Source: Chloroflexota bacterium (GTDB lineage Bacteria; Chloroflexota; Anaerolineae; Anaerolineales; Villigracilaceae). From it: a stretch of DNA of 64,000 nt. Position numbers and translations under genes: made by a program. The DNA lies in NCBI GenBank assembly GCA_016213105.1, contig JACRBN010000010.1:1-64000 (forward strand). The letters are read 5' to 3'. Below, in pieces: positions 1-64,000 of the stretch; the stretch's first letter is position 1; each line of letters opens with the position of its first letter. Below the pieces are notes generated by a model, which was not told the origin of the DNA, made no database searches, and saw only the letters and a list, made by a program, of their open reading frames with translations.

Positions 1-122
1 CCTTTGGTTGGTTGGGTCGCTATCGCCGATTGGCTCGCGATTATGAACATACAACCTTATCCAGTGAAACCATGACCTATATTGCCAGCGTTCGCCGTAT
101 GCTCAAGCTGGTGGCTACCTGA
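1..122 (+). mobile_element. IS5-type transposase, C-terminal end only
   Basis: The window opens inside a reading frame that starts at base 3 and ends with TGA at 120-122. Its 39 visible residues include FGWLGRYRRLARDYE followed by SETMTYIASVRRMLK. This matches the C-terminal signature of IS5-family transposases, in which the last catalytic glutamate region is followed by an R-R-L-x-x-D-Y-E segment and a short helix. The 5' part lies outside the window, so completeness cannot be judged. The downstream inverted repeat of the element was not identified. It lies next to a Roco gene and to other decayed genes, which fits an accessory patch. Family assignment is from motif recognition only. Confidence 0.72.
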
Positions 123-483
123 CTTTTCATACACTCTCTAAGGTCTTCTTCTGAAATTTTAATTAAAAACTTTTGAGATTTATCTAAGTTGAGGTGACCT
201 TGTATTTCCTTGGGATTTTTCTTATTAAACATTTTTGCCTCAATGGTTTTTGAGCTAATTGGGTTTGGGTGATGCAGTTAAGTTCAATTCAACACTGCTT
301 TGGCTAATGATCTAAGTTCTCGGCTCCTGCTGCAAACATTGTTGCTTCAATAATCCGCCGCTTCGCTGGTTTCGACTTCACCCCTAGCCCATCTCACGCG
401 GGAGAGGAGAATCTGTTGCATTTGTTATTATTGGCGAATTCCCAATCAGGGAAGATGGCTTGTCTCATAATGTCGTTCATATT
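123..483. other. Intergenic, no gene recognised
   Basis: This is an AT-rich stretch between the transposase tail and the 3' end of the Roco gene. I see no open frame with family features, no RNA gene and no convincing terminator. Bases around 380-415 hold a short C-rich/G-rich inverted motif of a kind often found dispersed between genes. The sequence around 415-425 (GTTGCATTT) recurs near 3697, upstream of the same Roco gene. Confidence 0.5.
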
Positions 484-3400
484 CTAATACTCACCCGTAA
501 ACTTCTCGTGGACCCAGAGGAACTCCTGGCGTTTGTTCATTACGCGGACGAGACCGCCAAAGCCAGGGTCTTTGGCTTTGAGCAGGGCGTGGAGTTCGCG
601 CAGGGTTGAGCCGTCAGAGCGGAGGGCGACGCCATGTTCGAGTTTGGTGGAATCCGCGGTGCCGAGGAAGTCGCCGATCTTGGCGGTTTCGCCGAGTGCC
701 CCGTCAATGATGGATTTGCCGAAGGCGAGTTGTTCTTCGATGAGTTTGTAGGCGGTTTCATCCAGCGCGAGTTTGACGGCGGAGGAGGCAACGGGGAGTA
801 CCATGCCCAGCGTGCCTGTCAGGAATTTCAAATAGGGGCTGGCTTTCTTGAACCATTCACGCTCCAGTTCGAGGTCGTAGACGCCTTTCTTCATGTCGCC
901 GTTGTTCAGAACGGGGAGCGGCAGGCGCGAATGTTCACACCATAAGACGAGGCGGAATTTTTCACGAATCCAGGTTCTGGGATTGAACGTTCTGCGGTCA
1001 ACGGGGAAGAAACTGAACAGGCGCGGACCTTCTTTGGCTTCGTCGGTGAGGACTTGCAGCAGGTCGGTATAGGTTTTGTCCACTTGGGAGAGAATGCGGC
1101 GCGAGGTGACGTTGACTTCATCCAGTTTGTCTTTGATGGCGGCGAATTCAGATTGCAAATCCACCAGTGAGATTTGTTGTGCGGCAGCGGGTGCGTTGCG
1201 AAGAAGCAAATCAATATCCTGCCATTTGTTACAAGTGGGACATGGATATTTTGGCTGTCCATCGCGTTTGCTTTCAATCAAATTGCTCACATTATAAAGA
1301 CCTGCGCCAGGCATATTCTTTCCGCAGGGTTCAACGCACGGAACCATCACGTCACAGCGCAAGCCTTCCCAAAAACTTTCGACGAGGAATTTCACTTCAC
1401 GGGTCAACATGCCGAGCAATCCTTCGGGGTACGGCGAGCGGACGGTAATGCGGACGTCGTTGCCCACGTGTTCGAGCAGCGCGCGGTTTTTGTATTCATC
1501 TTCCAGCACCAGCCCGCGCTGCCAGTGGACGCTGGCGTTGTAATCGGCGCGACCGAGGGAATATTTATGCAGGCGGACGATCAACTGGTAGAACAATCCT
1601 TCCGCGCTGGCAGATTGACCGTTGCTCGCGTCCACGATGTGACAGATTTGCGTTTGTTGGATATCACCAGACGCGGGAGAGGTTTTCCACGCGTCGGAAA
1701 TATTCTGCGGGCGGATATCGGGGACGAGTTGGCCGATGAGGCTGGTGGTGTCGGGGCGCAGCGTCGCTGCGCCCGTACGATCGGCGGCAGGATCAGCCAC
1801 ACGGTAGGAAAGATCGAAGCGTTCCATCAGGCGGAGAAAAATCGGGTGAAGAGTCGCTGGGTAACGAGAATCGTCCGCGCGGTTTTCGTCATCCCATAAT
1901 TGAGCGAGGCGCGAGAATTTCACCAAGCCGTGCGCGGTGCGCGTCGCTTCATCGTCGAGGACGTAACTCATGGCGGTGGCGAGCCAGTCGGGACGGAGGA
2001 TGACGATGTCGCGCAGGGTCGGGTCGTTTTCGTAATGCGTGAGATGACCGAGGTGGTGCGAGATGGTGATGAAGAGCCGCGCGATCTCATCATCCATGTT
2101 GTGGGCGCGGCAGATGTCGAGGACTTCACGCAAAGGCAGATACGGCGCGCCCATGTCTTGCAGGGCTTGACGGACATCGGCAAAACTCTTCGGCACGGAG
2201 CGACCGACTTCGGGCAGGCTCGCGGCGACACTGGCAATGGCGCGTTTGAGTTCATCAATGCCTTTGCGATTGCCGTGCGCGTCGGGTTTGCTTTCGACGA
2301 AGAAAAAATCCACGACGGTTTCCTTGCCGAATAAGTCCCAAAGTTCCTGACGATCAATATCGGGCTGACGCTGCTGCGGTCCGCCGTGCGTGGCGACGAC
2401 GAGAATCTTCGCGCTCGGCTCGCGGCGCTTGACGAGTTGAATCCATTCCTTGACTTGTCCTGCCTGCGAACCTTCGCGCGGCTTCCAGACGACGAGATAG
2501 ACGGCGGGTGCGCTGAAGAATAATTGATGTGTGGGACGGTACACCCGCTGTCCGCCAAAGTCCCAGGCGTTGAGGGTGATGGAGGTTTGGGAGTCTATCG
2601 CAGAAATATTTACTTGTTGAATTTCAATACCATGCGTAGAAGATAACCCTTCAACAAATGGCTCGTCACGCAACGCGCTAAGCAAACAAGTCTTGCCTAC
2701 TTCGCCCTCGCCAATGAGGATGAGTTTGGCTTCATTTAGAGTAATTTGTGCAGGGATGTTGGCGTGCAGATAGGTTTTAAGAGCATTTAATCCTTGTTTA
2801 TATGCAGTGGATAGTTCGGGCGTAAAGGGGTTTTCACTGAATTTTATATCGTCAAAACATTTGAGTCTTACTAATTCAGGAGGTAAGTCAGATAATTGAT
2901 TATTGGATATATCTAGCAACTGCAACTGTTCTAAATTACTTAACCACCTTGGTAATATTTTTAGATTATTGTTGGAAATCTCCAATGACCGCAATTGAAT
3001 GAGCCCACTAAATTTTTCTGGAAGAATCGATATGTTGTTACCTATAAGATTTAGAGACAGCAACTGCACTAGTTTCCCAAGCGGCTCTGGAAATGCTGAA
3101 AATTTATTATAGGAAATATTCAAAGACTCTAATCGTGTAAGATCGCCAAATCTCTGCGGAAGTGTTGTTAGTTGATTGTTAGTTAAATCTAATGATCTTA
3201 ATTGGGCAAGGTTGCCAAACGACTCTGGTAGCGATGCAATCTTATTTGCAGATGCATTTATCGATTGTAATTGCGCGAGATTATCAAGCCACTCTGGCAA
3301 GAATGCGAGCTCGTTGTCGGCAATGTCCAAAGATTCTAAATACGCGAGGTGGACAAGAGAGTCTGGTAGCACCTCTAATTTATTGCGACGTAAGTTTAGA

Positions 3401-3543
3401 GATCGTAAAGATATTAACGCTCCAATTGACTCAGGTAGTTCACTTAAATCCATTTTTCCAAGGTTAAGCTTTGTTGCATTTGAATGGATTGCCTCCTCAA
3501 TTAATTTTTCAGCAATACGATATGAGTCATTGTGTAATGCCAT
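484..3543 (-). CDS. Roco family protein A (LRR-Roc-COR GTPase)
   Basis: A 1019-residue cytoplasmic protein. Residues about 24-250 form ten 23-residue leucine-rich repeats of the xxLxxLxLxxNxLxxLPxx type. A Roc GTPase domain follows, with P-loop GEGEVGKT near 276-283, switch II DFGGQ near 331 and a G4-like VATHGG near 386, then a COR dimerisation region to about 700. A cysteine cluster (about 730-790, including CPTC) and a C-terminal block ending with GGLVRVMNKRQEFLW complete it. Roco proteins are dimerisation-regulated GTPases; no kinase domain is present. The LRR part is AT-rich while the GTPase-COR part matches the chromosome. The core is almost identical to the protein encoded at 30804-34019. 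Ligand and output are unknown. The NACHT partner gene expected upstream survives only as scraps. Confidence 0.9.
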   Translation of the reverse strand: MALHNDSYRIAEKLIEEAIHSNATKLNLGKMDLSELPESIGALISLRSLNLRRNKLEVLPDSLVHLAYLESLDIADNELAFLPEWLDNLAQLQSINASANKIASLPESFGNLAQLRSLDLTNNQLTTLPQRFGDLTRLESLNISYNKFSAFPEPLGKLVQLLSLNLIGNNISILPEKFSGLIQLRSLEISNNNLKILPRWLSNLEQLQLLDISNNQLSDLPPELVRLKCFDDIKFSENPFTPELSTAYKQGLNALKTYLHANIPAQITLNEAKLILIGEGEVGKTCLLSALRDEPFVEGLSSTHGIEIQQVNISAIDSQTSITLNAWDFGGQRVYRPTHQLFFSAPAVYLVVWKPREGSQAGQVKEWIQLVKRREPSAKILVVATHGGPQQRQPDIDRQELWDLFGKETVVDFFFVESKPDAHGNRKGIDELKRAIASVAASLPEVGRSVPKSFADVRQALQDMGAPYLPLREVLDICRAHNMDDEIARLFITISHHLGHLTHYENDPTLRDIVILRPDWLATAMSYVLDDEATRTAHGLVKFSRLAQLWDDENRADDSRYPATLHPIFLRLMERFDLSYRVADPAADRTGAATLRPDTTSLIGQLVPDIRPQNISDAWKTSPASGDIQQTQICHIVDASNGQSASAEGLFYQLIVRLHKYSLGRADYNASVHWQRGLVLEDEYKNRALLEHVGNDVRITVRSPYPEGLLGMLTREVKFLVESFWEGLRCDVMVPCVEPCGKNMPGAGLYNVSNLIESKRDGQPKYPCPTCNKWQDIDLLLRNAPAAAQQISLVDLQSEFAAIKDKLDEVNVTSRRILSQVDKTYTDLLQVLTDEAKEGPRLFSFFPVDRRTFNPRTWIREKFRLVLWCEHSRLPLPVLNNGDMKKGVYDLELEREWFKKASPYLKFLTGTLGMVLPVASSAVKLALDETAYKLIEEQLAFGKSIIDGALGETAKIGDFLGTADSTKLEHGVALRSDGSTLRELHALLKAKDPGFGGLVRVMNKRQEFLWVHEKFTGEY

Positions 3544-3671
3544 GATAATTACCTTTTATGGTGACGATAGACCTATCAGATTTTAAGTGAAAATTTAATC
3601 TCAGCGCTTCTTATGTTTTCTTTTCTGCTTGGGAATAGGCTTCATTATGCGGCATGGCCCCCCCTTTCTAA

Positions 3672-3691
3672 CTTCCCCCAAGCGGGGGAAG
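3672..3691. repeat. Short GC hairpin upstream of Roco A
   Basis: Eight-base perfect arms CTTCCCCC and GGGGGAAG flank a four-base loop. It sits between the NACHT 3' remnant and the Roco A start. It could be a terminator-like or REP-type hairpin, but there is no U-tract on either side, so the role is open. Confidence 0.5.
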
Positions 3692-3718
3692 GATTGTTGC
3701 ATTTTTGACAAGAGTTTT

Positions 3719-3743
3719 GATGAATCATTTTTAGTTTCCCTTT
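3719..3743 (-). pseudogene. 3' remnant of a NACHT gene upstream of Roco A
   Basis: Read on the minus strand, these 25 bases are identical to bases 30716-30740 of the intact cassette. That stretch holds the last codons (K-G-N-stop) of the NACHT gene and its spacer to Roco B. The similarity continues imperfectly for about 20 more bases (AAACTC..GTCAAAAA). Together with the 5' scrap at 4299-4433 it shows that a NACHT gene once stood directly upstream of Roco A and lost its middle. Confidence 0.75.
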
Positions 3744-3754
3744 AAGGTCTTAAC

Positions 3755-3870
3755 CATGATTTTCTTGATTTACTTGATTACCATGATGGATTACCCTGAT
3801 TTGCAGGACTCCCAATCAAGGTAATCCTCTAATCCTTTCAATCATGGTTAAGACTTTTCATCATGGTTAA
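3755..3870. repeat. TTGATTACCATGATT-type repeats, proximal copy
   Basis: Reiterated variants of TTGATTACCATGATT and AATCATGGTTAAG run through this stretch and overlap the 3' end of the GxxExxY gene. The same words recur on the other side of that gene at 4240-4320, so the gene is bracketed by related repeats. I have no name for the family. Confidence 0.65.
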
Positions 3871-4240
3871 GAAGCTTGTTATTGTGAACTCTTTTGAATT
3901 GTAAACTCTTTGCGCCGAAATTGATGAGCAGTCCGATCTCCATTTTATACGCTTCGAGATAATTCATGGCCTGGGCGAGGTGGACATCTTCCAATTGAAT
4001 GACGGCTTTGATCTCGACCATGATCAGTTTTTCAACGAAGAAGTCCACGCGGCGGGTGCCGATCTCCTGTCCGCGATAGAAGATGGACATTTCCTTTTCT
4101 GGCTCGAATGCAAGGCTTTGATAGGGCATTTCGATTGTCATTGCGCGCTGGTAGATTTTTTCCTGAAAGCCGTTGCCCAGCGTGGAGTGGACTTTCATGG
4201 CGGCGGCAATAATGCGGCGAGTCAAATCTTCATGTTGCAT
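3848..4240 (-). CDS. GxxExxY family protein
   Basis: A 130-residue soluble protein of the GxxExxY (PDDEXK_3-like) family. The signature is seen as LGNGFQEKIYQ near residues 20-30, and the core RRVDFFVEKLIMVEIKA carries acidic and E-x-K residues in the pattern of PD-(D/E)xK nucleases. Length is typical. I place the start at the ATG at 4238-4240 because the further upstream frame only translates repeat sequence (GNQGNQG). The family has no settled function; nuclease activity is a fold-level inference. The gene occupies the gap left by a deleted NACHT gene and is flanked on both sides by related repeats, so it may have arrived as a repeat-borne cassette. Confidence 0.85.
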   Translation of the reverse strand: MQHEDLTRRIIAAAMKVHSTLGNGFQEKIYQRAMTIEMPYQSLAFEPEKEMSIFYRGQEIGTRRVDFFVEKLIMVEIKAVIQLEDVHLAQAMNYLEAYKMEIGLLINFGAKSLQFKRVHNNKLLNHDEKS

Positions 4241-4254
4241 ACCTTGATTTCCTT

Positions 4255-4287
4255 GATTACCATGATTGGGACCCAATCATGGTAATC
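4255..4287. repeat. Perfect 16-bp inverted repeat
   Basis: Arms GATTACCATGATTGGG and CCCAATCATGGTAATC are perfect complements around a single A. It lies just upstream of the GxxExxY start and is one unit of the repeat family also seen at 3755-3870. It could form a cruciform or mark the boundary of the inserted cassette. Confidence 0.85.
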
Positions 4288-4298
4288 CTCTAATCCTT

Positions 4299-4433
4299 CT
4301 AATCATGGTTGGATTTTTGGATGATGGTTTGCCATGCGGTATTATGATCCCCAATGATGACAACGCCACTCACATCTCCGCTGATGGAGACATTCTTATT
4401 CACAGGAGGAAGAGGCTCGTGATTCGATGTCAT
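4299..4433 (-). pseudogene. 5' remnant of a NACHT gene (44 codons)
   Basis: Read from the ATG at 4431-4433, the frame encodes a short tail, then NKNVSISGDVSGVVIIGDHN, then QTIIQK. The repeat sequence follows and gives a stop at 4299. The intact NACHT protein at 28971 begins with the equivalent DKRISIHGDVSGVVVVGDNN and NKQTIIQK. The match covers the start codon region and about 40 residues, in the same order and with the same spacing. The orientation is the same as Roco A downstream. This is therefore the 5' end of a second NACHT gene whose body has been deleted and replaced by the GxxExxY gene and repeats. Confidence 0.85.
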
Positions 4434-4543
4434 GGCTGTCAGCGGTCATCACCCCGCTGTATGTCAATTATACGTCAGCCTCTTGTAATTTTGCATAAAT
4501 TTCAAGACATTCCTTTTATCTTTCGTTCCCCGCTCCCTCCAAC

Positions 4544-4572
4544 AAAAAGGACGCCGACTCCCGCCAGCGTCC
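4544..4572 (-). terminator. Rho-independent terminator after scpB
   Basis: On the minus strand a GGACGC/GCGTCC stem with a 12-base loop is followed directly by TTTTTG. It lies 30 bases beyond the scpB stop codon. Confidence 0.7.
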
Positions 4573-4601
4573 CATCCTTCCTCTTTCGTCTTTCCTTTTC
4601 C

Positions 4602-5183
4602 CTATCCCTTCAACAACTCGACCTGCTTCTCGGCCTCGGACTCGGGCAGGGCCAGCGAGGGCAGTTCCATCAGCGAGTTGATGCCAAAGTGCTGCAAGAA
4701 CTCGGGCGTGGTCGAGTACAGGATCGGGCGTCCGGGACCGTCGGCGCGGCCCGATTCCAGGATCAGGCCCTTGCTCAACAGGCTCTTCATCATGCCGTCG
4801 CTGTTCACGCCGCGCACCGCGTCGATCTGCGGACGGGTGACGGGCTGCTGGTAGGCAATGATCGCCAGCGTCTCCAGCGCCGCGCGGCTCAGGTGGCTGA
4901 CCGCCTCCAAGCCGAGGAAGCGTTCCACCAGTTCGGCCATCTCGGGGGCCGAGGTCAACTGCACGCGGCCCATATGACGCTGCAACCGCAGGCCGCGGGC
5001 ATGCAGGGATTCCTCCAATTCCTTCAAGCCGCGCTCCACCACGGAATTGGTCACATCCAGGGCGGCCGCCAATTGCGCCAGAGCCACAGGCTCGGGGGCC
5101 ACGAATAACATGGCCTCCAGTTTCACCGCCAGGGTGGGTTCGGCCTGCGGCGCAGGGGTCGGATTGGTTTCAGAGTCGCTCAT
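4602..5183 (-). CDS. scpB: Segregation and condensation protein B
   Basis: A 193-residue ScpB, the winged-helix subunit that bridges the ScpA kleisin in the SMC condensin complex and helps chromosome segregation. Two tandem winged-helix domains are visible. The family block LSRAALETLAIIAYQQPVTR is followed by IDAVRGVNSDGMMKSLLSKG and GRPILYSTTPEFLQHFG, the usual ScpB order. I start at the ATG at 5181-5183 (MSDSETNP); the frame continues upstream but only through a dispersed repeat. The proline- and glutamate-rich N-terminus is likely disordered. scpA is not next to it. A terminator follows. Confidence 0.93.
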   Translation of the reverse strand: MSDSETNPTPAPQAEPTLAVKLEAMLFVAPEPVALAQLAAALDVTNSVVERGLKELEESLHARGLRLQRHMGRVQLTSAPEMAELVERFLGLEAVSHLSRAALETLAIIAYQQPVTRPQIDAVRGVNSDGMMKSLLSKGLILESGRADGPGRPILYSTTPEFLQHFGINSLMELPSLALPESEAEKQVELLKG

Positions 5184-5191
5184 GCTATAAT
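5164..5191 (+). promoter_or_regulatory. Candidate promoter for the lipoprotein pair
   Basis: TTGGTT, 16 bases, then TATAAT on the plus strand, overlapping the 5' end of scpB and 145 bases upstream of the lipoprotein start. The -10 is consensus; the -35 is weak. Confidence 0.35.
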
Positions 5192-5218
5192 TGCTCCCGT
5201 TCGAAAAATAGTTATTGA

Positions 5219-5317
5219 AACCCTTGCGAAGGTTCCGTTTGGCGCCCAAAAAAATGGAAACGATCAGAATTTTGGATCAAACAGGAATCTCGTTTCATTC
5301 CAAACCTTCGCAAGGTT
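5219..5317. repeat. 98-bp element bounded by AACCTT palindromes, copy 1
   Basis: A near-palindrome of the form AACC(C)TTGCGAAGGTT at the left end and AACCTTCGCAAGGTT at the right end enclose about 68 bases of unrelated sequence. An element with the same ends and almost the same length lies at 18584-18681. It looks like a small non-autonomous palindromic element (REP/MITE type). Confidence 0.65.
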
Positions 5318-5336
5318 GTTTACCAGTCAGGACAAA

Positions 5337-5900
5337 ATGAAGAAATTAGCCTTCCCGTTCCTCATCTTTACCCTTGCGCTGGCCTCACTGGCCTGCACAG
5401 TCTTTATTGGCGGACCCGACTACCCGACCGAAGCCATCCCCGTCTCCACCGAGGCCGCGCAAAGCATCCAGGACCAGGTCAAGCAGGCCATCGAAGCCGG
5501 CGCGCTCACGGGCACGGCCACCTTCCAGATCAACGAGTCGCAGTTGACCTCCTACCTGACCTACAAACTGCAAAGCCAGGCCGACCCGTTCATGACCGAG
5601 CCCAAGATCTTTCTGCGCGACGGCCAGATGCAGGTCTTCGGCAAGGTGCAGCGCGGCATGTTCGCGGCCAATGTGGCCATCGTCCTGGGGGTGGGCATCG
5701 ACGAAAACGGCGCGCCCAGCATACAGGTAATCTCCGCCGACTTCGGTCCCTTCGACGCGCCTGAGGGCCTCAACGACGCCATCAGCAAACTCGTCAACGA
5801 AGCCTACACGGGCTCGCTGGGGCCTGTCGCCACGGGCTTCCGCCTGCAGTCGATCACCATCGCCGACGGCCTGATGACCGTCAGCGGGCAGATCAAATAG
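5337..5900 (+). CDS. Predicted lipoprotein of unknown function
   Basis: A 187-residue exported lipoprotein. The N-terminus has lysines, a hydrophobic stretch and a lipobox ending ASLAC, so it should be lipidated and anchored outside the cytoplasmic membrane. The mature part has a helix (QSIQDQVKQAIEAGALTG), then alternating strands (ATFQINESQLTSYLTYKL, MQVFGKV) and a C-terminal TVSGQIK. This recalls YpmS/LmeA-like lipid-binding folds, but I cannot assign it. Start chosen at 5337, where MKK begins the signal; the longer frame adds repeat sequence. It lies 22 bases ahead of a second lipoprotein gene, probably in one operon. Confidence 0.8.
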   Translation: MKKLAFPFLIFTLALASLACTVFIGGPDYPTEAIPVSTEAAQSIQDQVKQAIEAGALTGTATFQINESQLTSYLTYKLQSQADPFMTEPKIFLRDGQMQVFGKVQRGMFAANVAIVLGVGIDENGAPSIQVISADFGPFDAPEGLNDAISKLVNEAYTGSLGPVATGFRLQSITIADGLMTVSGQIK

Positions 5901-5922
5901 CGGCTGGATTATACCGCAGGAC

Positions 5923-7506
5923 ATGACCCGCCCCCGCCCCCTCAGCCTGTTGACCGTTTTCCTGGCCGCCGTCCTCCTGACGGCTGGCTGCCGTTCCCCG
6001 CAGCTCGGCGGCGAAATCGGCATCACCATCCTGGCCGACAGCCAGACCTTCGACGTGCAGGTGCAGGCGGGCAGCACCGTCATCCAGGCGCTGCAGCAGG
6101 CGGGCGTCGCCCCGGGCGACCTCGACCGCGTCGACCCGCCCTACTACACCGTGCTCGGCGACGGCGACCAGATCAAACTGACCCGCGTGCGCGAGGAGTT
6201 CCAGACCGAGATCCAGGTGCTGCCCTACGAGCGGCAGACCATCCGCAACGAAACCCTGCCCGAGGGCGAGACGCGCCTGGTGCAGGCGGGCGTCAACGGC
6301 CAGCAGGAGATCACCCTGCGCCGCACCACCGAGGACGGCGTCGAGGTCAGCCGCTCGGTGGTCAAGACCGTCATCCTGCAGGAGGCCGCGCCCGAGATCG
6401 TCATGGTCGGCGCGCAGACCTCCTTCACGCCGCTCAACATCCCCGGCAACCTGGTCTACCTGGCGGGCGGCAACGCCTGGGCGATGGACTCGTCCACCGC
6501 CAACCGCCGCCTGATCGTCAACACCGGCGACCTGGACGGGCGCGTCTTCATCCTCTCGCCCAACGGCGAGTACCTGATCTTCACGCGCAAGTCGAAGAAG
6601 CCCGCCTCCGAGGAGATCAACACCCTGTGGGCCGTGCGCGTCAGCAACACCACGCCCAAGCCGGTCTACCTTGAAGCCAAGAACGTGGTGCATTTCGCGG
6701 CCTGGATCCCCGGCACGAACTCGGTGGCCTACTCCACGGTCGAGCCGCGTGCCACCTCCCCAGGCTGGCAGGCCAACAACGACCTCTGGCGCGTCAGCAT
6801 CACGGGCGGCGCGCCGCGCAAGATGCTGGATGCCTCCAGCGGCGGCGTGTACGGCTGGTGGGGCATGTCCTTCGCCTACTCGGCCGACGGACGCCTGGCC
6901 TACGTCCGCCCCGACGGGATCGGGCTGGTCGACCAGGACGGCGGCTACCTCAAGCCGATGATGGAGATCACCCCGCTCAACACCCACAGCGACTGGGCCT
7001 GGATCCCCGGCCTGGCCTGGGGCGCGGACGGCAAGACGCTCTACGTCACCACCCACGCTTCGGCGCCCGCCCCCTTTACCGACGAGGAGTCGCCCTACTT
7101 CGACCTGAGCGCCGTCTCGCTCGAAAACAAGGTCACGGTTCCGCTCGCCCTGCAAACGGGCATGTTCGCCTACCCCTCCGCCTCGCCCGTCCGCCAAAGC
7201 GGCACGGAGAAGGTCTACCAGGTGGCCTATCTGCAAGCCATCTTCCCCGACCAGAGCGAATCCAGCCGCTACCGCCTGGCCGTGATGGACCGCGACGGAT
7301 CGAACCATCGCGTGTTATTCCCTCCGCAGGACACGGGCGGCATCGAACCGCAGACCCCCGCCTGGGCGCCCGAGCCCATCCCCGGCCAAACGGGGGATTT
7401 CATTGCAGTGGTCTATCAGGGTAATCTATGGATGATCGACAGCGGCAGCGGCCAGGCCTTCCAGGTCACCGGCGACGGGTTGATCACGAGAATTGATTGG
7501 AAGTAA
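5923..7506 (+). CDS. Lipoprotein with DUF348/G5 domains and a beta-propeller-like region
   Basis: A 527-residue lipoprotein with lipobox LLTAGC at about residues 20-25. Residues about 30-90 resemble the ubiquitin-like DUF348 module (TFDVQVQAGSTVIQALQQAG). Residues about 92-165 form a G5 domain, recognised from EIQVLPYERQTIRNETLPEG and the VVKTVILQE end. The remainder has repeated strand motifs of TolB/WD40-like propellers (NAWAMDSSTANRRLIVNTG, GRVFILSPNGEYLIF, LWMIDSGSG). G5 domains are linked to cell-surface sugar or peptidoglycan binding, so an envelope role is likely. The domain calls are by eye. Very GC-rich codon use produces a long spurious antisense frame here. Confidence 0.82.
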   Translation: MTRPRPLSLLTVFLAAVLLTAGCRSPQLGGEIGITILADSQTFDVQVQAGSTVIQALQQAGVAPGDLDRVDPPYYTVLGDGDQIKLTRVREEFQTEIQVLPYERQTIRNETLPEGETRLVQAGVNGQQEITLRRTTEDGVEVSRSVVKTVILQEAAPEIVMVGAQTSFTPLNIPGNLVYLAGGNAWAMDSSTANRRLIVNTGDLDGRVFILSPNGEYLIFTRKSKKPASEEINTLWAVRVSNTTPKPVYLEAKNVVHFAAWIPGTNSVAYSTVEPRATSPGWQANNDLWRVSITGGAPRKMLDASSGGVYGWWGMSFAYSADGRLAYVRPDGIGLVDQDGGYLKPMMEITPLNTHSDWAWIPGLAWGADGKTLYVTTHASAPAPFTDEESPYFDLSAVSLENKVTVPLALQTGMFAYPSASPVRQSGTEKVYQVAYLQAIFPDQSESSRYRLAVMDRDGSNHRVLFPPQDTGGIEPQTPAWAPEPIPGQTGDFIAVVYQGNLWMIDSGSGQAFQVTGDGLITRIDWK

Positions 7507-7523
7507 CGTTATTGCAAAGTAAC

Positions 7524-7564
7524 GTCATTGCGAGGGAGCGCTCTTTGCGACCGAAGCAATCTCA
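7524..7564. repeat. REP-1 (GTCATTGCGAGG...GAAGCAATCTCA)
   Basis: A dispersed repeat that starts GTCATTGCGAGGGAGCG and ends CGAAGCAATCTCA. Related copies are at 11161-11290 and 13100-13140. All lie between genes. Confidence 0.75.
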
Positions 7565-7835
7565 CTGCTCCCGCTGGATTTATAATCCAGCGGCCAGCGG
7601 GACGAATGAATATCGCGCTACGGCAAACACACCCACGGGAACTGGCGGATTACAAATCCGCCAGGAGCAAAAGTCTCCCGCATTGCTCCCGCTGGATTTG
7701 TAATCCAGCGGCCGGCGGGACGAATGAATATCGCGCTACGGCACACGCTCCCACGGGAACTGGCGGATTACAAATCCGCCAGGAGCAAAAGGCCCCCGCA
7801 CTGCTCCCGCTGGATTTGTAATCCAGCGGCCTGCG
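7565..7835. repeat. 118-bp tandem repeat, about 2.3 copies
   Basis: Units begin at 7565, 7683 and 7801, so the period is 118 bases. Each unit has two palindromes, GCTGGATTTGTAATCCAGC and TGGCGGATTACAAATCCGCC, which share the core GGATTxxxAATCC. The third copy ends after its first palindrome. The copies differ by few substitutions. No protein-coding role is seen, and spacing and unit size do not fit CRISPR. Confidence 0.88.
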
Positions 7836-7900
7836 GATGAGCATACAACGAACGCCAAAATCACCGCTCTCGAAGAAAAGGGCGAGTCTTAGCAAATGTC

Positions 7901-7939
7901 CTTCAACTGCGCCGCGCATCGCGCGCGGCTCCGCTCAGG
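7901..7939. repeat. REP-2 copy (CTTCxACTGCG...GCTCCGCTCAGG)
   Basis: One copy of a palindromic family whose ends read CTTCGACTGCGGG and CCGCTCAGCGCGG. Better copies lie at 13941-14056, 16054-16122, 16201-16245 and 17151-17267. It sits just upstream of the epimerase gene. Confidence 0.6.
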
Positions 7940-7958
7940 ACGGAAATAAAGAGGTACC

Positions 7959-8914
<956 letters not shown>

Positions 8915-8918
<4 letters not shown>

Positions 8919-9370
8919 TCCTGACGAACAAAAGAGAGCAGTCCCGTTTCCTGCGCTTCGCCATCGTCGGCGCCATTGGCGCAATGGTGGACTTTGGGGT
9001 GATGAACCTGCTCTCCCATTTCACGAGTATGCCGCTGGTTCTGGCGGGCACGATCTCCTTTGTCTGCGCCGTGATCAGCAACTTCACCTGGAACCGCTAC
9101 TGGACCTACCCCGAATCGCGTTCACGACCGCTCCTCCACCAGTTGGGCATGTTCTTCGTGGTCAACACCGCCGGTGTGCTCATCCGTATTCCCGTGCTAC
9201 ACTTCGTCGAGCCGCTCATGCTGTCCGTGTTCGAAGACACCGCCCATCTCAATCACCTCTCTGCTGATTTCCTGGCCCGCAACGGCACCCTGGCCCTGGC
9301 GGTCGGAATTGTAATGCTTTGGAATTATTTCATTAATCGGCATTGGACGTATAATGATATTGAACAATAG
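8915..9370 (+). CDS. GtrA family membrane protein
   Basis: A 151-residue integral membrane protein with four predicted helices. GtrA proteins are thought to help move polyprenyl-linked sugars across the membrane for surface glycan modification. Family features are [17 protein letters not shown] at the first helix, [11 protein letters not shown] after the second and [10 protein letters not shown] at the end. The ATG overlaps the upstream epimerase stop (ATGA), implying coupled translation and a shared glycan role. Confidence 0.9.
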
Positions 9371-9378
9371 AGGCCGAC

Positions 9379-9762
9379 ATGGAAAAATCCGAGCCGAAAA
9401 TTCTGATCCCCATTTACGTGAGCAAAGGCGACGTGGAGGCCTTCCTCTACTACCCACACATTTATAACCGCAACGGCGACTGGATCGGATGGGTAACCCC
9501 CAGACGCGAGGTGTATTCCGTCCTCGGCTACTACGTGGGCTACCTCACGGACGATCCGCGCATCCTGCGCAAGCGCGCCACCAGCACGCTGAAACCGCGC
9601 CTGACCCCGCCCCCGCACCCCGACCGCATCCGCGTGCCCGCCACGCTGCCGCTGGCCCCATTGATGAGCGAGTTGACCTTCAGCATGATCGACGTGCTCC
9701 AGGAGGAGCCCGAACGCCTGCACACCGTCGAAATGGGCGAGTTCCGCGAAGACATGGATTAA
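9379..9762 (+). CDS. Small soluble protein, possible 4-fold beta flower domain
   Basis: A 127-residue protein without signal or membrane segments. The stretch NRNGDWIGWVTPRREVYSVL followed by GYYVGYLTDDPRILRKR resembles the 4-fold beta flower domain, in which short strands carry W-x-G-W and V-G-Y-L words. The C-terminal half is proline-rich and then acidic. It lies nine bases after gtrA and probably shares its transcript. No function is known to me; the domain call is tentative. Confidence 0.7.
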   Translation: MEKSEPKILIPIYVSKGDVEAFLYYPHIYNRNGDWIGWVTPRREVYSVLGYYVGYLTDDPRILRKRATSTLKPRLTPPPHPDRIRVPATLPLAPLMSELTFSMIDVLQEEPERLHTVEMGEFREDMD

Positions 9763-9833
9763 CAGGTCGCGCCCCACACATCCTTCCCATCAGCCGCCGT
9801 CCCCCGGCGGCTTTCCACACAAAAGGTAACGAG

Positions 9834-10304
9834 ATGACCCCCACTTTAGACCCCAAACCCGTACGCGCCTCGCGCATCAGCATCGCCCAGCTCATGCAGC
9901 CCGAACACGCCAACAACCTGGGCAACGTTCACGGCGGCTGGATCATGAAACTGGTCGACGAAGCCGGCGCGCTGGCCTGCATGCGCCACGCCGGCCGCCG
10001 CGTCGTGACCGTGGCCATCGACTCGATGGTCTTCCGCCAGCCCATCCGCATCGGCGACCTGGTGATCCTCAACGCCGAGGTGACCTACACCGGCCGCACC
10101 AGTGTCGAAGCCGAGGTGCAGGTCGTGGCCGAGAACCCCGTCACGGGCGAACGCACCCACACCAACACCGCCTACCTGGTCTACGTCGCCCTGGATGATG
10201 ACGGCAACCCCACCAGCATCCGCCCCATCCAGGCCGAGACAGACGAGGAAAAGCAGAAACTGGAAGAAGGCCGTCAGCGCCAGCAGCGGCGCTTGCAAAA
10301 ATAG
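9834..10304 (+). CDS. Acyl-CoA thioesterase (hot-dog fold, YciA/ACOT-like)
   Basis: A 156-residue single hot-dog-domain acyl-CoA hydrolase. The motif NLGNVHGGWIMKLVDEAGAL carries the conserved asparagine, histidine-glycine-glycine and catalytic aspartate. VTVAIDSMVFRQPIRIGD follows, typical of the YciA/ACOT7 type. The C-terminal charged helix (EEKQKLEEGRQRQQRR) is longer than the minimal fold. The start at 9834 has the spacer AAGGTAACGAG; the frame extends further upstream but overlaps the previous gene. Chain-length preference cannot be told. A strong terminator follows. Confidence 0.9.
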   Translation: MTPTLDPKPVRASRISIAQLMQPEHANNLGNVHGGWIMKLVDEAGALACMRHAGRRVVTVAIDSMVFRQPIRIGDLVILNAEVTYTGRTSVEAEVQVVAENPVTGERTHTNTAYLVYVALDDDGNPTSIRPIQAETDEEKQKLEEGRQRQQRRLQK

Positions 10305-10313
10305 GCCAATGGA

Positions 10314-10344
10314 GTCCCGAAGCTCTGCTTCGGGACATTTTTTA
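10314..10344 (+). terminator. Rho-independent terminator
   Basis: A perfect ten-base stem GTCCCGAAGC/GCTTCGGGAC with a TCT loop is followed by ATTTTTTATT. It ends the 7.96-10.3 kb transcript. Confidence 0.88.
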
Positions 10345-10462
10345 TTCCCCGCAAGAGAGGATACATAAACAACGTAAATCAGTCACAATTTCCAGATTTG
10401 TACAAGGACGAAACGAATAATTTCTTGGGATGGCTAAATTGGGAAATTCCATAACACACGGC

Positions 10463-10495
10463 AAAAAATCCGCATCGTCTTGACGTGGATTTTTT
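10463..10495. terminator. Hairpin with A- and T-tracts upstream of tetR
   Basis: AAAAAATCC and GGATTTTTT arms with a 15-base loop give a bidirectional terminator shape. The loop contains the TTGACG proposed as the -35 of the next gene. The rest of the 10345-10547 gap holds nothing else I recognise. Confidence 0.45.
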
Positions 10496-10508
10496 GTTGT
10501 GATATTCT
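10480..10508 (+). promoter_or_regulatory. Candidate tetR promoter
   Basis: TTGACG, 17 bases, TATTCT. The predicted start point falls at the palindromic operator that begins at 10517. Confidence 0.5.
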
Positions 10509-10516
10509 TCACCGCC

Positions 10517-10538
10517 GTAGACCGACCAGTCGGTCTAC
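10517..10538. promoter_or_regulatory. TetR-type operator palindrome
   Basis: Perfect ten-base arms GTAGACCGAC and GTCGGTCTAC are separated by CA. The palindrome ends nine bases before the start of the TetR-family gene. Its core GACCGAC/GTCGGTC resembles operators of several TetR/AcrR repressors. Autorepression is the simplest reading. Confidence 0.8.
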
Positions 10539-10547
10539 AAACTCCCT

Positions 10548-11159
10548 ATGACGACTCCCAACGACCCCACCCAGGAAACCCGCACCCGCATCCTCGAAGC
10601 GGCTGTGAAGGTATTCGCCACCAAGGGCTATCACGATGCCAAGGTGGATGATATCGTCAGCGAGTCGCACACCTCCAAAGGCGCCTTCTATTTTTACTTC
10701 CCCAGCAAACAGGACATCTTCCTGGCGCTGAGCGACACCTTCGCGGATCTGCTCGAAAGCCGCCTGACCCAGGCCATGGAAAACGAATCCCACGGCCTCG
10801 GCCAGATGGACGCCGCCCTACGCGCCAGCCTGGGACTCTTCAGCCAATATCGCGGGCTGGCCAAGATCGCCCTCGTCCAGGCGGTGGGACTGGGCGCGGT
10901 ATTCGAGGAGCGCCGCCGCGCCATCAACGACCGCCTGACACGCATCGTCCAGGCCCGCCTCGAACGCGCCGTGGAGGATGGCAGCATCCCGCCCCAGCGG
11001 GCCGACCTCGCCGCCCGCGCCTTGTTCGGCGTCCTGAACGAGATCGTCATCCACTGGATTTACACGGGCACCCCGCCCCTCGAAGAATCCCTGCCTTTCC
11101 TGCGCCAATACCTGGCCCGCTCCATCGGTGTGCCAGAGGAAAAATTACCAAAAGAATAA
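10548..11159 (+). CDS. TetR/AcrR family transcriptional regulator
   Basis: A 203-residue one-component repressor. Residues about 12-58 form the helix-turn-helix (RTRILEAAVKVFATKGYHDA, then VDDIVSESHTSKGAFYFYF), the classic TetR N-terminus. The remainder is an all-helical ligand and dimer domain with no recognisable effector signature. A perfect palindrome sits between promoter and start codon. It precedes an ABC importer and an AOR-type enzyme on the same strand, but a repeat element of about 130 bases separates them, so control of those genes is only possible. The C-terminal domain recalls fatty-acid-type regulators, without certainty. Confidence 0.92.
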   Translation: MTTPNDPTQETRTRILEAAVKVFATKGYHDAKVDDIVSESHTSKGAFYFYFPSKQDIFLALSDTFADLLESRLTQAMENESHGLGQMDAALRASLGLFSQYRGLAKIALVQAVGLGAVFEERRRAINDRLTRIVQARLERAVEDGSIPPQRADLAARALFGVLNEIVIHWIYTGTPPLEESLPFLRQYLARSIGVPEEKLPKE

Positions 11160-11160
11160 T

Positions 11161-11290
11161 GTCGTTGCGAGGAGGCGCTCTTTGCCGACGAAGCAACCTC
11201 CTTCTCACATCTGGAGATTGCTCACCTGCACTGCACCTGCGTTTTGTGCAGGTGCAAGTGTCAGGCGGAAAACACCGCCCTCGCAATGAC
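11161..11290. repeat. REP-1 composite element (MITE-like)
   Basis: The element begins GTCGTTGCGAGG and ends CCTCGCAATGAC, giving imperfect 12-base terminal inverted repeats. Internally it has the GACGAAGCAACCTCC word of the REP-1 family. It also has a second hairpin (TGCACCTGC, seven-base loop, GCAGGTGCA at 11232-11256) that recurs at 23667-23691. It fills the whole gap between tetR and the binding-protein gene. Confidence 0.75.
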
Positions 11291-11314
11291 GGAAAACCAA
11301 AGGAGAATCCCTTC

Positions 11315-12268
11315 ATGCGTATTGCCCGTCCCCTGCTCATCCTCCTCTTTGCCTTGAGCCTGACGCTCTCTGCCTGCGCTTCCGCGAAGCCTGCCGAGGT
11401 TGTCACGCTCAAGATCGCCGTCCTGCCCATCATCGACACCCTGCCGATGTACGTGGCCCAGCAGGAAGGCCTGTTCGCCAAACACGGCGTGAACGTCGAG
11501 TTCGTGCCCGTCGCCTCCGCCCCCGAACGGGACCAGTTACTGGCAGCGGGTCAGGCCGACGGGACGGTCAACGAGACGCTGGCCGTGATGCTCTTCAACA
11601 AGGACGCTGTCCAGATGCAGGTGGTGCGTTACGCCCTGCGTCCCGTCGAAGGCTACGGCCACTTCTTCATCCTGGCCTCGGCCCAGAGCGGCATCACCAC
11701 GCCAGACGGGTTGAAGGGTGTGGAGATCGGCGTCTCGCAAGGGACGGTCATCGAGTATGTCACCGAGCGCATTTTGCAGGCCGAAGGTCTCAGCAAGGAT
11801 GACATCAAGATCATCGCCGTGCCGAAGATCCCCGACCGCATGTCCCTGCTGGCCTCGGGCGGACTCGCCGCGGGCGTGCTGCCCGATCCGCTGGCCTCGC
11901 TGGCCGCCGCCCAGGGCGCGGTCAAGGTCATTGACGACTCGCAATATCCGCAATATGGCTTCAGCGTGCTCTCCTTCCGCAAGCAGGTCATCGACGAGCA
12001 CCCCGAGGCCGTCAAAGCCTTCCTGGCTGCCATCGAGGAAGCCAGCGACCTAATCAACCTGGATCCCGCCAAGTACAACGCCGTGCTCAGCGAGCAGAAA
12101 CTCGTCCCCGAGCCGCTGATCGGCAAGTTCGCCATCCCGCCATTCCCCGACCAGGGTGTGCCGACCGAAGCCGAATGGAATGACGCCCTGGCTTGGGCGC
12201 AGGAAAAAGGAATGCTGGCCGCTGACGTCACCTACGCCGACTCGGTCAACGGTACGCTTCTTCCTTAA
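11315..12268 (+). CDS. NitT/TauT-type ABC importer, substrate-binding lipoprotein
   Basis: A 317-residue lipoprotein (signal ending LTLSAC) of the NMT1/THI5-like or SsuA type. These capture nitrate, sulfonates, thiamine precursors or similar small molecules outside the membrane. Visible features are LKIAVLPIIDTLPMYVAQQEG, GLFAKHGVNVEFVPV, PDGLKGVEIGVSQGTVIEYV and the hinge region ending FSVLSFRKQVIDEHPEAVKA. An AAGGAG Shine-Dalgarno precedes the ATG at 11315. ATPase and permease genes follow, so the importer is complete. The ligand cannot be read from sequence; proximity to an aldehyde oxidoreductase is the only hint. Confidence 0.88.
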   Translation: MRIARPLLILLFALSLTLSACASAKPAEVVTLKIAVLPIIDTLPMYVAQQEGLFAKHGVNVEFVPVASAPERDQLLAAGQADGTVNETLAVMLFNKDAVQMQVVRYALRPVEGYGHFFILASAQSGITTPDGLKGVEIGVSQGTVIEYVTERILQAEGLSKDDIKIIAVPKIPDRMSLLASGGLAAGVLPDPLASLAAAQGAVKVIDDSQYPQYGFSVLSFRKQVIDEHPEAVKAFLAAIEEASDLINLDPAKYNAVLSEQKLVPEPLIGKFAIPPFPDQGVPTEAEWNDALAWAQEKGMLAADVTYADSVNGTLLP

Positions 12269-12285
12269 CGAAAAGCTGCTCCCGT

Positions 12286-12321
12286 TATAATGAGTGGGAC
12301 AAGTCTATAAACTTGTCCCAC
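12286..12321 (+). promoter_or_regulatory. -10 box followed by a perfect 11-bp inverted repeat
   Basis: TATAAT at 12286-12291 is followed at once by arms GTGGGACAAGT (12294-12304) and ACTTGTCCCAC (12311-12321) around CTATAA. The ATPase ATG is at 12333. The palindrome could be an operator over the start point or a leader hairpin that tunes expression of the downstream transporter genes. The tract after it is only ATTTTC, so it is a poor terminator. Confidence 0.6.
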
Positions 12322-12332
12322 ATTTTCTTGCC

Positions 12333-13094
12333 ATGATCCACACCCATAACCTCACCTTTGGCTATCCGCATCACGCGCTGCTCTTCCAGGACTTCAACTG
12401 GCAGGTGCAGCGCGGAGAGACGTGGACCATCCTCGGCTCCTCGGGCTGCGGCAAGACCAGCCTGCTGTATTTGCTGGCGGGACTGCGCGCCCCCGCCAAC
12501 GGAGGAATTGAAATCGACGGCGAAGCGCTGCTGCGCCCCAGACCTCGCACAGGCTTGATTCTGCAAGACTACGGGCTGCTGCCCTGGGCCACGGTGCGGC
12601 AAAACGCGGAGTTGGGTTTGCAGGTACGCGATTTCTACGGCCCCGACGGCAAGCACACGCCCAAAAATTTTCAGGCTGAGAATAAGGTCCCATACTGGCT
12701 GGAACGTCTCGGGCTGAGCGCAGTCGCGGATAAATTCCCGTCCCAGCTCTCGGGCGGACAGCGCCAGCGCACGGCCATTGCGCGCACGCTGGCCCTCCAG
12801 CCCGATCTGCTGCTGATGGATGAACCCTTCTCATCGCTCGACGCCGTCACGCGCGAGGATTTGCAAAACCTGACACTCTCCCTGTGCATGGAACAAAACC
12901 TGACGCTGGTAATGGTCACGCACGCCATCGAAGAAGCCGCCGCGCTCGGGCAGAAAATATTACTGCTGGATACGGCTCCGAATCAACAGGCACATATCTT
13001 CGATAATCCGCAGGCATGCCAACCCAATTATCGCAACTCGCAGTCCTACCACGACCTGTGTCAGACACTCTGGCGGGAGATGCGACATGAATAG
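12333..13094 (+). CDS. NitT/TauT-type ABC importer, ATPase subunit
   Basis: A 253-residue ABC ATPase that powers the importer from the cytoplasmic face. Walker A is GSSGCGKTS near residues 35-43, the Q-loop is LILQDYGLLPW, the signature is LSGGQRQR, Walker B is LLLMDEPFSSLDA, and the H-loop is MVTHAIEEA. The LLPW Q-loop is typical of the nitrate/sulfonate/taurine class. The start at 12333 (MIHTHNL) is preferred over an upstream ATG that lies inside the palindrome. A REP-1 copy separates it from the permease gene. Confidence 0.92.
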   Translation: MIHTHNLTFGYPHHALLFQDFNWQVQRGETWTILGSSGCGKTSLLYLLAGLRAPANGGIEIDGEALLRPRPRTGLILQDYGLLPWATVRQNAELGLQVRDFYGPDGKHTPKNFQAENKVPYWLERLGLSAVADKFPSQLSGGQRQRTAIARTLALQPDLLLMDEPFSSLDAVTREDLQNLTLSLCMEQNLTLVMVTHAIEEAAALGQKILLLDTAPNQQAHIFDNPQACQPNYRNSQSYHDLCQTLWREMRHE

Positions 13095-13099
13095 CTTAT

Positions 13100-13140
13100 G
13101 TCATTGCGAGGAGGGCGTTCTTCCCGACGAAGCAATCTCA
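13100..13140. repeat. REP-1 copy
   Basis: Starts GTCATTGCGAGGAGGGCG and ends CGACGAAGCAATCTCA. It lies within the importer operon, between the ATPase and permease genes. Confidence 0.75.
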
Positions 13141-13196
13141 TGTCGAGATGAGAATATGTTGATATGGGCGCTCCCAGTTGCAAAAGGAAACGCGCC

Positions 13197-13937
13197 ATGA
13201 AGCGGCGTGACCTCTTATTCTCCGCGCTGGGACTGCTCATCGCGTGGCAGGCCGTCGCCCTGTTGGTTCACCGTCCCATCCTGCCTGGGCCGTGGGAAGT
13301 GATTGTGGTCTTCTTCAAGGAACTGGACAATGGGCTGTTGATTCACTTCGGGGTCAGCCTGTGGCGCGCCACGGCGGGGATGGCGCTGTCGGTGCTGGTG
13401 GCGGCTCCTGCGGGGCTGGCCATTGGCGGGTCAAGTAGATTGAATCGCATCTTCTCCCCCATCATTTATCTGCTGTATCCCATCCCGAAAGTGGTCTTCG
13501 TCCCCGTGGTGTTCCTGTTTCTGGGAATAGGCGATGTGGCCAAGATCGCCATCATTTTTCTGATCCTCTTCTTCCAAATCCTCGTGCTGGTGCGCGACCA
13601 GGCGGCGGGACTTCCGCCCCAGCTTTTGCAAAGCCTGCACAGCCTCGGCGCGGGACGGCGGGCGCTGTTCCGTTTTGTGTATCTGCCCGCCAGCCTGCCC
13701 GCCATTCTGACCGCCCTGCGCCAGTCGATTGGCACGGCGGTGGCGGTGTTGTACATCACCGAGTTATTCGCCACCAAGTATGGGCTGGGTTATTACATCT
13801 ACTACAATGGAAGCACGCTGTTCGATTATCCCGCCATGTACGCAGGCGTGGTCGCCATGAGCCTGCTCGGCCTGGGCATGTACTTCTTCGTGGATTGGCT
13901 CGAACGCTGGCTGTGCCCGTGGAAATATGTGACGTGA
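13197..13937 (+). CDS. NitT/TauT-type ABC importer, permease subunit
   Basis: A 246-residue integral membrane subunit with about six helices. The cytoplasmic EAA loop is seen as LLQSLHSLGAGRRALFRFVY followed by LPASLPAILTALRQS, which docks onto the ATPase. The remaining pattern (GTAVAVLYITELFATKYGLG) fits SsuC/TauC-type permeases. The ATG at 13197 has AAAGGA at a suitable distance. It forms one importer with the binding lipoprotein at 11315 and the ATPase at 12333. Confidence 0.92.
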   Translation: MKRRDLLFSALGLLIAWQAVALLVHRPILPGPWEVIVVFFKELDNGLLIHFGVSLWRATAGMALSVLVAAPAGLAIGGSSRLNRIFSPIIYLLYPIPKVVFVPVVFLFLGIGDVAKIAIIFLILFFQILVLVRDQAAGLPPQLLQSLHSLGAGRRALFRFVYLPASLPAILTALRQSIGTAVAVLYITELFATKYGLGYYIYYNGSTLFDYPAMYAGVVAMSLLGLGMYFFVDWLERWLCPWKYVT

Positions 13938-13940
13938 CTA

Positions 13941-14056
13941 CGCCCCGAGCGGAGCGCAGCGAAGTCGAAGGGCAAGTTGCATAAATACTTTACATTGACC
14001 TGTTGCTCCCGCTTCGACTGCGGGGCGGGCGAACACCGTCCCTCCGCTCAGCGAGG
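13941..14056. repeat. REP-2 pair
   Basis: CCGAGCGGAGCGCAGCGAAG at the left and GCTTCGACTGCGGGG...CCGCTCAGCGAGG at the right are inverted REP-2 arms around about 35 bases. They fill the gap between the permease and AOR genes. Confidence 0.7.
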
Positions 14057-14080
14057 AGTATCCAACAAGAAGGCTATTCC

Positions 14081-16060
14081 ATGACCTACCCCATCATCCA
14101 ACGTGAACTCACCCTCCATCTCAACAACGGCAACTGGTACCTGCGTCCCATCGGCGAGACCGTGCTCGGGCCCGCTGATTATGGCTGGCATCGCTTCAAC
14201 ACCTATCCCGACAGTTTCACCTTCGGCGAGGGCTTGCTGGCAGGCAGCTCCATCCCTGGCTCGCGGCGGCTGGTCTTCAGCGCGTGGAGTCCACAATGGG
14301 AGGGCTTTTACCTCTCCAGCATGGGCGGCGCGGCCTATACGTTCCATCACGTCGGCGTGAACTACGTGGCCCTGCGCGACCGCGCGTCCGAGCCGAGTGT
14401 GGTACTGCTCAATCACAAGGCAGGCGAAATTCAAGTCCGCCTGGAGCCGATCAACGTCGAGGCGCTCTGGGCCAGTTACGCCAATCCCAATGGCGAACCG
14501 CTGACGGGCTTCTACGCCCTGCAGCAGGCCATCTTTGACCGCTATGCCGATGAATATCCAGCCGGTAAAGTCCGCATCTGCGCGGTGGGGCCTGCCGCCA
14601 AGTACACCCGTGAGGGCGCCATCGGGTCGAGCCCGATTCGCAACGGGGCCTTCACCGCCGTCGTCGACTGGGCAGGGCGCGGCGGGCTGGGCAGCCGTCT
14701 GTTCCAGCATCACAACGTGGTCGGCATCGTCTTCGGCGGCGAGTGGGAGGATCCCGACCTGCGCGACTCGAAGGAGATCGACACCTACTTCCTCGAACAC
14801 TTCGGCAAGAAAACCATACAGACCGACCTGGCTGTCACCGAGAAATATCGCTACGTGCCCGAGTTCGAGACGGGCGGCACCTTCGGCGTCAACATGCGCG
14901 ACCTCAACGAGCGCATCCTGAGCTTCAACTATCGCTCGATCTATGCCAGCGTCGAGTCGCGCCTGCGCCAGCACGACAACTTCATCCTCAAGCATTACCT
15001 CGCGCAGTTCAACGAGGAAACCATCAAGCCCAAAAAATTCCAGCACTGTGGCGAGCCTTGTCCCGTGGTCTGCAAGAAACTCAACGGCCCCTACAAAAAG
15101 GACTACGAGCCCTATCACGCGCTCGGCCCGCAGGTCGGCGTCTTCGATCAGCGCGCCGCGGAAGTGTTGAACGACTTCGTGGATGCGATGGGCTTCGACT
15201 CGATCCAGACGGGCGGCACGCTGGCCTGGATCATGGAGCTGGCCGCCGACGGGTTGATTGATCCCGTTGCGTTTGGCTTTCCCCCCGCGGACAAGCTGCG
15301 CTTCCAATTCGCCGATGACCCCAGCCAGTTCGACGTGGTCAACGACAGCCAGCTCAACGCCGAATATGCCATGGAGGTCGTTCGCGCGATTCTGTTCGAC
15401 CCGCAGGCGGCTGTCTTCCAGCAGGGCATCCGCGCCGCAGCGCGCGAACTCGACAAACAGCTTGACATCCGCAGTATCGACCGCGCGGTCTTCCTCAGCC
15501 ACGGTGAGCAAGGCTGTATGGTTCCCAATCAATACTGGGTGCCAGGCATGCTCAGTCCCATGCCAATGATGGGCAAATACTTCGTCCACTATGGCGTGGA
15601 ATTCCTGCCGCCCTACAAGCTGGGCCGCAAGAACGTCGAGCGCATGACCTACGAACTGTTCAACGAGAACAGCGGCATCTGCCGCTTCCACCGCAAGTGG
15701 TCGGAACTGATTACCGATGAAATCCTCAAAGCCCACTACAACCTGAACGTCAATTACAAAGCGCATCAGTTCAAACTCTCGCGCGCCATCTTCGAGCGCG
15801 AGGACGAGAAGCTGGTCTTCTGGGAAAGCGAACGCGTCATCGACCTGGTGATGGGATTTTTAGTTCAATGGGAAGTGGATGGCCTGAAAGACCCCGAGCT
15901 GCTCGCCTGGCTGGAGCGCTTCCGCCAGGACAAGTTCAAAGCCGCCCGTGACTTTTGGGACGAGACCCTGATGGGCATCCGCGCAGGCTTCGAAGCAGGC
16001 GCCGACGCGATCCCCGACGCGCTCACCCCAGGGCAAATGGGCAAGCTAGTTTCGCCCTGA
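14081..16060 (+). CDS. Aldehyde:ferredoxin oxidoreductase family protein (tungsten-pterin type)
   Basis: A 659-residue soluble oxidoreductase of the AOR family. These enzymes interconvert aldehydes and carboxylates using a tungsten-bis-pterin cofactor and a 4Fe-4S cluster. The cluster ligands appear as CGEPCPVVC (C323, C327, C331) with a fourth cysteine in NENSGICRFH near 534. The early block SSMGGAAYTFHHVGVNYVAL and the GRGGLGSRLF segment match AOR N-domains, though the N-terminus is divergent. Length is somewhat above typical AOR. The substrate is unknown. It lies downstream of a NitT/TauT importer, separated by REP-2 repeats. Functional linkage is a guess. A bidirectional terminator ends the transcript. 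Confidence 0.85.
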   Translation: MTYPIIQRELTLHLNNGNWYLRPIGETVLGPADYGWHRFNTYPDSFTFGEGLLAGSSIPGSRRLVFSAWSPQWEGFYLSSMGGAAYTFHHVGVNYVALRDRASEPSVVLLNHKAGEIQVRLEPINVEALWASYANPNGEPLTGFYALQQAIFDRYADEYPAGKVRICAVGPAAKYTREGAIGSSPIRNGAFTAVVDWAGRGGLGSRLFQHHNVVGIVFGGEWEDPDLRDSKEIDTYFLEHFGKKTIQTDLAVTEKYRYVPEFETGGTFGVNMRDLNERILSFNYRSIYASVESRLRQHDNFILKHYLAQFNEETIKPKKFQHCGEPCPVVCKKLNGPYKKDYEPYHALGPQVGVFDQRAAEVLNDFVDAMGFDSIQTGGTLAWIMELAADGLIDPVAFGFPPADKLRFQFADDPSQFDVVNDSQLNAEYAMEVVRAILFDPQAAVFQQGIRAAARELDKQLDIRSIDRAVFLSHGEQGCMVPNQYWVPGMLSPMPMMGKYFVHYGVEFLPPYKLGRKNVERMTYELFNENSGICRFHRKWSELITDEILKAHYNLNVNYKAHQFKLSRAIFEREDEKLVFWESERVIDLVMGFLVQWEVDGLKDPELLAWLERFRQDKFKAARDFWDETLMGIRAGFEAGADAIPDALTPGQMGKLVSP

Positions 16061-16122
16061 GCGGAGCCGCGTTATTCCCTGGCACCGCCCGCCAGGGCAG
16101 GTGTGCGGCGCAGTCGAAGGAC
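16054..16122. repeat. REP-2 copy overlapping the AOR stop
   Basis: Starts GCCCTGAGCGGAGCCGCG and ends GGCGCAGTCGAAGGACG, with an internal GC-rich hairpin (CCGCCCGCCAGGGCAGG region). Confidence 0.6.
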
Positions 16123-16143
16123 GCAGTTACAAGGGATAAAAGA

Positions 16144-16186
16144 AATCCCGCTGAACATTTGTAGTTCAGCGGGATTCTATTTTTAT
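16144..16186. terminator. Bidirectional terminator between AOR and menA
   Basis: A perfect 13-base stem AATCCCGCTGAAC/GTTCAGCGGGATT with a seven-base loop is followed by CTATTTTTAT on the plus strand; AAAGAA lies on the other side. It separates convergent genes. Confidence 0.85.
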
Positions 16187-16200
16187 ATTTCATGCTCTGC

Positions 16201-16245
16201 GCTTCGACTGCGGGACGGAAGAACACCGTCCCTCCGCTCAGCGCG
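16201..16245. repeat. REP-2 copy overlapping the menA stop
   Basis: GCTTCGACTGCGGGACGG followed by CACCGTCCCTCCGCTCAGCG. The menA stop codon (16238-16240) lies inside this repeat, so the last residues of MenA may be repeat-derived. Confidence 0.7.
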
Positions 16246-17131
16246 AAAGCAACAATCCCACCCAAAACAACAAACTGAATACCAGCGCCGTCTGGCCCGT
16301 GCCCGCCAGCGCCGCATTGAGCGGACGTCCCTTTTGTGTCAGCACTACACGCATGGATTTATATGCCAGCGGCAAGGACAGCCAGACCAATAGCGATAGC
16401 CAGGAAATGATTCCCAGCAGCGCCGCAACAGGCAACACCAGATAAGCCAGCGCCATGCAAATCACATACTCGACCTTCGTGGCGCGTTCGCCGATGCGCA
16501 CGGCCAGCGTATGCTTGCCGCCTTTGCGGTCATTGTCGATGTCGCGCAGGTTGTTGACCACCAGAATGGCCGTGATGATCAGTCCAGGCGGCAGGGTCAT
16601 CCACCACACCGCCGCGGAGACGGAACCCGCCTGCACATAATACGTGCCAGCCACGGAGGCCAAGCCGAAGAAGATAAAGACAAAGAGATCGCCGAGACCG
16701 TGATAGCCCAGCGGAAACGGCCCGCCCGTGTAGGCGATGGCTGCCAGGATGGCCGCGATGCCGATGGCGATGATCGGCCAGCCACCCAGCCAGGCCAGGT
16801 ATAGTCCCAGCACGGCCGCCAGCCCGAAGACGACTCCCATTCCAACCTTGACCTGCTTCGGCGTGAGCAGTCCCGCCTGCGTGACGCGCGTCGGGCCGAG
16901 GCGCTCGGGCGTGTCTGTGCCGCGCTCAAAGTCGAACACGTCGTTGGCCAGGTTGCTGCCGATTTGCAGCAGCAGGGCTGCGCCCAGGCAGGCCAGGAAC
17001 CCGTCGAGACGGAACCAGCCGTCAGCCCAGGCCAGGGCGGAGCCCATCACCACGCCCGCCGCCGCGGCAGGCAAAGTCCGCGGGCGGATCGCCAATCCCC
17101 ACGCATTCCAGTTGATTTGGGTCTGTGCCAA
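16238..17131 (-). CDS. menA: 1,4-dihydroxy-2-naphthoate polyprenyltransferase
   Basis: A 297-residue integral membrane UbiA-family enzyme that attaches the polyprenyl tail to dihydroxynaphthoate in menaquinone synthesis. About eight helices are visible. The two aspartate motifs are NLANDVFDFERGTD and NNLRDIDNDRKGGKHTLAVR. I place the start at a TTG (17129-17131) because GGAGG stands seven bases upstream of it. The next upstream ATG would add about 70 residues translated from REP-2 repeats. It is divergent from menG, the next step of the pathway, across a repeat-filled gap. Confidence 0.9.
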   Translation of the reverse strand: MAQTQINWNAWGLAIRPRTLPAAAAGVVMGSALAWADGWFRLDGFLACLGAALLLQIGSNLANDVFDFERGTDTPERLGPTRVTQAGLLTPKQVKVGMGVVFGLAAVLGLYLAWLGGWPIIAIGIAAILAAIAYTGGPFPLGYHGLGDLFVFIFFGLASVAGTYYVQAGSVSAAVWWMTLPPGLIITAILVVNNLRDIDNDRKGGKHTLAVRIGERATKVEYVICMALAYLVLPVAALLGIISWLSLLVWLSLPLAYKSMRVVLTQKGRPLNAALAGTGQTALVFSLLFWVGLLLSR

Positions 17132-17150
17132 GAGTAGGCCTCCAAAAACT

Positions 17151-17267
17151 TCGCCCTGAGCGGAGGACCGAGCGCTCTTTGCGAGGTCGGTAGGCGAAGG
17201 GCGTGAAATCCAAGATACTCGCGCTTCGACTGCGGGACGAAAAGCATCGCCCCTCCGCTCAGCGCGG
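17151..17267. repeat. REP-2 pair upstream of menA
   Basis: TCGCCCTGAGCGGAGG at the left and GCGCTTCGACTGCGGGACG...CCGCTCAGCGCGG at the right. The middle also has a REP-1-like GCGCTCTTTGCGA word. It lies in the menA-menG divergent gap. Confidence 0.7.
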
Positions 17268-17314
17268 ATTTCTAACGCGCCGCAGTATATCACGCGGCCA
17301 TCGCCGCAAGCGCT

Positions 17315-17357
17315 TATAATGGGGCGAGTTTTGGCAGGGCAGATTGGCAATTTGCCC
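17315..17357 (+). promoter_or_regulatory. menG -10 box and nearby inverted repeat
   Basis: TATAAT at 17315-17320 and an inverted repeat GGGCAGATT-GGC-AATTTGCCC (one G:T wobble) at 17337-17357, which ends 17 bases before the menG start. The repeat could be a regulator site or a leader hairpin. Confidence 0.45.
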
Positions 17358-17374
17358 TACATCCAGGAGACCCC

Positions 17375-18070
17375 ATGACCCAACTGACAGGCGATGAACG
17401 CGCCGCGTACGTTCAAAACATGTTCACCAAGATCGCCAGCCGCTACGACCTGATGAACCGACTGATGACAGGCTTTCAGGATGTGCGTTGGCGCAGGCTG
17501 GTCATCAAGCTGGCCAGGCTGACGCCCAAATCCCACTTACTGGATCTCGGCACAGGCACGGGCGACCTGGCGCGCGAAGCCATCGCCCAAACACCTGGCC
17601 TCAAAGTGGCCGCCGCCGACTTCACCTTCGAGATGATGCGCGTCGGCGCGCAGACCGTCGGCCCGCTGGATTTTTCGACCGCCGACGCCCTGCGCCTGCC
17701 CTTCAAGAACGCCACCTTCGACGCGGCGGTTTCGGGCTTTCTGATGCGCAACGTGATCGACGTGCATAAGGCCTTGCAGGAGCAGTACCGCGTGTTGAAG
17801 ACGGGCGGACGCATTGTCATCCTCGACACCACGCGCCCAAAGCGGAATCTGCTCTCGCCCTTCATCTGGATCCACATGCACGTCATCATCCCCACCCTGG
17901 GCGGATTACTCTCGGGCGAACGCGAAGCCTACACCTACCTGCCCGACACCACCGAGGGCTTCCTGACCGCTGAAAGTTTGGCCGCGCACCTGGCCGCGGC
18001 GGGATTCAAAGCCGTGAATTTCAAGCGCCTGATGTTCGGCACCATCGCCATCCATTGGGCGGAGAAGTAA
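17375..18070 (+). CDS. menG: Demethylmenaquinone methyltransferase
   Basis: A 231-residue SAM-dependent methyltransferase (UbiE/MenG family) that makes the last step of menaquinone formation. The SAM motif LDLGTGTGDLA lies near residues 51-61. The UbiE blocks are FTKIASRYDLMNRLMTGFQD, RNVIDVHKALQEQYRVLKTG and the C-terminal FGTIAIHWAEK. As no ubiquinone genes are seen and menA is the divergent neighbour, MenG is preferred over UbiE. The coding region begins 17 bases after an inverted repeat. Confidence 0.92.
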   Translation: MTQLTGDERAAYVQNMFTKIASRYDLMNRLMTGFQDVRWRRLVIKLARLTPKSHLLDLGTGTGDLAREAIAQTPGLKVAAADFTFEMMRVGAQTVGPLDFSTADALRLPFKNATFDAAVSGFLMRNVIDVHKALQEQYRVLKTGGRIVILDTTRPKRNLLSPFIWIHMHVIIPTLGGLLSGEREAYTYLPDTTEGFLTAESLAAHLAAAGFKAVNFKRLMFGTIAIHWAEK

Positions 18071-18089
18071 CGCGAGATAATATCTCGCG
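18071..18089. repeat. Perfect 9-bp-arm palindrome after menG
   Basis: CGCGAGATA and TATCTCGCG around a single A, directly after the menG stop and 13 bases before the next start codon. It leaves room only for the next Shine-Dalgarno (GAGGA). It may be an operator or a small mRNA hairpin. Confidence 0.7.
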
Positions 18090-18102
18090 CAACGAGGACA
18101 TC

Positions 18103-18585
18103 ATGACCGACCATCCCATCAAACAACCCAATTCCAAAATGTGCTTCATCTGCGGGGTCGAGAATCCCGTGGGCCTGCACCTGCACTTCTACGAGATCGA
18201 ACCTGGCGTGATCGAGACCCAATACATCGCGCCCGAACATTTCCAGGGCTACCCGGGCGTGCTGCACGGCGGCATCGTGGCCGCCATCCTCGACGAGGTC
18301 AGCGGGCGCTCGCACATGGGGCCAGGGGACAATCCGCGCTTCATGTTCACGGGCAAGCTCGAAGTCCGCTATCGCAGGAACGTGCCCATCGGCAAACTGC
18401 TCAGGATCGTCGGCAGGGCGGGCAAATCCAACCGCAAACTGGCCGAATGCTGGGCGGGCATCTACGACGCCGGGACCGACGAGCTGCTGGCCGAGGCGAA
18501 CGCCGTCCACATCGACGTGCCGCAGGACAAGCTCGACCTTTCCATGCTGGACGAACTGGGCTGGAAGGTGTATCCCGAAGAATAA
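18103..18585 (+). CDS. PaaI-like hot-dog thioesterase
   Basis: A 160-residue hot-dog-fold protein, probably an acyl-CoA thioesterase. The motif FQGYPGVLHGGIVAAILDEV has the conserved histidine-glycine-glycine and an aspartate. The N-terminal CFICGVENPVGL pair of cysteines is common in this subfamily and may bind metal or be structural. Start at 18103 with GAGGA upstream; the longer frame would overlap menG. Next to menG it could act on an aromatic acyl-CoA such as dihydroxynaphthoyl-CoA, the MenI step. This is inference from position only. Confidence 0.85.
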   Translation: MTDHPIKQPNSKMCFICGVENPVGLHLHFYEIEPGVIETQYIAPEHFQGYPGVLHGGIVAAILDEVSGRSHMGPGDNPRFMFTGKLEVRYRRNVPIGKLLRIVGRAGKSNRKLAECWAGIYDAGTDELLAEANAVHIDVPQDKLDLSMLDELGWKVYPEE

Positions 18586-18681
18586 CCCTTGCGAAGGTTT
18601 CGCCACAGCCAGGCATTTCGCTTCAACTGTACTCGCCGTATCGACGAGTTGCATCGTCACCATCCAAACCTTGGCAAGGTT
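18584..18681. repeat. 98-bp element bounded by AACCTT palindromes, copy 2
   Basis: Left end AACCCTTGCGAAGGTT (overlapping the preceding stop codon) and right end AACCTTGGCAAGGTT. Ends and length match the element at 5219-5317; the interior differs. Confidence 0.65.
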
Positions 18682-18698
18682 CAACAGGAACACATTCC

Positions 18699-19466
18699 AT
18701 GAAAAACATCATCCTCTCCCGCCTGAACGAGATCGAACAGACCCAGCAGGTCGTTATCCTCCACGCCTGCGAAAGCGGCAGCCGCGCCTGGGGCTTCCCC
18801 TCCGCGGACAGCGATTACGATGTGCGCTTCCTCTACCTGCGGCCCGTCCACTGGTATCTTTCGGTCGAGGAAAAACGCGACGTGATCGAAGTTCCCATCG
18901 ACGATCAGCTCGACATCACCGGCTGGGACTTGAAGAAGGCGCTGCAGCTCTTCCGCAAATCCAACCCGCCGCTGCTGGAATGGCTCGGCTCGCCCGTGGT
19001 CTACATGGAGAAACACTCGGTCAGGGCGCAGTTGCGCGAACTGGCAAAAACGCACTATTCCCCGCAGACCTGTTTCCTGCATTATTTCGGTACGGCCCGC
19101 AATCACTACCGCGAGGCCACCGCGGGAGAGGGTGTCAAACTCAAACCATACTTCTACGCCCTACGCACCCTGCTCGCCACGTTGTGGATCGAGGCGGGGA
19201 ATGGCGTGGCCCCCACCGAGTTCCGCGCCCTGCTCGAACGTATGGTCAGCGACTCCGCGCTCAAGGCCGAGATCCTGTCCCTGCTCGAACGTAAACAGGC
19301 GGGCACGGAAAAAGACAGCAACCCGCGTATCCCGCTCATCAGCGACTTCATCGAAGCGGAAATCGCGCGGCTCGAAACCAGTCCGCTTCAACTCGAAAGC
19401 AGGGCTGCACCTTATGAAATTCTGGATGACCTGTTTCAAAAGACACTGACAGAAGTGTGGGGTTGA
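18699..19466 (+). CDS. Nucleotidyltransferase superfamily protein (YcgL-like)
   Basis: A 255-residue protein of the DNA polymerase beta-like nucleotidyltransferase superfamily. The signature is seen as GSRAWGFPSADSDYDVRF (residues about 27-44), with the paired aspartates that bind metal. The downstream ITGWDLKKALQLFRKSNPPL and EWLGSPVVY blocks match predicted nucleotidyltransferases of the COG3541 group. The substrate is unknown. The start at 18699 has ACAGGA upstream; the frame is open further back but crosses the 98-bp repeat. It stands alone between a thioesterase and a sigma-factor operon. Confidence 0.85.
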   Translation: MKNIILSRLNEIEQTQQVVILHACESGSRAWGFPSADSDYDVRFLYLRPVHWYLSVEEKRDVIEVPIDDQLDITGWDLKKALQLFRKSNPPLLEWLGSPVVYMEKHSVRAQLRELAKTHYSPQTCFLHYFGTARNHYREATAGEGVKLKPYFYALRTLLATLWIEAGNGVAPTEFRALLERMVSDSALKAEILSLLERKQAGTEKDSNPRIPLISDFIEAEIARLETSPLQLESRAAPYEILDDLFQKTLTEVWG

Positions 19467-19520
19467 TTTTCCCTGTTACCTTTTCCCCGCCTCCTGTAAC
19501 CTATATCTGACAGGAGGTTT

Positions 19521-20096
19521 ATGTCCCTCACGATGACTGCACACACCGAAAGTCCGCCCGACGAAGCCAGACTCGCGCGCCAGGCCATCGGCAATGCCGA
19601 AGCCTTCGCCGAGCTGTACCGCCGCCACGTGACGCGCGTCTACCGCTATCACATGGCGCACACGGGCAACACCAAAGACGCGGAAGACCTGACCTCGCAG
19701 ACCTTCATGGCTGCACTGGAGGGCATACGCTCGTATCGCGGGGAGGCGCCCTTCGCCGCCTGGTTGATGGGCATCGCTTCGCGGAAGCGCGCCCTCTTCT
19801 TCCGCGGGATGCGGCCCGAGGTCCAGATCGAAGCCGCGGACCAAATCCCCAGCCCGGGCCTGCTCCCAGACCAGGAGGCGGGTCAACGCCTTCAGCTTGA
19901 ATCCGTTTCCCGCGCCCTGAAACAAATCAGCCCAGAGCGCGCCGAAGCCATCATCCTGACCACGTTTGGCGGCTTGAAATATGCTGAGGCCGCGCGCCTG
20001 CTGCGCAAAAGCGAGGCGGCCGTGAAGATGCTCGTCCTGCGCGGGCTGCAAGACCTGCGCGAGCGAACCTCCCTTTCCCTGGAGGTGGAACGATGA
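19521..20096 (+). CDS. ECF-type RNA polymerase sigma factor
   Basis: A 191-residue extracytoplasmic-function sigma factor. Region 2 spans about residues 24-95 (AFAELYRRHVTRVYRYHMAH, DAEDLTSQTFMAALEGI). Region 4 spans about 130-183 (SPERAEAIILTTFGGLKYAE, SEAAVKMLVLRGLQDLRERT). A consensus AGGAGGT precedes the ATG. Its stop overlaps the start of the membrane-anchored LysM gene (ATGA), the usual arrangement of a sigma factor with its anti-sigma partner. The regulon is unknown. Confidence 0.92.
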   Translation: MSLTMTAHTESPPDEARLARQAIGNAEAFAELYRRHVTRVYRYHMAHTGNTKDAEDLTSQTFMAALEGIRSYRGEAPFAAWLMGIASRKRALFFRGMRPEVQIEAADQIPSPGLLPDQEAGQRLQLESVSRALKQISPERAEAIILTTFGGLKYAEAARLLRKSEAAVKMLVLRGLQDLRERTSLSLEVER

Positions 20097-22771
20097 AACC
20101 GATCGAAAACATGCTGCCCGAAAACGACGCCCTGTACGAGGCGCTGCAAACCCTGGCCGGGGACATTACCCCCGAGCCGCAATTCAAATATAAATTGGAG
20201 GATGACTTGAAGTCCGCCCATAAGCCGCGCGCCAGTTTCCAAATCAGCCGTAGGGATGTCTTCCAGTTTGCGGGGTTGACCGTGGCGCTGGCGCTGCTGG
20301 CCTTCGTCCTGAGTTGGGCCATCCGCTCGCTGGTGCCGCCCCGCATCCCCGCAGGCCCAGGGACGGCCACCCCGACCCTGGTCATGCCAAGCCCCACGCC
20401 CGTCGGCCAGGCAGCTCCCTACGTTGTCCAGAGAGGCGACACCTGCGCGAAGATCGCCGCGGATTTCAACATCAGCATGGATGACCTGATCGCCGCCAAC
20501 GGCCTGGCGTCGAATTGCGCGAACCTGCAGATCGGGATGGAATTGGTGATCCCCATCCAGGGCGGCATCGTCGCCCCGCAGGTCGAAGGCTACGACTACA
20601 ACAGCCTGACGCTCTACCTCAAAGCGGATCTGCCCAGCCTGCCGCTCGAAGCCAACGTCTACACCGCCCAGCCCGACCAGCACGCCACAGTCGAATCCGC
20701 GCGGGCGCTGGCGCTGCGCTTCGGCATCGACGGCCAGGTGTACAGCGCGCCGGGCGAGCTTCCAGGAACCACCGATTACATGGTCACGGCAGGCGGGCCG
20801 CGCCTGTACGTCCGCTCGGACAATTACTTCTCGTATTACCGTGACTACGGCAGAAACTTCATCGGCGGAGGAGTCCTGACCGATGAGCAGGCCGCCGCAG
20901 CCATCGCCGACTTCATGGGATCGCATGGCTTCGACTTCGCGTACAGCATCGAACCTGCACCGCAGGTCTATGGCGAGTATTACATCGTACCATTGCTGGA
21001 CGGACAGGCTTTGCGTTACGACTACAATCTGCCGGCCGGCTTAGACATCACCCTCGACAATGACGCCCAGGTGATGAGCGTCAACGGTTCGCTGCCCAAT
21101 ACACAGGCCATTGGAACCTACGGCATCCGCTCCGCCGAGGAAGCCTTTCAGAAGATCATCGGCAATGCAGAGGCTGGCATTCAAGAGAGTATGCGCTCGG
21201 GCGGGATGTTGAATGTGCAGATTTGGCAGCGCGAGTATCCAGATGGCGCCGAAGTCACAATCTACGGTCAGGTGCGCTTCTTCCCCTCCGCCGAAGTTGG
21301 CGGAATGCCGCTGGTCACGCTGGACGACCGGGTAGTCACCGGCAACATCACAGGCCTGGAAGCGGCCCAGGAGGGCGCGGACATCGAAGCCAGCGGACAC
21401 TTTTCGATGCGGGACGGTATCCGCATTTTCGAAGTGGATGCGTGGCAATATTCCCCCGCAGAATTCATGTCCATCACGGGCACGCTTCACCAGGAAGGCT
21501 CGGAAACCTACCTGCTGGATACTTCCACCAACGAGTATCCAAACGCCGCAAATGCCGTAAAGTACCTGATCGCCGACCTGCCAGCAGACGCCCCCTTCGA
21601 CACATACCCGCCTGCCCAATTGCTGACCGTGGACGGCATGGTGAAGGATGACAAAATCGACTGGACCATGATCCAATATTTTCCCGACGGCATGGCAGGC
21701 GGCGGCGGAGGCGGTGGTGGATCGGGTCTCTACCAGCTCAACCTGTCAGGCACACCCATGCCGTTGCCCACGCCCGTTCCAACCATTCCGTCCACAGGTG
21801 GAGGGGGTGGAGGCTCTGGATACATGTACACCATCGTGGCAGGCGACACCTGCCAAAGCATCGCAACGACTTTTAATGTGCCCGTCGAGGATCTGATCGG
21901 GGCCGATGGCCTGCCTGTGGATTGTGCCGCCTTGCAAGTCGACCAGACGCTCACCATCCAGTTGGCGCCGCCGACCCTTCCGCAGACCGTCGCAGGCCTG
22001 CGCGGCATCTTGATGGTCAATCTCTACTACCAGGCCGACGGCAGCCAGCGCACGGAATACGCCTTGATCAGCGCCGACCCAGACTACCCCTACGCACTAC
22101 TGGAAGGCGAGGGTCTGGACGCGCTCTACGATTACCGCAACCGTCCCGTGGAGGTGTGGGGCGCGTTGACCGCCAACGCGTATGGCATCTACACCGTCCA
22201 AGTCGAGCGTTTCGAAATCCCCTTCCCCGGCCTGGACTTCCAAATCCTCAAAGGCAGCGAGCAAACAGCCGAGGTTGACGGCCAGATGACCCTGCTCTTC
22301 ACCACCGAAGACGGCCAGACCTTCCTCGAACTCAACTCGGACTGCGTCATCCCCACCGTGCCCGAATCGGCCCTGACCACCGATCAATCCGCCATCCTGG
22401 TCGAAACACTGGCCATCCCCGACCTGACCTGGGGCGGCTACCCGACCGTATGTGTCCACAGCAAGGCCCCAGCTTTCGACGCCAGCGGCCAGCCGGTCGA
22501 ACTGCTCATGAGCGCCGGCGAAGTCTACGAGATGAACGACCCGGCCACCTACGTCCCGCCCACCATGACCATCGAAAAGGTGGAACTGGTCTACTACGTC
22601 AACGACCCGCGCTTCACACCCATAGACCCCAATGGGCCGCCTGTCTACATCCAGCCAATGTGGCGCTTCTACGGCCACTACAGCAACGGCGACGAGTTTG
22701 AGATCCTCGTCCAGGCGCTCCAGGATGTGTATCTCTCGCCCGAGATACAACCCATCGAGCCGCCAGGATAA
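20093..22771 (+). CDS. Membrane protein with two LysM domains, putative anti-sigma partner
   Basis: An 892-residue single-pass protein. The first 55 residues are cytoplasmic, residues about 57-81 are the membrane helix, and the rest is outside. A Thr/Pro-rich linker leads to LysM 1 (about 109-154, VVQRGDTCAKIAADF) and a long middle region. A glycine-rich linker precedes LysM 2 (about 577-622, IVAGDTCQSIATTF), followed by a C-terminal module. LysM binds peptidoglycan or chitin-like glycans. No zinc-binding anti-sigma motif is visible in the short cytoplasmic part. I nevertheless infer an anti-sigma or sensor role from translational coupling to the ECF factor. A strong terminator follows. Confidence 0.82.
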   Translation: MKPIENMLPENDALYEALQTLAGDITPEPQFKYKLEDDLKSAHKPRASFQISRRDVFQFAGLTVALALLAFVLSWAIRSLVPPRIPAGPGTATPTLVMPSPTPVGQAAPYVVQRGDTCAKIAADFNISMDDLIAANGLASNCANLQIGMELVIPIQGGIVAPQVEGYDYNSLTLYLKADLPSLPLEANVYTAQPDQHATVESARALALRFGIDGQVYSAPGELPGTTDYMVTAGGPRLYVRSDNYFSYYRDYGRNFIGGGVLTDEQAAAAIADFMGSHGFDFAYSIEPAPQVYGEYYIVPLLDGQALRYDYNLPAGLDITLDNDAQVMSVNGSLPNTQAIGTYGIRSAEEAFQKIIGNAEAGIQESMRSGGMLNVQIWQREYPDGAEVTIYGQVRFFPSAEVGGMPLVTLDDRVVTGNITGLEAAQEGADIEASGHFSMRDGIRIFEVDAWQYSPAEFMSITGTLHQEGSETYLLDTSTNEYPNAANAVKYLIADLPADAPFDTYPPAQLLTVDGMVKDDKIDWTMIQYFPDGMAGGGGGGGGSGLYQLNLSGTPMPLPTPVPTIPSTGGGGGGSGYMYTIVAGDTCQSIATTFNVPVEDLIGADGLPVDCAALQVDQTLTIQLAPPTLPQTVAGLRGILMVNLYYQADGSQRTEYALISADPDYPYALLEGEGLDALYDYRNRPVEVWGALTANAYGIYTVQVERFEIPFPGLDFQILKGSEQTAEVDGQMTLLFTTEDGQTFLELNSDCVIPTVPESALTTDQSAILVETLAIPDLTWGGYPTVCVHSKAPAFDASGQPVELLMSAGEVYEMNDPATYVPPTMTIEKVELVYYVNDPRFTPIDPNGPPVYIQPMWRFYGHYSNGDEFEILVQALQDVYLSPEIQPIEPPG

Positions 22772-22782
22772 AGGTCACCAAC

Positions 22783-22816
22783 AAAAAAGTGCTCCGAGAT
22801 TACGGGGCACTTTTTT
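22783..22816 (+). terminator. Rho-independent terminator
   Basis: AAAAAAGTGC(TCC) and (GGG)GCACTTTTTT arms, about 13 base pairs, with an eight-base loop. It ends the sigma/LysM operon and would work in both directions. Confidence 0.88.
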
Positions 22817-22867
22817 GTTCAAGAGTATAATATTGTCAGACATCTTCTCCAGAATGGAGCTAACGCC

Positions 22868-23605
22868 ATGATCACCACCTACCACCGTCCCCAGACCCTT
22901 GAAGAAGCCCTGATCCTGCTGGCCCAGCCGAACACCGTGCCCCTCGGCGGTGGGACTCTGCTCTCCCACCCCCAGTCTGCCCCCGTTTCTGTCGTGGATT
23001 TGCAGTCCCTCGGTCTGAACACCATACGCTCAGGGCAGGTTCTCGAACTCGGCGCCACCGTCACCTTGCAGCAGTTGCTCGAATCGGAGCATTGCCCCGG
23101 GGCGCTCAAGACCGCCATCAAACTCGAAGCTCCGCTCAACCTGCGCAACTCCGCCACCCTGGCTGGGACGCTGGTCGCGGGCGACGGCCGCTCCCCCGTC
23201 GCCGCCTGCCTGCTAGCCCTGGATGCAAAAGTGACGTTATTCGTCAATCTTCAATCGCAAATCGTCAATTTGGGTGAATTCCTGCCTCTCCGCCCCCAGG
23301 GACTCATCACCCAGATCGCCATTCCGCTCCAGGTCAAATTCGCCTTTGAGTACACCTCCCGCACCCCTGCCGACAAGCCCATCGTCAGCGCCGCGCTGGC
23401 CCAGTGGCCCTCGGGCCGCGCCCGCCTGGTGATCGGCGGCTTCGGAAAATCCCCGTCCCTGGCCATGGACGGCACCGAAGCCGACGGCGTCGACTCCGCC
23501 GCCCGCAACGCCTGCCACGAAGCCGTGGATGATTTCGGCTCCGCCGAATACCGCATGGACGTCGCCGCCACGCTGGCGAAGAGATGCCTGGAAGATATCA
23601 AGTAG
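22868..23605 (+). CDS. FAD-binding subunit of a molybdenum hydroxylase family (CoxM/CutM-like), orphan
   Basis: A 245-residue protein matching the medium FAD subunit of xanthine dehydrogenase/CO dehydrogenase-type enzymes. The FAD motifs are VPLGGGTLL near residues 24-32 and NLRNSATLAGTLVAGDGRSP near 100. It starts with the typical ITTYHRPQTLEEALILL. It is slightly short, and neither the molybdopterin large subunit nor the 2Fe-2S small subunit is adjacent, so it may be a remnant or act with unlinked subunits. A 30-base CGTCAAT-type repeat is embedded in frame around 23241-23270, giving a peptide insertion before GEFLPLRP. A TATAAT lies at 22826. Confidence 0.8.
   Translation: MITTYHRPQTLEEALILLAQPNTVPLGGGTLLSHPQSAPVSVVDLQSLGLNTIRSGQVLELGATVTLQQLLESEHCPGALKTAIKLEAPLNLRNSATLAGTLVAGDGRSPVAACLLALDAKVTLFVNLQSQIVNLGEFLPLRPQGLITQIAIPLQVKFAFEYTSRTPADKPIVSAALAQWPSGRARLVIGGFGKSPSLAMDGTEADGVDSAARNACHEAVDDFGSAEYRMDVAATLAKRCLEDIK
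23241..23270. repeat. CGTCAATCTTCAATCG-type repeat inside a coding region
   Basis: TCGTCAATCTTCAATCG followed by CAAATCGTCAATT. This is low-complexity dispersed DNA that differs in base composition from its GC-rich surroundings, and it is read in frame as part of the CoxM-like protein. Confidence 0.6.
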
Positions 23606-23666
23606 GTCACGCCACAGGCGTGATGATTGGCAGAGCATATCATTCTCTCGAAGAACACACCTGTAC

Positions 23667-23691
23667 TGCACCTACGGTCTGTGCAGGTGCA
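23667..23691. repeat. GCACCT hairpin, second copy
   Basis: TGCACC...GGTGCA arms with TGCA-rich interior, related to 11232-11256. It lies just upstream of the hsdM remnant. Confidence 0.6.
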
Positions 23692-23709
23692 ACGATAACG
23701 TCTGGGAAC

Positions 23710-23900
23710 CATAAATTTTGGAAAGACGCGGGCTGTTCCAGTGAGTTGGATTACGTGGAGCAGACTTCGTGGATTCTGTTCCTGAAGTATTTGGATGATC
23801 TGGAAAAAAGATAAACAAGATGCAGCGGAGTTGGCGGGGAAATCTTATACGCCAATCATTGATAAGAAGTTCAAGTGGGATGTGTGGACTGCGCCGAAGG
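23710..23900 (+). pseudogene. hsdM: Frameshifted N-terminal fragment of type I restriction methylase HsdM
   Basis: Two overlapping frames join to give FWKDAGCSSELDYVEQTSW, ILFLKYLDDLEK, then DKQDAAELAGKSYTPIIDKK and WDVWTAPK. This is the N-terminal helical domain of type I R-M modification subunits. An extra A in the run near 23806-23811 shifts the frame (LEKR-stop instead of LEKDKQD). After WTAPK the homology ends abruptly in REP-2-like sequence (CCTTCGGCTTCGACTG). No HsdS or HsdR is present. The rest of the 23606-24116 gap holds repeats and nothing else I recognise. Confidence 0.8.
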
Positions 23901-24116
23901 TAAGCAATGGAGGCCCTTCGGCTTCGACTGATGCTGGCGCTCAGTCTCGGTGGTGCAACTCCATTGGGTGGAGAAAAGGCTTATAAGTCTGATGGTCCCT
24001 GGTGGTGAGGCTCTTTCCCGTTATGCGGGATCAAAATAGCGTAACTGGCTCGAAATATCGCAGTGGTATAATCGCACTGCACGTACTCCGGGCACATGCC
24101 TGACCAAGAGGATGCG

Positions 24117-25253
24117 ATGAAACTCCACGAATACCAATCCAAACAAATATTTTCCAGGTACGGAATCCCGATCCCCAAGGGACGGGTGGCGGCAACCGCA
24201 AGCGAAGCAAGGCAAATCGCAGAAGAGCTTGGTGGCCGCGTCGTCATTAAATCGCAGGTGCTCGTCGGTGGACGCGGCAAGGCGGGCGGGGTCAAACTCG
24301 CCAAGGACCCGCAGGAAGCCGAACAGCTTGCCACCCAGATCCTGGGCATGGAGATCAAGGGCCTGCCCGTCCGCAAGGTGCTCGTGGACGAAGCCGCCGC
24401 CATCGACCAGGAAATCTACTTCGCCATCACGAACGACCGCGCGGCCAGGAAGCCCGTCATCATGGCCTCCGCCGCGGGCGGCGTGGACATCGAGGAAGTG
24501 GCGGCCACCCATCCCGAGAAGATCATCAAAGTTCACATCGATCCCCTGCTCGGTCTGCGCGATTACCAGGCCCGCGACATCGCCGCCTCCATGGATCTTC
24601 CGCGCGAATACTGGAAGGACTTCGGCGCAATTGCCACCAACCTGTGGAAGGTCTACAGCGGCACCGACGCCACCCTGGCCGAGATCAACCCGCTGGTCAT
24701 CACCAAGGACAGGCGCATGGTCGCGCTCGACGGCAAGATGATGATCGACGACAACGCCCTCTTCCGCCACTCGGACCTGAGCGAGATGCGCGACATCGAC
24801 GAGGAAGCCCCCGCCGAAACCGAAGCACGCAAATACGGCCTGTCCTTCATCAAACTGGACGGCAACATCGGCTGCATGGTCAACGGCGCAGGCCTGGCCA
24901 TGACCAGCATGGATATCGTCAAACTCTTTGGCGGCGAACCCGCCAACTTCCTCGACATCGGCGGCGGCGCGGGCGCGGAGACAGTGGCCGCGGCCATGCG
25001 CATCATCCTGACCGACCCGAACGTCAAGGCCGTGTTGTTCAACATCTTCGGCGGCATCACCCGCTGCGACGAGGTCGCCAAGGGCATCCTGACCGCCATG
25101 GCCGAGGTTAAACCCAAGGTGCCGATGGTTGTCCGCCTGGTGGGCACCAACGCCGAGGAAGGCCGCCGATTGCTGGCCAACGCCAACATGATCACCGCTG
25201 AAACACTCGCCGACGCCGCCCAGAAGGCCGTCGCCGCCGCGAAGGGAGCCTAA
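24117..25253 (+). CDS. sucC: Succinate--CoA ligase, beta subunit
   Basis: A 378-residue ADP- or GDP-forming succinyl-CoA synthetase beta subunit, which makes ATP (or GTP) from succinyl-CoA in the TCA cycle. The N-terminal ATP-grasp domain starts [20 protein letters not shown] and has [15 protein letters not shown] and the ADGLI-like block [20 protein letters not shown]. The C-terminal CoA-ligase half has [20 protein letters not shown] and [16 protein letters not shown]. Start at 24117 with AAGAGGATG upstream; a TATAAT is at 24067. sucD follows after three bases. Confidence 0.96.
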
Positions 25254-25256
25254 TCC

Positions 25257-26123
25257 ATGAGCATCCTGGTTGATAAGAATACCCGCCTGCTGGTGCAGGG
25301 CATCACAGGCAATGAAGGTCTTTTTCACACCACCCAAATGATGGCTTATGGAACCAACGTCGTCGCGGGCGTCACGCCCGGCAAGGGCGGCGAATGGGTG
25401 CTGAACGGCAAGGTGCCCGTCTTCGACTCGGTCAAACTGGCCGTCGAAGCCACCGGTGCCAACGCCTCCGTCATCTTCGTCCCCGCCCGCTTCGCCGCGG
25501 ACGCCATGTTCGAAGCCGCGGATGCGGGCATCCCGCTCATCATCTGCATCACCGAGGGCGTGGCCGTGCAGGATATGATGCGCGTGCGCAACTACCTCGA
25601 CCAGAAGAAGGTGCGCCTGGTCGGCCCGAACTGCCCCGGTCTGCTGACTCCGGGCGAGGCCAAGGTCGGCATCATCCCCGGCAACATCGCCATCCCCGGC
25701 AACGTGGGCGTGGTTTCCCGCTCGGGCACCCTGACCTATGAAGTGCTGTACGCCCTCATGCAGGTCGGCATGGGCGCCTCCACCTGTGTGGGCATCGGCG
25801 GCGACCCGGTCAACGGCACCAACTTCATCGACGTGCTGGACATGTTCGAACATGATCCCAAGACCGAGAAGGTCGTCATGATCGGCGAGATCGGGGGCAC
25901 GGACGAGGAAAAGGCCGCGGAGTTCATCGCTTCCAAGATGACCAAACCCGTGGTTTCCTTCATCGCCGGACAGACCGCTCCTCCCGGCAAACGCATGGGA
26001 CACGCGGGCGCCATCATCGAAGGCGGCGCAGGCACGGCCGCCGACAAGGTGCGCGCGCTCGAATCCGCCGGTGTGCGCGTCGCCCGCCACCCCGAGGAAA
26101 TCCCCTCTTTGTTGTTGAAGTAA
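25257..26123 (+). CDS. sucD: Succinate--CoA ligase, alpha subunit
   Basis: A 288-residue alpha subunit that carries the phosphohistidine and binds CoA. Visible features are the CoA-binding start [45 protein letters not shown], and the active-site segment [18 protein letters not shown] with the phosphorylated histidine. Length and order are standard. It is three bases after sucC and is followed by a strong terminator, so the two genes form a closed operon. Confidence 0.97.
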
Positions 26124-26157
26124 CCCTTCCCGCCTTTCGTAAACGCTCCCAAAATGC

Positions 26158-26190
26158 TTCCGACGCCGTCCCCGGCGTCGGAACTTTTTA
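26158..26190 (+). terminator. Rho-independent terminator after sucCD
   Basis: Eleven-base stem TTCCGACGCCG/CGGCGTCGGAA, TCCC loop, then CTTTTTAT. Confidence 0.9.
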
Positions 26191-26239
26191 TCCATGTACA
26201 AAGAAAAAACGGTCTTAAAAAATACTCCCTTAAACGAAT

Positions 26240-26264
26240 GGAACCGCCTTCAACAGGCGGCTCC
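26240..26264 (-). terminator. Inverted repeat downstream of the acyl carrier protein gene
   Basis: Arms GGAACCGCCT and AGGCGGCTCC (one mismatch) around five bases. On the minus strand it follows the acyl carrier protein gene, but the T-tract is about 20 bases further, so termination is uncertain. Confidence 0.4.
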
Positions 26265-26285
26265 ACGGTTATAATCGCACCAAAC

Positions 26286-26519
26286 TTACTTGTGGCCGTC
26301 GATATAAGAGACGGCTTCGCCCACGGTCGTGATCTTCTGGGCGTCGTCGTCCGAGATCTCGGCGCCGAACTTGTCCTCGAACGCCATGATCAACTCAACC
26401 AGGTCGAGCGAATCGGCTTCGAGTTCCTCGCGAAAACGGGCTTCAGCCGTCACCTTCGCTTCATCCACGCCAAGCAGATCCACTACGATCTTCTTGACTT
26501 CTTCATAAGTATCAGACAT
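26286..26519 (-). CDS. acpP: Acyl carrier protein
   Basis: A 77-residue acidic carrier protein for fatty-acid synthesis. The phosphopantetheine site is S37 in [10 protein letters not shown], followed by the recognition helix [14 protein letters not shown]. Start at the ATG at 26517-26519 (MSDTYEEV), with GGAGG in TTTGGAGGATCTG upstream. It is alone on its strand between sucD and fni; no fab genes are seen nearby. Confidence 0.96.
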
Positions 26520-26635
26520 CAGATCCTCCAAATCGGTATTTTCAAAGTTGGCTGGCTTATTGTAATCCTTTCACTTGCACTGTCAAGCCAGCACTCATCC
26601 CTTTAGGGGATTTTCAAAGACAGGAACACTAGCCC

Positions 26636-27664
26636 ATGTCAAAAGTTGCGCCCATCGACCAGCGGAAAGCCGACCACATCAAGATCAACCTCGAGCAGGA
26701 TGTCCGCTCCGCGTTGACGACCGGACTCGAAAATGTTCACTTCGTCCACGAGGCCCTGCCCGAAGTGGATCTAAACCACGTGGACCCGGGCCTGGTCCTG
26801 TTTGGACGGCGACTCTCCGCCCCCATCCTGGTCAGCTCGATGACGGGCGGCACCTCCGATGCGGGGACGATCAACCTGCGACTGGCCGAGGCCGCCCAGG
26901 AGGTCCGCGTGGCGATGGGGGTCGGCTCCCAGCGTGCAGCGTTGGAACATCCCGAACAGGCCGCCACCTTCCAGGTACGCAGGGTCGCCCCCGACATCCT
27001 GCTCTTCGCCAACCTGGGCGCGGTGCAGCTCAACTACGGCTATGGCGTGGACGAATGCCGCCGCGCCGTGGACATGATCCAGGCGGATGCGCTCTACCTG
27101 CACCTCAATCCACTGCAGGAGGCCGTGCAGGACGCGGGCGATGTCAACTGGGCGGGCATCGCCAAAAAGATCGAGGAAGTTTGCACAAAGCTGCCCGTGC
27201 CCGTCATCGCCAAGGAGGTCGGCTGGGGCATCTCCGAGCGGACGGCCAGACTGCTGTCCGAGTGCGGCGTCTCCGCCATCGACGTGGCAGGCGCGGGCGG
27301 CACCAGTTGGTCGCAGGTCGAAATGCACCGCGCGCCAGACGAGTTCACCCGTCAGCTTGCGGCAACCTTCGTCGGCTGGGGCATCCCCACCGCGGACTCG
27401 ATCCTCAACGTGCGCCGCGCAACTCCCGACATGCCCATCTTCGCCTCGGGCGGACTCAAGGACGGACTCGACATCGCCAAGTGTATCGCCCTGGGCGCGA
27501 CCCTGGGCGGCATGGCGGGGCAATTCCTCAAGGCCGCCGCAATTTCAACTGAGAATGTGATTGATGTGATGAGGCTGACCAAGCGCCAGATTGAGGTCAC
27601 CATGTTTGCCTGCGGTGCGAGAAGCCTGGAGGAGTTGAAGGTTGAAAAATTGACAGACAGATAG
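26636..27664 (+). CDS. fni: Type 2 isopentenyl-diphosphate delta-isomerase
   Basis: A 342-residue FMN-dependent isomerase interconverting IPP and DMAPP for isoprenoid synthesis in the cytoplasm. Family blocks are [14 protein letters not shown] at the N-terminus, [58 protein letters not shown] and [20 protein letters not shown]. Type 2 is unrelated to the zinc-dependent Idi and is common in Chloroflexota, Firmicutes and archaea. It supplies prenyl precursors for the polyprenyl synthase at 35575 and for MenA. No promoter was clearly seen. Confidence 0.95.
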
Positions 27665-27879
27665 TCGTGTTAGCAAAGGCCTTGCTCTTCACGGGCAAAT
27701 AAAATGGGTTCCACCGTTTTTAACGGGAAAACCATACTCAACTAAAACGGACACAAAGGTCACACTGTGAACATGCCTATAAATTAGGCCGTTCTTCCCC
27801 TTTGTGTACTTCGTGTCCTTCGTGGTAAGGCTCTTTCCCGTTAAGTTCGGGAGAGCTGGAAAGGCAACGACCCCGTCCC
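27665..27879. repeat. Repeat-bearing gap (TTCGTGTCCTTCGTGGT type)
   Basis: Contains TGTACTTCGTGTCCTTCGTG, followed by GGTAAGGCTCTTTCCCGTTA, a word that recurs as GAGGCTCTTTCCCGTTA near 24008. A related CTTCGTGACCTTCGTGTAC lies at 34208. No gene is seen. Confidence 0.5.
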
Positions 27880-28824
27880 ATGCATCATCCCAGCCCGGAA
27901 GTACATCCAGAACTGCGTCCATTTGCGGAGAGACTCCCGAAGCTTTCCGTCCATGCCAGGAACCTGTGGCTCTGGCGCCTCCTGACCCGCTTGCAGTGGG
28001 CCTCAAAATCTCCAGAAGACCTCCTGGTGCATAACATCTTCATCCCCAGCCGCGTGGACAAAACCAAACTCCGCCTGCGCATCTATCAACCCAAAACAGC
28101 CGCCCCTCCCCTCCCAGGCCTGGTCTGGCTGCACGGGGGCGGATACGTGATGGGCAAACCCGAGATGGACGATTCCATCTGCATTCAGTACGCCCGCGAA
28201 GCAGGCCTCGTGGTTGTGTCAGTGGATTATCGCTGCGCGCCCGCGCATCCCTTCCCCACGCCGCTGGAGGATGCCTACTCGGCCCTGGCCTGGATGCATT
28301 CCCATGCGGAACAGCTCGGTCTGGACGCAGAGCGCATCGCCATCGGCGGGGAGAGCGGCGGGGGCGGGCTGGCGGCGACCCTCGCCCAGCTTGCCCTGGA
28401 TCGACGGGAAATCCAACCCGTCTTCCAACTCCTGATCTATCCCATGCTGGATGACAGGACCGCCCTCCGCACCGACCTGGCAGAGGATTGGACCATGCTC
28501 TGGAGCCAGGCGAGCAACCGTTTCGGGTGGGAGTCGTACCTGACGCAGCCCTGCGGAGCCGCCGAGGTCCCGCCCTATTCCGTGCCCGCGCGACGGACCG
28601 ACCTCTCGGGCCTGCCCCCCGCCTGGATCGGAGTCGGCACCCTGGACCTGTTCCACGAGGAAGATGTGGCCTACGCTCACAGGTTGACCGCGTGCGGCGT
28701 GCCCTGCGAACTCCGCGTGGTTCCAGGCGCATTCCACGGCTTCGACGTCACCGCGCCGCAAGCCCAGGTCGTCCAGGAGTTTAGGCGCTCCCAAATCGCC
28801 GCGTTGAGAAGGTCCCTGACATGA
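27880..28824 (+). CDS. Alpha/beta hydrolase, hormone-sensitive-lipase-like esterase
   Basis: A 314-residue esterase of the HSL/bacterial family IV. The oxyanion motif HGGGYVMG lies near residues 82-89 and the nucleophile serine is in GGESGGGGLAA near 151-161. The aspartate (GVGTLDLFHEED) and histidine (GAFHGF) complete the triad in the right order. No signal peptide is present. It should hydrolyse short-chain esters; the natural substrate is unknown. It stands between fni and the NACHT-Roco cassette without obvious operon ties. Confidence 0.9.
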   Translation: MHHPSPEVHPELRPFAERLPKLSVHARNLWLWRLLTRLQWASKSPEDLLVHNIFIPSRVDKTKLRLRIYQPKTAAPPLPGLVWLHGGGYVMGKPEMDDSICIQYAREAGLVVVSVDYRCAPAHPFPTPLEDAYSALAWMHSHAEQLGLDAERIAIGGESGGGGLAATLAQLALDRREIQPVFQLLIYPMLDDRTALRTDLAEDWTMLWSQASNRFGWESYLTQPCGAAEVPPYSVPARRTDLSGLPPAWIGVGTLDLFHEEDVAYAHRLTACGVPCELRVVPGAFHGFDVTAPQAQVVQEFRRSQIAALRRSLT

Positions 28825-28970
28825 CTCCCTCCCGCGGAGTCGGGAATTAGCTGGACTGATGGTTGGAAAAGTCGGTGGAAGAATCACATGACCATGAGGC
28901 AATTCCTCAAAGGCGGTACAATAAGCGCATGCGTTGAAACAACGTAGACCAGCAGCGGTGATCGACACTC

Positions 28971-30728
28971 ATGCCATCTGACGACCCCTCGAACTCATCT
29001 TCAGATAAGCGCATCTCCATCCACGGAGACGTGAGTGGTGTCGTCGTCGTTGGGGACAACAACGTCGTCAACAAGCAAACCATCATCCAAAAATTCTTCA
29101 ACATCTTCAAAAGCGACGCGGAGACGCTCGAGCATCGCAACCGCCGTATCCTGCTGGGACATGTCGAAAACGCCTGGATCAAAGGCGTACTGGATGCATC
29201 CCTGCACGGCGCGGCATTATTGGACTTGGGAATCAAACAAGACCCCGAAGCGGTGACAAAATATCCGTGGGCGATCAAAAAGGAACCCACTGACGAAACC
29301 CTTCCCGCAGGGACATCCATGCTGGAGATTTTCGACTCCATCGGCATGGGACGTTCCCTGCTGATCCTCGGCGCGCCTGGCTCTGGCAAGACGACCATGC
29401 TGCTGGAACTCGCCCGCGGACTGATTGCCCGCGCCAGAGAAGACATCACCCAGCCCATACCGATGGTGTTCAACCTCGCCTCGTGGACAGAGAAACTCTC
29501 CCTCGCCGAATGGCTGGCGCAGGAGTTGAACAACCTGTACAGCGTCCCGCGCAAGACCGCGCCTGATTGGGTGAAGGGAGATAAGTTACTTTTGCTTTTG
29601 GACGGCTTGGATGAAGTACGACAGGAAAGCCGCGCCAAGTGTGTGGAAGCGATCAATGCCTTTAGAAAAGACCACGGCTTGACCTCGCTTGCCGTGTGCA
29701 GCCGCAGTCAGGATTACGCAGACCTCAACGCAAAATTATCCTTTGAAGGCGCCATTGAAGTCCAGCCGCTGACTCAAAAACAGATCGCTGAGTTCTTCAA
29801 TCGCTTTGGGGATGAGATGGCGGGCATTAAACAAGTTCTCAAAAAGGATAGCGCCCTGCGCGAAATGGCAGAGACACCCTTGTTTTTGAGTATTATGTTG
29901 ATGGCATATCGGAATAAGCACGATATTGAGATTTTAGATTCGCAAGATGAGAAGGCGCAGCGCAAACATCTTTTTGATACTTACACTGAACGCATGTTTG
30001 AGCGCCCACGCTCGAAGAATGTGGATTTCAAAAAACAGGATATATTGCATTGGCTTACTTGGCAAGCCAGCATAATGAAAGAAAATAACCTATATCAATA
30101 TTTGCTTAAAGATATGCAGCCCGAGTGGCTAACTTCAGGTTCCTGGCTACAGAAAAGATATTGGATTATTTTGGGATCAATTACAGGGTTATTGGCGAGT
30201 CTATTTTATTGGTTATTTGGTGCATGGATGTTGGGAGTTTTTATGGGATTGGTTGTTTTTTTTGTTGTCATTGTTTCACACGATTTAATTGGTCTCTTCT
30301 TTGAATACAAGGGAAGTATTTGGGGGGAATCAAAAAAAGTTGCAGGATGGGGATTATTAATTGGAATTGCCATGGGATTCGCCTTTGGATTGGAGTTCTG
30401 GCTGGAACGTAATTCCATACTAGATTTGGTTAACTTACCTATTTATGAATTAACAAACATAATGAAGGCTTGTTTGGCAATGGGATTAATAATTGGAGTG
30501 TCCATATGGTTCATGTTTGCTGGCATAAACTTAATTAACCATTACGTTCTACGCATGGTTTTAATAATTGACAAGAAAATCCCGTGGAGACTCGTCCCCT
30601 TCCTCGACCACTGCGTTGACCTGATCTTCCTGCGCCGCGTCGGTGGCGGATATATCTTCGTCCACCGCCTGTTGATGGAACACTTCGCTGAAATGTACGT
30701 GGAAATCCCAACATCAAAGGGAAACTAA
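28971..30728 (+). CDS. NACHT-domain STAND NTPase with membrane C-terminus
   Basis: A 585-residue protein. The N-terminus carries ISIHGDVSGVVVVGDNN, a repeat-like strand motif common ahead of NACHT domains in multicellular-type bacteria. The NACHT domain has Walker A GAPGSGKTTM near 134-143 and Walker B LLLLLDGLDEV near 206-216, then CSRSQDY. After about residue 395 four or so hydrophobic helices follow (to about 520). The end has the conserved FLRRVGGGYIFVHRLLMEHF. STAND NTPases act as signal-triggered switches, several of them in phage defence or cell death. The membrane part is AT-rich relative to the rest. It sits 75 bases upstream of Roco B. The role as a partner is inferred from the duplicated cassette. 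Confidence 0.9.
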   Translation: MPSDDPSNSSSDKRISIHGDVSGVVVVGDNNVVNKQTIIQKFFNIFKSDAETLEHRNRRILLGHVENAWIKGVLDASLHGAALLDLGIKQDPEAVTKYPWAIKKEPTDETLPAGTSMLEIFDSIGMGRSLLILGAPGSGKTTMLLELARGLIARAREDITQPIPMVFNLASWTEKLSLAEWLAQELNNLYSVPRKTAPDWVKGDKLLLLLDGLDEVRQESRAKCVEAINAFRKDHGLTSLAVCSRSQDYADLNAKLSFEGAIEVQPLTQKQIAEFFNRFGDEMAGIKQVLKKDSALREMAETPLFLSIMLMAYRNKHDIEILDSQDEKAQRKHLFDTYTERMFERPRSKNVDFKKQDILHWLTWQASIMKENNLYQYLLKDMQPEWLTSGSWLQKRYWIILGSITGLLASLFYWLFGAWMLGVFMGLVVFFVVIVSHDLIGLFFEYKGSIWGESKKVAGWGLLIGIAMGFAFGLEFWLERNSILDLVNLPIYELTNIMKACLAMGLIIGVSIWFMFAGINLINHYVLRMVLIIDKKIPWRLVPFLDHCVDLIFLRRVGGGYIFVHRLLMEHFAEMYVEIPTSKGN

Positions 30729-30740
30729 AAATGATTCATC
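30716..30740 (+). repeat. NACHT-tail/spacer segment duplicated upstream of Roco A
   Basis: Spans the last codons of the NACHT gene and the first bases of the spacer to Roco B. It is identical on the opposite strand to 3719-3743. Confidence 0.85.
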
Positions 30741-30803
30741 CAAACTCGCGTCAAAAACGTAACGAACCCTCTCCCTTTAGGGATAAGAAGGAAGGGAGTT
30801 ACC

Positions 30804-33800
30804 ATGTCGTATGATGATAAAGCGTATAAGGAAGCAAAAGAGAAATTGGAATTAGCGAGGCAGTTTGGAGCAAAGGGAGCATATCATAAAGCAGAGAAGA
30901 AGATTGCTGCGACACTGCGCTCAGGAGAAATAGAATTAAGTCTCCAAAATTTCGAACTTGCAGAAATACCTGAGTCATTGGGTCAACTAACTCAGCTACA
31001 AAAGCTTGATCTCTCAAACAACCTGCTGACAGCCTTGCCAGAGGCGCTATGGCAGCTCACACAGTTGCAATCGTTGAATCTCAGCCAAAATCAATTGACG
31101 ACATTGCCAGACACGCTAGGGCAACTCATGCAGTTGGAAAAATTAAATCTCTCCAACAACCAACTGACCATATTGCCAGAGACACTGGGACAAATAAAGC
31201 GGCTACAAGAATTAGATCTTGCAAGTAATAAACTAACAACATTACCAGGGTCCCTAGGAGAACTCATCAACTTAGAATTTTTACACCTTACTGGTAACAA
31301 CCTTACTCATTTACCAGAGTCGCTTAGCAGATCAAGCAAGTTGAAAAAGCTTCATCTCGCTTACAACTTATTTAGAGACTTGCCAGGCTGGTTGAGCAAT
31401 TTTACGCAACTAGAATTATTAGATGTTTTCAACAACAACTTAACAACATTACCAGAGATACTATATCAACTTACCAACCTGAAACAACTTGATTGCTCTT
31501 ACAACAAAGGTCTAAGCATACCAACATGGATTAACCAACTCGTTGGATTAAACGAGTTATATTTTTACGAAAACCAACTTACATTTATACCTGATGCTGT
31601 TGGGGATCTTAGATTATTACATTCTCTAAACTTGATGGGAAACCATCTTACAGAAATACCACTTTCGATAATTAACCTTGAAGACTTACAAGAAATCAGC
31701 CTAAATAATAATCCCCTCAATCCTGAACTCGCCGAGGCATACAAACAAGGTCTTGAAGGCGTCAAAGCCTATCTTCGAGTCAAAGCCGAATCGCAACTTA
31801 TACTCAATGAGTCCAAACTTATCATTGTTGGCGAAGGCGAAGTCGGAAAAACCTGTTTACTTGACGCTCTACTCGACAAACCATTCCAACCCCACGAATC
31901 CACTCACGGCATAGAAATCCAATCTTTCAACGTCACTACCGACACCCAAACCGAAATCACCCTCAACGCCTGGGACTTTGGCGGACAGCGGGTGTACCGT
32001 CCCACACATCAATTATTCTTCAGCGCACCCGCCGTCTATCTCGTCGTGTGGAAGCCGCGTGAAGGTTCGCAGGCAGGACAGGTCAAGGAATGGATTCAAC
32101 TCGTCAAGCGCCGCGAGCCGAGTGCGAAGATTCTCGTCGTCGCCACGCACGGCGGACCGCAGCAGCGTCAACCCGATATTGACCGTCAGGAACTGTGGGA
32201 CTTGTTCGGCAAGGAAACCGTCGTGGACTTTTTCTTCGTCGAAAGCAAACCCGACGCGCAGGGCAACCGCAAAGGCATTGATGAACTCAAACGCGCCATT
32301 GCCAGTGTCGCCGCGAGCCTGCCCGAAGTCGGTCGCTCCGTGCCGAAGAGTTTTGCCGATGTCCGTCAAGCCCTGCAAGACAAAGGCGCGCCGTATCTGC
32401 CTTTGCGTGAAGTCCTCGATATCTGCCGCGCCCACAACATGGATGATGAAATCGCGCGGCTCTTCATCATCATCTCGCACCGCCTCGGTCATCTCACGCA
32501 TTACGAAAACGACCCGACCCTGCGCGACATCGTCATCCTCCGTCCCGACTGGCTCGCCACCGCCATGAGTTACGTTCTCGATGATGAAGCGACTCGCGCC
32601 GCGCATGGCTTGGTAAAATTCTCGCGCCTCGCTCAATTATGGGATGACAAAAACCGAGCAGATGACTCCCGCTATCCAGCGCCTCTGCACTCGATCTTTC
32701 TCCGCCTGATGGAACGCTTCGATCTTTCCTACCGTGTGGCTGATCTGACATCCCGAAGCGACTCTGACCCGATCAGTCTCATCGGTCAACTCGTCCCCGA
32801 CATCCGCCCGCAAAATATTTCCGACGCGTGGAAAACATCTCCCGCGTCGGGTGATATCCAGCAAACACAGATCTGTCACATCGTGGACGCAAGCAACGGT
32901 CAATCCGCCAGCGCAGAAGGATTGTTCTACCAGTTGATCGTCCGCCTGCATAAATATTCGCTCGGTCGCGCCGATTACAACGCCAGCGTCCACTGGCAGC
33001 GCGGGCTGGTGCTCGACAACGCCTATAACGGACGTGCCTTCCTCCAACACATCGGCAACGATGTCCATATCACCGTCCGCGCTCCGTACCCTGAATTCTT
33101 CCTTGGTATGCTGACGAGCGAGGTTAAATATCTAGTCGAAAGTTTCTGGGAGGGCTTGCGCTGTGAAGTCACGGTGCCATGTCTTAACTCAAAACCATGT
33201 ATTGGCCTGTTCGCAATTGAGAAACTAATCGAGAACAAACGGCGCGGGCGGCCCGAAGTTCCCTGCCCCGTGTGCAACGAGTGGGAAAGCATTGATCGAC
33301 TTCTGCTCAATGCGCCTGCCGCCACCCAACCCATCTCGCTGGATTATCTGCAAAAGGAATTCGCCCAGGTCAAAGACAAGCTGGATGAGGTCAACACCAA
33401 TACGCAACGCGTGCTGAGTCAGGTGGACAAACAGTTCGCCGACTTGATCCAACTCTACACGGACGACGCCAAGGAAGGTCCGCGCCTGTTCAGCCTCTTC
33501 CCGTTGGACGGCAACAAATTCAACCCCCAAACCTGGGTGCGCGAAAATTTCCGCCTGGTGCTGTGGTGCGAACATTCACGCCTGCCCCTGCCTGCCATCA
33601 ACGGCATCGACAGCAAAAAGGGTGTCTACGACTTCGAACTCGACCGTGAATGGTTCAAACGGGCGGCTCCTTTCCTAAAATTCATGACGGGCACATTGAG
33701 TCTCGTCTTGCCCATGATGTCTTCCACCCTCAAAGTAGTGGATGCCACCGCCTTCAAATCACTGGAAAATCAACTCAGCCTGGGCAAAAGCGCCATCGAC

Positions 33801-34019
33801 TTCTTCTCTGGCGAAGGCTCTGCGCTGAAAGACGTGATGGGACCCGCCGACACCACCTCATTGGAACGCGGCGTCGGCCTCCGCGCCGATGGCTCCACCT
33901 TGCGCGAACTCCACGCCCTGCTCAAAGCCAAAGACCCTGGCTTCGGCGGTCTCGTCCGCGTGATGAACAAACGCCAGGAGTTCCTTTGGGTCCACGAGAA
34001 GTTTGCGGGTGAGTATTAG
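30804..34019 (+). CDS. Roco family protein B (LRR-Roc-COR GTPase)
   Basis: A 1071-residue paralogue of the protein encoded at 484-3543. It has a charged N-terminal helix, then twelve 23-residue leucine-rich repeats (about residues 45-315) and a Roc domain (P-loop GEGEVGKT near 343-350, DFGGQ near 391, VATHGG). The COR region, a cysteine cluster (VPCLNSKPC, CPVC) and the same C-terminal block ending GGLVRVMNKRQEFLW follow. From DFGGQ onward the two proteins are almost identical for about 350 residues. They drift apart and converge again in the last 45. The LRR modules differ in number and sequence and are AT-rich. GGAAGGGAG precedes the ATG. Probably co-transcribed with the NACHT gene. Confidence 0.92.
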   Translation: MSYDDKAYKEAKEKLELARQFGAKGAYHKAEKKIAATLRSGEIELSLQNFELAEIPESLGQLTQLQKLDLSNNLLTALPEALWQLTQLQSLNLSQNQLTTLPDTLGQLMQLEKLNLSNNQLTILPETLGQIKRLQELDLASNKLTTLPGSLGELINLEFLHLTGNNLTHLPESLSRSSKLKKLHLAYNLFRDLPGWLSNFTQLELLDVFNNNLTTLPEILYQLTNLKQLDCSYNKGLSIPTWINQLVGLNELYFYENQLTFIPDAVGDLRLLHSLNLMGNHLTEIPLSIINLEDLQEISLNNNPLNPELAEAYKQGLEGVKAYLRVKAESQLILNESKLIIVGEGEVGKTCLLDALLDKPFQPHESTHGIEIQSFNVTTDTQTEITLNAWDFGGQRVYRPTHQLFFSAPAVYLVVWKPREGSQAGQVKEWIQLVKRREPSAKILVVATHGGPQQRQPDIDRQELWDLFGKETVVDFFFVESKPDAQGNRKGIDELKRAIASVAASLPEVGRSVPKSFADVRQALQDKGAPYLPLREVLDICRAHNMDDEIARLFIIISHRLGHLTHYENDPTLRDIVILRPDWLATAMSYVLDDEATRAAHGLVKFSRLAQLWDDKNRADDSRYPAPLHSIFLRLMERFDLSYRVADLTSRSDSDPISLIGQLVPDIRPQNISDAWKTSPASGDIQQTQICHIVDASNGQSASAEGLFYQLIVRLHKYSLGRADYNASVHWQRGLVLDNAYNGRAFLQHIGNDVHITVRAPYPEFFLGMLTSEVKYLVESFWEGLRCEVTVPCLNSKPCIGLFAIEKLIENKRRGRPEVPCPVCNEWESIDRLLLNAPAATQPISLDYLQKEFAQVKDKLDEVNTNTQRVLSQVDKQFADLIQLYTDDAKEGPRLFSLFPLDGNKFNPQTWVRENFRLVLWCEHSRLPLPAINGIDSKKGVYDFELDREWFKRAAPFLKFMTGTLSLVLPMMSSTLKVVDATAFKSLENQLSLGKSAIDFFSGEGSALKDVMGPADTTSLERGVGLRADGSTLRELHALLKAKDPGFGGLVRVMNKRQEFLWVHEKFAGEY

Positions 34020-34393
34020 TATGGATACATCAAGGAGCCAGTGATCACAATTTGTCACAGAAGGTCTTGTCCCTGCTGACGGACGGGGTGATCAGGTAAA
34101 GCCAATACTTACCATCGCTGGCGATGACAACGAAGCCCGCATCGATGCGCCTCCTGCAAATCATTGATCCCACGCGTATTCTTGACGATTTTGCGCGCCC
34201 TTTTCCCTTCGTGACCTTCGTGTACTTTTTGTTTAAAAAGATATTCCCAAAATTTTGACGCCCACCCTCGACCTCGGTCAACTTCCGCTTCCACTGCCGC
34301 CCCGAAATCACGGTGTTCATGCTGGAGACCTGAGCATCCGACAGCCGCTGAATTGCACAACACAATTCCCGCCTCCCGCACTACAATTGCGCC
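34020..34393. other. Intergenic, no firm gene
   Basis: A minus-strand frame at 34045-34365 encodes a 106-residue lysine- and arginine-rich peptide whose middle translates the CTTCGTGACCTTCGTG repeat. I do not believe it as a gene. TACAAT at 34382-34387 stands only seven bases before the next ATG, so the HAD transcript may be nearly leaderless. Confidence 0.5.
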
Positions 34394-35014
34394 ATGCAAA
34401 CTCAAACCACCCCCATCACCGCTGTTATTTTCGACTTTGGCGGGGTCCTGATCGAATGGGACCCGCGCAACCTGTACCGCCGCTACTTCGACGACTCGGA
34501 GGCCATGGAGCAGTTCCTCGAAGAGATCGACTTCATGGGATGGAACGCCCACCAGGATAAGGGTCGCCCCTTTGCCGAGGGCGCGGCCGAACTGGTGGCA
34601 AAATTTCCCCAACATGAAACCCTCATCCGCGCCTATCAATACCATTGGGAGGAATCCATCGGCGAGCCGATCACGGGCGTCATCGAGATCATGAAGCGCG
34701 TCAAGCAGGCGGGCTGGCCCCTCTATGGCCTGAGCAACTGGTCGATGGAGACCTTTCCCATCACGCGCAGGAAGCACGCCTTCTTCGACCTGCTGGATGA
34801 TTACCTGCTTTCGGGCCAGGTCAACCTGGTCAAGCCCGATCCCGCCATTTTTCAGCGCATGCTCGAGAAGATCGGGCGCAAGCCCGCTGAATGTGTCTTC
34901 ATCGATGACAATCCCGCCAACGTGGCGGCCTCGCGGGCGCTGGGCATCGTGACCATTCATTATCAATCTCCCGAACAACTGGAAACGGAACTCCAGCAGT
35001 TGGGGATTTTGTGA
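34394..35014 (+). CDS. HAD-superfamily hydrolase (subfamily IA, YihX-like)
   Basis: A 206-residue phosphatase-type HAD protein. Motif I is FDFGGVLIEWD near residues 13-23, motif II LSNWSMETF, motif III lysine in VKPDPAIF and motif IV FIDDNPANV. The FGGV form and the SNW motif place it close to YihX, an alpha-glucose-1-phosphatase, but substrates of this group vary. Cytoplasmic. It appears monocistronic. Confidence 0.9.
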   Translation: MQTQTTPITAVIFDFGGVLIEWDPRNLYRRYFDDSEAMEQFLEEIDFMGWNAHQDKGRPFAEGAAELVAKFPQHETLIRAYQYHWEESIGEPITGVIEIMKRVKQAGWPLYGLSNWSMETFPITRRKHAFFDLLDDYLLSGQVNLVKPDPAIFQRMLEKIGRKPAECVFIDDNPANVAASRALGIVTIHYQSPEQLETELQQLGIL

Positions 35015-35089
35015 ATTCACACGAAGCGGAGTGAGAACGCGTTTTCCGCGCAGCGCGCAGGGGTTTCAGGCTGGGATGTCCAGCCCGCC

Positions 35090-35119
35090 TTGCAATGACA
35101 CGAACAAAGCGTGTACAAT
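35090..35119 (+). promoter_or_regulatory. Candidate promoter for the small membrane protein
   Basis: TTGCAA, 18 bases, TACAAT, 35 bases upstream of the start codon at 35154. The -35 lies in a REP-like TTGCAATGACACG tract. Confidence 0.45.
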
Positions 35120-35153
35120 CCGCGCGCAAAATGATGTAGTCGGAGAGATCAAC

Positions 35154-35528
35154 ATGATCAACAAACAAGGCTTCAGCCTTTGGGCCTTCTTCCTGGGTTT
35201 ATTTTTGGTTCTGGGCGCGCTTTACCTTGATCAAATTCGAGGCGCACAAACCTCCCTGCTCGGACTGTATCAAATCGCGGCGACCATCATCGGATACATG
35301 ATCATGGGCATCGGAGTCACGGTGCTCATGCAGCATCATGGCGCGCGCAAGAACGTTCGGACCATCCTGTTCATGGGCGGGGGAGTGATTGCATTCGTGT
35401 CCATCCTGGCAGATTATGTGGGCGCGGCGACGCCGCCTGGTTTCGATAGATTCCAGATTATTGGACTGGGGATCGGAACCGCCCTGGTCGGAATTGGCTT
35501 TTTCCTGCCGCAAACCCTGCTTCCGTAA
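35154..35528 (+). CDS. Small membrane protein, four predicted helices
   Basis: A 124-residue hydrophobic protein. Helices are seen around LWAFFLGLFLVLGALYL, LYQIAATIIGYMIMGIGVTV, TILFMGGGVIAFVSILADY and IIGLGIGTALVGIGFFLP. No family is recognised. The start at 35154 (MINKQG) has CGGAGAGA upstream and follows a plausible promoter; the longer frame translates repeat sequence. The polyprenyl synthase begins 46 bases later and may share the transcript. Confidence 0.72.
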   Translation: MINKQGFSLWAFFLGLFLVLGALYLDQIRGAQTSLLGLYQIAATIIGYMIMGIGVTVLMQHHGARKNVRTILFMGGGVIAFVSILADYVGAATPPGFDRFQIIGLGIGTALVGIGFFLPQTLLP

Positions 35529-35574
35529 GGAATTCTTCACATCAAACACTCGCCGTCCCCAATGGATAAATGAT

Positions 35575-36573
35575 ATGCAATCGATCATGCTCCCCGCCAT
35601 CGAGACTGAACTGCAACGCCAGGTGTCCCGCCTGGACCAGCCGCGCACCCAACTCTTCCACGAGATGATCACCTATCACATGGGCTGGACGGGAGAGGGC
35701 GCAGGCCCCGAGGCCACGGGCAAACGCATCCGCCCGTTGATGCTGCTGCTGACCACCGCCGCCTGCGGCGCAGACTGGCACCTGGCCCTGCCTGCCGCCG
35801 CCGCCGTGGAACTGGTCCACAACTTCAGCCTGGTGCACGACGACATCCAGGATAACTCCCCCAAACGGCGCGGACGTCTCACCGCCTGGGTGTACTGGGG
35901 CGCGCCGATGGCCATTAACGTGGGCGATGCGCTCTTCGTCCTCTCGAACCAGGCCATGCTCGACCTGCTGCCCTCCCACCCGGCGGGGAGCGTGGCGCGG
36001 GCCGCCTCCATCCTGCACGATACCTGCCTCGACCTGACCCGCGGCCAGTTCCTCGATATGTCCTACGAGAAGCGCCAGGATTTGACTGTGGACGATTACT
36101 GGCCGATGATCGGCGGCAAGACCGCCGCCCTGCTGGCCGCCTGCTGTCATATCGGCGCCCTGCTCGGCGGCGCGGACGAACCCAGACAGGAAGCCTACCG
36201 CTCCTTCGGCCGCGACCTGGGGCTGGCCTTCCAGGTACAGGATGACATCCTCGGCATCTGGGGCAACGAAGCCGTGACAGGCAAATCTGCCGCCAGCGAC
36301 CTGGTGGAGGGCAAGAACTCGCTGCCTGTGCTCTACGGCCTGAGCCGGGGCGGGCCCTTCGCCGCGCGCTGGAAGCAGGGACCGATCCAGCCGGGCGAGG
36401 TGGCCCAGATATCGCAGTGGCTGGTCGAGGCGGGCGCATACGAGTATGCCCAGTCCCAGGCCCGATATTGGACGGAACAAGCCTTGAGCCAACTCGCCGA
36501 AGCCCAACCCCAGGGCCAGGCCGGTCAGATCCTGATCGGGCTGGCAAACAAACTGCTTAAACGGGAGCAGTGA
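35575..36573 (+). CDS. Polyprenyl diphosphate synthase (geranylgeranyl/farnesyl type)
   Basis: A 332-residue trans-prenyltransferase that condenses IPP with allylic diphosphates. The first aspartate motif is VHDDIQDNSPKRRG near residues 88-101; the second is QVQDDILGIWGNE near 220-232. GKRIRPLMLLL binds IPP and GKTAALLAACC is typical. Product length cannot be read safely. It could supply the MenA tail or undecaprenyl and quinone precursors. The ATG at 35575 is chosen because earlier in-frame starts lie inside the previous gene. Confidence 0.92.
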   Translation: MQSIMLPAIETELQRQVSRLDQPRTQLFHEMITYHMGWTGEGAGPEATGKRIRPLMLLLTTAACGADWHLALPAAAAVELVHNFSLVHDDIQDNSPKRRGRLTAWVYWGAPMAINVGDALFVLSNQAMLDLLPSHPAGSVARAASILHDTCLDLTRGQFLDMSYEKRQDLTVDDYWPMIGGKTAALLAACCHIGALLGGADEPRQEAYRSFGRDLGLAFQVQDDILGIWGNEAVTGKSAASDLVEGKNSLPVLYGLSRGGPFAARWKQGPIQPGEVAQISQWLVEAGAYEYAQSQARYWTEQALSQLAEAQPQGQAGQILIGLANKLLKREQ

Positions 36574-36605
36574 CCCGCTCCGCCCGCGTAACCCGCAACC
36601 GTCAC

Positions 36606-36634
36606 TTGACATCGCCCCAGCGGGTGGCTATAAT
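36606..36634 (+). promoter_or_regulatory. Sigma-70-type promoter of tRNA-Gly
   Basis: TTGACA, exactly 17 bases, TATAAT, with the tRNA 5' end 12 bases after the -10. It is a perfect consensus promoter. Confidence 0.92.
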
Positions 36635-36646
36635 CCCCGTCGTTCT

Positions 36647-36718
36647 GCGGGTGTAGTTCAGTGGTAGAACGCTTGCTTCCCAAGCAAGATATCGTGGGTT
36701 CGAGTCCCATCACCCGCT
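36647..36718 (+). tRNA. tRNA-Gly (anticodon CCC)
   Basis: A full cloverleaf of 72 nucleotides without encoded CCA. The acceptor stem is GCGGGTG/CACCCGC with discriminator T, and the D arm is GTTC/GAAC. The anticodon arm is CTTGC-TTCCCAA-GCAAG, and the T arm is GTGGG-TTCGAGT-CCCAT. The anticodon CCC reads GGG codons. Confidence 0.96.
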
Positions 36719-36721
36719 CTC

Positions 36722-36750
36722 AGTCGAGGATCACTTCCTCGACTTTTTTA
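36722..36750 (+). terminator. tRNA terminator
   Basis: A perfect nine-base stem AGTCGAGGA/TCCTCGACT with loop TCACT is followed by TTTTTATTAT, four bases after the tRNA. Confidence 0.93.
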
Positions 36751-36758
36751 TTATCGAT

Positions 36759-36788
36759 TTGTAAGGTAGCTGTTATGTAGCATAAAAT
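36759..36788 (+). promoter_or_regulatory. Candidate promoter of the receptor-array operon
   Basis: TTGTAA, 18 bases, TAAAAT, 33 bases upstream of the first receiver gene. It is the only good candidate in the short gap between the tRNA terminator and a 26-kb run of genes. Confidence 0.5.
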
Positions 36789-36821
36789 ACCCCCATGTAG
36801 AATTGAGCCTGGAGACCGAGA

Positions 36822-37205
36822 ATGTCTGACAAGAAGACCATCCTATATGTCGAAGACAATCCCGATAACCGCATCTTGATCCGGCGCGTCCTGGAAGCGG
36901 AGGGATATGCGGTGATCGAAGCCCCCAATGCGGCGGCAGCCCTCAAGCTGTTGGAAAACGGCCGGCCGGACCTGATCCTGATGGACATCAACATGCCCGA
37001 GATGGATGGGTATGCCCTGACCGCCAGAATCCGCGCGCTGCCCGCCCACACGCGGGTGCCGATCATCGCCGTAACCGCCAATGTGATGCGCGGCGACCGC
37101 GAGAAATCCCTCGAAGCCGGGTGCGACGGGTACATCCAGAAGCCCATCGACATCGACATATTGCCCAACCAGATTGAACGTTACATGAGGAATGCCAATG
37201 GTTAA
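36822..37205 (+). CDS. Stand-alone response regulator receiver 1
   Basis: A 127-residue CheY-like single-domain receiver. The acidic pocket is YVEDNPDN, the phosphoacceptor is D54 in LILMDINMPEMDGY, and the switch lysine lies in YIQKPID. The DIN/DIC-like spacing and the KPID ending resemble receivers that pair with hybrid kinases. No output domain is present, so it signals by protein contact or serves as a phosphate sink. First gene of the array. Its end overlaps the second receiver gene. Confidence 0.93.
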   Translation: MSDKKTILYVEDNPDNRILIRRVLEAEGYAVIEAPNAAAALKLLENGRPDLILMDINMPEMDGYALTARIRALPAHTRVPIIAVTANVMRGDREKSLEAGCDGYIQKPIDIDILPNQIERYMRNANG

Positions 37206-37644
37206 TCCAGCCTCTACGGAAGCACAACCCGTCCGAAAACCGACAATTCCCAAGGATACGACCGTGTTGGTGGTGGAGGACAATGTATCCAATTTCGTCC
37301 TCATCGCCCGCATGTTGGGTTACCTGGGCGTCCACTGCGAGTGGAAGACCTCGGGGTATGAAGTGGTGGAATACGCCGACACCCTGCCCCGCCTGGACTT
37401 GATCCTGATGGACATCCGCCTTCCGTACGAGGACGGCTACGGCGCCTTAAAGAAGATCCGCGCCTCGGACCGTTTGAAGACCATTCCGATCATCGCCGTG
37501 ACGGCGGAAGCCAGCCAGGAACAGATGAACAAAGCCCGCGCCTCGGGCTTCGATGGTTTTTTGGGCAAACCACTCGACCCTGACCGCTTCCCGGACCAAA
37601 TTCGCCGCATCTTAAGTGGGGAACAAGTCTGGGAATTCACATAA
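37198..37644 (+). CDS. Stand-alone response regulator receiver 2
   Basis: A 148-residue single-domain receiver with a 20-residue proline-rich N-terminal extension. The acidic pocket is VVEDNVSN, the phosphoacceptor is D72 in LILMDIRLPYEDGY, and the lysine lies in FLGKPLD. I prefer the ATG at 37198 over 37192 because GAGGA ends six bases before it. Again there is no output domain. It ends three bases before the first receptor gene. Confidence 0.92.
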   Translation: MVNPASTEAQPVRKPTIPKDTTVLVVEDNVSNFVLIARMLGYLGVHCEWKTSGYEVVEYADTLPRLDLILMDIRLPYEDGYGALKKIRASDRLKTIPIIAVTAEASQEQMNKARASGFDGFLGKPLDPDRFPDQIRRILSGEQVWEFT

Positions 37645-37647
37645 ATC

Positions 37648-40600
37648 ATGTCCCTCTCTGACCGTTCCACGCAAACCACGAACAAAGGTGAATTCAAAGG
37701 CAGCCTGAGAACCTCGCTCTCCTTGTGGCTGCTTTTCCTGACCATGTTTCCGCTGCTGGCCCTGGGCGGGCTGGCTTATTGGCGTTCCGATGGATTGCTG
37801 CGCGAACAGGCTGTGACGCAGATGCAGACCCTGCTGAACGGGCAGATGAATGACGTCATTCTGCTGTTGAAGACCAAGGCCATCCGCCTGGAAGGCCTGA
37901 CCAATCGCGAAGAGTTGGCGTCGCTGTTCCAGCAGGCCCTGCACGCCAATCGCAAGAGCACGCGCTTCAATTCGATCCGCAATGATGTGTTGACCCAATT
38001 TCAATCGGTCAACTCGGACGCGGAGAACCCCACTTTTAACCAGGTCTTCCTGGTGCGTTCGAATGGCTTGATCCAGGTGGCCTCACGGAGGGAATGGGAG
38101 GGCGTATCGCTCCGTGACACGCCCATTTATGCCCTGTTGCAACAGGGCCAGCCCGTCACCACCACGCTCTACGATCTCTCCCCGCTTTATCCTGACCAGC
38201 TGGCGATGTTCACCATCCAACCCTATCGCACCGAGGCAGGTTCCCTGATCGGCGCCACGGTGGGGGTGACCGAATCGCATAACTTAAAACTCATCCTGGA
38301 TCCCCTGGTCAACCTGAGCCCATCTGCGGATGCTTATTTTGCGACAAGCACGGGGGCGTTGATTGGGGCGGACCCCTACACGGGTGATCTGTACAGGATT
38401 TATCCTTCCATCAGCCAGAAAACCTCACTTGACTCCGCTTTTGCGGGATTGATGGAGGCGACGGAAGAGTCGCCCCCGCCCGCCTCGCTGGAATTCGTCT
38501 TGAATGACGGCAACAAAGTGATCGCACAAGGAAAATGGCTGCCCGGCATGAATGCCGGCATCGTGCTTGAAATTCATGAAGACGTTGTCCTTGGGCAGAT
38601 CAACAGCCTGTTGCCTTTTACCCTGGCCATCTTCTTCCTGACCATCGTCGGCATGTCAGTTTTGATCGGCCTGGCCACCACCCGCCTGCTCAACCCCGTC
38701 GTTTCGTTGACCGCGATCACCCGCCGCTTTGCGGATGGCGACCTGAACCAGCGCGCCACGGTGAAAGGCCATGACGAGATCGGCCTGCTTTCCCATTCAT
38801 TCAACCAGATGGCGGATGAGTTGCACAACCTTTACACCTCACTCTCCGAAAAGGTGGCGGAACGCACCCGCCAGATCCGCACGGCGGCCGAGGTGGCCCA
38901 GGGCATGACTGCCTCGCCAGGCCTCAATGACCTGATGAACACCACCACGCGCCTGATCGTGGAGCGTTTCGGATATTATCACGCCGCCATTTTCCTGTTG
39001 GATCGCGCGGGCAAGTATGCCGTGATCCGCGCCGCCTACAGCCCGGCCGCCGAGGAACTGCTCGAACGGGGCCACAGCCTGGAGGTCGGTTCGGCCTCCG
39101 TCGTGGGCTGGGTCTCCGCCAACAACCAGCCGCGCGTTGCCTCGGACACCTTCGAGGATCCCATCCACCTCAGGAACACCCTGTTGACGAATACCCGCGC
39201 CGAGGCGGCCATCCCGATCTCGTCGGGCGACCTGGTGTTCGGTGTGCTGGATGTGCAAAGCACCGAACCGAATGTCTTCGACGAAGAAACCATCATTGTG
39301 CTGCGCACCCTGGCCAACCAGATCGGCGCGGCCATCCAAAACGCGAGCCTGGTCGAGTCCACCCAGATCAACTTCCAGGAACTCGAACGCCTGTACCGCT
39401 CCAGCCGCCAGATCGCCCAGGCCCAGACCGAAACCGAGGCGCTGTCCATCGTCAAGGCGGCCCTGCGGGATGCGCCCTACGTGACGGGAATTTTCCGACC
39501 GCAGGACGACAGGCTCGAATTGGAAAGCCTCAACGACTTGCGCGGGCCATTCAACACCGCCCTGCCGCGCGAAATCAAGTTGACCGCTAATGAGACCGTG
39601 CGCCAACTGGCGGGCGAATCGATCTTCGACCTGTCGGCCAACCCCACGATCAACAGCCTGACCGCCATCCCGCACGCGCTCGAATTCCTGTCGGTGGCCT
39701 ACCTGCCGATCATGCGCGGAGAAGCCCTGGATGCCCTGTTGATGATCGGCTCACGCAGTGTCAAGCTGAACCGCTCCTCGCTCCAGCCGTACATCAGCCT
39801 GGCCGACCTGACCTCGATCACCCTCGAAAAGATCGATAGCTTTACAACCACTGACGAACGCCTGCGCGAGTTGAACGCGCTCACCACCATCGGTCAGATC
39901 GTGTCCACGGTATCGGAAGCAGGCGACCTGTTCACGACCCTGCACAGGCAGGTGCAAAACATCATCGGCGACCACAGCTTCAGCGTGATGCTATACGACC
40001 AGGCTTCCAATACCATCCGCGTTCCATATTCATATACAGAAGGCAGGATCGAAAAAATCGATTCCTTCCCGCTGGGTGAAGGCCTGACCTCGGTGCTGAT
40101 CCACTCCAGAAAGCCGCTCCTGATCCAGGAGGATGCCGAAAGACGGACAGCAGCCATGGGCGCCCGCGTGTACGGACGTCCCGCCAAATCGTGGATGGGC
40201 GCGCCCATGATCCTGAACGGCGAAGCGATCGGCGCCTTGATCGTGCAGGATCTCAATCATGAAAAAGTCTTCACAGACAACAATCTGAGATTCCTTTCCG
40301 CGCTGGCGACCCAGGTGGCGGGCGTGATCTACAACGTGCGCCTGCTGGAAGACAGCCGCCTGCGCGCCGTGCAGCTCGAAACCGCGGCGGAAATCGCCCG
40401 CGAGGTCAGCCGTTCCTTCAACGTGGATGAGCTTCTGGCGCGCGCTGTGAACCTGATCCGCGACCGCTTTGACTTCTACCACGCTTCCGTCTTCCTGCTC
40501 GACCTGCCCGGGGACTATGCGGTCATCCGCGAGGCGACCGGCGAGGCAGGCCAGCAATTGAAGCGCGCCGGCCACAAGCTGGGCGTCGGCTCGAAATCCA

Positions 40601-41547
40601 TCGTGGGCTACGTGGCAGGGCGCGGCGAGAGGCTGGTCATCAGCGACGCCGCCAAGGACCCCACCTATTTCGCCAATCCGCTCCTGCCGGACACGAAGAG
40701 CGAGGCGGCCATTCCGCTCAAGGTCGGTGAGCGCATTCTGGGCGTGCTCGACGTGCAAAGCACGCAGATCTTCGCGTTCAACGAGGACAACCTGCGCACC
40801 CTGCAAATCCTGGCCGATCAAATGGCGGTGGCAGTAGCCAACAGCGAATTGTTCTCCGAAACACAGGAGCACCTCTCCGAGCATCGCCTGCTGCATCACA
40901 TCACCACAACGGCCGCCTCTGGAAGCACGCTGGAGGAGGCCATGACCAGCGCGGTGAACGGCCTGCAGGTCACCCTCGGCGGCGACCGCGTTTCCATCCT
41001 CATGCTCGACCGCGACCGCAAGGAACTCCAGATCAGGGCCTCCGTCGGTTACTCGGAGGAGGTTCACCAAATCCGCATCCCAGTGGGCAGCGGTGTGACC
41101 GGCTGGGTGGCGGCGCATCGGCGTCCATTGCGCGTGAATGACATCGCCGACGAACCCCGCTACATCGAGGTCAGCGCCAATACACGTTCCGAGCTGGCTG
41201 TGCCGCTGATCTACCGAAATGAGACCCTGGGCGTGTTGAACGTGGAAAGCGAACAACCCTCGGCCTACAGCGAAGGCGATGAGGAAATGCTCGGTACGCT
41301 GGGCGGCAGCCTGGCGGCCATCATTGCGAATGCCCGCCTGCTCGAACAGATCCGCGCACAGGCTGAACGGGAACGCCAGCTTTACGAAGTGACCAGCAAG
41401 ATTCGCCGCTCCACAGACATCCAGACCATCCTGGAAACGACCGGTAATGAGTTGATGAAACTCATGGGCGCGCGCCGCGCCCGCATCCATATCGAACCTA
41501 CGTCCCCCGGCGGAAACGGTGATGAAAAAGACAAGGAAACAGTATGA
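37648..41547 (+). CDS. Array receptor 1: Cache-HAMP with five GAF domains
   Basis: A 1299-residue membrane receptor. Helix 1 (about 25-46) and helix 2 (about 321-345) enclose an outside region of about 270 residues with double-Cache character. HAMP (about 345-395) and a coiled coil lead to GAF 1 (about 425-569), a degenerate GAF 2 (580-731), GAF 3 (741-900), GAF 4 (905-1071) and GAF 5 (1079-1234). The end is a half-GAF tail (IQTILETTGNELMKLMGA). GAF 1 and 4 have the FGYYHAAIFLLD / LGVLDVQST hallmarks. There is no histidine kinase, cyclase or methyl-accepting domain. It is the only receptor with more than one complete GAF. Its stop overlaps the next start (ATGA). Confidence 0.9.
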   Translation: MSLSDRSTQTTNKGEFKGSLRTSLSLWLLFLTMFPLLALGGLAYWRSDGLLREQAVTQMQTLLNGQMNDVILLLKTKAIRLEGLTNREELASLFQQALHANRKSTRFNSIRNDVLTQFQSVNSDAENPTFNQVFLVRSNGLIQVASRREWEGVSLRDTPIYALLQQGQPVTTTLYDLSPLYPDQLAMFTIQPYRTEAGSLIGATVGVTESHNLKLILDPLVNLSPSADAYFATSTGALIGADPYTGDLYRIYPSISQKTSLDSAFAGLMEATEESPPPASLEFVLNDGNKVIAQGKWLPGMNAGIVLEIHEDVVLGQINSLLPFTLAIFFLTIVGMSVLIGLATTRLLNPVVSLTAITRRFADGDLNQRATVKGHDEIGLLSHSFNQMADELHNLYTSLSEKVAERTRQIRTAAEVAQGMTASPGLNDLMNTTTRLIVERFGYYHAAIFLLDRAGKYAVIRAAYSPAAEELLERGHSLEVGSASVVGWVSANNQPRVASDTFEDPIHLRNTLLTNTRAEAAIPISSGDLVFGVLDVQSTEPNVFDEETIIVLRTLANQIGAAIQNASLVESTQINFQELERLYRSSRQIAQAQTETEALSIVKAALRDAPYVTGIFRPQDDRLELESLNDLRGPFNTALPREIKLTANETVRQLAGESIFDLSANPTINSLTAIPHALEFLSVAYLPIMRGEALDALLMIGSRSVKLNRSSLQPYISLADLTSITLEKIDSFTTTDERLRELNALTTIGQIVSTVSEAGDLFTTLHRQVQNIIGDHSFSVMLYDQASNTIRVPYSYTEGRIEKIDSFPLGEGLTSVLIHSRKPLLIQEDAERRTAAMGARVYGRPAKSWMGAPMILNGEAIGALIVQDLNHEKVFTDNNLRFLSALATQVAGVIYNVRLLEDSRLRAVQLETAAEIAREVSRSFNVDELLARAVNLIRDRFDFYHASVFLLDLPGDYAVIREATGEAGQQLKRAGHKLGVGSKSIVGYVAGRGERLVISDAAKDPTYFANPLLPDTKSEAAIPLKVGERILGVLDVQSTQIFAFNEDNLRTLQILADQMAVAVANSELFSETQEHLSEHRLLHHITTTAASGSTLEEAMTSAVNGLQVTLGGDRVSILMLDRDRKELQIRASVGYSEEVHQIRIPVGSGVTGWVAAHRRPLRVNDIADEPRYIEVSANTRSELAVPLIYRNETLGVLNVESEQPSAYSEGDEEMLGTLGGSLAAIIANARLLEQIRAQAERERQLYEVTSKIRRSTDIQTILETTGNELMKLMGARRARIHIEPTSPGGNGDEKDKETV

Positions 41548-43457
41548 AGTTCGATCTGTGGGCATTTCAGCAAAATGCGTTGAAACGGCTGGGCGGCTGG
41601 TATCTGCTGGTCATGGCTCTGATCGTGCAGATGGCGGCCTTCATCAGTTCCGCCCTGTCCGCCTACTTCGTCCAGAACAATATCCAGCTCGTCAATGAAC
41701 AATTTACATCCATTGCAACCGTCTTCGTGATCGTGGTCTCAATTGGGAACCTCGTCATCCTGGGCTGGACTTATTACGCCACACCCGATGCGCGGGCGCG
41801 CCTGAACGATTGGGCCAGCGGCCGAAAATTACTGAAGGATATTCCCCAGGAGACCCGGGCCTGGAAGCAGGTCAACACGCTGCCCCTGCGATTCGTGCTG
41901 GCCACCCTGATCGTTGCCATCTTCGGCGATACCCTGACGGTGGGCCTGTATGGTCTGGTCACAGGCATCCTTACAGTGGAGCAGATCATTTACGTTTTCA
42001 TGGGCGGGATCGCGGCCACGCTGCTGGCTTCAGCGGTAATCTTCTATTCCCTCGATGTCCTTCTGGTGAGCGTGCGCGACGTGCTTGCGCCCCAGCAATT
42101 TGAGGCGCAGTTACGCGACCTGGCGAATTTCCCCCTGGCCAACAAGTTGATCAGTTCCACGCTGGCGCTGCTCCTGATCACGCTTCTGATCATTGCCCCC
42201 ATCGGATTTAACCATGTCAACATGGCAACCGCGGGAGACGCCCAGGTTGAGAACACCCTGTCGAGCTTCCAGATGCAGTCCATCGCCGCCAGCGGCGTCA
42301 TCCTCATCCTGGGTCTGATGCTGGCCCTGTTCATTTTCCGTTCCCTGACCATACCGATCAAAAGCCTGGTACAGGCGCTGCAGAAAATGGAAAAGGGCAA
42401 TTTCAGCCAGCGCATCAGCATCAATACATCAGACGAGGTCGGCGAACTGGTGGTGCATTTCAACCACATGTCGGAACAAATGAAGATCATGCAGGAGACC
42501 CTCGAAACCGAGGTGAAGGAACGCACCGCCCAGCTGCGCGCCACCGTGCAGGTCAGCAGCGCAGTGACGGCCATCCTGGATGTGAATGAACTGATCGAAC
42601 GGGTCGTGAACCTGATCGCCGAGGCCTTTGGTTTCTATTACGTGGCCCTGTTCCTGGTGGACTCCAGCGGGAAATGGGCCGAGCTCAAAAGCGCCACCGG
42701 CGAAGCGGGCCGCGTCCTGCGCGAAAACAAACACCGTCTCGACATCGAAGGCAGGAACATGGTGGGCGCCACCATCCGCGACCGCGAAGCCAAGGTATCC
42801 ATGGATACCGCTGAAAGCCAGGCGCGCTTCGACAATCCGTTGCTGCCCTACACCCGCTCTGAAATCGCCCTGCCGCTGCTGGTCGGGGATCGCGTGCTTG
42901 GCACGCTGGACGCCCAGTCCACGCGCGAATCCGCTTTCGGCCCGGAAGTCATCGAAACGCTCCAGGCCATGGCAAACCAGATCGCCGTCGCCCTGGATAA
43001 CGCCAGGCTGTTCCAGGAATCCCAGCAAAACCTTCAGGAAATGCGCGCCATCCAACAGCAATACCTGCTCACATCCTGGAAAAGCATTGCCGAGGATCGG
43101 AGCAACCTGACCTACGAAAATGGCGAATTGGAGATGGACGAGTCGCTGCGGGAGATCGAAGTCCCCTTGACCCTGCGCGACCAGTTGATCGGCCAGATCA
43201 GCCTGGCCGGTGATACAGACTGGACGCCCGAAGAGCGGAGCATGATCGAGGCCATTGCTTCACAGGCCGCCCTGGCCCTGGAAAATGCCCGCCTGGTCGA
43301 AGACAGCCAGCAATTGGCGCGTCGGGAGCGCCTGGTGGCCGAGGTCACCGGCAAGATCTGGGCCTCCTCCACCATCGACGGCATCCTGCAAACCACTGTC
43401 AGGGAAATGGGCCGCGCCCTCAATACCGACGAAATCACCATCGAGTTGAAGGCATAG
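41544..43457 (+). CDS. Array receptor 2: six-helix membrane domain, HAMP, GAF
   Basis: A 637-residue receptor. Six hydrophobic segments fall at about 19-43, 52-77, 112-140, 145-175, 201-221 and 247-269, with only short outside loops, so a membrane-embedded or small-molecule signal is likely. HAMP (about 267-320) precedes one complete GAF (about 346-493, NPLLPYTRSEIALPL, LGTLDAQST). A linker with QQQYLLTSWKSIA follows, then an isolated second half of a GAF (about 538-588, IGQISLAG...ALALENARL). The end is the tail IDGILQTTVREMGRAL. Confidence 0.9.
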   Translation: MKFDLWAFQQNALKRLGGWYLLVMALIVQMAAFISSALSAYFVQNNIQLVNEQFTSIATVFVIVVSIGNLVILGWTYYATPDARARLNDWASGRKLLKDIPQETRAWKQVNTLPLRFVLATLIVAIFGDTLTVGLYGLVTGILTVEQIIYVFMGGIAATLLASAVIFYSLDVLLVSVRDVLAPQQFEAQLRDLANFPLANKLISSTLALLLITLLIIAPIGFNHVNMATAGDAQVENTLSSFQMQSIAASGVILILGLMLALFIFRSLTIPIKSLVQALQKMEKGNFSQRISINTSDEVGELVVHFNHMSEQMKIMQETLETEVKERTAQLRATVQVSSAVTAILDVNELIERVVNLIAEAFGFYYVALFLVDSSGKWAELKSATGEAGRVLRENKHRLDIEGRNMVGATIRDREAKVSMDTAESQARFDNPLLPYTRSEIALPLLVGDRVLGTLDAQSTRESAFGPEVIETLQAMANQIAVALDNARLFQESQQNLQEMRAIQQQYLLTSWKSIAEDRSNLTYENGELEMDESLREIEVPLTLRDQLIGQISLAGDTDWTPEERSMIEAIASQAALALENARLVEDSQQLARRERLVAEVTGKIWASSTIDGILQTTVREMGRALNTDEITIELKA

Positions 43458-43463
43458 ATACCC

Positions 43464-45104
43464 ATGACGATGAATGCACCCGAACCCCTGGTTCCGACCT
43501 TCTCCCTGCAAACCTGGCGGGAAAATTTCCTGCGCATGCTCCTGCGCGGGACGTCGCTCTTCGGCCTGTTTGCTTTGACCGCCGTGTACTTCTTCTACGA
43601 AGAAACTGCTTTTCTGGCGGTTTTTTCGATGGCATACATCATCCTCCTGGCTGTCACCTTCATGCGTATGCCCTACTGGGTGCGCGCCTGGACATTTATA
43701 TTTATCATGTATTTATTGGGCGTCAGCGGTTTGGTGGAAACAGGGGTTTCGGGAAGCGCGCGCATGTTCTTCGTCGCTTTTGTTGTGATCGCAGGCATGT
43801 TTTTTTCCACGCGAACCACGATCCTGGCGGCAGGCTTCAGCCTGGTTACCATATTAATAGCCCTGTGGCTGAACTTTTCAGGCATTTACATACCGGTCAG
43901 GGCAACACCCCTGACCGAAAACGTGGGGACCTGGATCATCGCGATTGCCTCCATCTCCTTACTGGATGCGGTCATGATCCTGGGATTGTCCCTGCTTCAG
44001 AACGGCTTCGAACGCGCCCAAAAAGAGGCACAGACATCGCTCACGACATTGGAAAGGGAACGCGCACAGCTCGAACAACGCGTGGAGGAACGCACCCGCG
44101 AGATCGTTGAAAAAACCAGGCAACTCGAAGCGGCCTCCAAGGTTGCCCGCAAGATCGCTGAAATCCGCGACTTGCAGGCCTTATTGAACAACGTCGCCTT
44201 CAGCATTGCCGATCAGTTCAATTTCTATCACGTAGGCATCTTCCTGCTGGATGACAAGGAACAGTTTGCCGCCCTGCAAGCCGCCTCCTCGGAGGGTGGA
44301 AAGAAGATGCTCGAAATGGGTCACCGCCTGGCTGTCGGGCAGACAGGCATCGTCGGATACGTGACCGGGCAGGCGCGCGCGCGCGTGGCCCTGGATACGG
44401 GCGCGGATGCCGTTTTCTTCGACAATCCGCACCTGCCGCTCACCCACTCTGAAATGGCCCTGCCGCTGATCGTGCGCGGCCGGGTGATTGGCGCGCTGGA
44501 CATCCAGTCTGAAAAGATCGACGCCTTCAGTGAGGGTGATATCGATGTCATGCAGACGGTGGCCGACCAACTGGCCATTGCCGTCGAGAATACCCGCCTC
44601 TTCACCGAATCCGAGGCGGTCATCAGCCAGTTCGAAGCCATCACCGCCCTGCAAACTCATGACGTTTGGGCCAACTACACCAAACGCCACACCCCGGCTT
44701 ATCAGTTTTCCGCTTTTGGCGTTCGACCCATGCGTGGGACCGCCCAAAACGAGGGTCCCAGGAGCCTGCGCATCCCCATCGACTTGCGCGGGCAGGAGAT
44801 CGGCGTGATCCACCTGCGCCGCAAGGAGACTTCTCCCGTCTGGAGCAACCGCGAACGGGACATCGCCCAGGAAATCGCCAGCCAGGTGGCACTGGCACTG
44901 GATACCAGCCGTTTGCTGGAGGAAACCCAGAAAAACGCCGCCCGCGATCAGATGATCGCCAACGTCTCCAACAAGATGCGTGAAACCCTCGACATGGAAA
45001 CCGTCCTGCAAACCGCCGCCGACGAGCTGCGCAACGCCTTCGGCCTGACGGAAGCCGAGGTGCGCCTCAATCCATCAGCCCCTTCAGACCGCGCCGCCCC
45101 GTAA
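43464..45104 (+). CDS. Array receptor 3: membrane domain, coiled coil, GAF
   Basis: A 546-residue receptor, the shortest of the eight. About six helices occupy residues 28-175. Unlike most siblings it has no clear HAMP; a coiled coil (LERERAQLEQRVEERTREIV) links membrane to GAF (about 236-383, FNFYHVGIFLLD, GQTGIVGYVTGQ). Half-GAF segment at about 433-488 (LRGQEIGVIHLRR, VALALDTSRLLEE) and tail METVLQTAADELRNAF complete it. Six bases separate it from the previous gene. Confidence 0.9.
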   Translation: MTMNAPEPLVPTFSLQTWRENFLRMLLRGTSLFGLFALTAVYFFYEETAFLAVFSMAYIILLAVTFMRMPYWVRAWTFIFIMYLLGVSGLVETGVSGSARMFFVAFVVIAGMFFSTRTTILAAGFSLVTILIALWLNFSGIYIPVRATPLTENVGTWIIAIASISLLDAVMILGLSLLQNGFERAQKEAQTSLTTLERERAQLEQRVEERTREIVEKTRQLEAASKVARKIAEIRDLQALLNNVAFSIADQFNFYHVGIFLLDDKEQFAALQAASSEGGKKMLEMGHRLAVGQTGIVGYVTGQARARVALDTGADAVFFDNPHLPLTHSEMALPLIVRGRVIGALDIQSEKIDAFSEGDIDVMQTVADQLAIAVENTRLFTESEAVISQFEAITALQTHDVWANYTKRHTPAYQFSAFGVRPMRGTAQNEGPRSLRIPIDLRGQEIGVIHLRRKETSPVWSNRERDIAQEIASQVALALDTSRLLEETQKNAARDQMIANVSNKMRETLDMETVLQTAADELRNAFGLTEAEVRLNPSAPSDRAAP

Positions 45105-45118
45105 AGGTCAAAGCGATC

Positions 45119-47149
45119 ATGAGCCTCCCCGAACCCACCTTTTCCACAATGGATCGCCAGCGGCGCAATGCGGCCCTGGCTGGCGTCAGCATCCTGGCCA
45201 TCGCATTCCTGAACATTGCCATGACCATCACGTACACGACTGCGTTTAATTGGCAGATTGCAGTCGAGGTTCTTTCCATTGCCGGATTGATCCTGCTCTC
45301 CGTTTTCAGTATCATGCGCGCCCTTCGCGGGGATGCGGAGCAAAGCGTGTGGATGTTGATCGTGGGCATCATGATCGTGGCAACCATCCGCACCGTTTTC
45401 CGCCAGGAGATCGGCCTGCCCTTCGGCATCCTGTCTGCCATCATCATTTCGATCATCGGCACACTGACCCTGCCGCTCAAAAAAGCCGACCGCGCCCTGA
45501 TTATTGGGTACCTGTTCGGCAGCCTGATCGTGATCTTCGACGCGTATGCCGACCGCTTCTATCTTAGGCTGCCCACCGCGGCGGAAATCAGTGATAGCGC
45601 CGGCATTCTGGCGGGGTTCGTCTTCGTCTTCCAGATCCTGCTGCTGATCTTCCAGGGCCGCACCATTGGTTTGGGTGTTAAGATCGCCAACAGCATTGCC
45701 TCCATCACGTTGGTGATCGCGGTGTTGTTGGGCACCATGAGCATTACCATCATCCGCAATACGCTGGCGGCCGAAGACATTCTGTCCATATCGCCCTTGG
45801 TTATCTACGGGTTACTCCAATCCTTGCGAAACGTCACCATTGTCATGGGCGCCACCGTTACCGTGGTGGGAAGCATCCTGGGCGTGGTCATTGCCAGGCT
45901 GCTCACAGATCCATTGAACCTGGTGACCGAGACATCCGCGGAAGTGGCCCGCGGGAACCTGTCGGCGCGCGTTCCCATTAATCGCAGCGACGAGGTTGGT
46001 ATGTTGGGCCTGGCTTTCAACAGCATGGCCGACGAGTTGAGCACCACTGTGGAACAGCTTGAAAGCCGCGTGGCCGAACGCACCCACGCGCTGGAACGCC
46101 GCGCTGTCCAAATTCAGACAGCGGCCGAGATCGGCAACGCCGTCGCCAAGGTGCGCAACCTCGATCAATTGCTGGCCCAGGTCACCCAACTGATCAGCGA
46201 ACGTTTTGGGTACTACCATACCGGCATCTTCCTGCTGGATGAACATGGCGAGTTTGCCGTGCTGCGCGCCGCCAACAGTTCGGGCGGCCAGCGCATGCTC
46301 ATGCGCGGACACCGCCTCAAGGTCGGCCAGGTGGGCATCGTGGGCTACGTAACCGGCTCGGGCAATCCGCGCATCGCCCTGGATGTGGGCAGCGACGCGG
46401 CCTTCTTCGACAACCCCGACCTGCCCGATACCCGTTCCGAACTGGCGCTCCCGCTGATCGCCGGCGGCCGCACCCTGGGCGCGCTGGATGTGCAAAGCGT
46501 CGAGGAAAGCGCCTTCACTCAGGACGATATTTCCACCCTGCGGGTGCTGGCAGACCAGGTCTCCGTGGCCATCGAGAATGCGCGCCTGTTCGAGCAAAAC
46601 CAGAATGCCATCGAGACCATCCGCCGCGCATATGGCGATATCAGCCAGACCGCCTGGCAGAAAATGCAGAGATCCATCGAATCGATTGGCTTCATCAGCA
46701 GCTCCCAGGGTGGATTGGTGCGCATCGCCCACAGCGCACAGGGTGAACCGCCGCCGTTGCAGCCCACGCCCTCCGAAGACGGCCTGACCCTGACCGTCCC
46801 GATGAGGGTGCGTGGTCATGCCATTGGCTCCATCCGCCTCAGCAAACCCAGGCTTGCCCCACCCTGGACCGCGGAGGAGATCACGGTGGTAAGCGCACTG
46901 ACCGACCAACTTTCCAGCACCCTGGAAAGCGCCCGCCTGTACCAGGAGGCGCAGGTGCGTGCCGCCACCGAGCGCCAAACAACCAACATCGTCAACCAAA
47001 TTCGCAGTTCCACAGCCGTGGATGGCATTCTGCAAAACACCATTCGTGAATTGGGCCGGGCCTTCAACGCCTCCCGCACCTTCATCACCATCAACGTCCC
47101 CGAACCCAACGGGAACGCATCCCTGGGCGAACCGATGGATGAGGGATAA
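45119..47149 (+). CDS. Array receptor 4: multi-helix membrane domain, HAMP, GAF
   Basis: A 676-residue receptor with about seven hydrophobic segments in residues 14-260, HAMP at about 256-310 (LLTDPLNLVTETSAEVARGN) and a coiled coil. One GAF lies at about 347-494 (FGYYHTGIFLLD, NPDLPDTRSELALPL, LGALDVQS). A GDISQTAWQKM linker, half-GAF at about 555-610 (HAIGSIRL, LSSTLESARLYQE) and tail VDGILQNTIRELGRAF complete it. GAF ligands are not predictable from these motifs. Confidence 0.9.
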   Translation: MSLPEPTFSTMDRQRRNAALAGVSILAIAFLNIAMTITYTTAFNWQIAVEVLSIAGLILLSVFSIMRALRGDAEQSVWMLIVGIMIVATIRTVFRQEIGLPFGILSAIIISIIGTLTLPLKKADRALIIGYLFGSLIVIFDAYADRFYLRLPTAAEISDSAGILAGFVFVFQILLLIFQGRTIGLGVKIANSIASITLVIAVLLGTMSITIIRNTLAAEDILSISPLVIYGLLQSLRNVTIVMGATVTVVGSILGVVIARLLTDPLNLVTETSAEVARGNLSARVPINRSDEVGMLGLAFNSMADELSTTVEQLESRVAERTHALERRAVQIQTAAEIGNAVAKVRNLDQLLAQVTQLISERFGYYHTGIFLLDEHGEFAVLRAANSSGGQRMLMRGHRLKVGQVGIVGYVTGSGNPRIALDVGSDAAFFDNPDLPDTRSELALPLIAGGRTLGALDVQSVEESAFTQDDISTLRVLADQVSVAIENARLFEQNQNAIETIRRAYGDISQTAWQKMQRSIESIGFISSSQGGLVRIAHSAQGEPPPLQPTPSEDGLTLTVPMRVRGHAIGSIRLSKPRLAPPWTAEEITVVSALTDQLSSTLESARLYQEAQVRAATERQTTNIVNQIRSSTAVDGILQNTIRELGRAFNASRTFITINVPEPNGNASLGEPMDEG

Positions 47150-47155
47150 CCTGCC

Positions 47156-49366
47156 ATGAAAATTTCACAAAAAATCCTCCTTCCCACCCTAAGCGTATTC
47201 TTCTTTGTGATTGCCAGCCTGTTCGCGTACAGCTTCATCATCAACCAGGTGACCGACCGCAACCGCGAGAACACCGACCACGCCCAGCTCGAAGCGGCCT
47301 TCGACTCGAAAGTCAAATCCCAGGGCGACCTGGCGCTCGGCCTGGCTCTGCAAGCGGCCAATGATCCCTCCATCCAGGAAGCGTTCGCGCTGCGGGACCG
47401 CCAGCGTCTAACGGACTTGACCTACACCACCTATCAAACGCTGAACCGCCAATTCGACCTGCCGCAATACCAGTACCATCTTGCGCCCGCCATTTCCTTC
47501 CTGCGCCTGCACGATCTGGATAGCTTTGGCGATGATCTTTCCGCGTTTCGCAAGACGGTGATGCAGGCCAATCTGACCAAACTGCCGGTGGTGGGACTTG
47601 AAGTGGGGCGCGGCGGGCTAGGTTTGCGCGCCGTCACACCCGTTTTTTACAATGGGACCCACATCGGCTCCCTGGAGTTCGGTTCGAACGTGGATGACAC
47701 GTTCCTCAAGTCACTCAAGGCTGAATATGGGCATGAGTGGCGAATTCTGCTTACCCGCGAAGCCCTGGACACCGCCACCCTTCAAGATCTGGCCACCCTT
47801 ACCCCAGGCCCAACCACGGATCTCTACGAACTGGCCGCCACCAGCGAACTTTCCTTTGCGCCCGCCAGTTTTTACGCCTCCATTCTGGAGGAAGGGCTAA
47901 AAAGCACCTCGACCCTGCGAACAATAGAGAACAACACCTTTCGCATTTATAGTTTCCCATTGCTGGATTATTCGGGAGAAACCATCGGCACGGTGGAATT
48001 GATCACCGACCTGGGGCCAACCCTCAACCAACAATTCCTGCGCATCTTCTTCAGTGTGGTGGCGGTGCTGATCGCCCTGGGACTCGGCTCTTACACATTG
48101 ATGACCGTCACCCGCCGCACGCTCCAACCGCTCGGCGAATTGACCCAGTCTGCCATGCTCATTTCCTCCGGCGACTTGAACCATGAGATCAAGGTGTCAC
48201 GCGAGCAGGATGAGATCGGCCAACTGGGCAGGGCCTTCAGTCAGATGACCCTGCAATTGCGGAACCTGATCGACAGCCTGGAGAAAAGCATCCGCGACAG
48301 GACCCGCGACCTGGAGCGCCGCACGCGCGAATTGGAAACCGCCTCGCGCATCGCCCGCGACATCGCCTCCGAACAACGCCTGGATCAACTCTTGACGAAC
48401 GCCGCCAACCTGATCCACGAGGAATTCCATTTTTATCACGTGGGTATTTTCCTGGTGGACGACCTGCGCGAATACGCCGTCCTGCGCGCCTCTACTGGCG
48501 ATGCGGGGCGTCAGATGCTGGCCCTAAATCACCGACTGAAGGTCGGCGAGGTGGGCATCGTGGGCTTCGTCACCCAAACGGGACGCCCACGCGTTGCCCT
48601 CGAGGTGAGCAGCGACCTGACCCACTTCCGCAACCCTCTGCTGCCCAATACCCGCTCGGAGATGGCATTGCCGCTTGCCTATGGCAGCGACATCATTGGC
48701 GCCCTGGATGTGCAATCCACAGAGGCGGGAGCCTTCGATGAAAACGATGTCAAGATCATACAAACCCTGGCCGACCAGCTGGCCATCGCGATCAACAATG
48801 CCCGCCTGGCCGAACGCGCCCAGGACAGCCTGCGCGAACTGGGCACGCTCTACCAGTCCCAGATCCGAAATGCCTGGAAACAGGTGGCCCAGGAAAGGCT
48901 GACCGAATTCGAATATGATGGCCTGAACATCCTCTCCACCAGTCCGGACCTTCCTGAGGGTTCCCTCGATCAACTCGCGGGCGGACGGCCGGTCATCCTG
49001 CGCAGCCAGACCTTGACCAAAAAAGGCGCGCCCGGCAGCATCCTGCTCCTGCCGCTTATGCTCCAGGGCCAGTTGCTCGGAACGGTGGGCATCGAAAAGT
49101 CCGACCCCGCCTACGAGTGGAGCACGGAAGAGCTATCCGTCGCGGAGAACGCGACAGCCCAGGCCAGCCTGGCGCTGGAAAATGCGCGCCTGCTCGAAGA
49201 AACCCAGCGCAGAGCCGCCAAGGAACGCACCATCGGCGAAATCTCGGCCCGCATCGGCGGCCTGGTGGACATCGAAAAGATCCTCCAGACGACCGTACAG
49301 GAACTCAGCCAGACCCTGCCCAATGCGGAAGTGGCCATCCAGTTCCAGCACAAGGAGCGAGGATGA
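47156..49366 (+). CDS. Array receptor 5: Cache-like periplasmic domain, HAMP, GAF
   Basis: A 736-residue receptor with helix 1 at about 8-30, an outside sensory region to about 290 (FRKTVMQANLTKLPVVGLEV, GTHIGSLEFGSNVDDTFL, typical of Cache folds) and helix 2 at about 294-319. HAMP, coiled coil and GAF (about 406-558, FHFYHVGIFLVD, VGEVGIVGFVTQTGRPRVAL) follow. Half-GAF lies at about 625-683 and the tail is IEKILQTTVQELSQTL. Its stop overlaps the next start by ATGA. Confidence 0.9.
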   Translation: MKISQKILLPTLSVFFFVIASLFAYSFIINQVTDRNRENTDHAQLEAAFDSKVKSQGDLALGLALQAANDPSIQEAFALRDRQRLTDLTYTTYQTLNRQFDLPQYQYHLAPAISFLRLHDLDSFGDDLSAFRKTVMQANLTKLPVVGLEVGRGGLGLRAVTPVFYNGTHIGSLEFGSNVDDTFLKSLKAEYGHEWRILLTREALDTATLQDLATLTPGPTTDLYELAATSELSFAPASFYASILEEGLKSTSTLRTIENNTFRIYSFPLLDYSGETIGTVELITDLGPTLNQQFLRIFFSVVAVLIALGLGSYTLMTVTRRTLQPLGELTQSAMLISSGDLNHEIKVSREQDEIGQLGRAFSQMTLQLRNLIDSLEKSIRDRTRDLERRTRELETASRIARDIASEQRLDQLLTNAANLIHEEFHFYHVGIFLVDDLREYAVLRASTGDAGRQMLALNHRLKVGEVGIVGFVTQTGRPRVALEVSSDLTHFRNPLLPNTRSEMALPLAYGSDIIGALDVQSTEAGAFDENDVKIIQTLADQLAIAINNARLAERAQDSLRELGTLYQSQIRNAWKQVAQERLTEFEYDGLNILSTSPDLPEGSLDQLAGGRPVILRSQTLTKKGAPGSILLLPLMLQGQLLGTVGIEKSDPAYEWSTEELSVAENATAQASLALENARLLEETQRRAAKERTIGEISARIGGLVDIEKILQTTVQELSQTLPNAEVAIQFQHKERG

Positions 49367-51111
49367 ACATGATGAGCAACAACAACCCGCCCCGCCAGGT
49401 CGGCCCCGAAAATACGACTTCCGGCGAATACATGCGCAATTGGAGGCAGAGTTTTATCCGCCCCATGCTGGTTCTCGGGTTGGCCTTTGGCCTGATTGGC
49501 ATGATCACGGGCATCCTCGGCGCGCAAAATCTCGTCACCACCCTCGTGCTCGTGACGGGGTACCTGCTGGCCCTGGCCACCGCGCTCCTGCCCTTCCCGT
49601 ATTTTGCGCGCGTGCTGGTGCTACTGGCCGGGCTGTTCGGTGTGGCCGTCAACGAATTGGTGCTCTACGGCATCCTGGGCGACGCGGGATTGTATTTCTA
49701 TGCCGTCATCGTCATCGCCACGTTGATGCTCTCCACCCGCGCAGGCTGGTATGCCTTGAGTTTATCCCTGCTCGTGATCGCGGCGGCAGGCGCGGCCTTT
49801 CTGAGCGGCCTGGTGGATGCGTCTTCCGCGCAGATCGGGTATGCCGACCTGATGGACTGGCTGAGTAACCTGGCCATGCTCATCGTTTTCAGTGTGATCA
49901 TCATCCTGGGACTGCAACAATTGCAGAAGGTCATCGGGATTGGGGAAACAGAAACCAGGACGGCCCTCAACGAGCTGGAGGAAAATCACAGGCTGCTGGA
50001 GGATCGCATTCAACTCCGCACAACGGACCTGGAACAGGCCCGCCACACCAGCGAACGCCGCGCCCGTCAGTTCGAGGCCATCGCCCAGGTAGCGCGCGTC
50101 ATCGCCTCCGTCCAGGATATGGACCTGCTCCTGCCCCGCATCACGCAGGTGATCAGTCAACAGTTCGGTTTCTATCATATCGGCATCTTCTTCCTGGATG
50201 AGGCCCGTGAATATGCCGTCTTCAAGGCCGCCAACACCGAGGGCGGGCAAAGAATGCTCGCGCGCGGACACAGGCTCAAGATTGGGCAGACCGGCATCGT
50301 CGGCTACGTGGCAGGCGCTGGCAGCCCGCGCATCGCGTTGAACGCCGGCGAGGATGCGGTCTTCTTCAACAACCCCGACCTGCCCAAGACACGCTCCGAA
50401 ATGGCCCTGCCCCTGCGGGTGGGACGCGATTTGATCGGCGTGCTGGACGTGCAAAGCGAGGAAGTCAACGCCTTCAAGCCCGAAGACGTGGAGGCCCTCT
50501 CCACCCTGGCTGACCAGGTTGCCATCGCCATTCAGAATGCCAGGTCATTTCGCGAAGCCCAGAACCTGCTGGCCGAAGCGCAAAAGAACACCAGCACCTA
50601 CATCACCGAGGCCTGGAAGGTTCTGCGTTCGGAGACGACAATCCCCGGATACCGCACCTCCGGCTCGCTCGTCAAACAACTGGATGTGCCGCTCGAAGGG
50701 GAACACATTCAGCGTGCCCTGCACAGCAGCGATACCGTTCTGCAAGCCCGCAACCTGACCGTGCCCATCCTCCTGCGCGGCGAAGCCATCGGCGTGATCG
50801 ATTTGCTGGCCCCGCCGGCGCGCAGCTGGAGCGCAGACGAAGTCGATATTGCCAAAGCGGTGGCCGAGCGTTTGTCGCTCGCCATCGAAACCTCCACCCT
50901 GCTCAGCGCCACCCAGCACCGCGCCGACGTCGAGCGGCTCACCGCCGAGATTTCCACCAGGCTGAGCGCCTCCAATCGCATGGAGGCCATCATCCAGGCC
51001 ACGGCCGAGGAACTCAGCCGCGCCCTGGGCGGCTCGGACGTGACGGTCCAGATCCAGCCCGTTGCGCTGGATGCTGCCGAAGTGACTGGCGCGCAAGGAG
51101 AGGCCCAATGA
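49363..51111 (+). CDS. Array receptor 6: multi-helix membrane domain, coiled coil, GAF
   Basis: A 582-residue receptor starting at the ATG that overlaps the previous stop (ATGA, 49363-49366). The frame is open upstream but only as a shadow of receptor 5. Six or so helices span about 30-190, and a coiled coil replaces HAMP. The GAF is at about 252-399 (FGFYHIGIFFLDE, NPDLPKTRSEMALPL, LIGVLDVQSEE). STYITEAWKVLRS links to a half-GAF (about 460-516, GEAIGVIDLLA) and the tail MEAIIQATAEELSRAL. It overlaps the following lipoprotein gene by ATGA. Confidence 0.9.
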   Translation: MNMMSNNNPPRQVGPENTTSGEYMRNWRQSFIRPMLVLGLAFGLIGMITGILGAQNLVTTLVLVTGYLLALATALLPFPYFARVLVLLAGLFGVAVNELVLYGILGDAGLYFYAVIVIATLMLSTRAGWYALSLSLLVIAAAGAAFLSGLVDASSAQIGYADLMDWLSNLAMLIVFSVIIILGLQQLQKVIGIGETETRTALNELEENHRLLEDRIQLRTTDLEQARHTSERRARQFEAIAQVARVIASVQDMDLLLPRITQVISQQFGFYHIGIFFLDEAREYAVFKAANTEGGQRMLARGHRLKIGQTGIVGYVAGAGSPRIALNAGEDAVFFNNPDLPKTRSEMALPLRVGRDLIGVLDVQSEEVNAFKPEDVEALSTLADQVAIAIQNARSFREAQNLLAEAQKNTSTYITEAWKVLRSETTIPGYRTSGSLVKQLDVPLEGEHIQRALHSSDTVLQARNLTVPILLRGEAIGVIDLLAPPARSWSADEVDIAKAVAERLSLAIETSTLLSATQHRADVERLTAEISTRLSASNRMEAIIQATAEELSRALGGSDVTVQIQPVALDAAEVTGAQGEAQ

Positions 51112-52082
51112 TCCAACGATTGTGGAAGCTCTCGGCCATCCTCGCCATCCTCTCCCTGCTGACCTCCTGCTCGGGACTGGCTGCGCCCTCCGCGGAGGAC
51201 AGCCCGCTGCGCGTGGAATTTTCCTCCTGGTGGGGCGATTACACGCTCATCATCGCCCAGGAGCGGGGCCTGTTCGACAAATACGGCGTGGACGTGGAAC
51301 TGGTGTATTACGAGGTGTACTACAACAGCCTGGCAGACCTGGCCGCCGGTCAACTGGATGGCGGCCTGTACAACCTGGGTGACGCCCTCAACGTCTCACG
51401 CCATACGGAAGTTTCCCTGCTGGCCGTGTACGATGACGGCGGCCCCAACACCGTGGTCGTCACCCCGGGCATCCAGCGCATCTCCGACTTGAAGGGAAAA
51501 CGTTTGGGTGTGCCGCTCGGTTCATCCTACGAACTCTTCATCACCCAGATGCTGGAGACGGGCGGGCTTTCCCCCTCAGACGTGACCCTCTTCGACTACG
51601 ACCCCGCAGAGGTGCCCGACGCCCTGGGAGACAGCCTGGATGCCGGGTTTACCTGGGAACCTTACACAACCGAAGCCCTGACGAAGGGAAACCTGGTACT
51701 CTTTGCCTCCTCCCCGCAGGAACTGCTGTTCCCGGACGTGATCGCCTTCCGCAGGGAAGTGGCGGAAAACCGCCCCGACGATATCCGCGCCTTTCTCAAA
51801 GCCTGGTTCGAGGCTGTTGAATTTCGCGAACAAAATCCGCAGGCCGCGCGCCAGATCATCGCTGATTATTTTGGCGTGCCAGTCCGCGAGATAGAGGCCA
51901 GTTCGCCTGTAAAGATCCTCGGGCTTGACGAGAATCTGGCCCTGTATACTGCCAGCGAGACCAATGCTGTTTCTCCCATCCAAAGGGTCGCCAAGATCAA
52001 TGCCGATTTCCTCGTGCGCATCGGCACCCTCACCGAGTATCCCGAGTTTATTGAAATGTTCAATGCAGATTATCTGCGGTAA
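51108..52082 (+). CDS. NMT1/THI5-like substrate-binding lipoprotein inside the receptor array
   Basis: A 324-residue lipoprotein, signal ending LLTSCS, of the same NitT/TauT binding-protein superfamily as the product of 11315-12268 but only distantly similar. Visible are DYTLIIAQERGLFDKYGVDV, LGDALNVSRHTEVSLLAVYD, ISDLKGKRLGVPLGSSYELF and NRPDDIRAFLKAWFEAVEF. No permease or ATPase accompanies it. It is translationally coupled to receptor 6 and precedes receptor 7, which has a large outside domain. I infer a ligand-capture role that presents a small molecule to a receptor, as binding proteins do for some chemoreceptors. Confidence 0.88.
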   Translation: MIQRLWKLSAILAILSLLTSCSGLAAPSAEDSPLRVEFSSWWGDYTLIIAQERGLFDKYGVDVELVYYEVYYNSLADLAAGQLDGGLYNLGDALNVSRHTEVSLLAVYDDGGPNTVVVTPGIQRISDLKGKRLGVPLGSSYELFITQMLETGGLSPSDVTLFDYDPAEVPDALGDSLDAGFTWEPYTTEALTKGNLVLFASSPQELLFPDVIAFRREVAENRPDDIRAFLKAWFEAVEFREQNPQAARQIIADYFGVPVREIEASSPVKILGLDENLALYTASETNAVSPIQRVAKINADFLVRIGTLTEYPEFIEMFNADYLR

Positions 52083-52106
52083 AGGCTGAAAGTTGAGAAA
52101 AACGTC

Positions 52107-54971
52107 ATGACGCCGGATACCCGCCCAACCGACACTCTCCAAATCGACCCGCAGGCTCTCCAACGCAGGAGGAACGCCATCTGGATTAGCGCCGCCACGC
52201 TGGTAATCCTGGTCATCATTACCGGTTTTATCTTTGCGATCCTCCAACAGGAGCAGATTAAAGACTATACCAGCGGCTACATGACCTCCATGCTGGCGCT
52301 GGCGGCCCTGGCAAGCCTGTGGCTGAGCTACCGCAGGCGGGTTGGTGGAATCAGCATCCTGCTGTTTGCGATGCTGCTGACCACCTTCACCCTGCCATAC
52401 CTGACGCCCGGACAGGTGATTGCGCCGGCCCTGGCCAGCATCATCATGGTCTCGACGATTGCCACGGCCACCCTGCCCACGGCCTGGGCCTTGCGCTTCG
52501 GCATTATCGCAAGCGTGGTGGGATTGGCCATCATCGTGGCGGATCAGTTCATGCCGGTCGGGTTTGGCATTCAAAGTACCGAAACCGGCAACCTGCCCAT
52601 TTCGGCCGGCCTGGTGGCGGTGTACTCCTTCATCGTGCTCAGGCGTTTTGGTTCCTATAACCTGCGCGTCAAGATCCTGGTTTCATTCATCTTCGTGGCT
52701 TTCATCCCCCTGGCCATCCTGGGCACTTACAACACCCTGACCGGGCAAAATGTGCTGGAAAATCAGGGACGGCAGAACCTTTCCAGCCTTGCCCAAAATA
52801 CGGCCAGCCAGGTCGACAAATACATCAGCAACCAAAAGGACAGCATTCGCACCGAGGCGCAGCAGCCGGCCATTACCGCCTACATGTCGCTGCCCTCCTT
52901 CAATCGTCCGGGCAGCCCGGAGGAAGCCGACGCTCTGCGCACGCTGAACACGTTCGTTCGCAAGGATTCGATCTTCATCTACTCGTATGCGCTGCTGGAT
53001 GTAAGCGGCACGAATATCCTCGATACGGTGGAGGATCAAATCGGGCGCGACGAAAGCCAGTACGATTACTTCATCAAACCCTTCAACACCGGCGTGCCTT
53101 TCGTTTCCACGCTGGTATTCGAGGAAAACTCGAAGTACAACGTTCATTTCAGCGCCCCGGTCCGCAACCTTTCCGGGGATGTGATCGGCATTCTGCGCGC
53201 GGAATATAACGCCGCCGTCTTTCAAACCCTCCTGCGCTCCCTGTTGGCGGGGCACGAAAACCAGGGACAATTGCTGGCCCTGGTCGATATGAATACCTAC
53301 GTGCGCGTGGCCTATACGGGCAATCGCGACCTGCTGTACAAATCCTTATACAACTACGGCCCGGTGGATATGGCTGCCTTGCAACTCCGGGGCGGCCTGT
53401 TGCCCGGCAGCCCGGACGATACCATCGCCATCTCCGATGAGACCGTGCGCGGTATCCAGAATATCGAACAGGTGCCGTTCTTCACGGTACCCTCCCAATC
53501 ACTGGAGGACAGCGCCCTGACGGCCGGCGTGCGCCTGAACATGACCGATTGGATTGCCCTCTCCTACCAATCGGAAACCATTCTATACCAGCCTATCCGC
53601 GAGCAAAACCGCACAGTGGTGCTCATCGCCATTGGCTTGATCCTCCTGGCTGTGCTGGCCTCGCTGGTCGCAGCGCAACTGATCTCCGCCCCGCTTCTCT
53701 CGCTGAGAGGCACGGCTGAAAAGCTGGCCGCCGGCGACCTGGCCGCGCGCGCCACCATCACCGTCAACGATGAAATCGGCGAACTGGCGGATACCTTTAA
53801 CCGCATGTCCAGCGAGTTGAGTCAGACCCTGACCGGTTTGGAATCGCGCGTGGCCGAACGCACAGCAGAGTTGGAAACCGCCCGCGGTCAAAGCGAGGAA
53901 CGCGCCCGCGACCTGGAAACCATCAGCGATGTGGCGCGCGTCATCTCGGGCGAGCAGAAACTGGATGTGCTCCTGCCCCTGATCGCCAACCTGGTCACCG
54001 AAAAATTCGAACACTACCACACAGGCATCTTCCTGCTTGATCCGAACCGACAATACGCTGTCTTGCAGGCGGCCAGCAGCGAGGGCGGCAGGCGCATGCT
54101 CGAACGCGGCCACCTCCTGGAAGTCGGCCAGACCGGCATCGTGGGCTTCGTAGCCCAGACCGGCCAGCCGCGCATTGCGCTCGACGTGGGCGCGGATGCC
54201 GTTTACTTCAACAACCCCGACCTGCCGGATACCCGCTCCGAGATCGCGCTGCCGCTCAACGTGCGCGGACAAACGATCGGCGTGCTGGATGTGCAAAGCG
54301 TGAAACAGGGCATCTTCACCACCGACGACCTCAATACCCTGACCGTCCTGGCGGACCAGGTCGCCATCGCCATCGAGAATGCCCGCCTGTTCGGGCAAAC
54401 TGAACAGGCGCTGACCGAAGTCCAGGCGGTCTATCGCCAATACGTCAGCCAGGAGTGGCGCAATATTGCCAGCCGGAGTGGAAATTTGAGTTATCGACAT
54501 TCCATCCAGGGCCGGGGCGTGGTCGATTCTGAAAGCCAGTTCCCCCAAACACGCGAGGCCATGGAAAAAGGCGACGCGCTGATCGATGCGCCCGACGCCC
54601 CCGCGGGATCCGCCACATTGGCCGTGCCGGTCAAGCTCCGCAACCAGGTGATTGGCGTCATCAACGTTCAGGCGGTGAAACAGGGCCGCGACTGGAGTCC
54701 GGACGAGATCGGCATGGTTCAGGCCATCAGCGAGCGCCTGGCCCTCGCGCTGGAAAACGCCCGCCTGTTCGAGGAAACCACCCGCCGCGCCGAACTGGAA
54801 CGCCTCTCGGCGGAACTTGCGGGAAAGATCGGCTCCTCCATTCGCCTGGAATCCATCCTCCAGACCACGGCCCAGGAATTAAGCCGCGTGCTGGGCGGTG
54901 GGACCGAAGTGCTGGTGCAGATCCAACCTGGAACCACGAACCAAGACGCCCTACAGGCCGTGAAACTGTAG
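52107..54971 (+). CDS. Array receptor 7: membrane domain plus Cache, HAMP, GAF
   Basis: A 954-residue receptor. A block of about six helices (28-185) is followed by another helix (188-213), then a double-Cache outside domain (about 220-500, NTASQVDKYISNQKDSIRTE, SYALLDVSGTNILDTVED) and a return helix (about 501-525). HAMP follows (LRGTAEKLAAGDLAARATI), then a coiled coil and GAF (about 615-764). YRQYVSQEWRNIA links to a half-GAF (about 833-891) and the tail LESILQTTAQELSRVL. Having both a multi-helix membrane sensor and a Cache domain gives it two possible inputs. Confidence 0.9.
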   Translation: MTPDTRPTDTLQIDPQALQRRRNAIWISAATLVILVIITGFIFAILQQEQIKDYTSGYMTSMLALAALASLWLSYRRRVGGISILLFAMLLTTFTLPYLTPGQVIAPALASIIMVSTIATATLPTAWALRFGIIASVVGLAIIVADQFMPVGFGIQSTETGNLPISAGLVAVYSFIVLRRFGSYNLRVKILVSFIFVAFIPLAILGTYNTLTGQNVLENQGRQNLSSLAQNTASQVDKYISNQKDSIRTEAQQPAITAYMSLPSFNRPGSPEEADALRTLNTFVRKDSIFIYSYALLDVSGTNILDTVEDQIGRDESQYDYFIKPFNTGVPFVSTLVFEENSKYNVHFSAPVRNLSGDVIGILRAEYNAAVFQTLLRSLLAGHENQGQLLALVDMNTYVRVAYTGNRDLLYKSLYNYGPVDMAALQLRGGLLPGSPDDTIAISDETVRGIQNIEQVPFFTVPSQSLEDSALTAGVRLNMTDWIALSYQSETILYQPIREQNRTVVLIAIGLILLAVLASLVAAQLISAPLLSLRGTAEKLAAGDLAARATITVNDEIGELADTFNRMSSELSQTLTGLESRVAERTAELETARGQSEERARDLETISDVARVISGEQKLDVLLPLIANLVTEKFEHYHTGIFLLDPNRQYAVLQAASSEGGRRMLERGHLLEVGQTGIVGFVAQTGQPRIALDVGADAVYFNNPDLPDTRSEIALPLNVRGQTIGVLDVQSVKQGIFTTDDLNTLTVLADQVAIAIENARLFGQTEQALTEVQAVYRQYVSQEWRNIASRSGNLSYRHSIQGRGVVDSESQFPQTREAMEKGDALIDAPDAPAGSATLAVPVKLRNQVIGVINVQAVKQGRDWSPDEIGMVQAISERLALALENARLFEETTRRAELERLSAELAGKIGSSIRLESILQTTAQELSRVLGGGTEVLVQIQPGTTNQDALQAVKL

Positions 54972-54992
54972 TCCATAATCGAGAGAAACCTT

Positions 54993-57842
54993 ATGCGATC
55001 CCCTGAATTGCAACAGCCGTCAGAACAAGCCGCGAAAGACAATAACCGGATCCGCACCCTGCTTTTATTTGGCGTGGCGGGTTTCCTGGCTGTGGTATTC
55101 GTGGAAGGGTTATATTACAACCTCGCCAGGACAGCAGCCGCCTGGCAATACAACGCCCTGCTGATCGTGAACACCGTCCTGGCAATTTTATTGCTGCTCA
55201 ACACCATTCTCCTGGCGCGGATCAAGAACCTAGCGTTGGCGGCCTGGATTTTCATCGCAGCCGTGAACGTCACCTTTCCCATCGTTATTTTCTTCATCTC
55301 GGGGCTGGGCGTTATCTTTGCGATCAGCTCGTTTATCTTTACACTGATCTTTGCGGTCCAGGCCCTGCCGCGCCGCAGTGTGACAGTCGCCGCCGTGGTT
55401 GGTTTCCTGGTCAGCGTGTTCGTTCTTTTGGTTGAGTTTGCCCTGAACCTTCCCAATCGTCTGGCCGTGACAAACCAGATCCAGCAAGCGCTGATCATTG
55501 CAATCGGCAGCATCATTCTTTTCACCGGCATATACGTGATCAACCAGATTGAGTTCAAATCCATGCGATCTCAATTGAACATCACCTTTCTGGTTGCCAT
55601 CATTGTGCCCGTGCTCATGATGGGCATCCCGCCCATCCTTAACACCCAGAAATTGCTCTCCGACAAGGCGATCCAAACCCTGCAATTCGGGGCCAGGCAA
55701 ACCGGGGACAAGCTCGAAGCATTTTTTCAGGAAAACCTGGATTCTGTCCAGGCGGGCGCGTCCCTGCCCAGCGTAATCGGTTTCCTGAAAGGCGAGGAGA
55801 CGGGAGAGGAAGCCCTGGGGACGCTGCGGGCCCTGGGATCGGCTTATGAGGATCTCATCTCCTATTCGATCCTGGATGCCAATGGCATCGTCCTTCTGGA
55901 AACAAATGAACTCCAATCCAAAGTTGGGACGGATCAGTCCAGGACCTCCTATTTCAGGAATGCGCTGTCAAACCAGCCGGCTCAACTGTCTGACGTTCTG
56001 TTCGACCAGCAAACGGGCGCTGCGGGAATTTATTTCAGCATCCGCGTGGAGGATGAAAGAGCCAGGGTTATTGGCGTCCTGGTGATGGAATATGACGCCT
56101 CTGTACTGCAACACATCGTGGCCGCTCAAAACACGGCGGGAACGAACTCCTACGTCATCCTTTTCGATGAGTATCACACCGTTCTGGCAAACGCAATCGA
56201 AGACACGATGCTCTATAAAACCACCCTGCCCTTGAACGTCAGCCAATTGGCCGATCTACAAGCCATCCAGCGGCTGCCGCCCGGCGGGCAGGAGAACCTC
56301 CTGTTGAACCTGCCCGAACTGGAAAACAACCTGACAACGGGCGCTCCCTCCTTTGTATTGGAACTGGAGGAGAATGACCCCTCCGCAAACGATGACCAGG
56401 CCGTACAAATTCGCATGACATCCAAGTCCTGGGTGCTGATGGCCCTGGAGCCTGGCGAGGTATTCCTGCAACCGTTATATGAACAATTGCGAGGCAGCAT
56501 CTTGGTGATCCTGTTGCTCACGATTGGAGCTGGCGCGATTGCCGCCCTCACGTCCAATATCCTGGTTGCCCCGATCAAGCAGATTACGAAAGCCGCTGAA
56601 CAGATCAAGTCGGGTGACTTATTGGCGCACACACAAATTCAGCGCATCGATGAAATCGGCACACTGGCCAACGTTTTGGATCAAACTACTGCGCAGCTAT
56701 CCACCACATTGAAGGAACTCGAGCAGCGCGTTGCCGAACGCACGTATGACCTCGAAATCGCCCGCATGCAAAGCGAGGAGCGTTCCCGCAACCTCGAGGT
56801 CATCAGTGAAGTGTCCCGCGCCATCTCCGCGGAACAACGTCTGGATGTTCTGCTGCCCCTCATCACCCAGACGGTGAGTGAGAAATTCGATTTTTATCAC
56901 GCTGGCATCTTCCTGCTCGACCCGACCAAAATGTACGCGGTCCTGCACGCGTCAAACAGCCCGGGCGGGCAGAGAATGCTGGCCCGCGGCCACCGCCTGG
57001 AAGTCGGCCAGACCGGCATCGTGGGCTACGTCGCCCAGACGGGCAAACCCCGCATCGCCCTGGATGTTGGGGCGGATTCCAGCTACTTCAACAACCCCGA
57101 CCTTCCCGAAACCCACTCCGAGATGGCCCTGCCGTTGACGGTGCGTGGCGAGGTGATCGGCGTGCTGGATGTGCAAAGCACCCGCCAGGGCGCCTTCACC
57201 GACAACGACGCCAGCAGCCTCTCGATCATGGCCGACCAGATCGCCATCGCCATCGAAAACGCGCGCCTGTTCGAACGCACCCAGCAGGCCCTGGCCGAAA
57301 CCCAGGCCATGTACAGCCAGTATGTGCGCCAGGAGTGGAGGAGCTTCGCCCAGCAATCCAAAAAGATTGGATACTTCCAATCGATCAGCGGCGGAAGCTT
57401 GCTCGACAAGCCGGTCTCGACCGCGGCGATTCAGCAGGCCCTGGAGCAGGGCGCGGTGGTGGCGCTGGATGGGACTGCCGCCAGTCAGCCCACGGTGGTT
57501 GTGCCCGTAAAACTGCGCGGCGAGATGCTGGGTGTGTTGAACGTGGTCTCCCTGCAAAAGGAGCGCCGCTGGACCCAGGAGGAAATCGCCCTGATCCAAA
57601 CCGCGTCGGACCGCCTGGCCCTGGCGCTCGAAAATGCCCGCCTGCTCGAAGATTCCCTGCGCCGCGCCGAACGCGAACGCAGAGTGTCCGATATCACGTC
57701 GCACATCCGCTCCACCAACGACCCGAACGAAATGATCCGCCTGGCGGTGCAGGAACTCAAGAACGCCCTGGGCGTCAGCCGCGTGGAAGTCCTGCCTCAG
57801 ACCGTTTCAGCTCAGCCCGGACAAAGTGAGACGACAACATGA
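54993..57842 (+). CDS. Array receptor 8: membrane domain plus Cache, HAMP, GAF
   Basis: A 949-residue sibling of receptor 7 with the same order. It has helices (about 24-205), double-Cache (about 220-500, YEDLISYSILDANGIVLLET), return helix (503-527), HAMP (530-582), coiled coil and GAF (616-764, FDFYHAGIFLLD, GQTGIVGYVAQTGKPRIAL). YSQYVRQEWRSFA links to half-GAF (829-889, LRGEMLGVLNVV) and tail (PNEMIRLAVQELKNAL). The tail is the most divergent of the eight. Its stop overlaps the ParA-like gene by ATGA. Confidence 0.9.
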   Translation: MRSPELQQPSEQAAKDNNRIRTLLLFGVAGFLAVVFVEGLYYNLARTAAAWQYNALLIVNTVLAILLLLNTILLARIKNLALAAWIFIAAVNVTFPIVIFFISGLGVIFAISSFIFTLIFAVQALPRRSVTVAAVVGFLVSVFVLLVEFALNLPNRLAVTNQIQQALIIAIGSIILFTGIYVINQIEFKSMRSQLNITFLVAIIVPVLMMGIPPILNTQKLLSDKAIQTLQFGARQTGDKLEAFFQENLDSVQAGASLPSVIGFLKGEETGEEALGTLRALGSAYEDLISYSILDANGIVLLETNELQSKVGTDQSRTSYFRNALSNQPAQLSDVLFDQQTGAAGIYFSIRVEDERARVIGVLVMEYDASVLQHIVAAQNTAGTNSYVILFDEYHTVLANAIEDTMLYKTTLPLNVSQLADLQAIQRLPPGGQENLLLNLPELENNLTTGAPSFVLELEENDPSANDDQAVQIRMTSKSWVLMALEPGEVFLQPLYEQLRGSILVILLLTIGAGAIAALTSNILVAPIKQITKAAEQIKSGDLLAHTQIQRIDEIGTLANVLDQTTAQLSTTLKELEQRVAERTYDLEIARMQSEERSRNLEVISEVSRAISAEQRLDVLLPLITQTVSEKFDFYHAGIFLLDPTKMYAVLHASNSPGGQRMLARGHRLEVGQTGIVGYVAQTGKPRIALDVGADSSYFNNPDLPETHSEMALPLTVRGEVIGVLDVQSTRQGAFTDNDASSLSIMADQIAIAIENARLFERTQQALAETQAMYSQYVRQEWRSFAQQSKKIGYFQSISGGSLLDKPVSTAAIQQALEQGAVVALDGTAASQPTVVVPVKLRGEMLGVLNVVSLQKERRWTQEEIALIQTASDRLALALENARLLEDSLRRAERERRVSDITSHIRSTNDPNEMIRLAVQELKNALGVSRVEVLPQTVSAQPGQSETTT

Positions 57843-58592
57843 CCAAGACCATTGCCATTTCAAATGAAAAAGGCGGGGTGGCAAAAACCACCACAACCCT
57901 ATCCCTGGGCGCCGCGCTGGCGGAACTGGGGCAGCGCGTTCTGTTGATCGATCTCGACCCGCAGGCCAATCTGTCGCTGGCGCTGGGCATCGAAATAGGC
58001 GAAAGCGAATTCACCTCCAGCAACGTGCTCATCGAGGCGACGCCCATCGCGGCCGCCATCCGCACCACCGACACCCCGAACCTGGACCTGGTGCCGTGCA
58101 ACTCGCGCATCGAGAGCGCCGAACACTTCCTGCCGGTGCGGACGGGCTATATTTCCACACTGCGCCGCTCGATCCAGAGTGCCGGCCCGATGAAATACGA
58201 ATACCTGTTGATGGACTGTCCACCCGCCCTGGGAGCCATTACCATGAATGCCCTCAGCGCCGCCAACTTGCTGGTGATTCCCACCCAGGCGGAATACTTT
58301 TCAGCCTATGCGCTGCGCAATATGATGAACCTCATCCGCCGCATCCGCGTGGAGAGCAATCCCGAACTCGCCTACCGCATCCTGGTGACGATGTACGACC
58401 GCCGCAACCGCACCCACCGCAACATCAACGAACAACTGCGCGGCACATTCGGCGAGGGCGTCTTCAAGACCGTGATCGAAGTGGATACCAAACTGCGCGA
58501 AAGCCCGATCGCAGGGCTGCCCATTACCCAATACAGACCCAACACCCGCGGCTCGGTTCAATATCGTGAACTGGCCCAGGAACTGGTGGAAT

Positions 58593-62627
<4,035 letters not shown>

Positions 62628-62642
62628 GGAGAAACAAATTCC

Positions 62643-64000
62643 GTGACCTTTACCATTCAATGTCTGGACTGCGGCCAGCCCGCAGAGTATCACCCAGGTG
62701 CCATTCATTGCCCGCATTGCAACAGCCAGTGGCGTGAAGCCGTTTACAACTATAAAGCCATTGCCGAAACCTTCCTTCAGCAGATTACCGGCCGCCCCTT
62801 TGACCTGTGGCGTTATCGCGAACTCCTGCCCATCCGCAACCCCATCCCCAGCCTGAGATTGGGTGAGGGCGGCACCCCGCTCATCCAGGCCGTCAACCTG
62901 GGAATGATGCTGGGCTGTCCCAATCTTTACATCAAGGATGAACGCCAGGGCCCGACAGGTTCCTTCAAGGATCGTCAGGCTGCGGTGACAATTGCCGCGC
63001 TCAAAGAGGCGGGCATCACCGAAATGGTGGCCGCTTCCACGGGAAACGTCGCCATCGCCTACTCGGCCTATGCCTCGCGCGCCAGCATCAAGCTGTGGGC
63101 CTTCGTCACCAGCCTGGTGCCCGCGGTCAAGATGCGCGAGATCGCCCTGTATGGCAGCCAGGTCATCAAGGTGACCGGGTCTTACGACCAGGTCAAGCAA
63201 ATGGCCGCCGAATTTGCGCGCCAGCGCGGCCTCTATCTGGACATGGGCGCGCGCACCATCACCTCCATCGAGGCGATGAAAACCATCGCTTTCGAAATCG
63301 CCGAGCAGCTCACGGCCCTGCTCGGCCCCCCCGCTCCCGTAAACGGCGGCCAGTCCGCACCCTGGCGCACCCCCGACTGGTACATCCAGGCCGTCAGCGG
63401 CGGGATGGGCCCGATCGGCGTCCACAAGGGATTCCGCGAACTCAACGAAATGGGCTTCACCGACCACATGCCCGCGATTGCCCCCATCCAGGCGGACGGC
63501 TGCGCCCCGATGGTCAACAGTTGGAAACGCGGCTTGGAGAATGCCGAGCCTGTCACCTCGCCCCGCACCCGCATCGAAACCCTGGCCACGGGCGACCCTG
63601 GCCGCGCATATAAAATCCTAAGCAGTCAGGTTAACGAAACAAAGGGCGCCTTCGAAAGCGTCACCGACGAGGAAGCCTTCCGCGCCATGCACGTGCTGGC
63701 AAAAATGGAGGGGATTTCCGCCGAACCCGCCGCAGCTGTGGCCTTTGCGGGGTTGTTCAAGCTCATCCGCGCGGGCATCATCAAACAAAGCGACGTGGTG
63801 GTGGTCAATTGCACGGGACACACCATGCCCGCTGAGCAGTTCATCCTGGGCGAGAACTGGTCGCGCAACATCGTCCTGCCGCCCAAGGAGGAAACCCCCG
63901 AAGACGGCCTGCTGGCCGCGCTCAACAACGTGGCCCCCGACCGCTTCCCGTGCGTGGCCATCATCGATGACACGCCCGAAGCGCGCAGATTGATCCGCCG
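62643..64000 (+). CDS. thrC: Threonine synthase (3' end beyond the window)
   Basis: A PLP enzyme that converts O-phosphohomoserine to threonine, here 452 codons without stop to the window edge. A GTG start at 62643 has AAGGAG upstream. An N-terminal zinc ribbon (C7xxC10 and C23xxC26) precedes the fold-type II core with the PLP lysine in GPTGSFKDRQAA, ASTGNVAIAYSAYASRA, the SGGMGPIGVHKGF phosphate-binding loop and VVNCTGHTMP. The zinc-ribbon form is common in Chloroflexota and archaea. It lies 15 bases after the kinase gene and may be co-transcribed, though a functional link to the receptor array is not evident. Confidence 0.93.
   Translation, partial: MTFTIQCLDCGQPAEYHPGAIHCPHCNSQWREAVYNYKAIAETFLQQITGRPFDLWRYRELLPIRNPIPSLRLGEGGTPLIQAVNLGMMLGCPNLYIKDERQGPTGSFKDRQAAVTIAALKEAGITEMVAASTGNVAIAYSAYASRASIKLWAFVTSLVPAVKMREIALYGSQVIKVTGSYDQVKQMAAEFARQRGLYLDMGARTITSIEAMKTIAFEIAEQLTALLGPPAPVNGGQSAPWRTPDWYIQAVSGGMGPIGVHKGFRELNEMGFTDHMPAIAPIQADGCAPMVNSWKRGLENAEPVTSPRTRIETLATGDPGRAYKILSSQVNETKGAFESVTDEEAFRAMHVLAKMEGISAEPAAAVAFAGLFKLIRAGIIKQSDVVVVNCTGHTMPAEQFILGENWSRNIVLPPKEETPEDGLLAALNNVAPDRFPCVAIIDDTPEARRLIR

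Follow-up and report, generated by a model that had tools for sequence, protein, structure and literature searches.

The region upstream of Roco A in the window (the whole 64,000-nt stretch of DNA that was analysed) is, with a probability that we put at about 0.7, a decayed NACHT-Roco cassette in which an element bearing a GxxExxY gene inserted into the 3' end of the NACHT gene and the NACHT body was lost afterwards. The window would then be a dated case of an insertion into an immune gene followed by loss of that gene. On a wider proposal our odds are about even: GxxExxY genes may be the enzymes of small chromosomal mobile elements that are widespread in bacteria and archaea and whose inverted ends are built from three or four units of ~7 nt at a spacing of ~9 nt, element-specific in sequence and alike at both ends, and one lineage of these elements may home to the region 5' of Roco immune genes, where it breaks and reshapes NACHT-Roco defence loci. 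Mobility of the element, its homing and the signalling discussed below are what we infer; if one element lineage does prefer Roco genes, it would provide a direct route to the remodelling of immune loci. Read from high to low coordinates, the order on the minus strand is ScpB-like gene, leader, NACHT 5' ORF, GxxExxY gene, NACHT end, relic Roco start and Roco A, and the features of the window are as follows.

4602-5183, minus strand: ScpB-like gene, named by eye from its translation; synteny with the congener G001 ends here.
4467-4476, minus strand: promoter-like box, GACGTATAAT, in a leader that also precedes a different gene in G001.
4299-4433, minus strand: ORF of 44 codons, comprising NACHT codons 1 to ~41 (4313-4433) and then element bases up to the stop.
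~3747-4310, minus strand: GxxExxY element, from AACCATGATT... to ...AATCATGGTTAAGAC; the outermost GTCTT of its relatives is absent at this end.
4255-4287, no strand: hairpin at the left element end, with 16-nt arms, 100% complementary and 1 nt apart.
3848-4240, minus strand: GxxExxY gene, 130 aa, with a predicted PD-(D/E)XK nuclease fold (profile matches and structure model).
3744-3857, no strand: hairpin at the right element end, with arms at 3744-3761 and 3840-3857 that are 94% complementary.
3719-3743, minus strand: final NACHT codons, stop and spacer, identical to 30716-30740.
3611-3655, minus strand: start of a relic Roco gene, MPHNEAYSQAEKKT and a stop, between the NACHT remnant and Roco A.
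484-3543, minus strand: Roco A, 1019 aa, with LRR, Roc, COR-A and COR-B.
28971-30728, plus strand: intact NACHT B, 585 aa, with a motif at residues ~13-38.
30804-34019, plus strand: Roco B, 1071 aa.

The first-pass annotation had placed the first codons of a NACHT gene upstream of Roco A on the same strand, and these are real: minus-strand 4433-4299 translates to MTSNHEPLPPVNKNVSISGDVSGVVIIGDHNTAWQTIIQKSNHD and a stop, of which 4313-4433 accounts for the ~41 NACHT codons. When the fragment was aligned with the N-terminus of the intact protein, as had been suggested, its 41 residues scored 89, a value reached by none of 2000 shuffles (highest 48). At the DNA level the left remnant matches the intact NACHT gene at 63 of 81 positions (78%, E 4e-12), while the right remnant, together with the spacer and Roco start, matches the intact copy at 95 of 130 (73%, E 5e-17), and the reported identity of 3719-3743 to the end and spacer of the NACHT gene at 28971 extends over all 25 bases. 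Besides itself, 3700-4440 matches the two ends of the NACHT gene at 28971 and one internal palindrome in the whole genome. The extent given for the short ORF has to be amended, as the last 12 bases (4299-4310) belong to the inserted element. The NACHT body is missing, as had been claimed, but the gap is not empty: the GxxExxY gene and its flanking repeats lie between the two remnants.

A better match of the 5' fragment to a different NACHT family than to the neighbour at 28971 would have spoken against this origin, and no such family emerged. The best match is a free-standing N-terminal fragment of the same family in the genome G023 (26 of 40 residues identical, score 120), with the NACHT at 28971 behind it (19 of 29, score 89). 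The N-terminus of the G016 NACHT is not the closest (21 of 37 identical) although the Roco proteins of the two loci are 90% identical, and this we count against the history proposed here. The G023 fragment (L199, 4496-4651) is a 51-codon NACHT N-terminus that stands directly before an hsdM-like gene. Several further genomes have kept end pieces alone of NACHT or Roco genes (L198 in G053, L203 in G059, L191 in G026 and L192 in G025), which indicates that these loci often decay by internal deletion.

A different view of the short N-terminal ORFs is that they are small genes whose motif peptides act as regulators or seeds when NACHT or Roco proteins that bear the motif assemble. A start codon, the motif and an in-frame stop occur together in the window (44 codons), in G416 (53 codons) and in G023 (51 codons, before the hsdM-like gene), and the window's copy is preceded by a leader with a promoter-like box. 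However, ends of this kind are left in any case when a gene is deleted from within, and 40 to 50 codons that stay open are weak evidence. Moreover, dN for the window's ORF is 0.34-0.45 in its 6 comparisons as against 0.16-0.33 in the other 15 pairs, which is expected of a relic and lends no support to selection on the free-standing ORF of the window. We consider it very unlikely that these ORFs are genes in their own right.

The 43-nt leader itself, with its TATAAT box and GC hairpin, lies at 4434-4500 before the NACHT fragment and recurs in G001 (L378, 13220-13330); the match between the two scores 41, which 0 of 2000 shuffles reached. The window's scpB is 92% identical to that of G001 and 67% identical to that of G016, and synteny between G001 and the window ends at 4537, just beyond scpB, after which the gene sets differ. 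In G001 the gene behind the leader looks by eye like hsdM and differs from the gene in the window. It is possible, judging from these alignments, that one leader has had different defence genes swapped behind it.

How the NACHT gene was lost can be read from its relatives, which were sought in 61 genomes of the window's family (its own genome included) and, class-wide, in 396 genomes, the latter being the source of G416. Among the 61 family genomes, close NACHTs were found in G016, in G046 and on contig C2 of the window's own genome, with a more distant match in G007; Rocos of the same type were found in G016, G046, G057, G028, G008 and G060, and again more distantly in G007. In G016, which represents another genus, the order is NACHT, GxxExxY, Roco, and a NACHT gene that is otherwise close to full length carries the same element in its 3' end, with the same right junction as in the window (GGTTAAGACCTCAAAGGG in G016 and GGTTAAGACCTTAAAGGG in the window); the NACHT frame reaches ...MEHFAE and is then interrupted by CGTCTTAACC. 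G046 has the empty site, CACTTCGCTGAAATGTACGCGG. In G416 a NACHT fragment of ~52 codons (in an ORF of 53 codons) stands to the left of the element and is followed by the GxxExxY and Roco genes, and the original right side is kept, GGTTAAGAC and then AAATGTACGTGG. Since G016 has the insertion without the loss, insertion preceded the loss of the NACHT body.

The simplest history, as far as the sequences can tell it, would be that the element entered the NACHT 3' end and that the NACHT body was lost afterwards. In a first and well-supported step, an element of ~0.6 kb with the ends GTCTTAACC...GGTTAAGAC would have inserted among the final codons of a NACHT gene that preceded a Roco gene. In a second step, likewise well supported, a later deletion in the window's lineage would have removed the NACHT body, beginning at about codon 41 and running as far as the element's fifth base; a short N-terminal ORF, the element and a Roco gene with an open frame would have remained. 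The NACHT gene had earlier been described as excised; the body was indeed lost, but not in a single clean event, for the loss abuts the inserted element, and a clean excision leaving nothing is ruled out by the GxxExxY gene in the gap. The deletions in the window and in G416 may be either one shared deletion plus a smaller one in the window, or two. In the Roco tree, G046 clusters with G416 (94/93) among the carriers despite having no element, which implies loss of the element from G046, more than one insertion, or recombination between the loci; this, too, counts against the proposed history.

The claim that a NACHT-Roco unit existed twice, and that one copy lost its NTPase while its Roco frame (1019 aa) stayed open, agrees with these data. 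Both large proteins belong to the Roco family, with Roc followed by COR: in the two, Roc scores 84.6 and 84.9 bits, COR-A 109.8 and 112.2, and COR-B 76.6 and 82.0, and the NACHT domain of NACHT B (PF05729) scores 44.5 bits against a cut-off of 26.7. The named models of antiphage bNACHT proteins gave 30 bits for EruA against its cut-off of 1000 and, as the best PADLOC score, 25.6 bits without a stated cut-off; a known defence system at the locus was rejected, as none of the named models exceeded its own cut-off.

The further claim that the pair had been duplicated together does not hold. Over its C-terminal ~730 residues, Roco A is 90.4% identical to the Roco of G016, 87.4% to that of G046 and 80.9% to Roco B. 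In a tree from which G028, one of 13 sequences, was left out (its P-loop was not found by the search pattern), Roco A joins G016 at 100/99 and Roco B falls outside Roco A, G016, G046 and G416 (98/99 for all five). A recent duplication of the NACHT-Roco pair within this genome would account for the presence of both pairs in one 64-kb window and for the spacer sequence common to both, but it is rejected by these identities and this branching, and we regard it as extremely improbable. Transfer is likely, given that Roco A is nearer to the Roco of G016 (90.4%) than the scpB genes of their hosts are to each other (67%). On sequence comparison, the two cassettes are old lineages that probably arrived separately, and their joint presence therefore does not show that NACHT and Roco were duplicated together.

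The gene in the gap clearly belongs to the GxxExxY family, scoring 133.9 bits with TIGR04256 (cut-off 35) and 130.2 with PF13366, PDDEXK_3 (cut-off 22). The structure model of its product has a mean pLDDT of 93.4 and a pTM of 0.84, and its best match in the PDB, and the sole one below E 0.001, is chain B of 4ic1 (SSO0001; E 6.6e-4), which we take to be Cas4; weaker structural matches are to LHK exonuclease and then to Argonaute-associated Cas4-family proteins. Among 35 sequences, H18, E27, Y30, D66, E76 and Y94 are invariant and K78 and Q90 are at least 90% conserved, and the D, E-x-K and Q-x3-Y residues presumably constitute a PD-(D/E)XK motif of the Cas4/lambda-exonuclease type. By the core fold of the model and these motif residues, the predicted protein falls in the Cas4/lambda-exonuclease type of PD-(D/E)XK enzymes. 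The gene is present in 51 of the 61 family genomes by gene count. It is rare on mobile carriers, with 8 of 72,556 plasmid records and 2 of 50,697 phage records, and no vehicle was seen; there is thus little sign of phage or plasmid carriage. Genes are commonly annotated as GxxExxY without any function being assigned, and a nuclease gene between phased inverted ends would give the family a testable mobile or homing role.

Folded as RNA, the window's element outperforms all of 100 shuffles (z -4.1) and shows a hairpin at each end; it has terminal inverted repeats, the ends of its subtype being those given above for the first step. Such repeats accompany the gene family at large. From 116 GxxExxY loci gathered in the window's family, 113 with flanks of at least 150 nt were scored (3 were dropped for short flanks), and an inverted repeat across the gene scoring at least 24 was found in 107 of them, as against 8 of 110 distal stretches 700-1000 nt away; in further controls, this threshold was reached by 95 of 904 cross-locus pairs and by 71 of 2000 random places. 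The arms are built of units of ~7 nt spaced ~9 nt (lag-9 identity 0.412 versus 0.275 in distal sequence), and the sequence of the unit varies by element (CACAGAG, CGCGAAG, CGCCAAG, CACGAAT, CGCGGAT, CATGATT and others) and agrees at both ends of each. Among 80 loci from named genomes, 2 were dropped for short flanks and 63 of the remaining 78 scored at least 24, compared with 5 of 61 distal controls. These 78 come from Planctomycetota, Bacteroidota, Acidobacteria, Chloroflexota, Proteobacteria, Verrucomicrobia and others, and include three archaeal records, of which Methanophagales and one Methanothrix pass and one Methanothrix fails. Below the threshold are 6 of the 113 family loci and 15 of the 78 others; units are nevertheless visible by eye in L261, L269 and L276 among these 15, with none in L259 or L265, and conversely L303 and L313 pass without phased units.

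Repeats of this kind may be familiar from GxxExxY genes in public genomes, but we found no description of them in the passages of open-licence papers that were examined. TIGR04256 and PF13366 cover the protein only; the flanking period-9 inverted repeats are an addition of this analysis. Target-site duplication is not general: outer direct repeats were seen in 3 of 93 loci and are apparently further repeat arms, which rejects long target duplications as a general mark of the element, and duplications of 2-3 bases would still be compatible with these data. Roco start codons (~30 nt) flank the element on both sides in G028 (L190) and G026 (L191). On contig C17 of the window's own genome (L009, 1096-1446), four tandem ~83-nt copies of palindromic repeats adjoin a GxxExxY gene that did not pass the inverted-repeat test.

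Nucleases at least ~86% identical to that of the window occur in eight loci (G000, G016, G028, G026, G025, G005, G416 and G286), and a Roco gene or remnant adjoins the element in all eight. A Roco gene follows in G000, G016, G028, G416 and G286, and remnants are present in G026 and G025 (by tblastn) and in G005 (where N-terminal codons only were read); a NACHT gene or fragment stands upstream in 3 of the 8. The tblastn survey took in 196 family and other-source loci, and the three with Roc-COR were all of the window's type, while none of 191 GxxExxY loci of other types had Roc-COR in the flanks examined. More distant nucleases (58-67% identical; G225, G409 and G313) likewise had no Roco match.

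The constancy of this association allows another explanation, namely that the NACHT gene was lost by ordinary deletion, that the GxxExxY gene travels as an unrelated passenger, moving only with the Roco gene when whole islands are transferred, and that the repeats represent an ancient regulatory or structural trait rather than the ends of a mobile element. Adjacency to Roco in 8 of 8 loci fits a passenger, as does the finding that target duplications are not general and that the gene is almost absent from plasmids and phages. However, G286, which belongs to another family, has a nuclease 90% identical to that of the window next to a Roco that is only 32% identical (its scpB is 53% identical), which suggests independent movement of the element. 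In addition, the 191 other GxxExxY loci have different repeat units and lie away from Rocos, and the element breaks the NACHT reading frame in G016 and G416. Passive carriage therefore appears unlikely to us. Under the preferred reading, that the GxxExxY gene belongs to a mobile element, this lineage would favour sites 5' of Roco genes, and the nuclease, as modelled, would have the hairpin-forming ends or a target cut as its substrate.

Small chromosomal genes between palindromic repeats have precedents. In REP/RAYT elements, a nuclease-type gene lies between chromosomal palindromic repeats and encodes a tyrosine transposase; the enzyme here differs in being of the PD-(D/E)XK type. The 23S rRNA intervening sequences (S23/IVP, PF05635) resemble the GxxExxY elements in having a small ORF between phased inverted arms, but the IVP protein is unrelated, and the window's element lies between NACHT and Roco remnants rather than in an rRNA gene. 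In the same 61 genomes, inverted arms were found at 26 of 30 IVP loci as against 1 of 24 distal stretches, and the arm period is exactly 7 (0.54, 0.53 and 0.48 at lags 7, 14 and 21), compared with 9 for GxxExxY. These arms with the exact 7-nt period belong to IVP genes outside rRNA (L325-L354), and the gene occurs in 56 of the 61 genomes. The intervening sequence of Coxiella 23S rRNA, with its small ORF between inverted arms, is called a selfish genetic element in its description (PMC4990558).

What the NACHT and Roco proteins do together is a separate question. They may belong to a STAND/AP-GTPase immune locus where the N-terminal motif of the NACHT signals to partners bearing the same motif; after the loss of its NACHT, Roco A would either act by itself or join an unlinked NACHT, the one at 28971 or the one on contig C2. 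The Rocos share the LRR-Roc-COR architecture and variable C-terminal effector position described for bacterial AP-GTPase (Roco) conflict systems, and section 15 of that account mentions neither a NACHT partner gene nor a C-terminal amyloid-like motif for them (PMC8195603). The N-terminal motif of the NACHTs is I-G-G-D-V-x-x-S-x-I-I-x-G-D-x-N. A pattern scan of 203 loci (800,141 bases in six frames) gave 11 distinct matches, at NACHT N-termini, in free fragments, at the extreme C-termini of two Rocos and at one site in another frame, and a profile of nine motif examples had matches in 27 of the 61 genomes at E <= 0.01. The motif stands at the C-terminus of five COR-bearing proteins of 637-793 aa (in G046, on contig C10 of the window's own genome, where the Roco has 773 aa, and in G001, G025 and G008), and it is absent from Roco A and Roco B. 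In G046 a 793-aa Roco ending in the motif lies directly upstream of the NACHT gene, whose N-terminus has the same motif in the form IGGDVxxSxIISGDxN.

This arrangement is reminiscent of BASS amyloid signalling, in which pairs are defined by the same motif at the N-terminus of an NLR and the C-terminus of a neighbouring protein (PMC8086366). The likeness, read from sequence, extends to the NACHT N-terminus and neighbouring Roco C-terminus of G046; the differences are that the C-terminal carrier here is a Roco protein and that Roco A and Roco B are without the motif. We found no description of a Roco C-terminal motif among the open-licence papers searched. A motif common to NACHT N-termini and Roco C-termini would offer a concrete hypothesis for cross-talk between two immune NTPases. 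A NACHT-Roco link thus appears plausible for the shorter Roco class, and the case for the pair in the window is only circumstantial. The first-pass annotation had argued from duplication that the two proteins work together; that argument falls, and what support there is comes indirectly, from recurring adjacency and from the motif in a different Roco class. The search that it proposed for further NACHT-Roco neighbours showed the two genes to be adjacent also in G016 and G046, and G416 has a NACHT 5' fragment, GxxExxY and Roco in that order.

The motif also appears in other settings. Ten genomes have a motif-bearing ORF of 136-184 aa at a distance of 2.2-3.2 kb past the start of a NACHT match (eight of the ten were read), and in G014 a 157-aa protein with a C-terminal motif precedes an 882-aa frame that opens with a weak form of the motif (17 bits). 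On contig C2 of the window's own genome (L202, 5700-5950), the reading that follows the second NACHT, RSIIAGKENEVKK and a stop, resembles by eye the end of a motif-bearing Roco.
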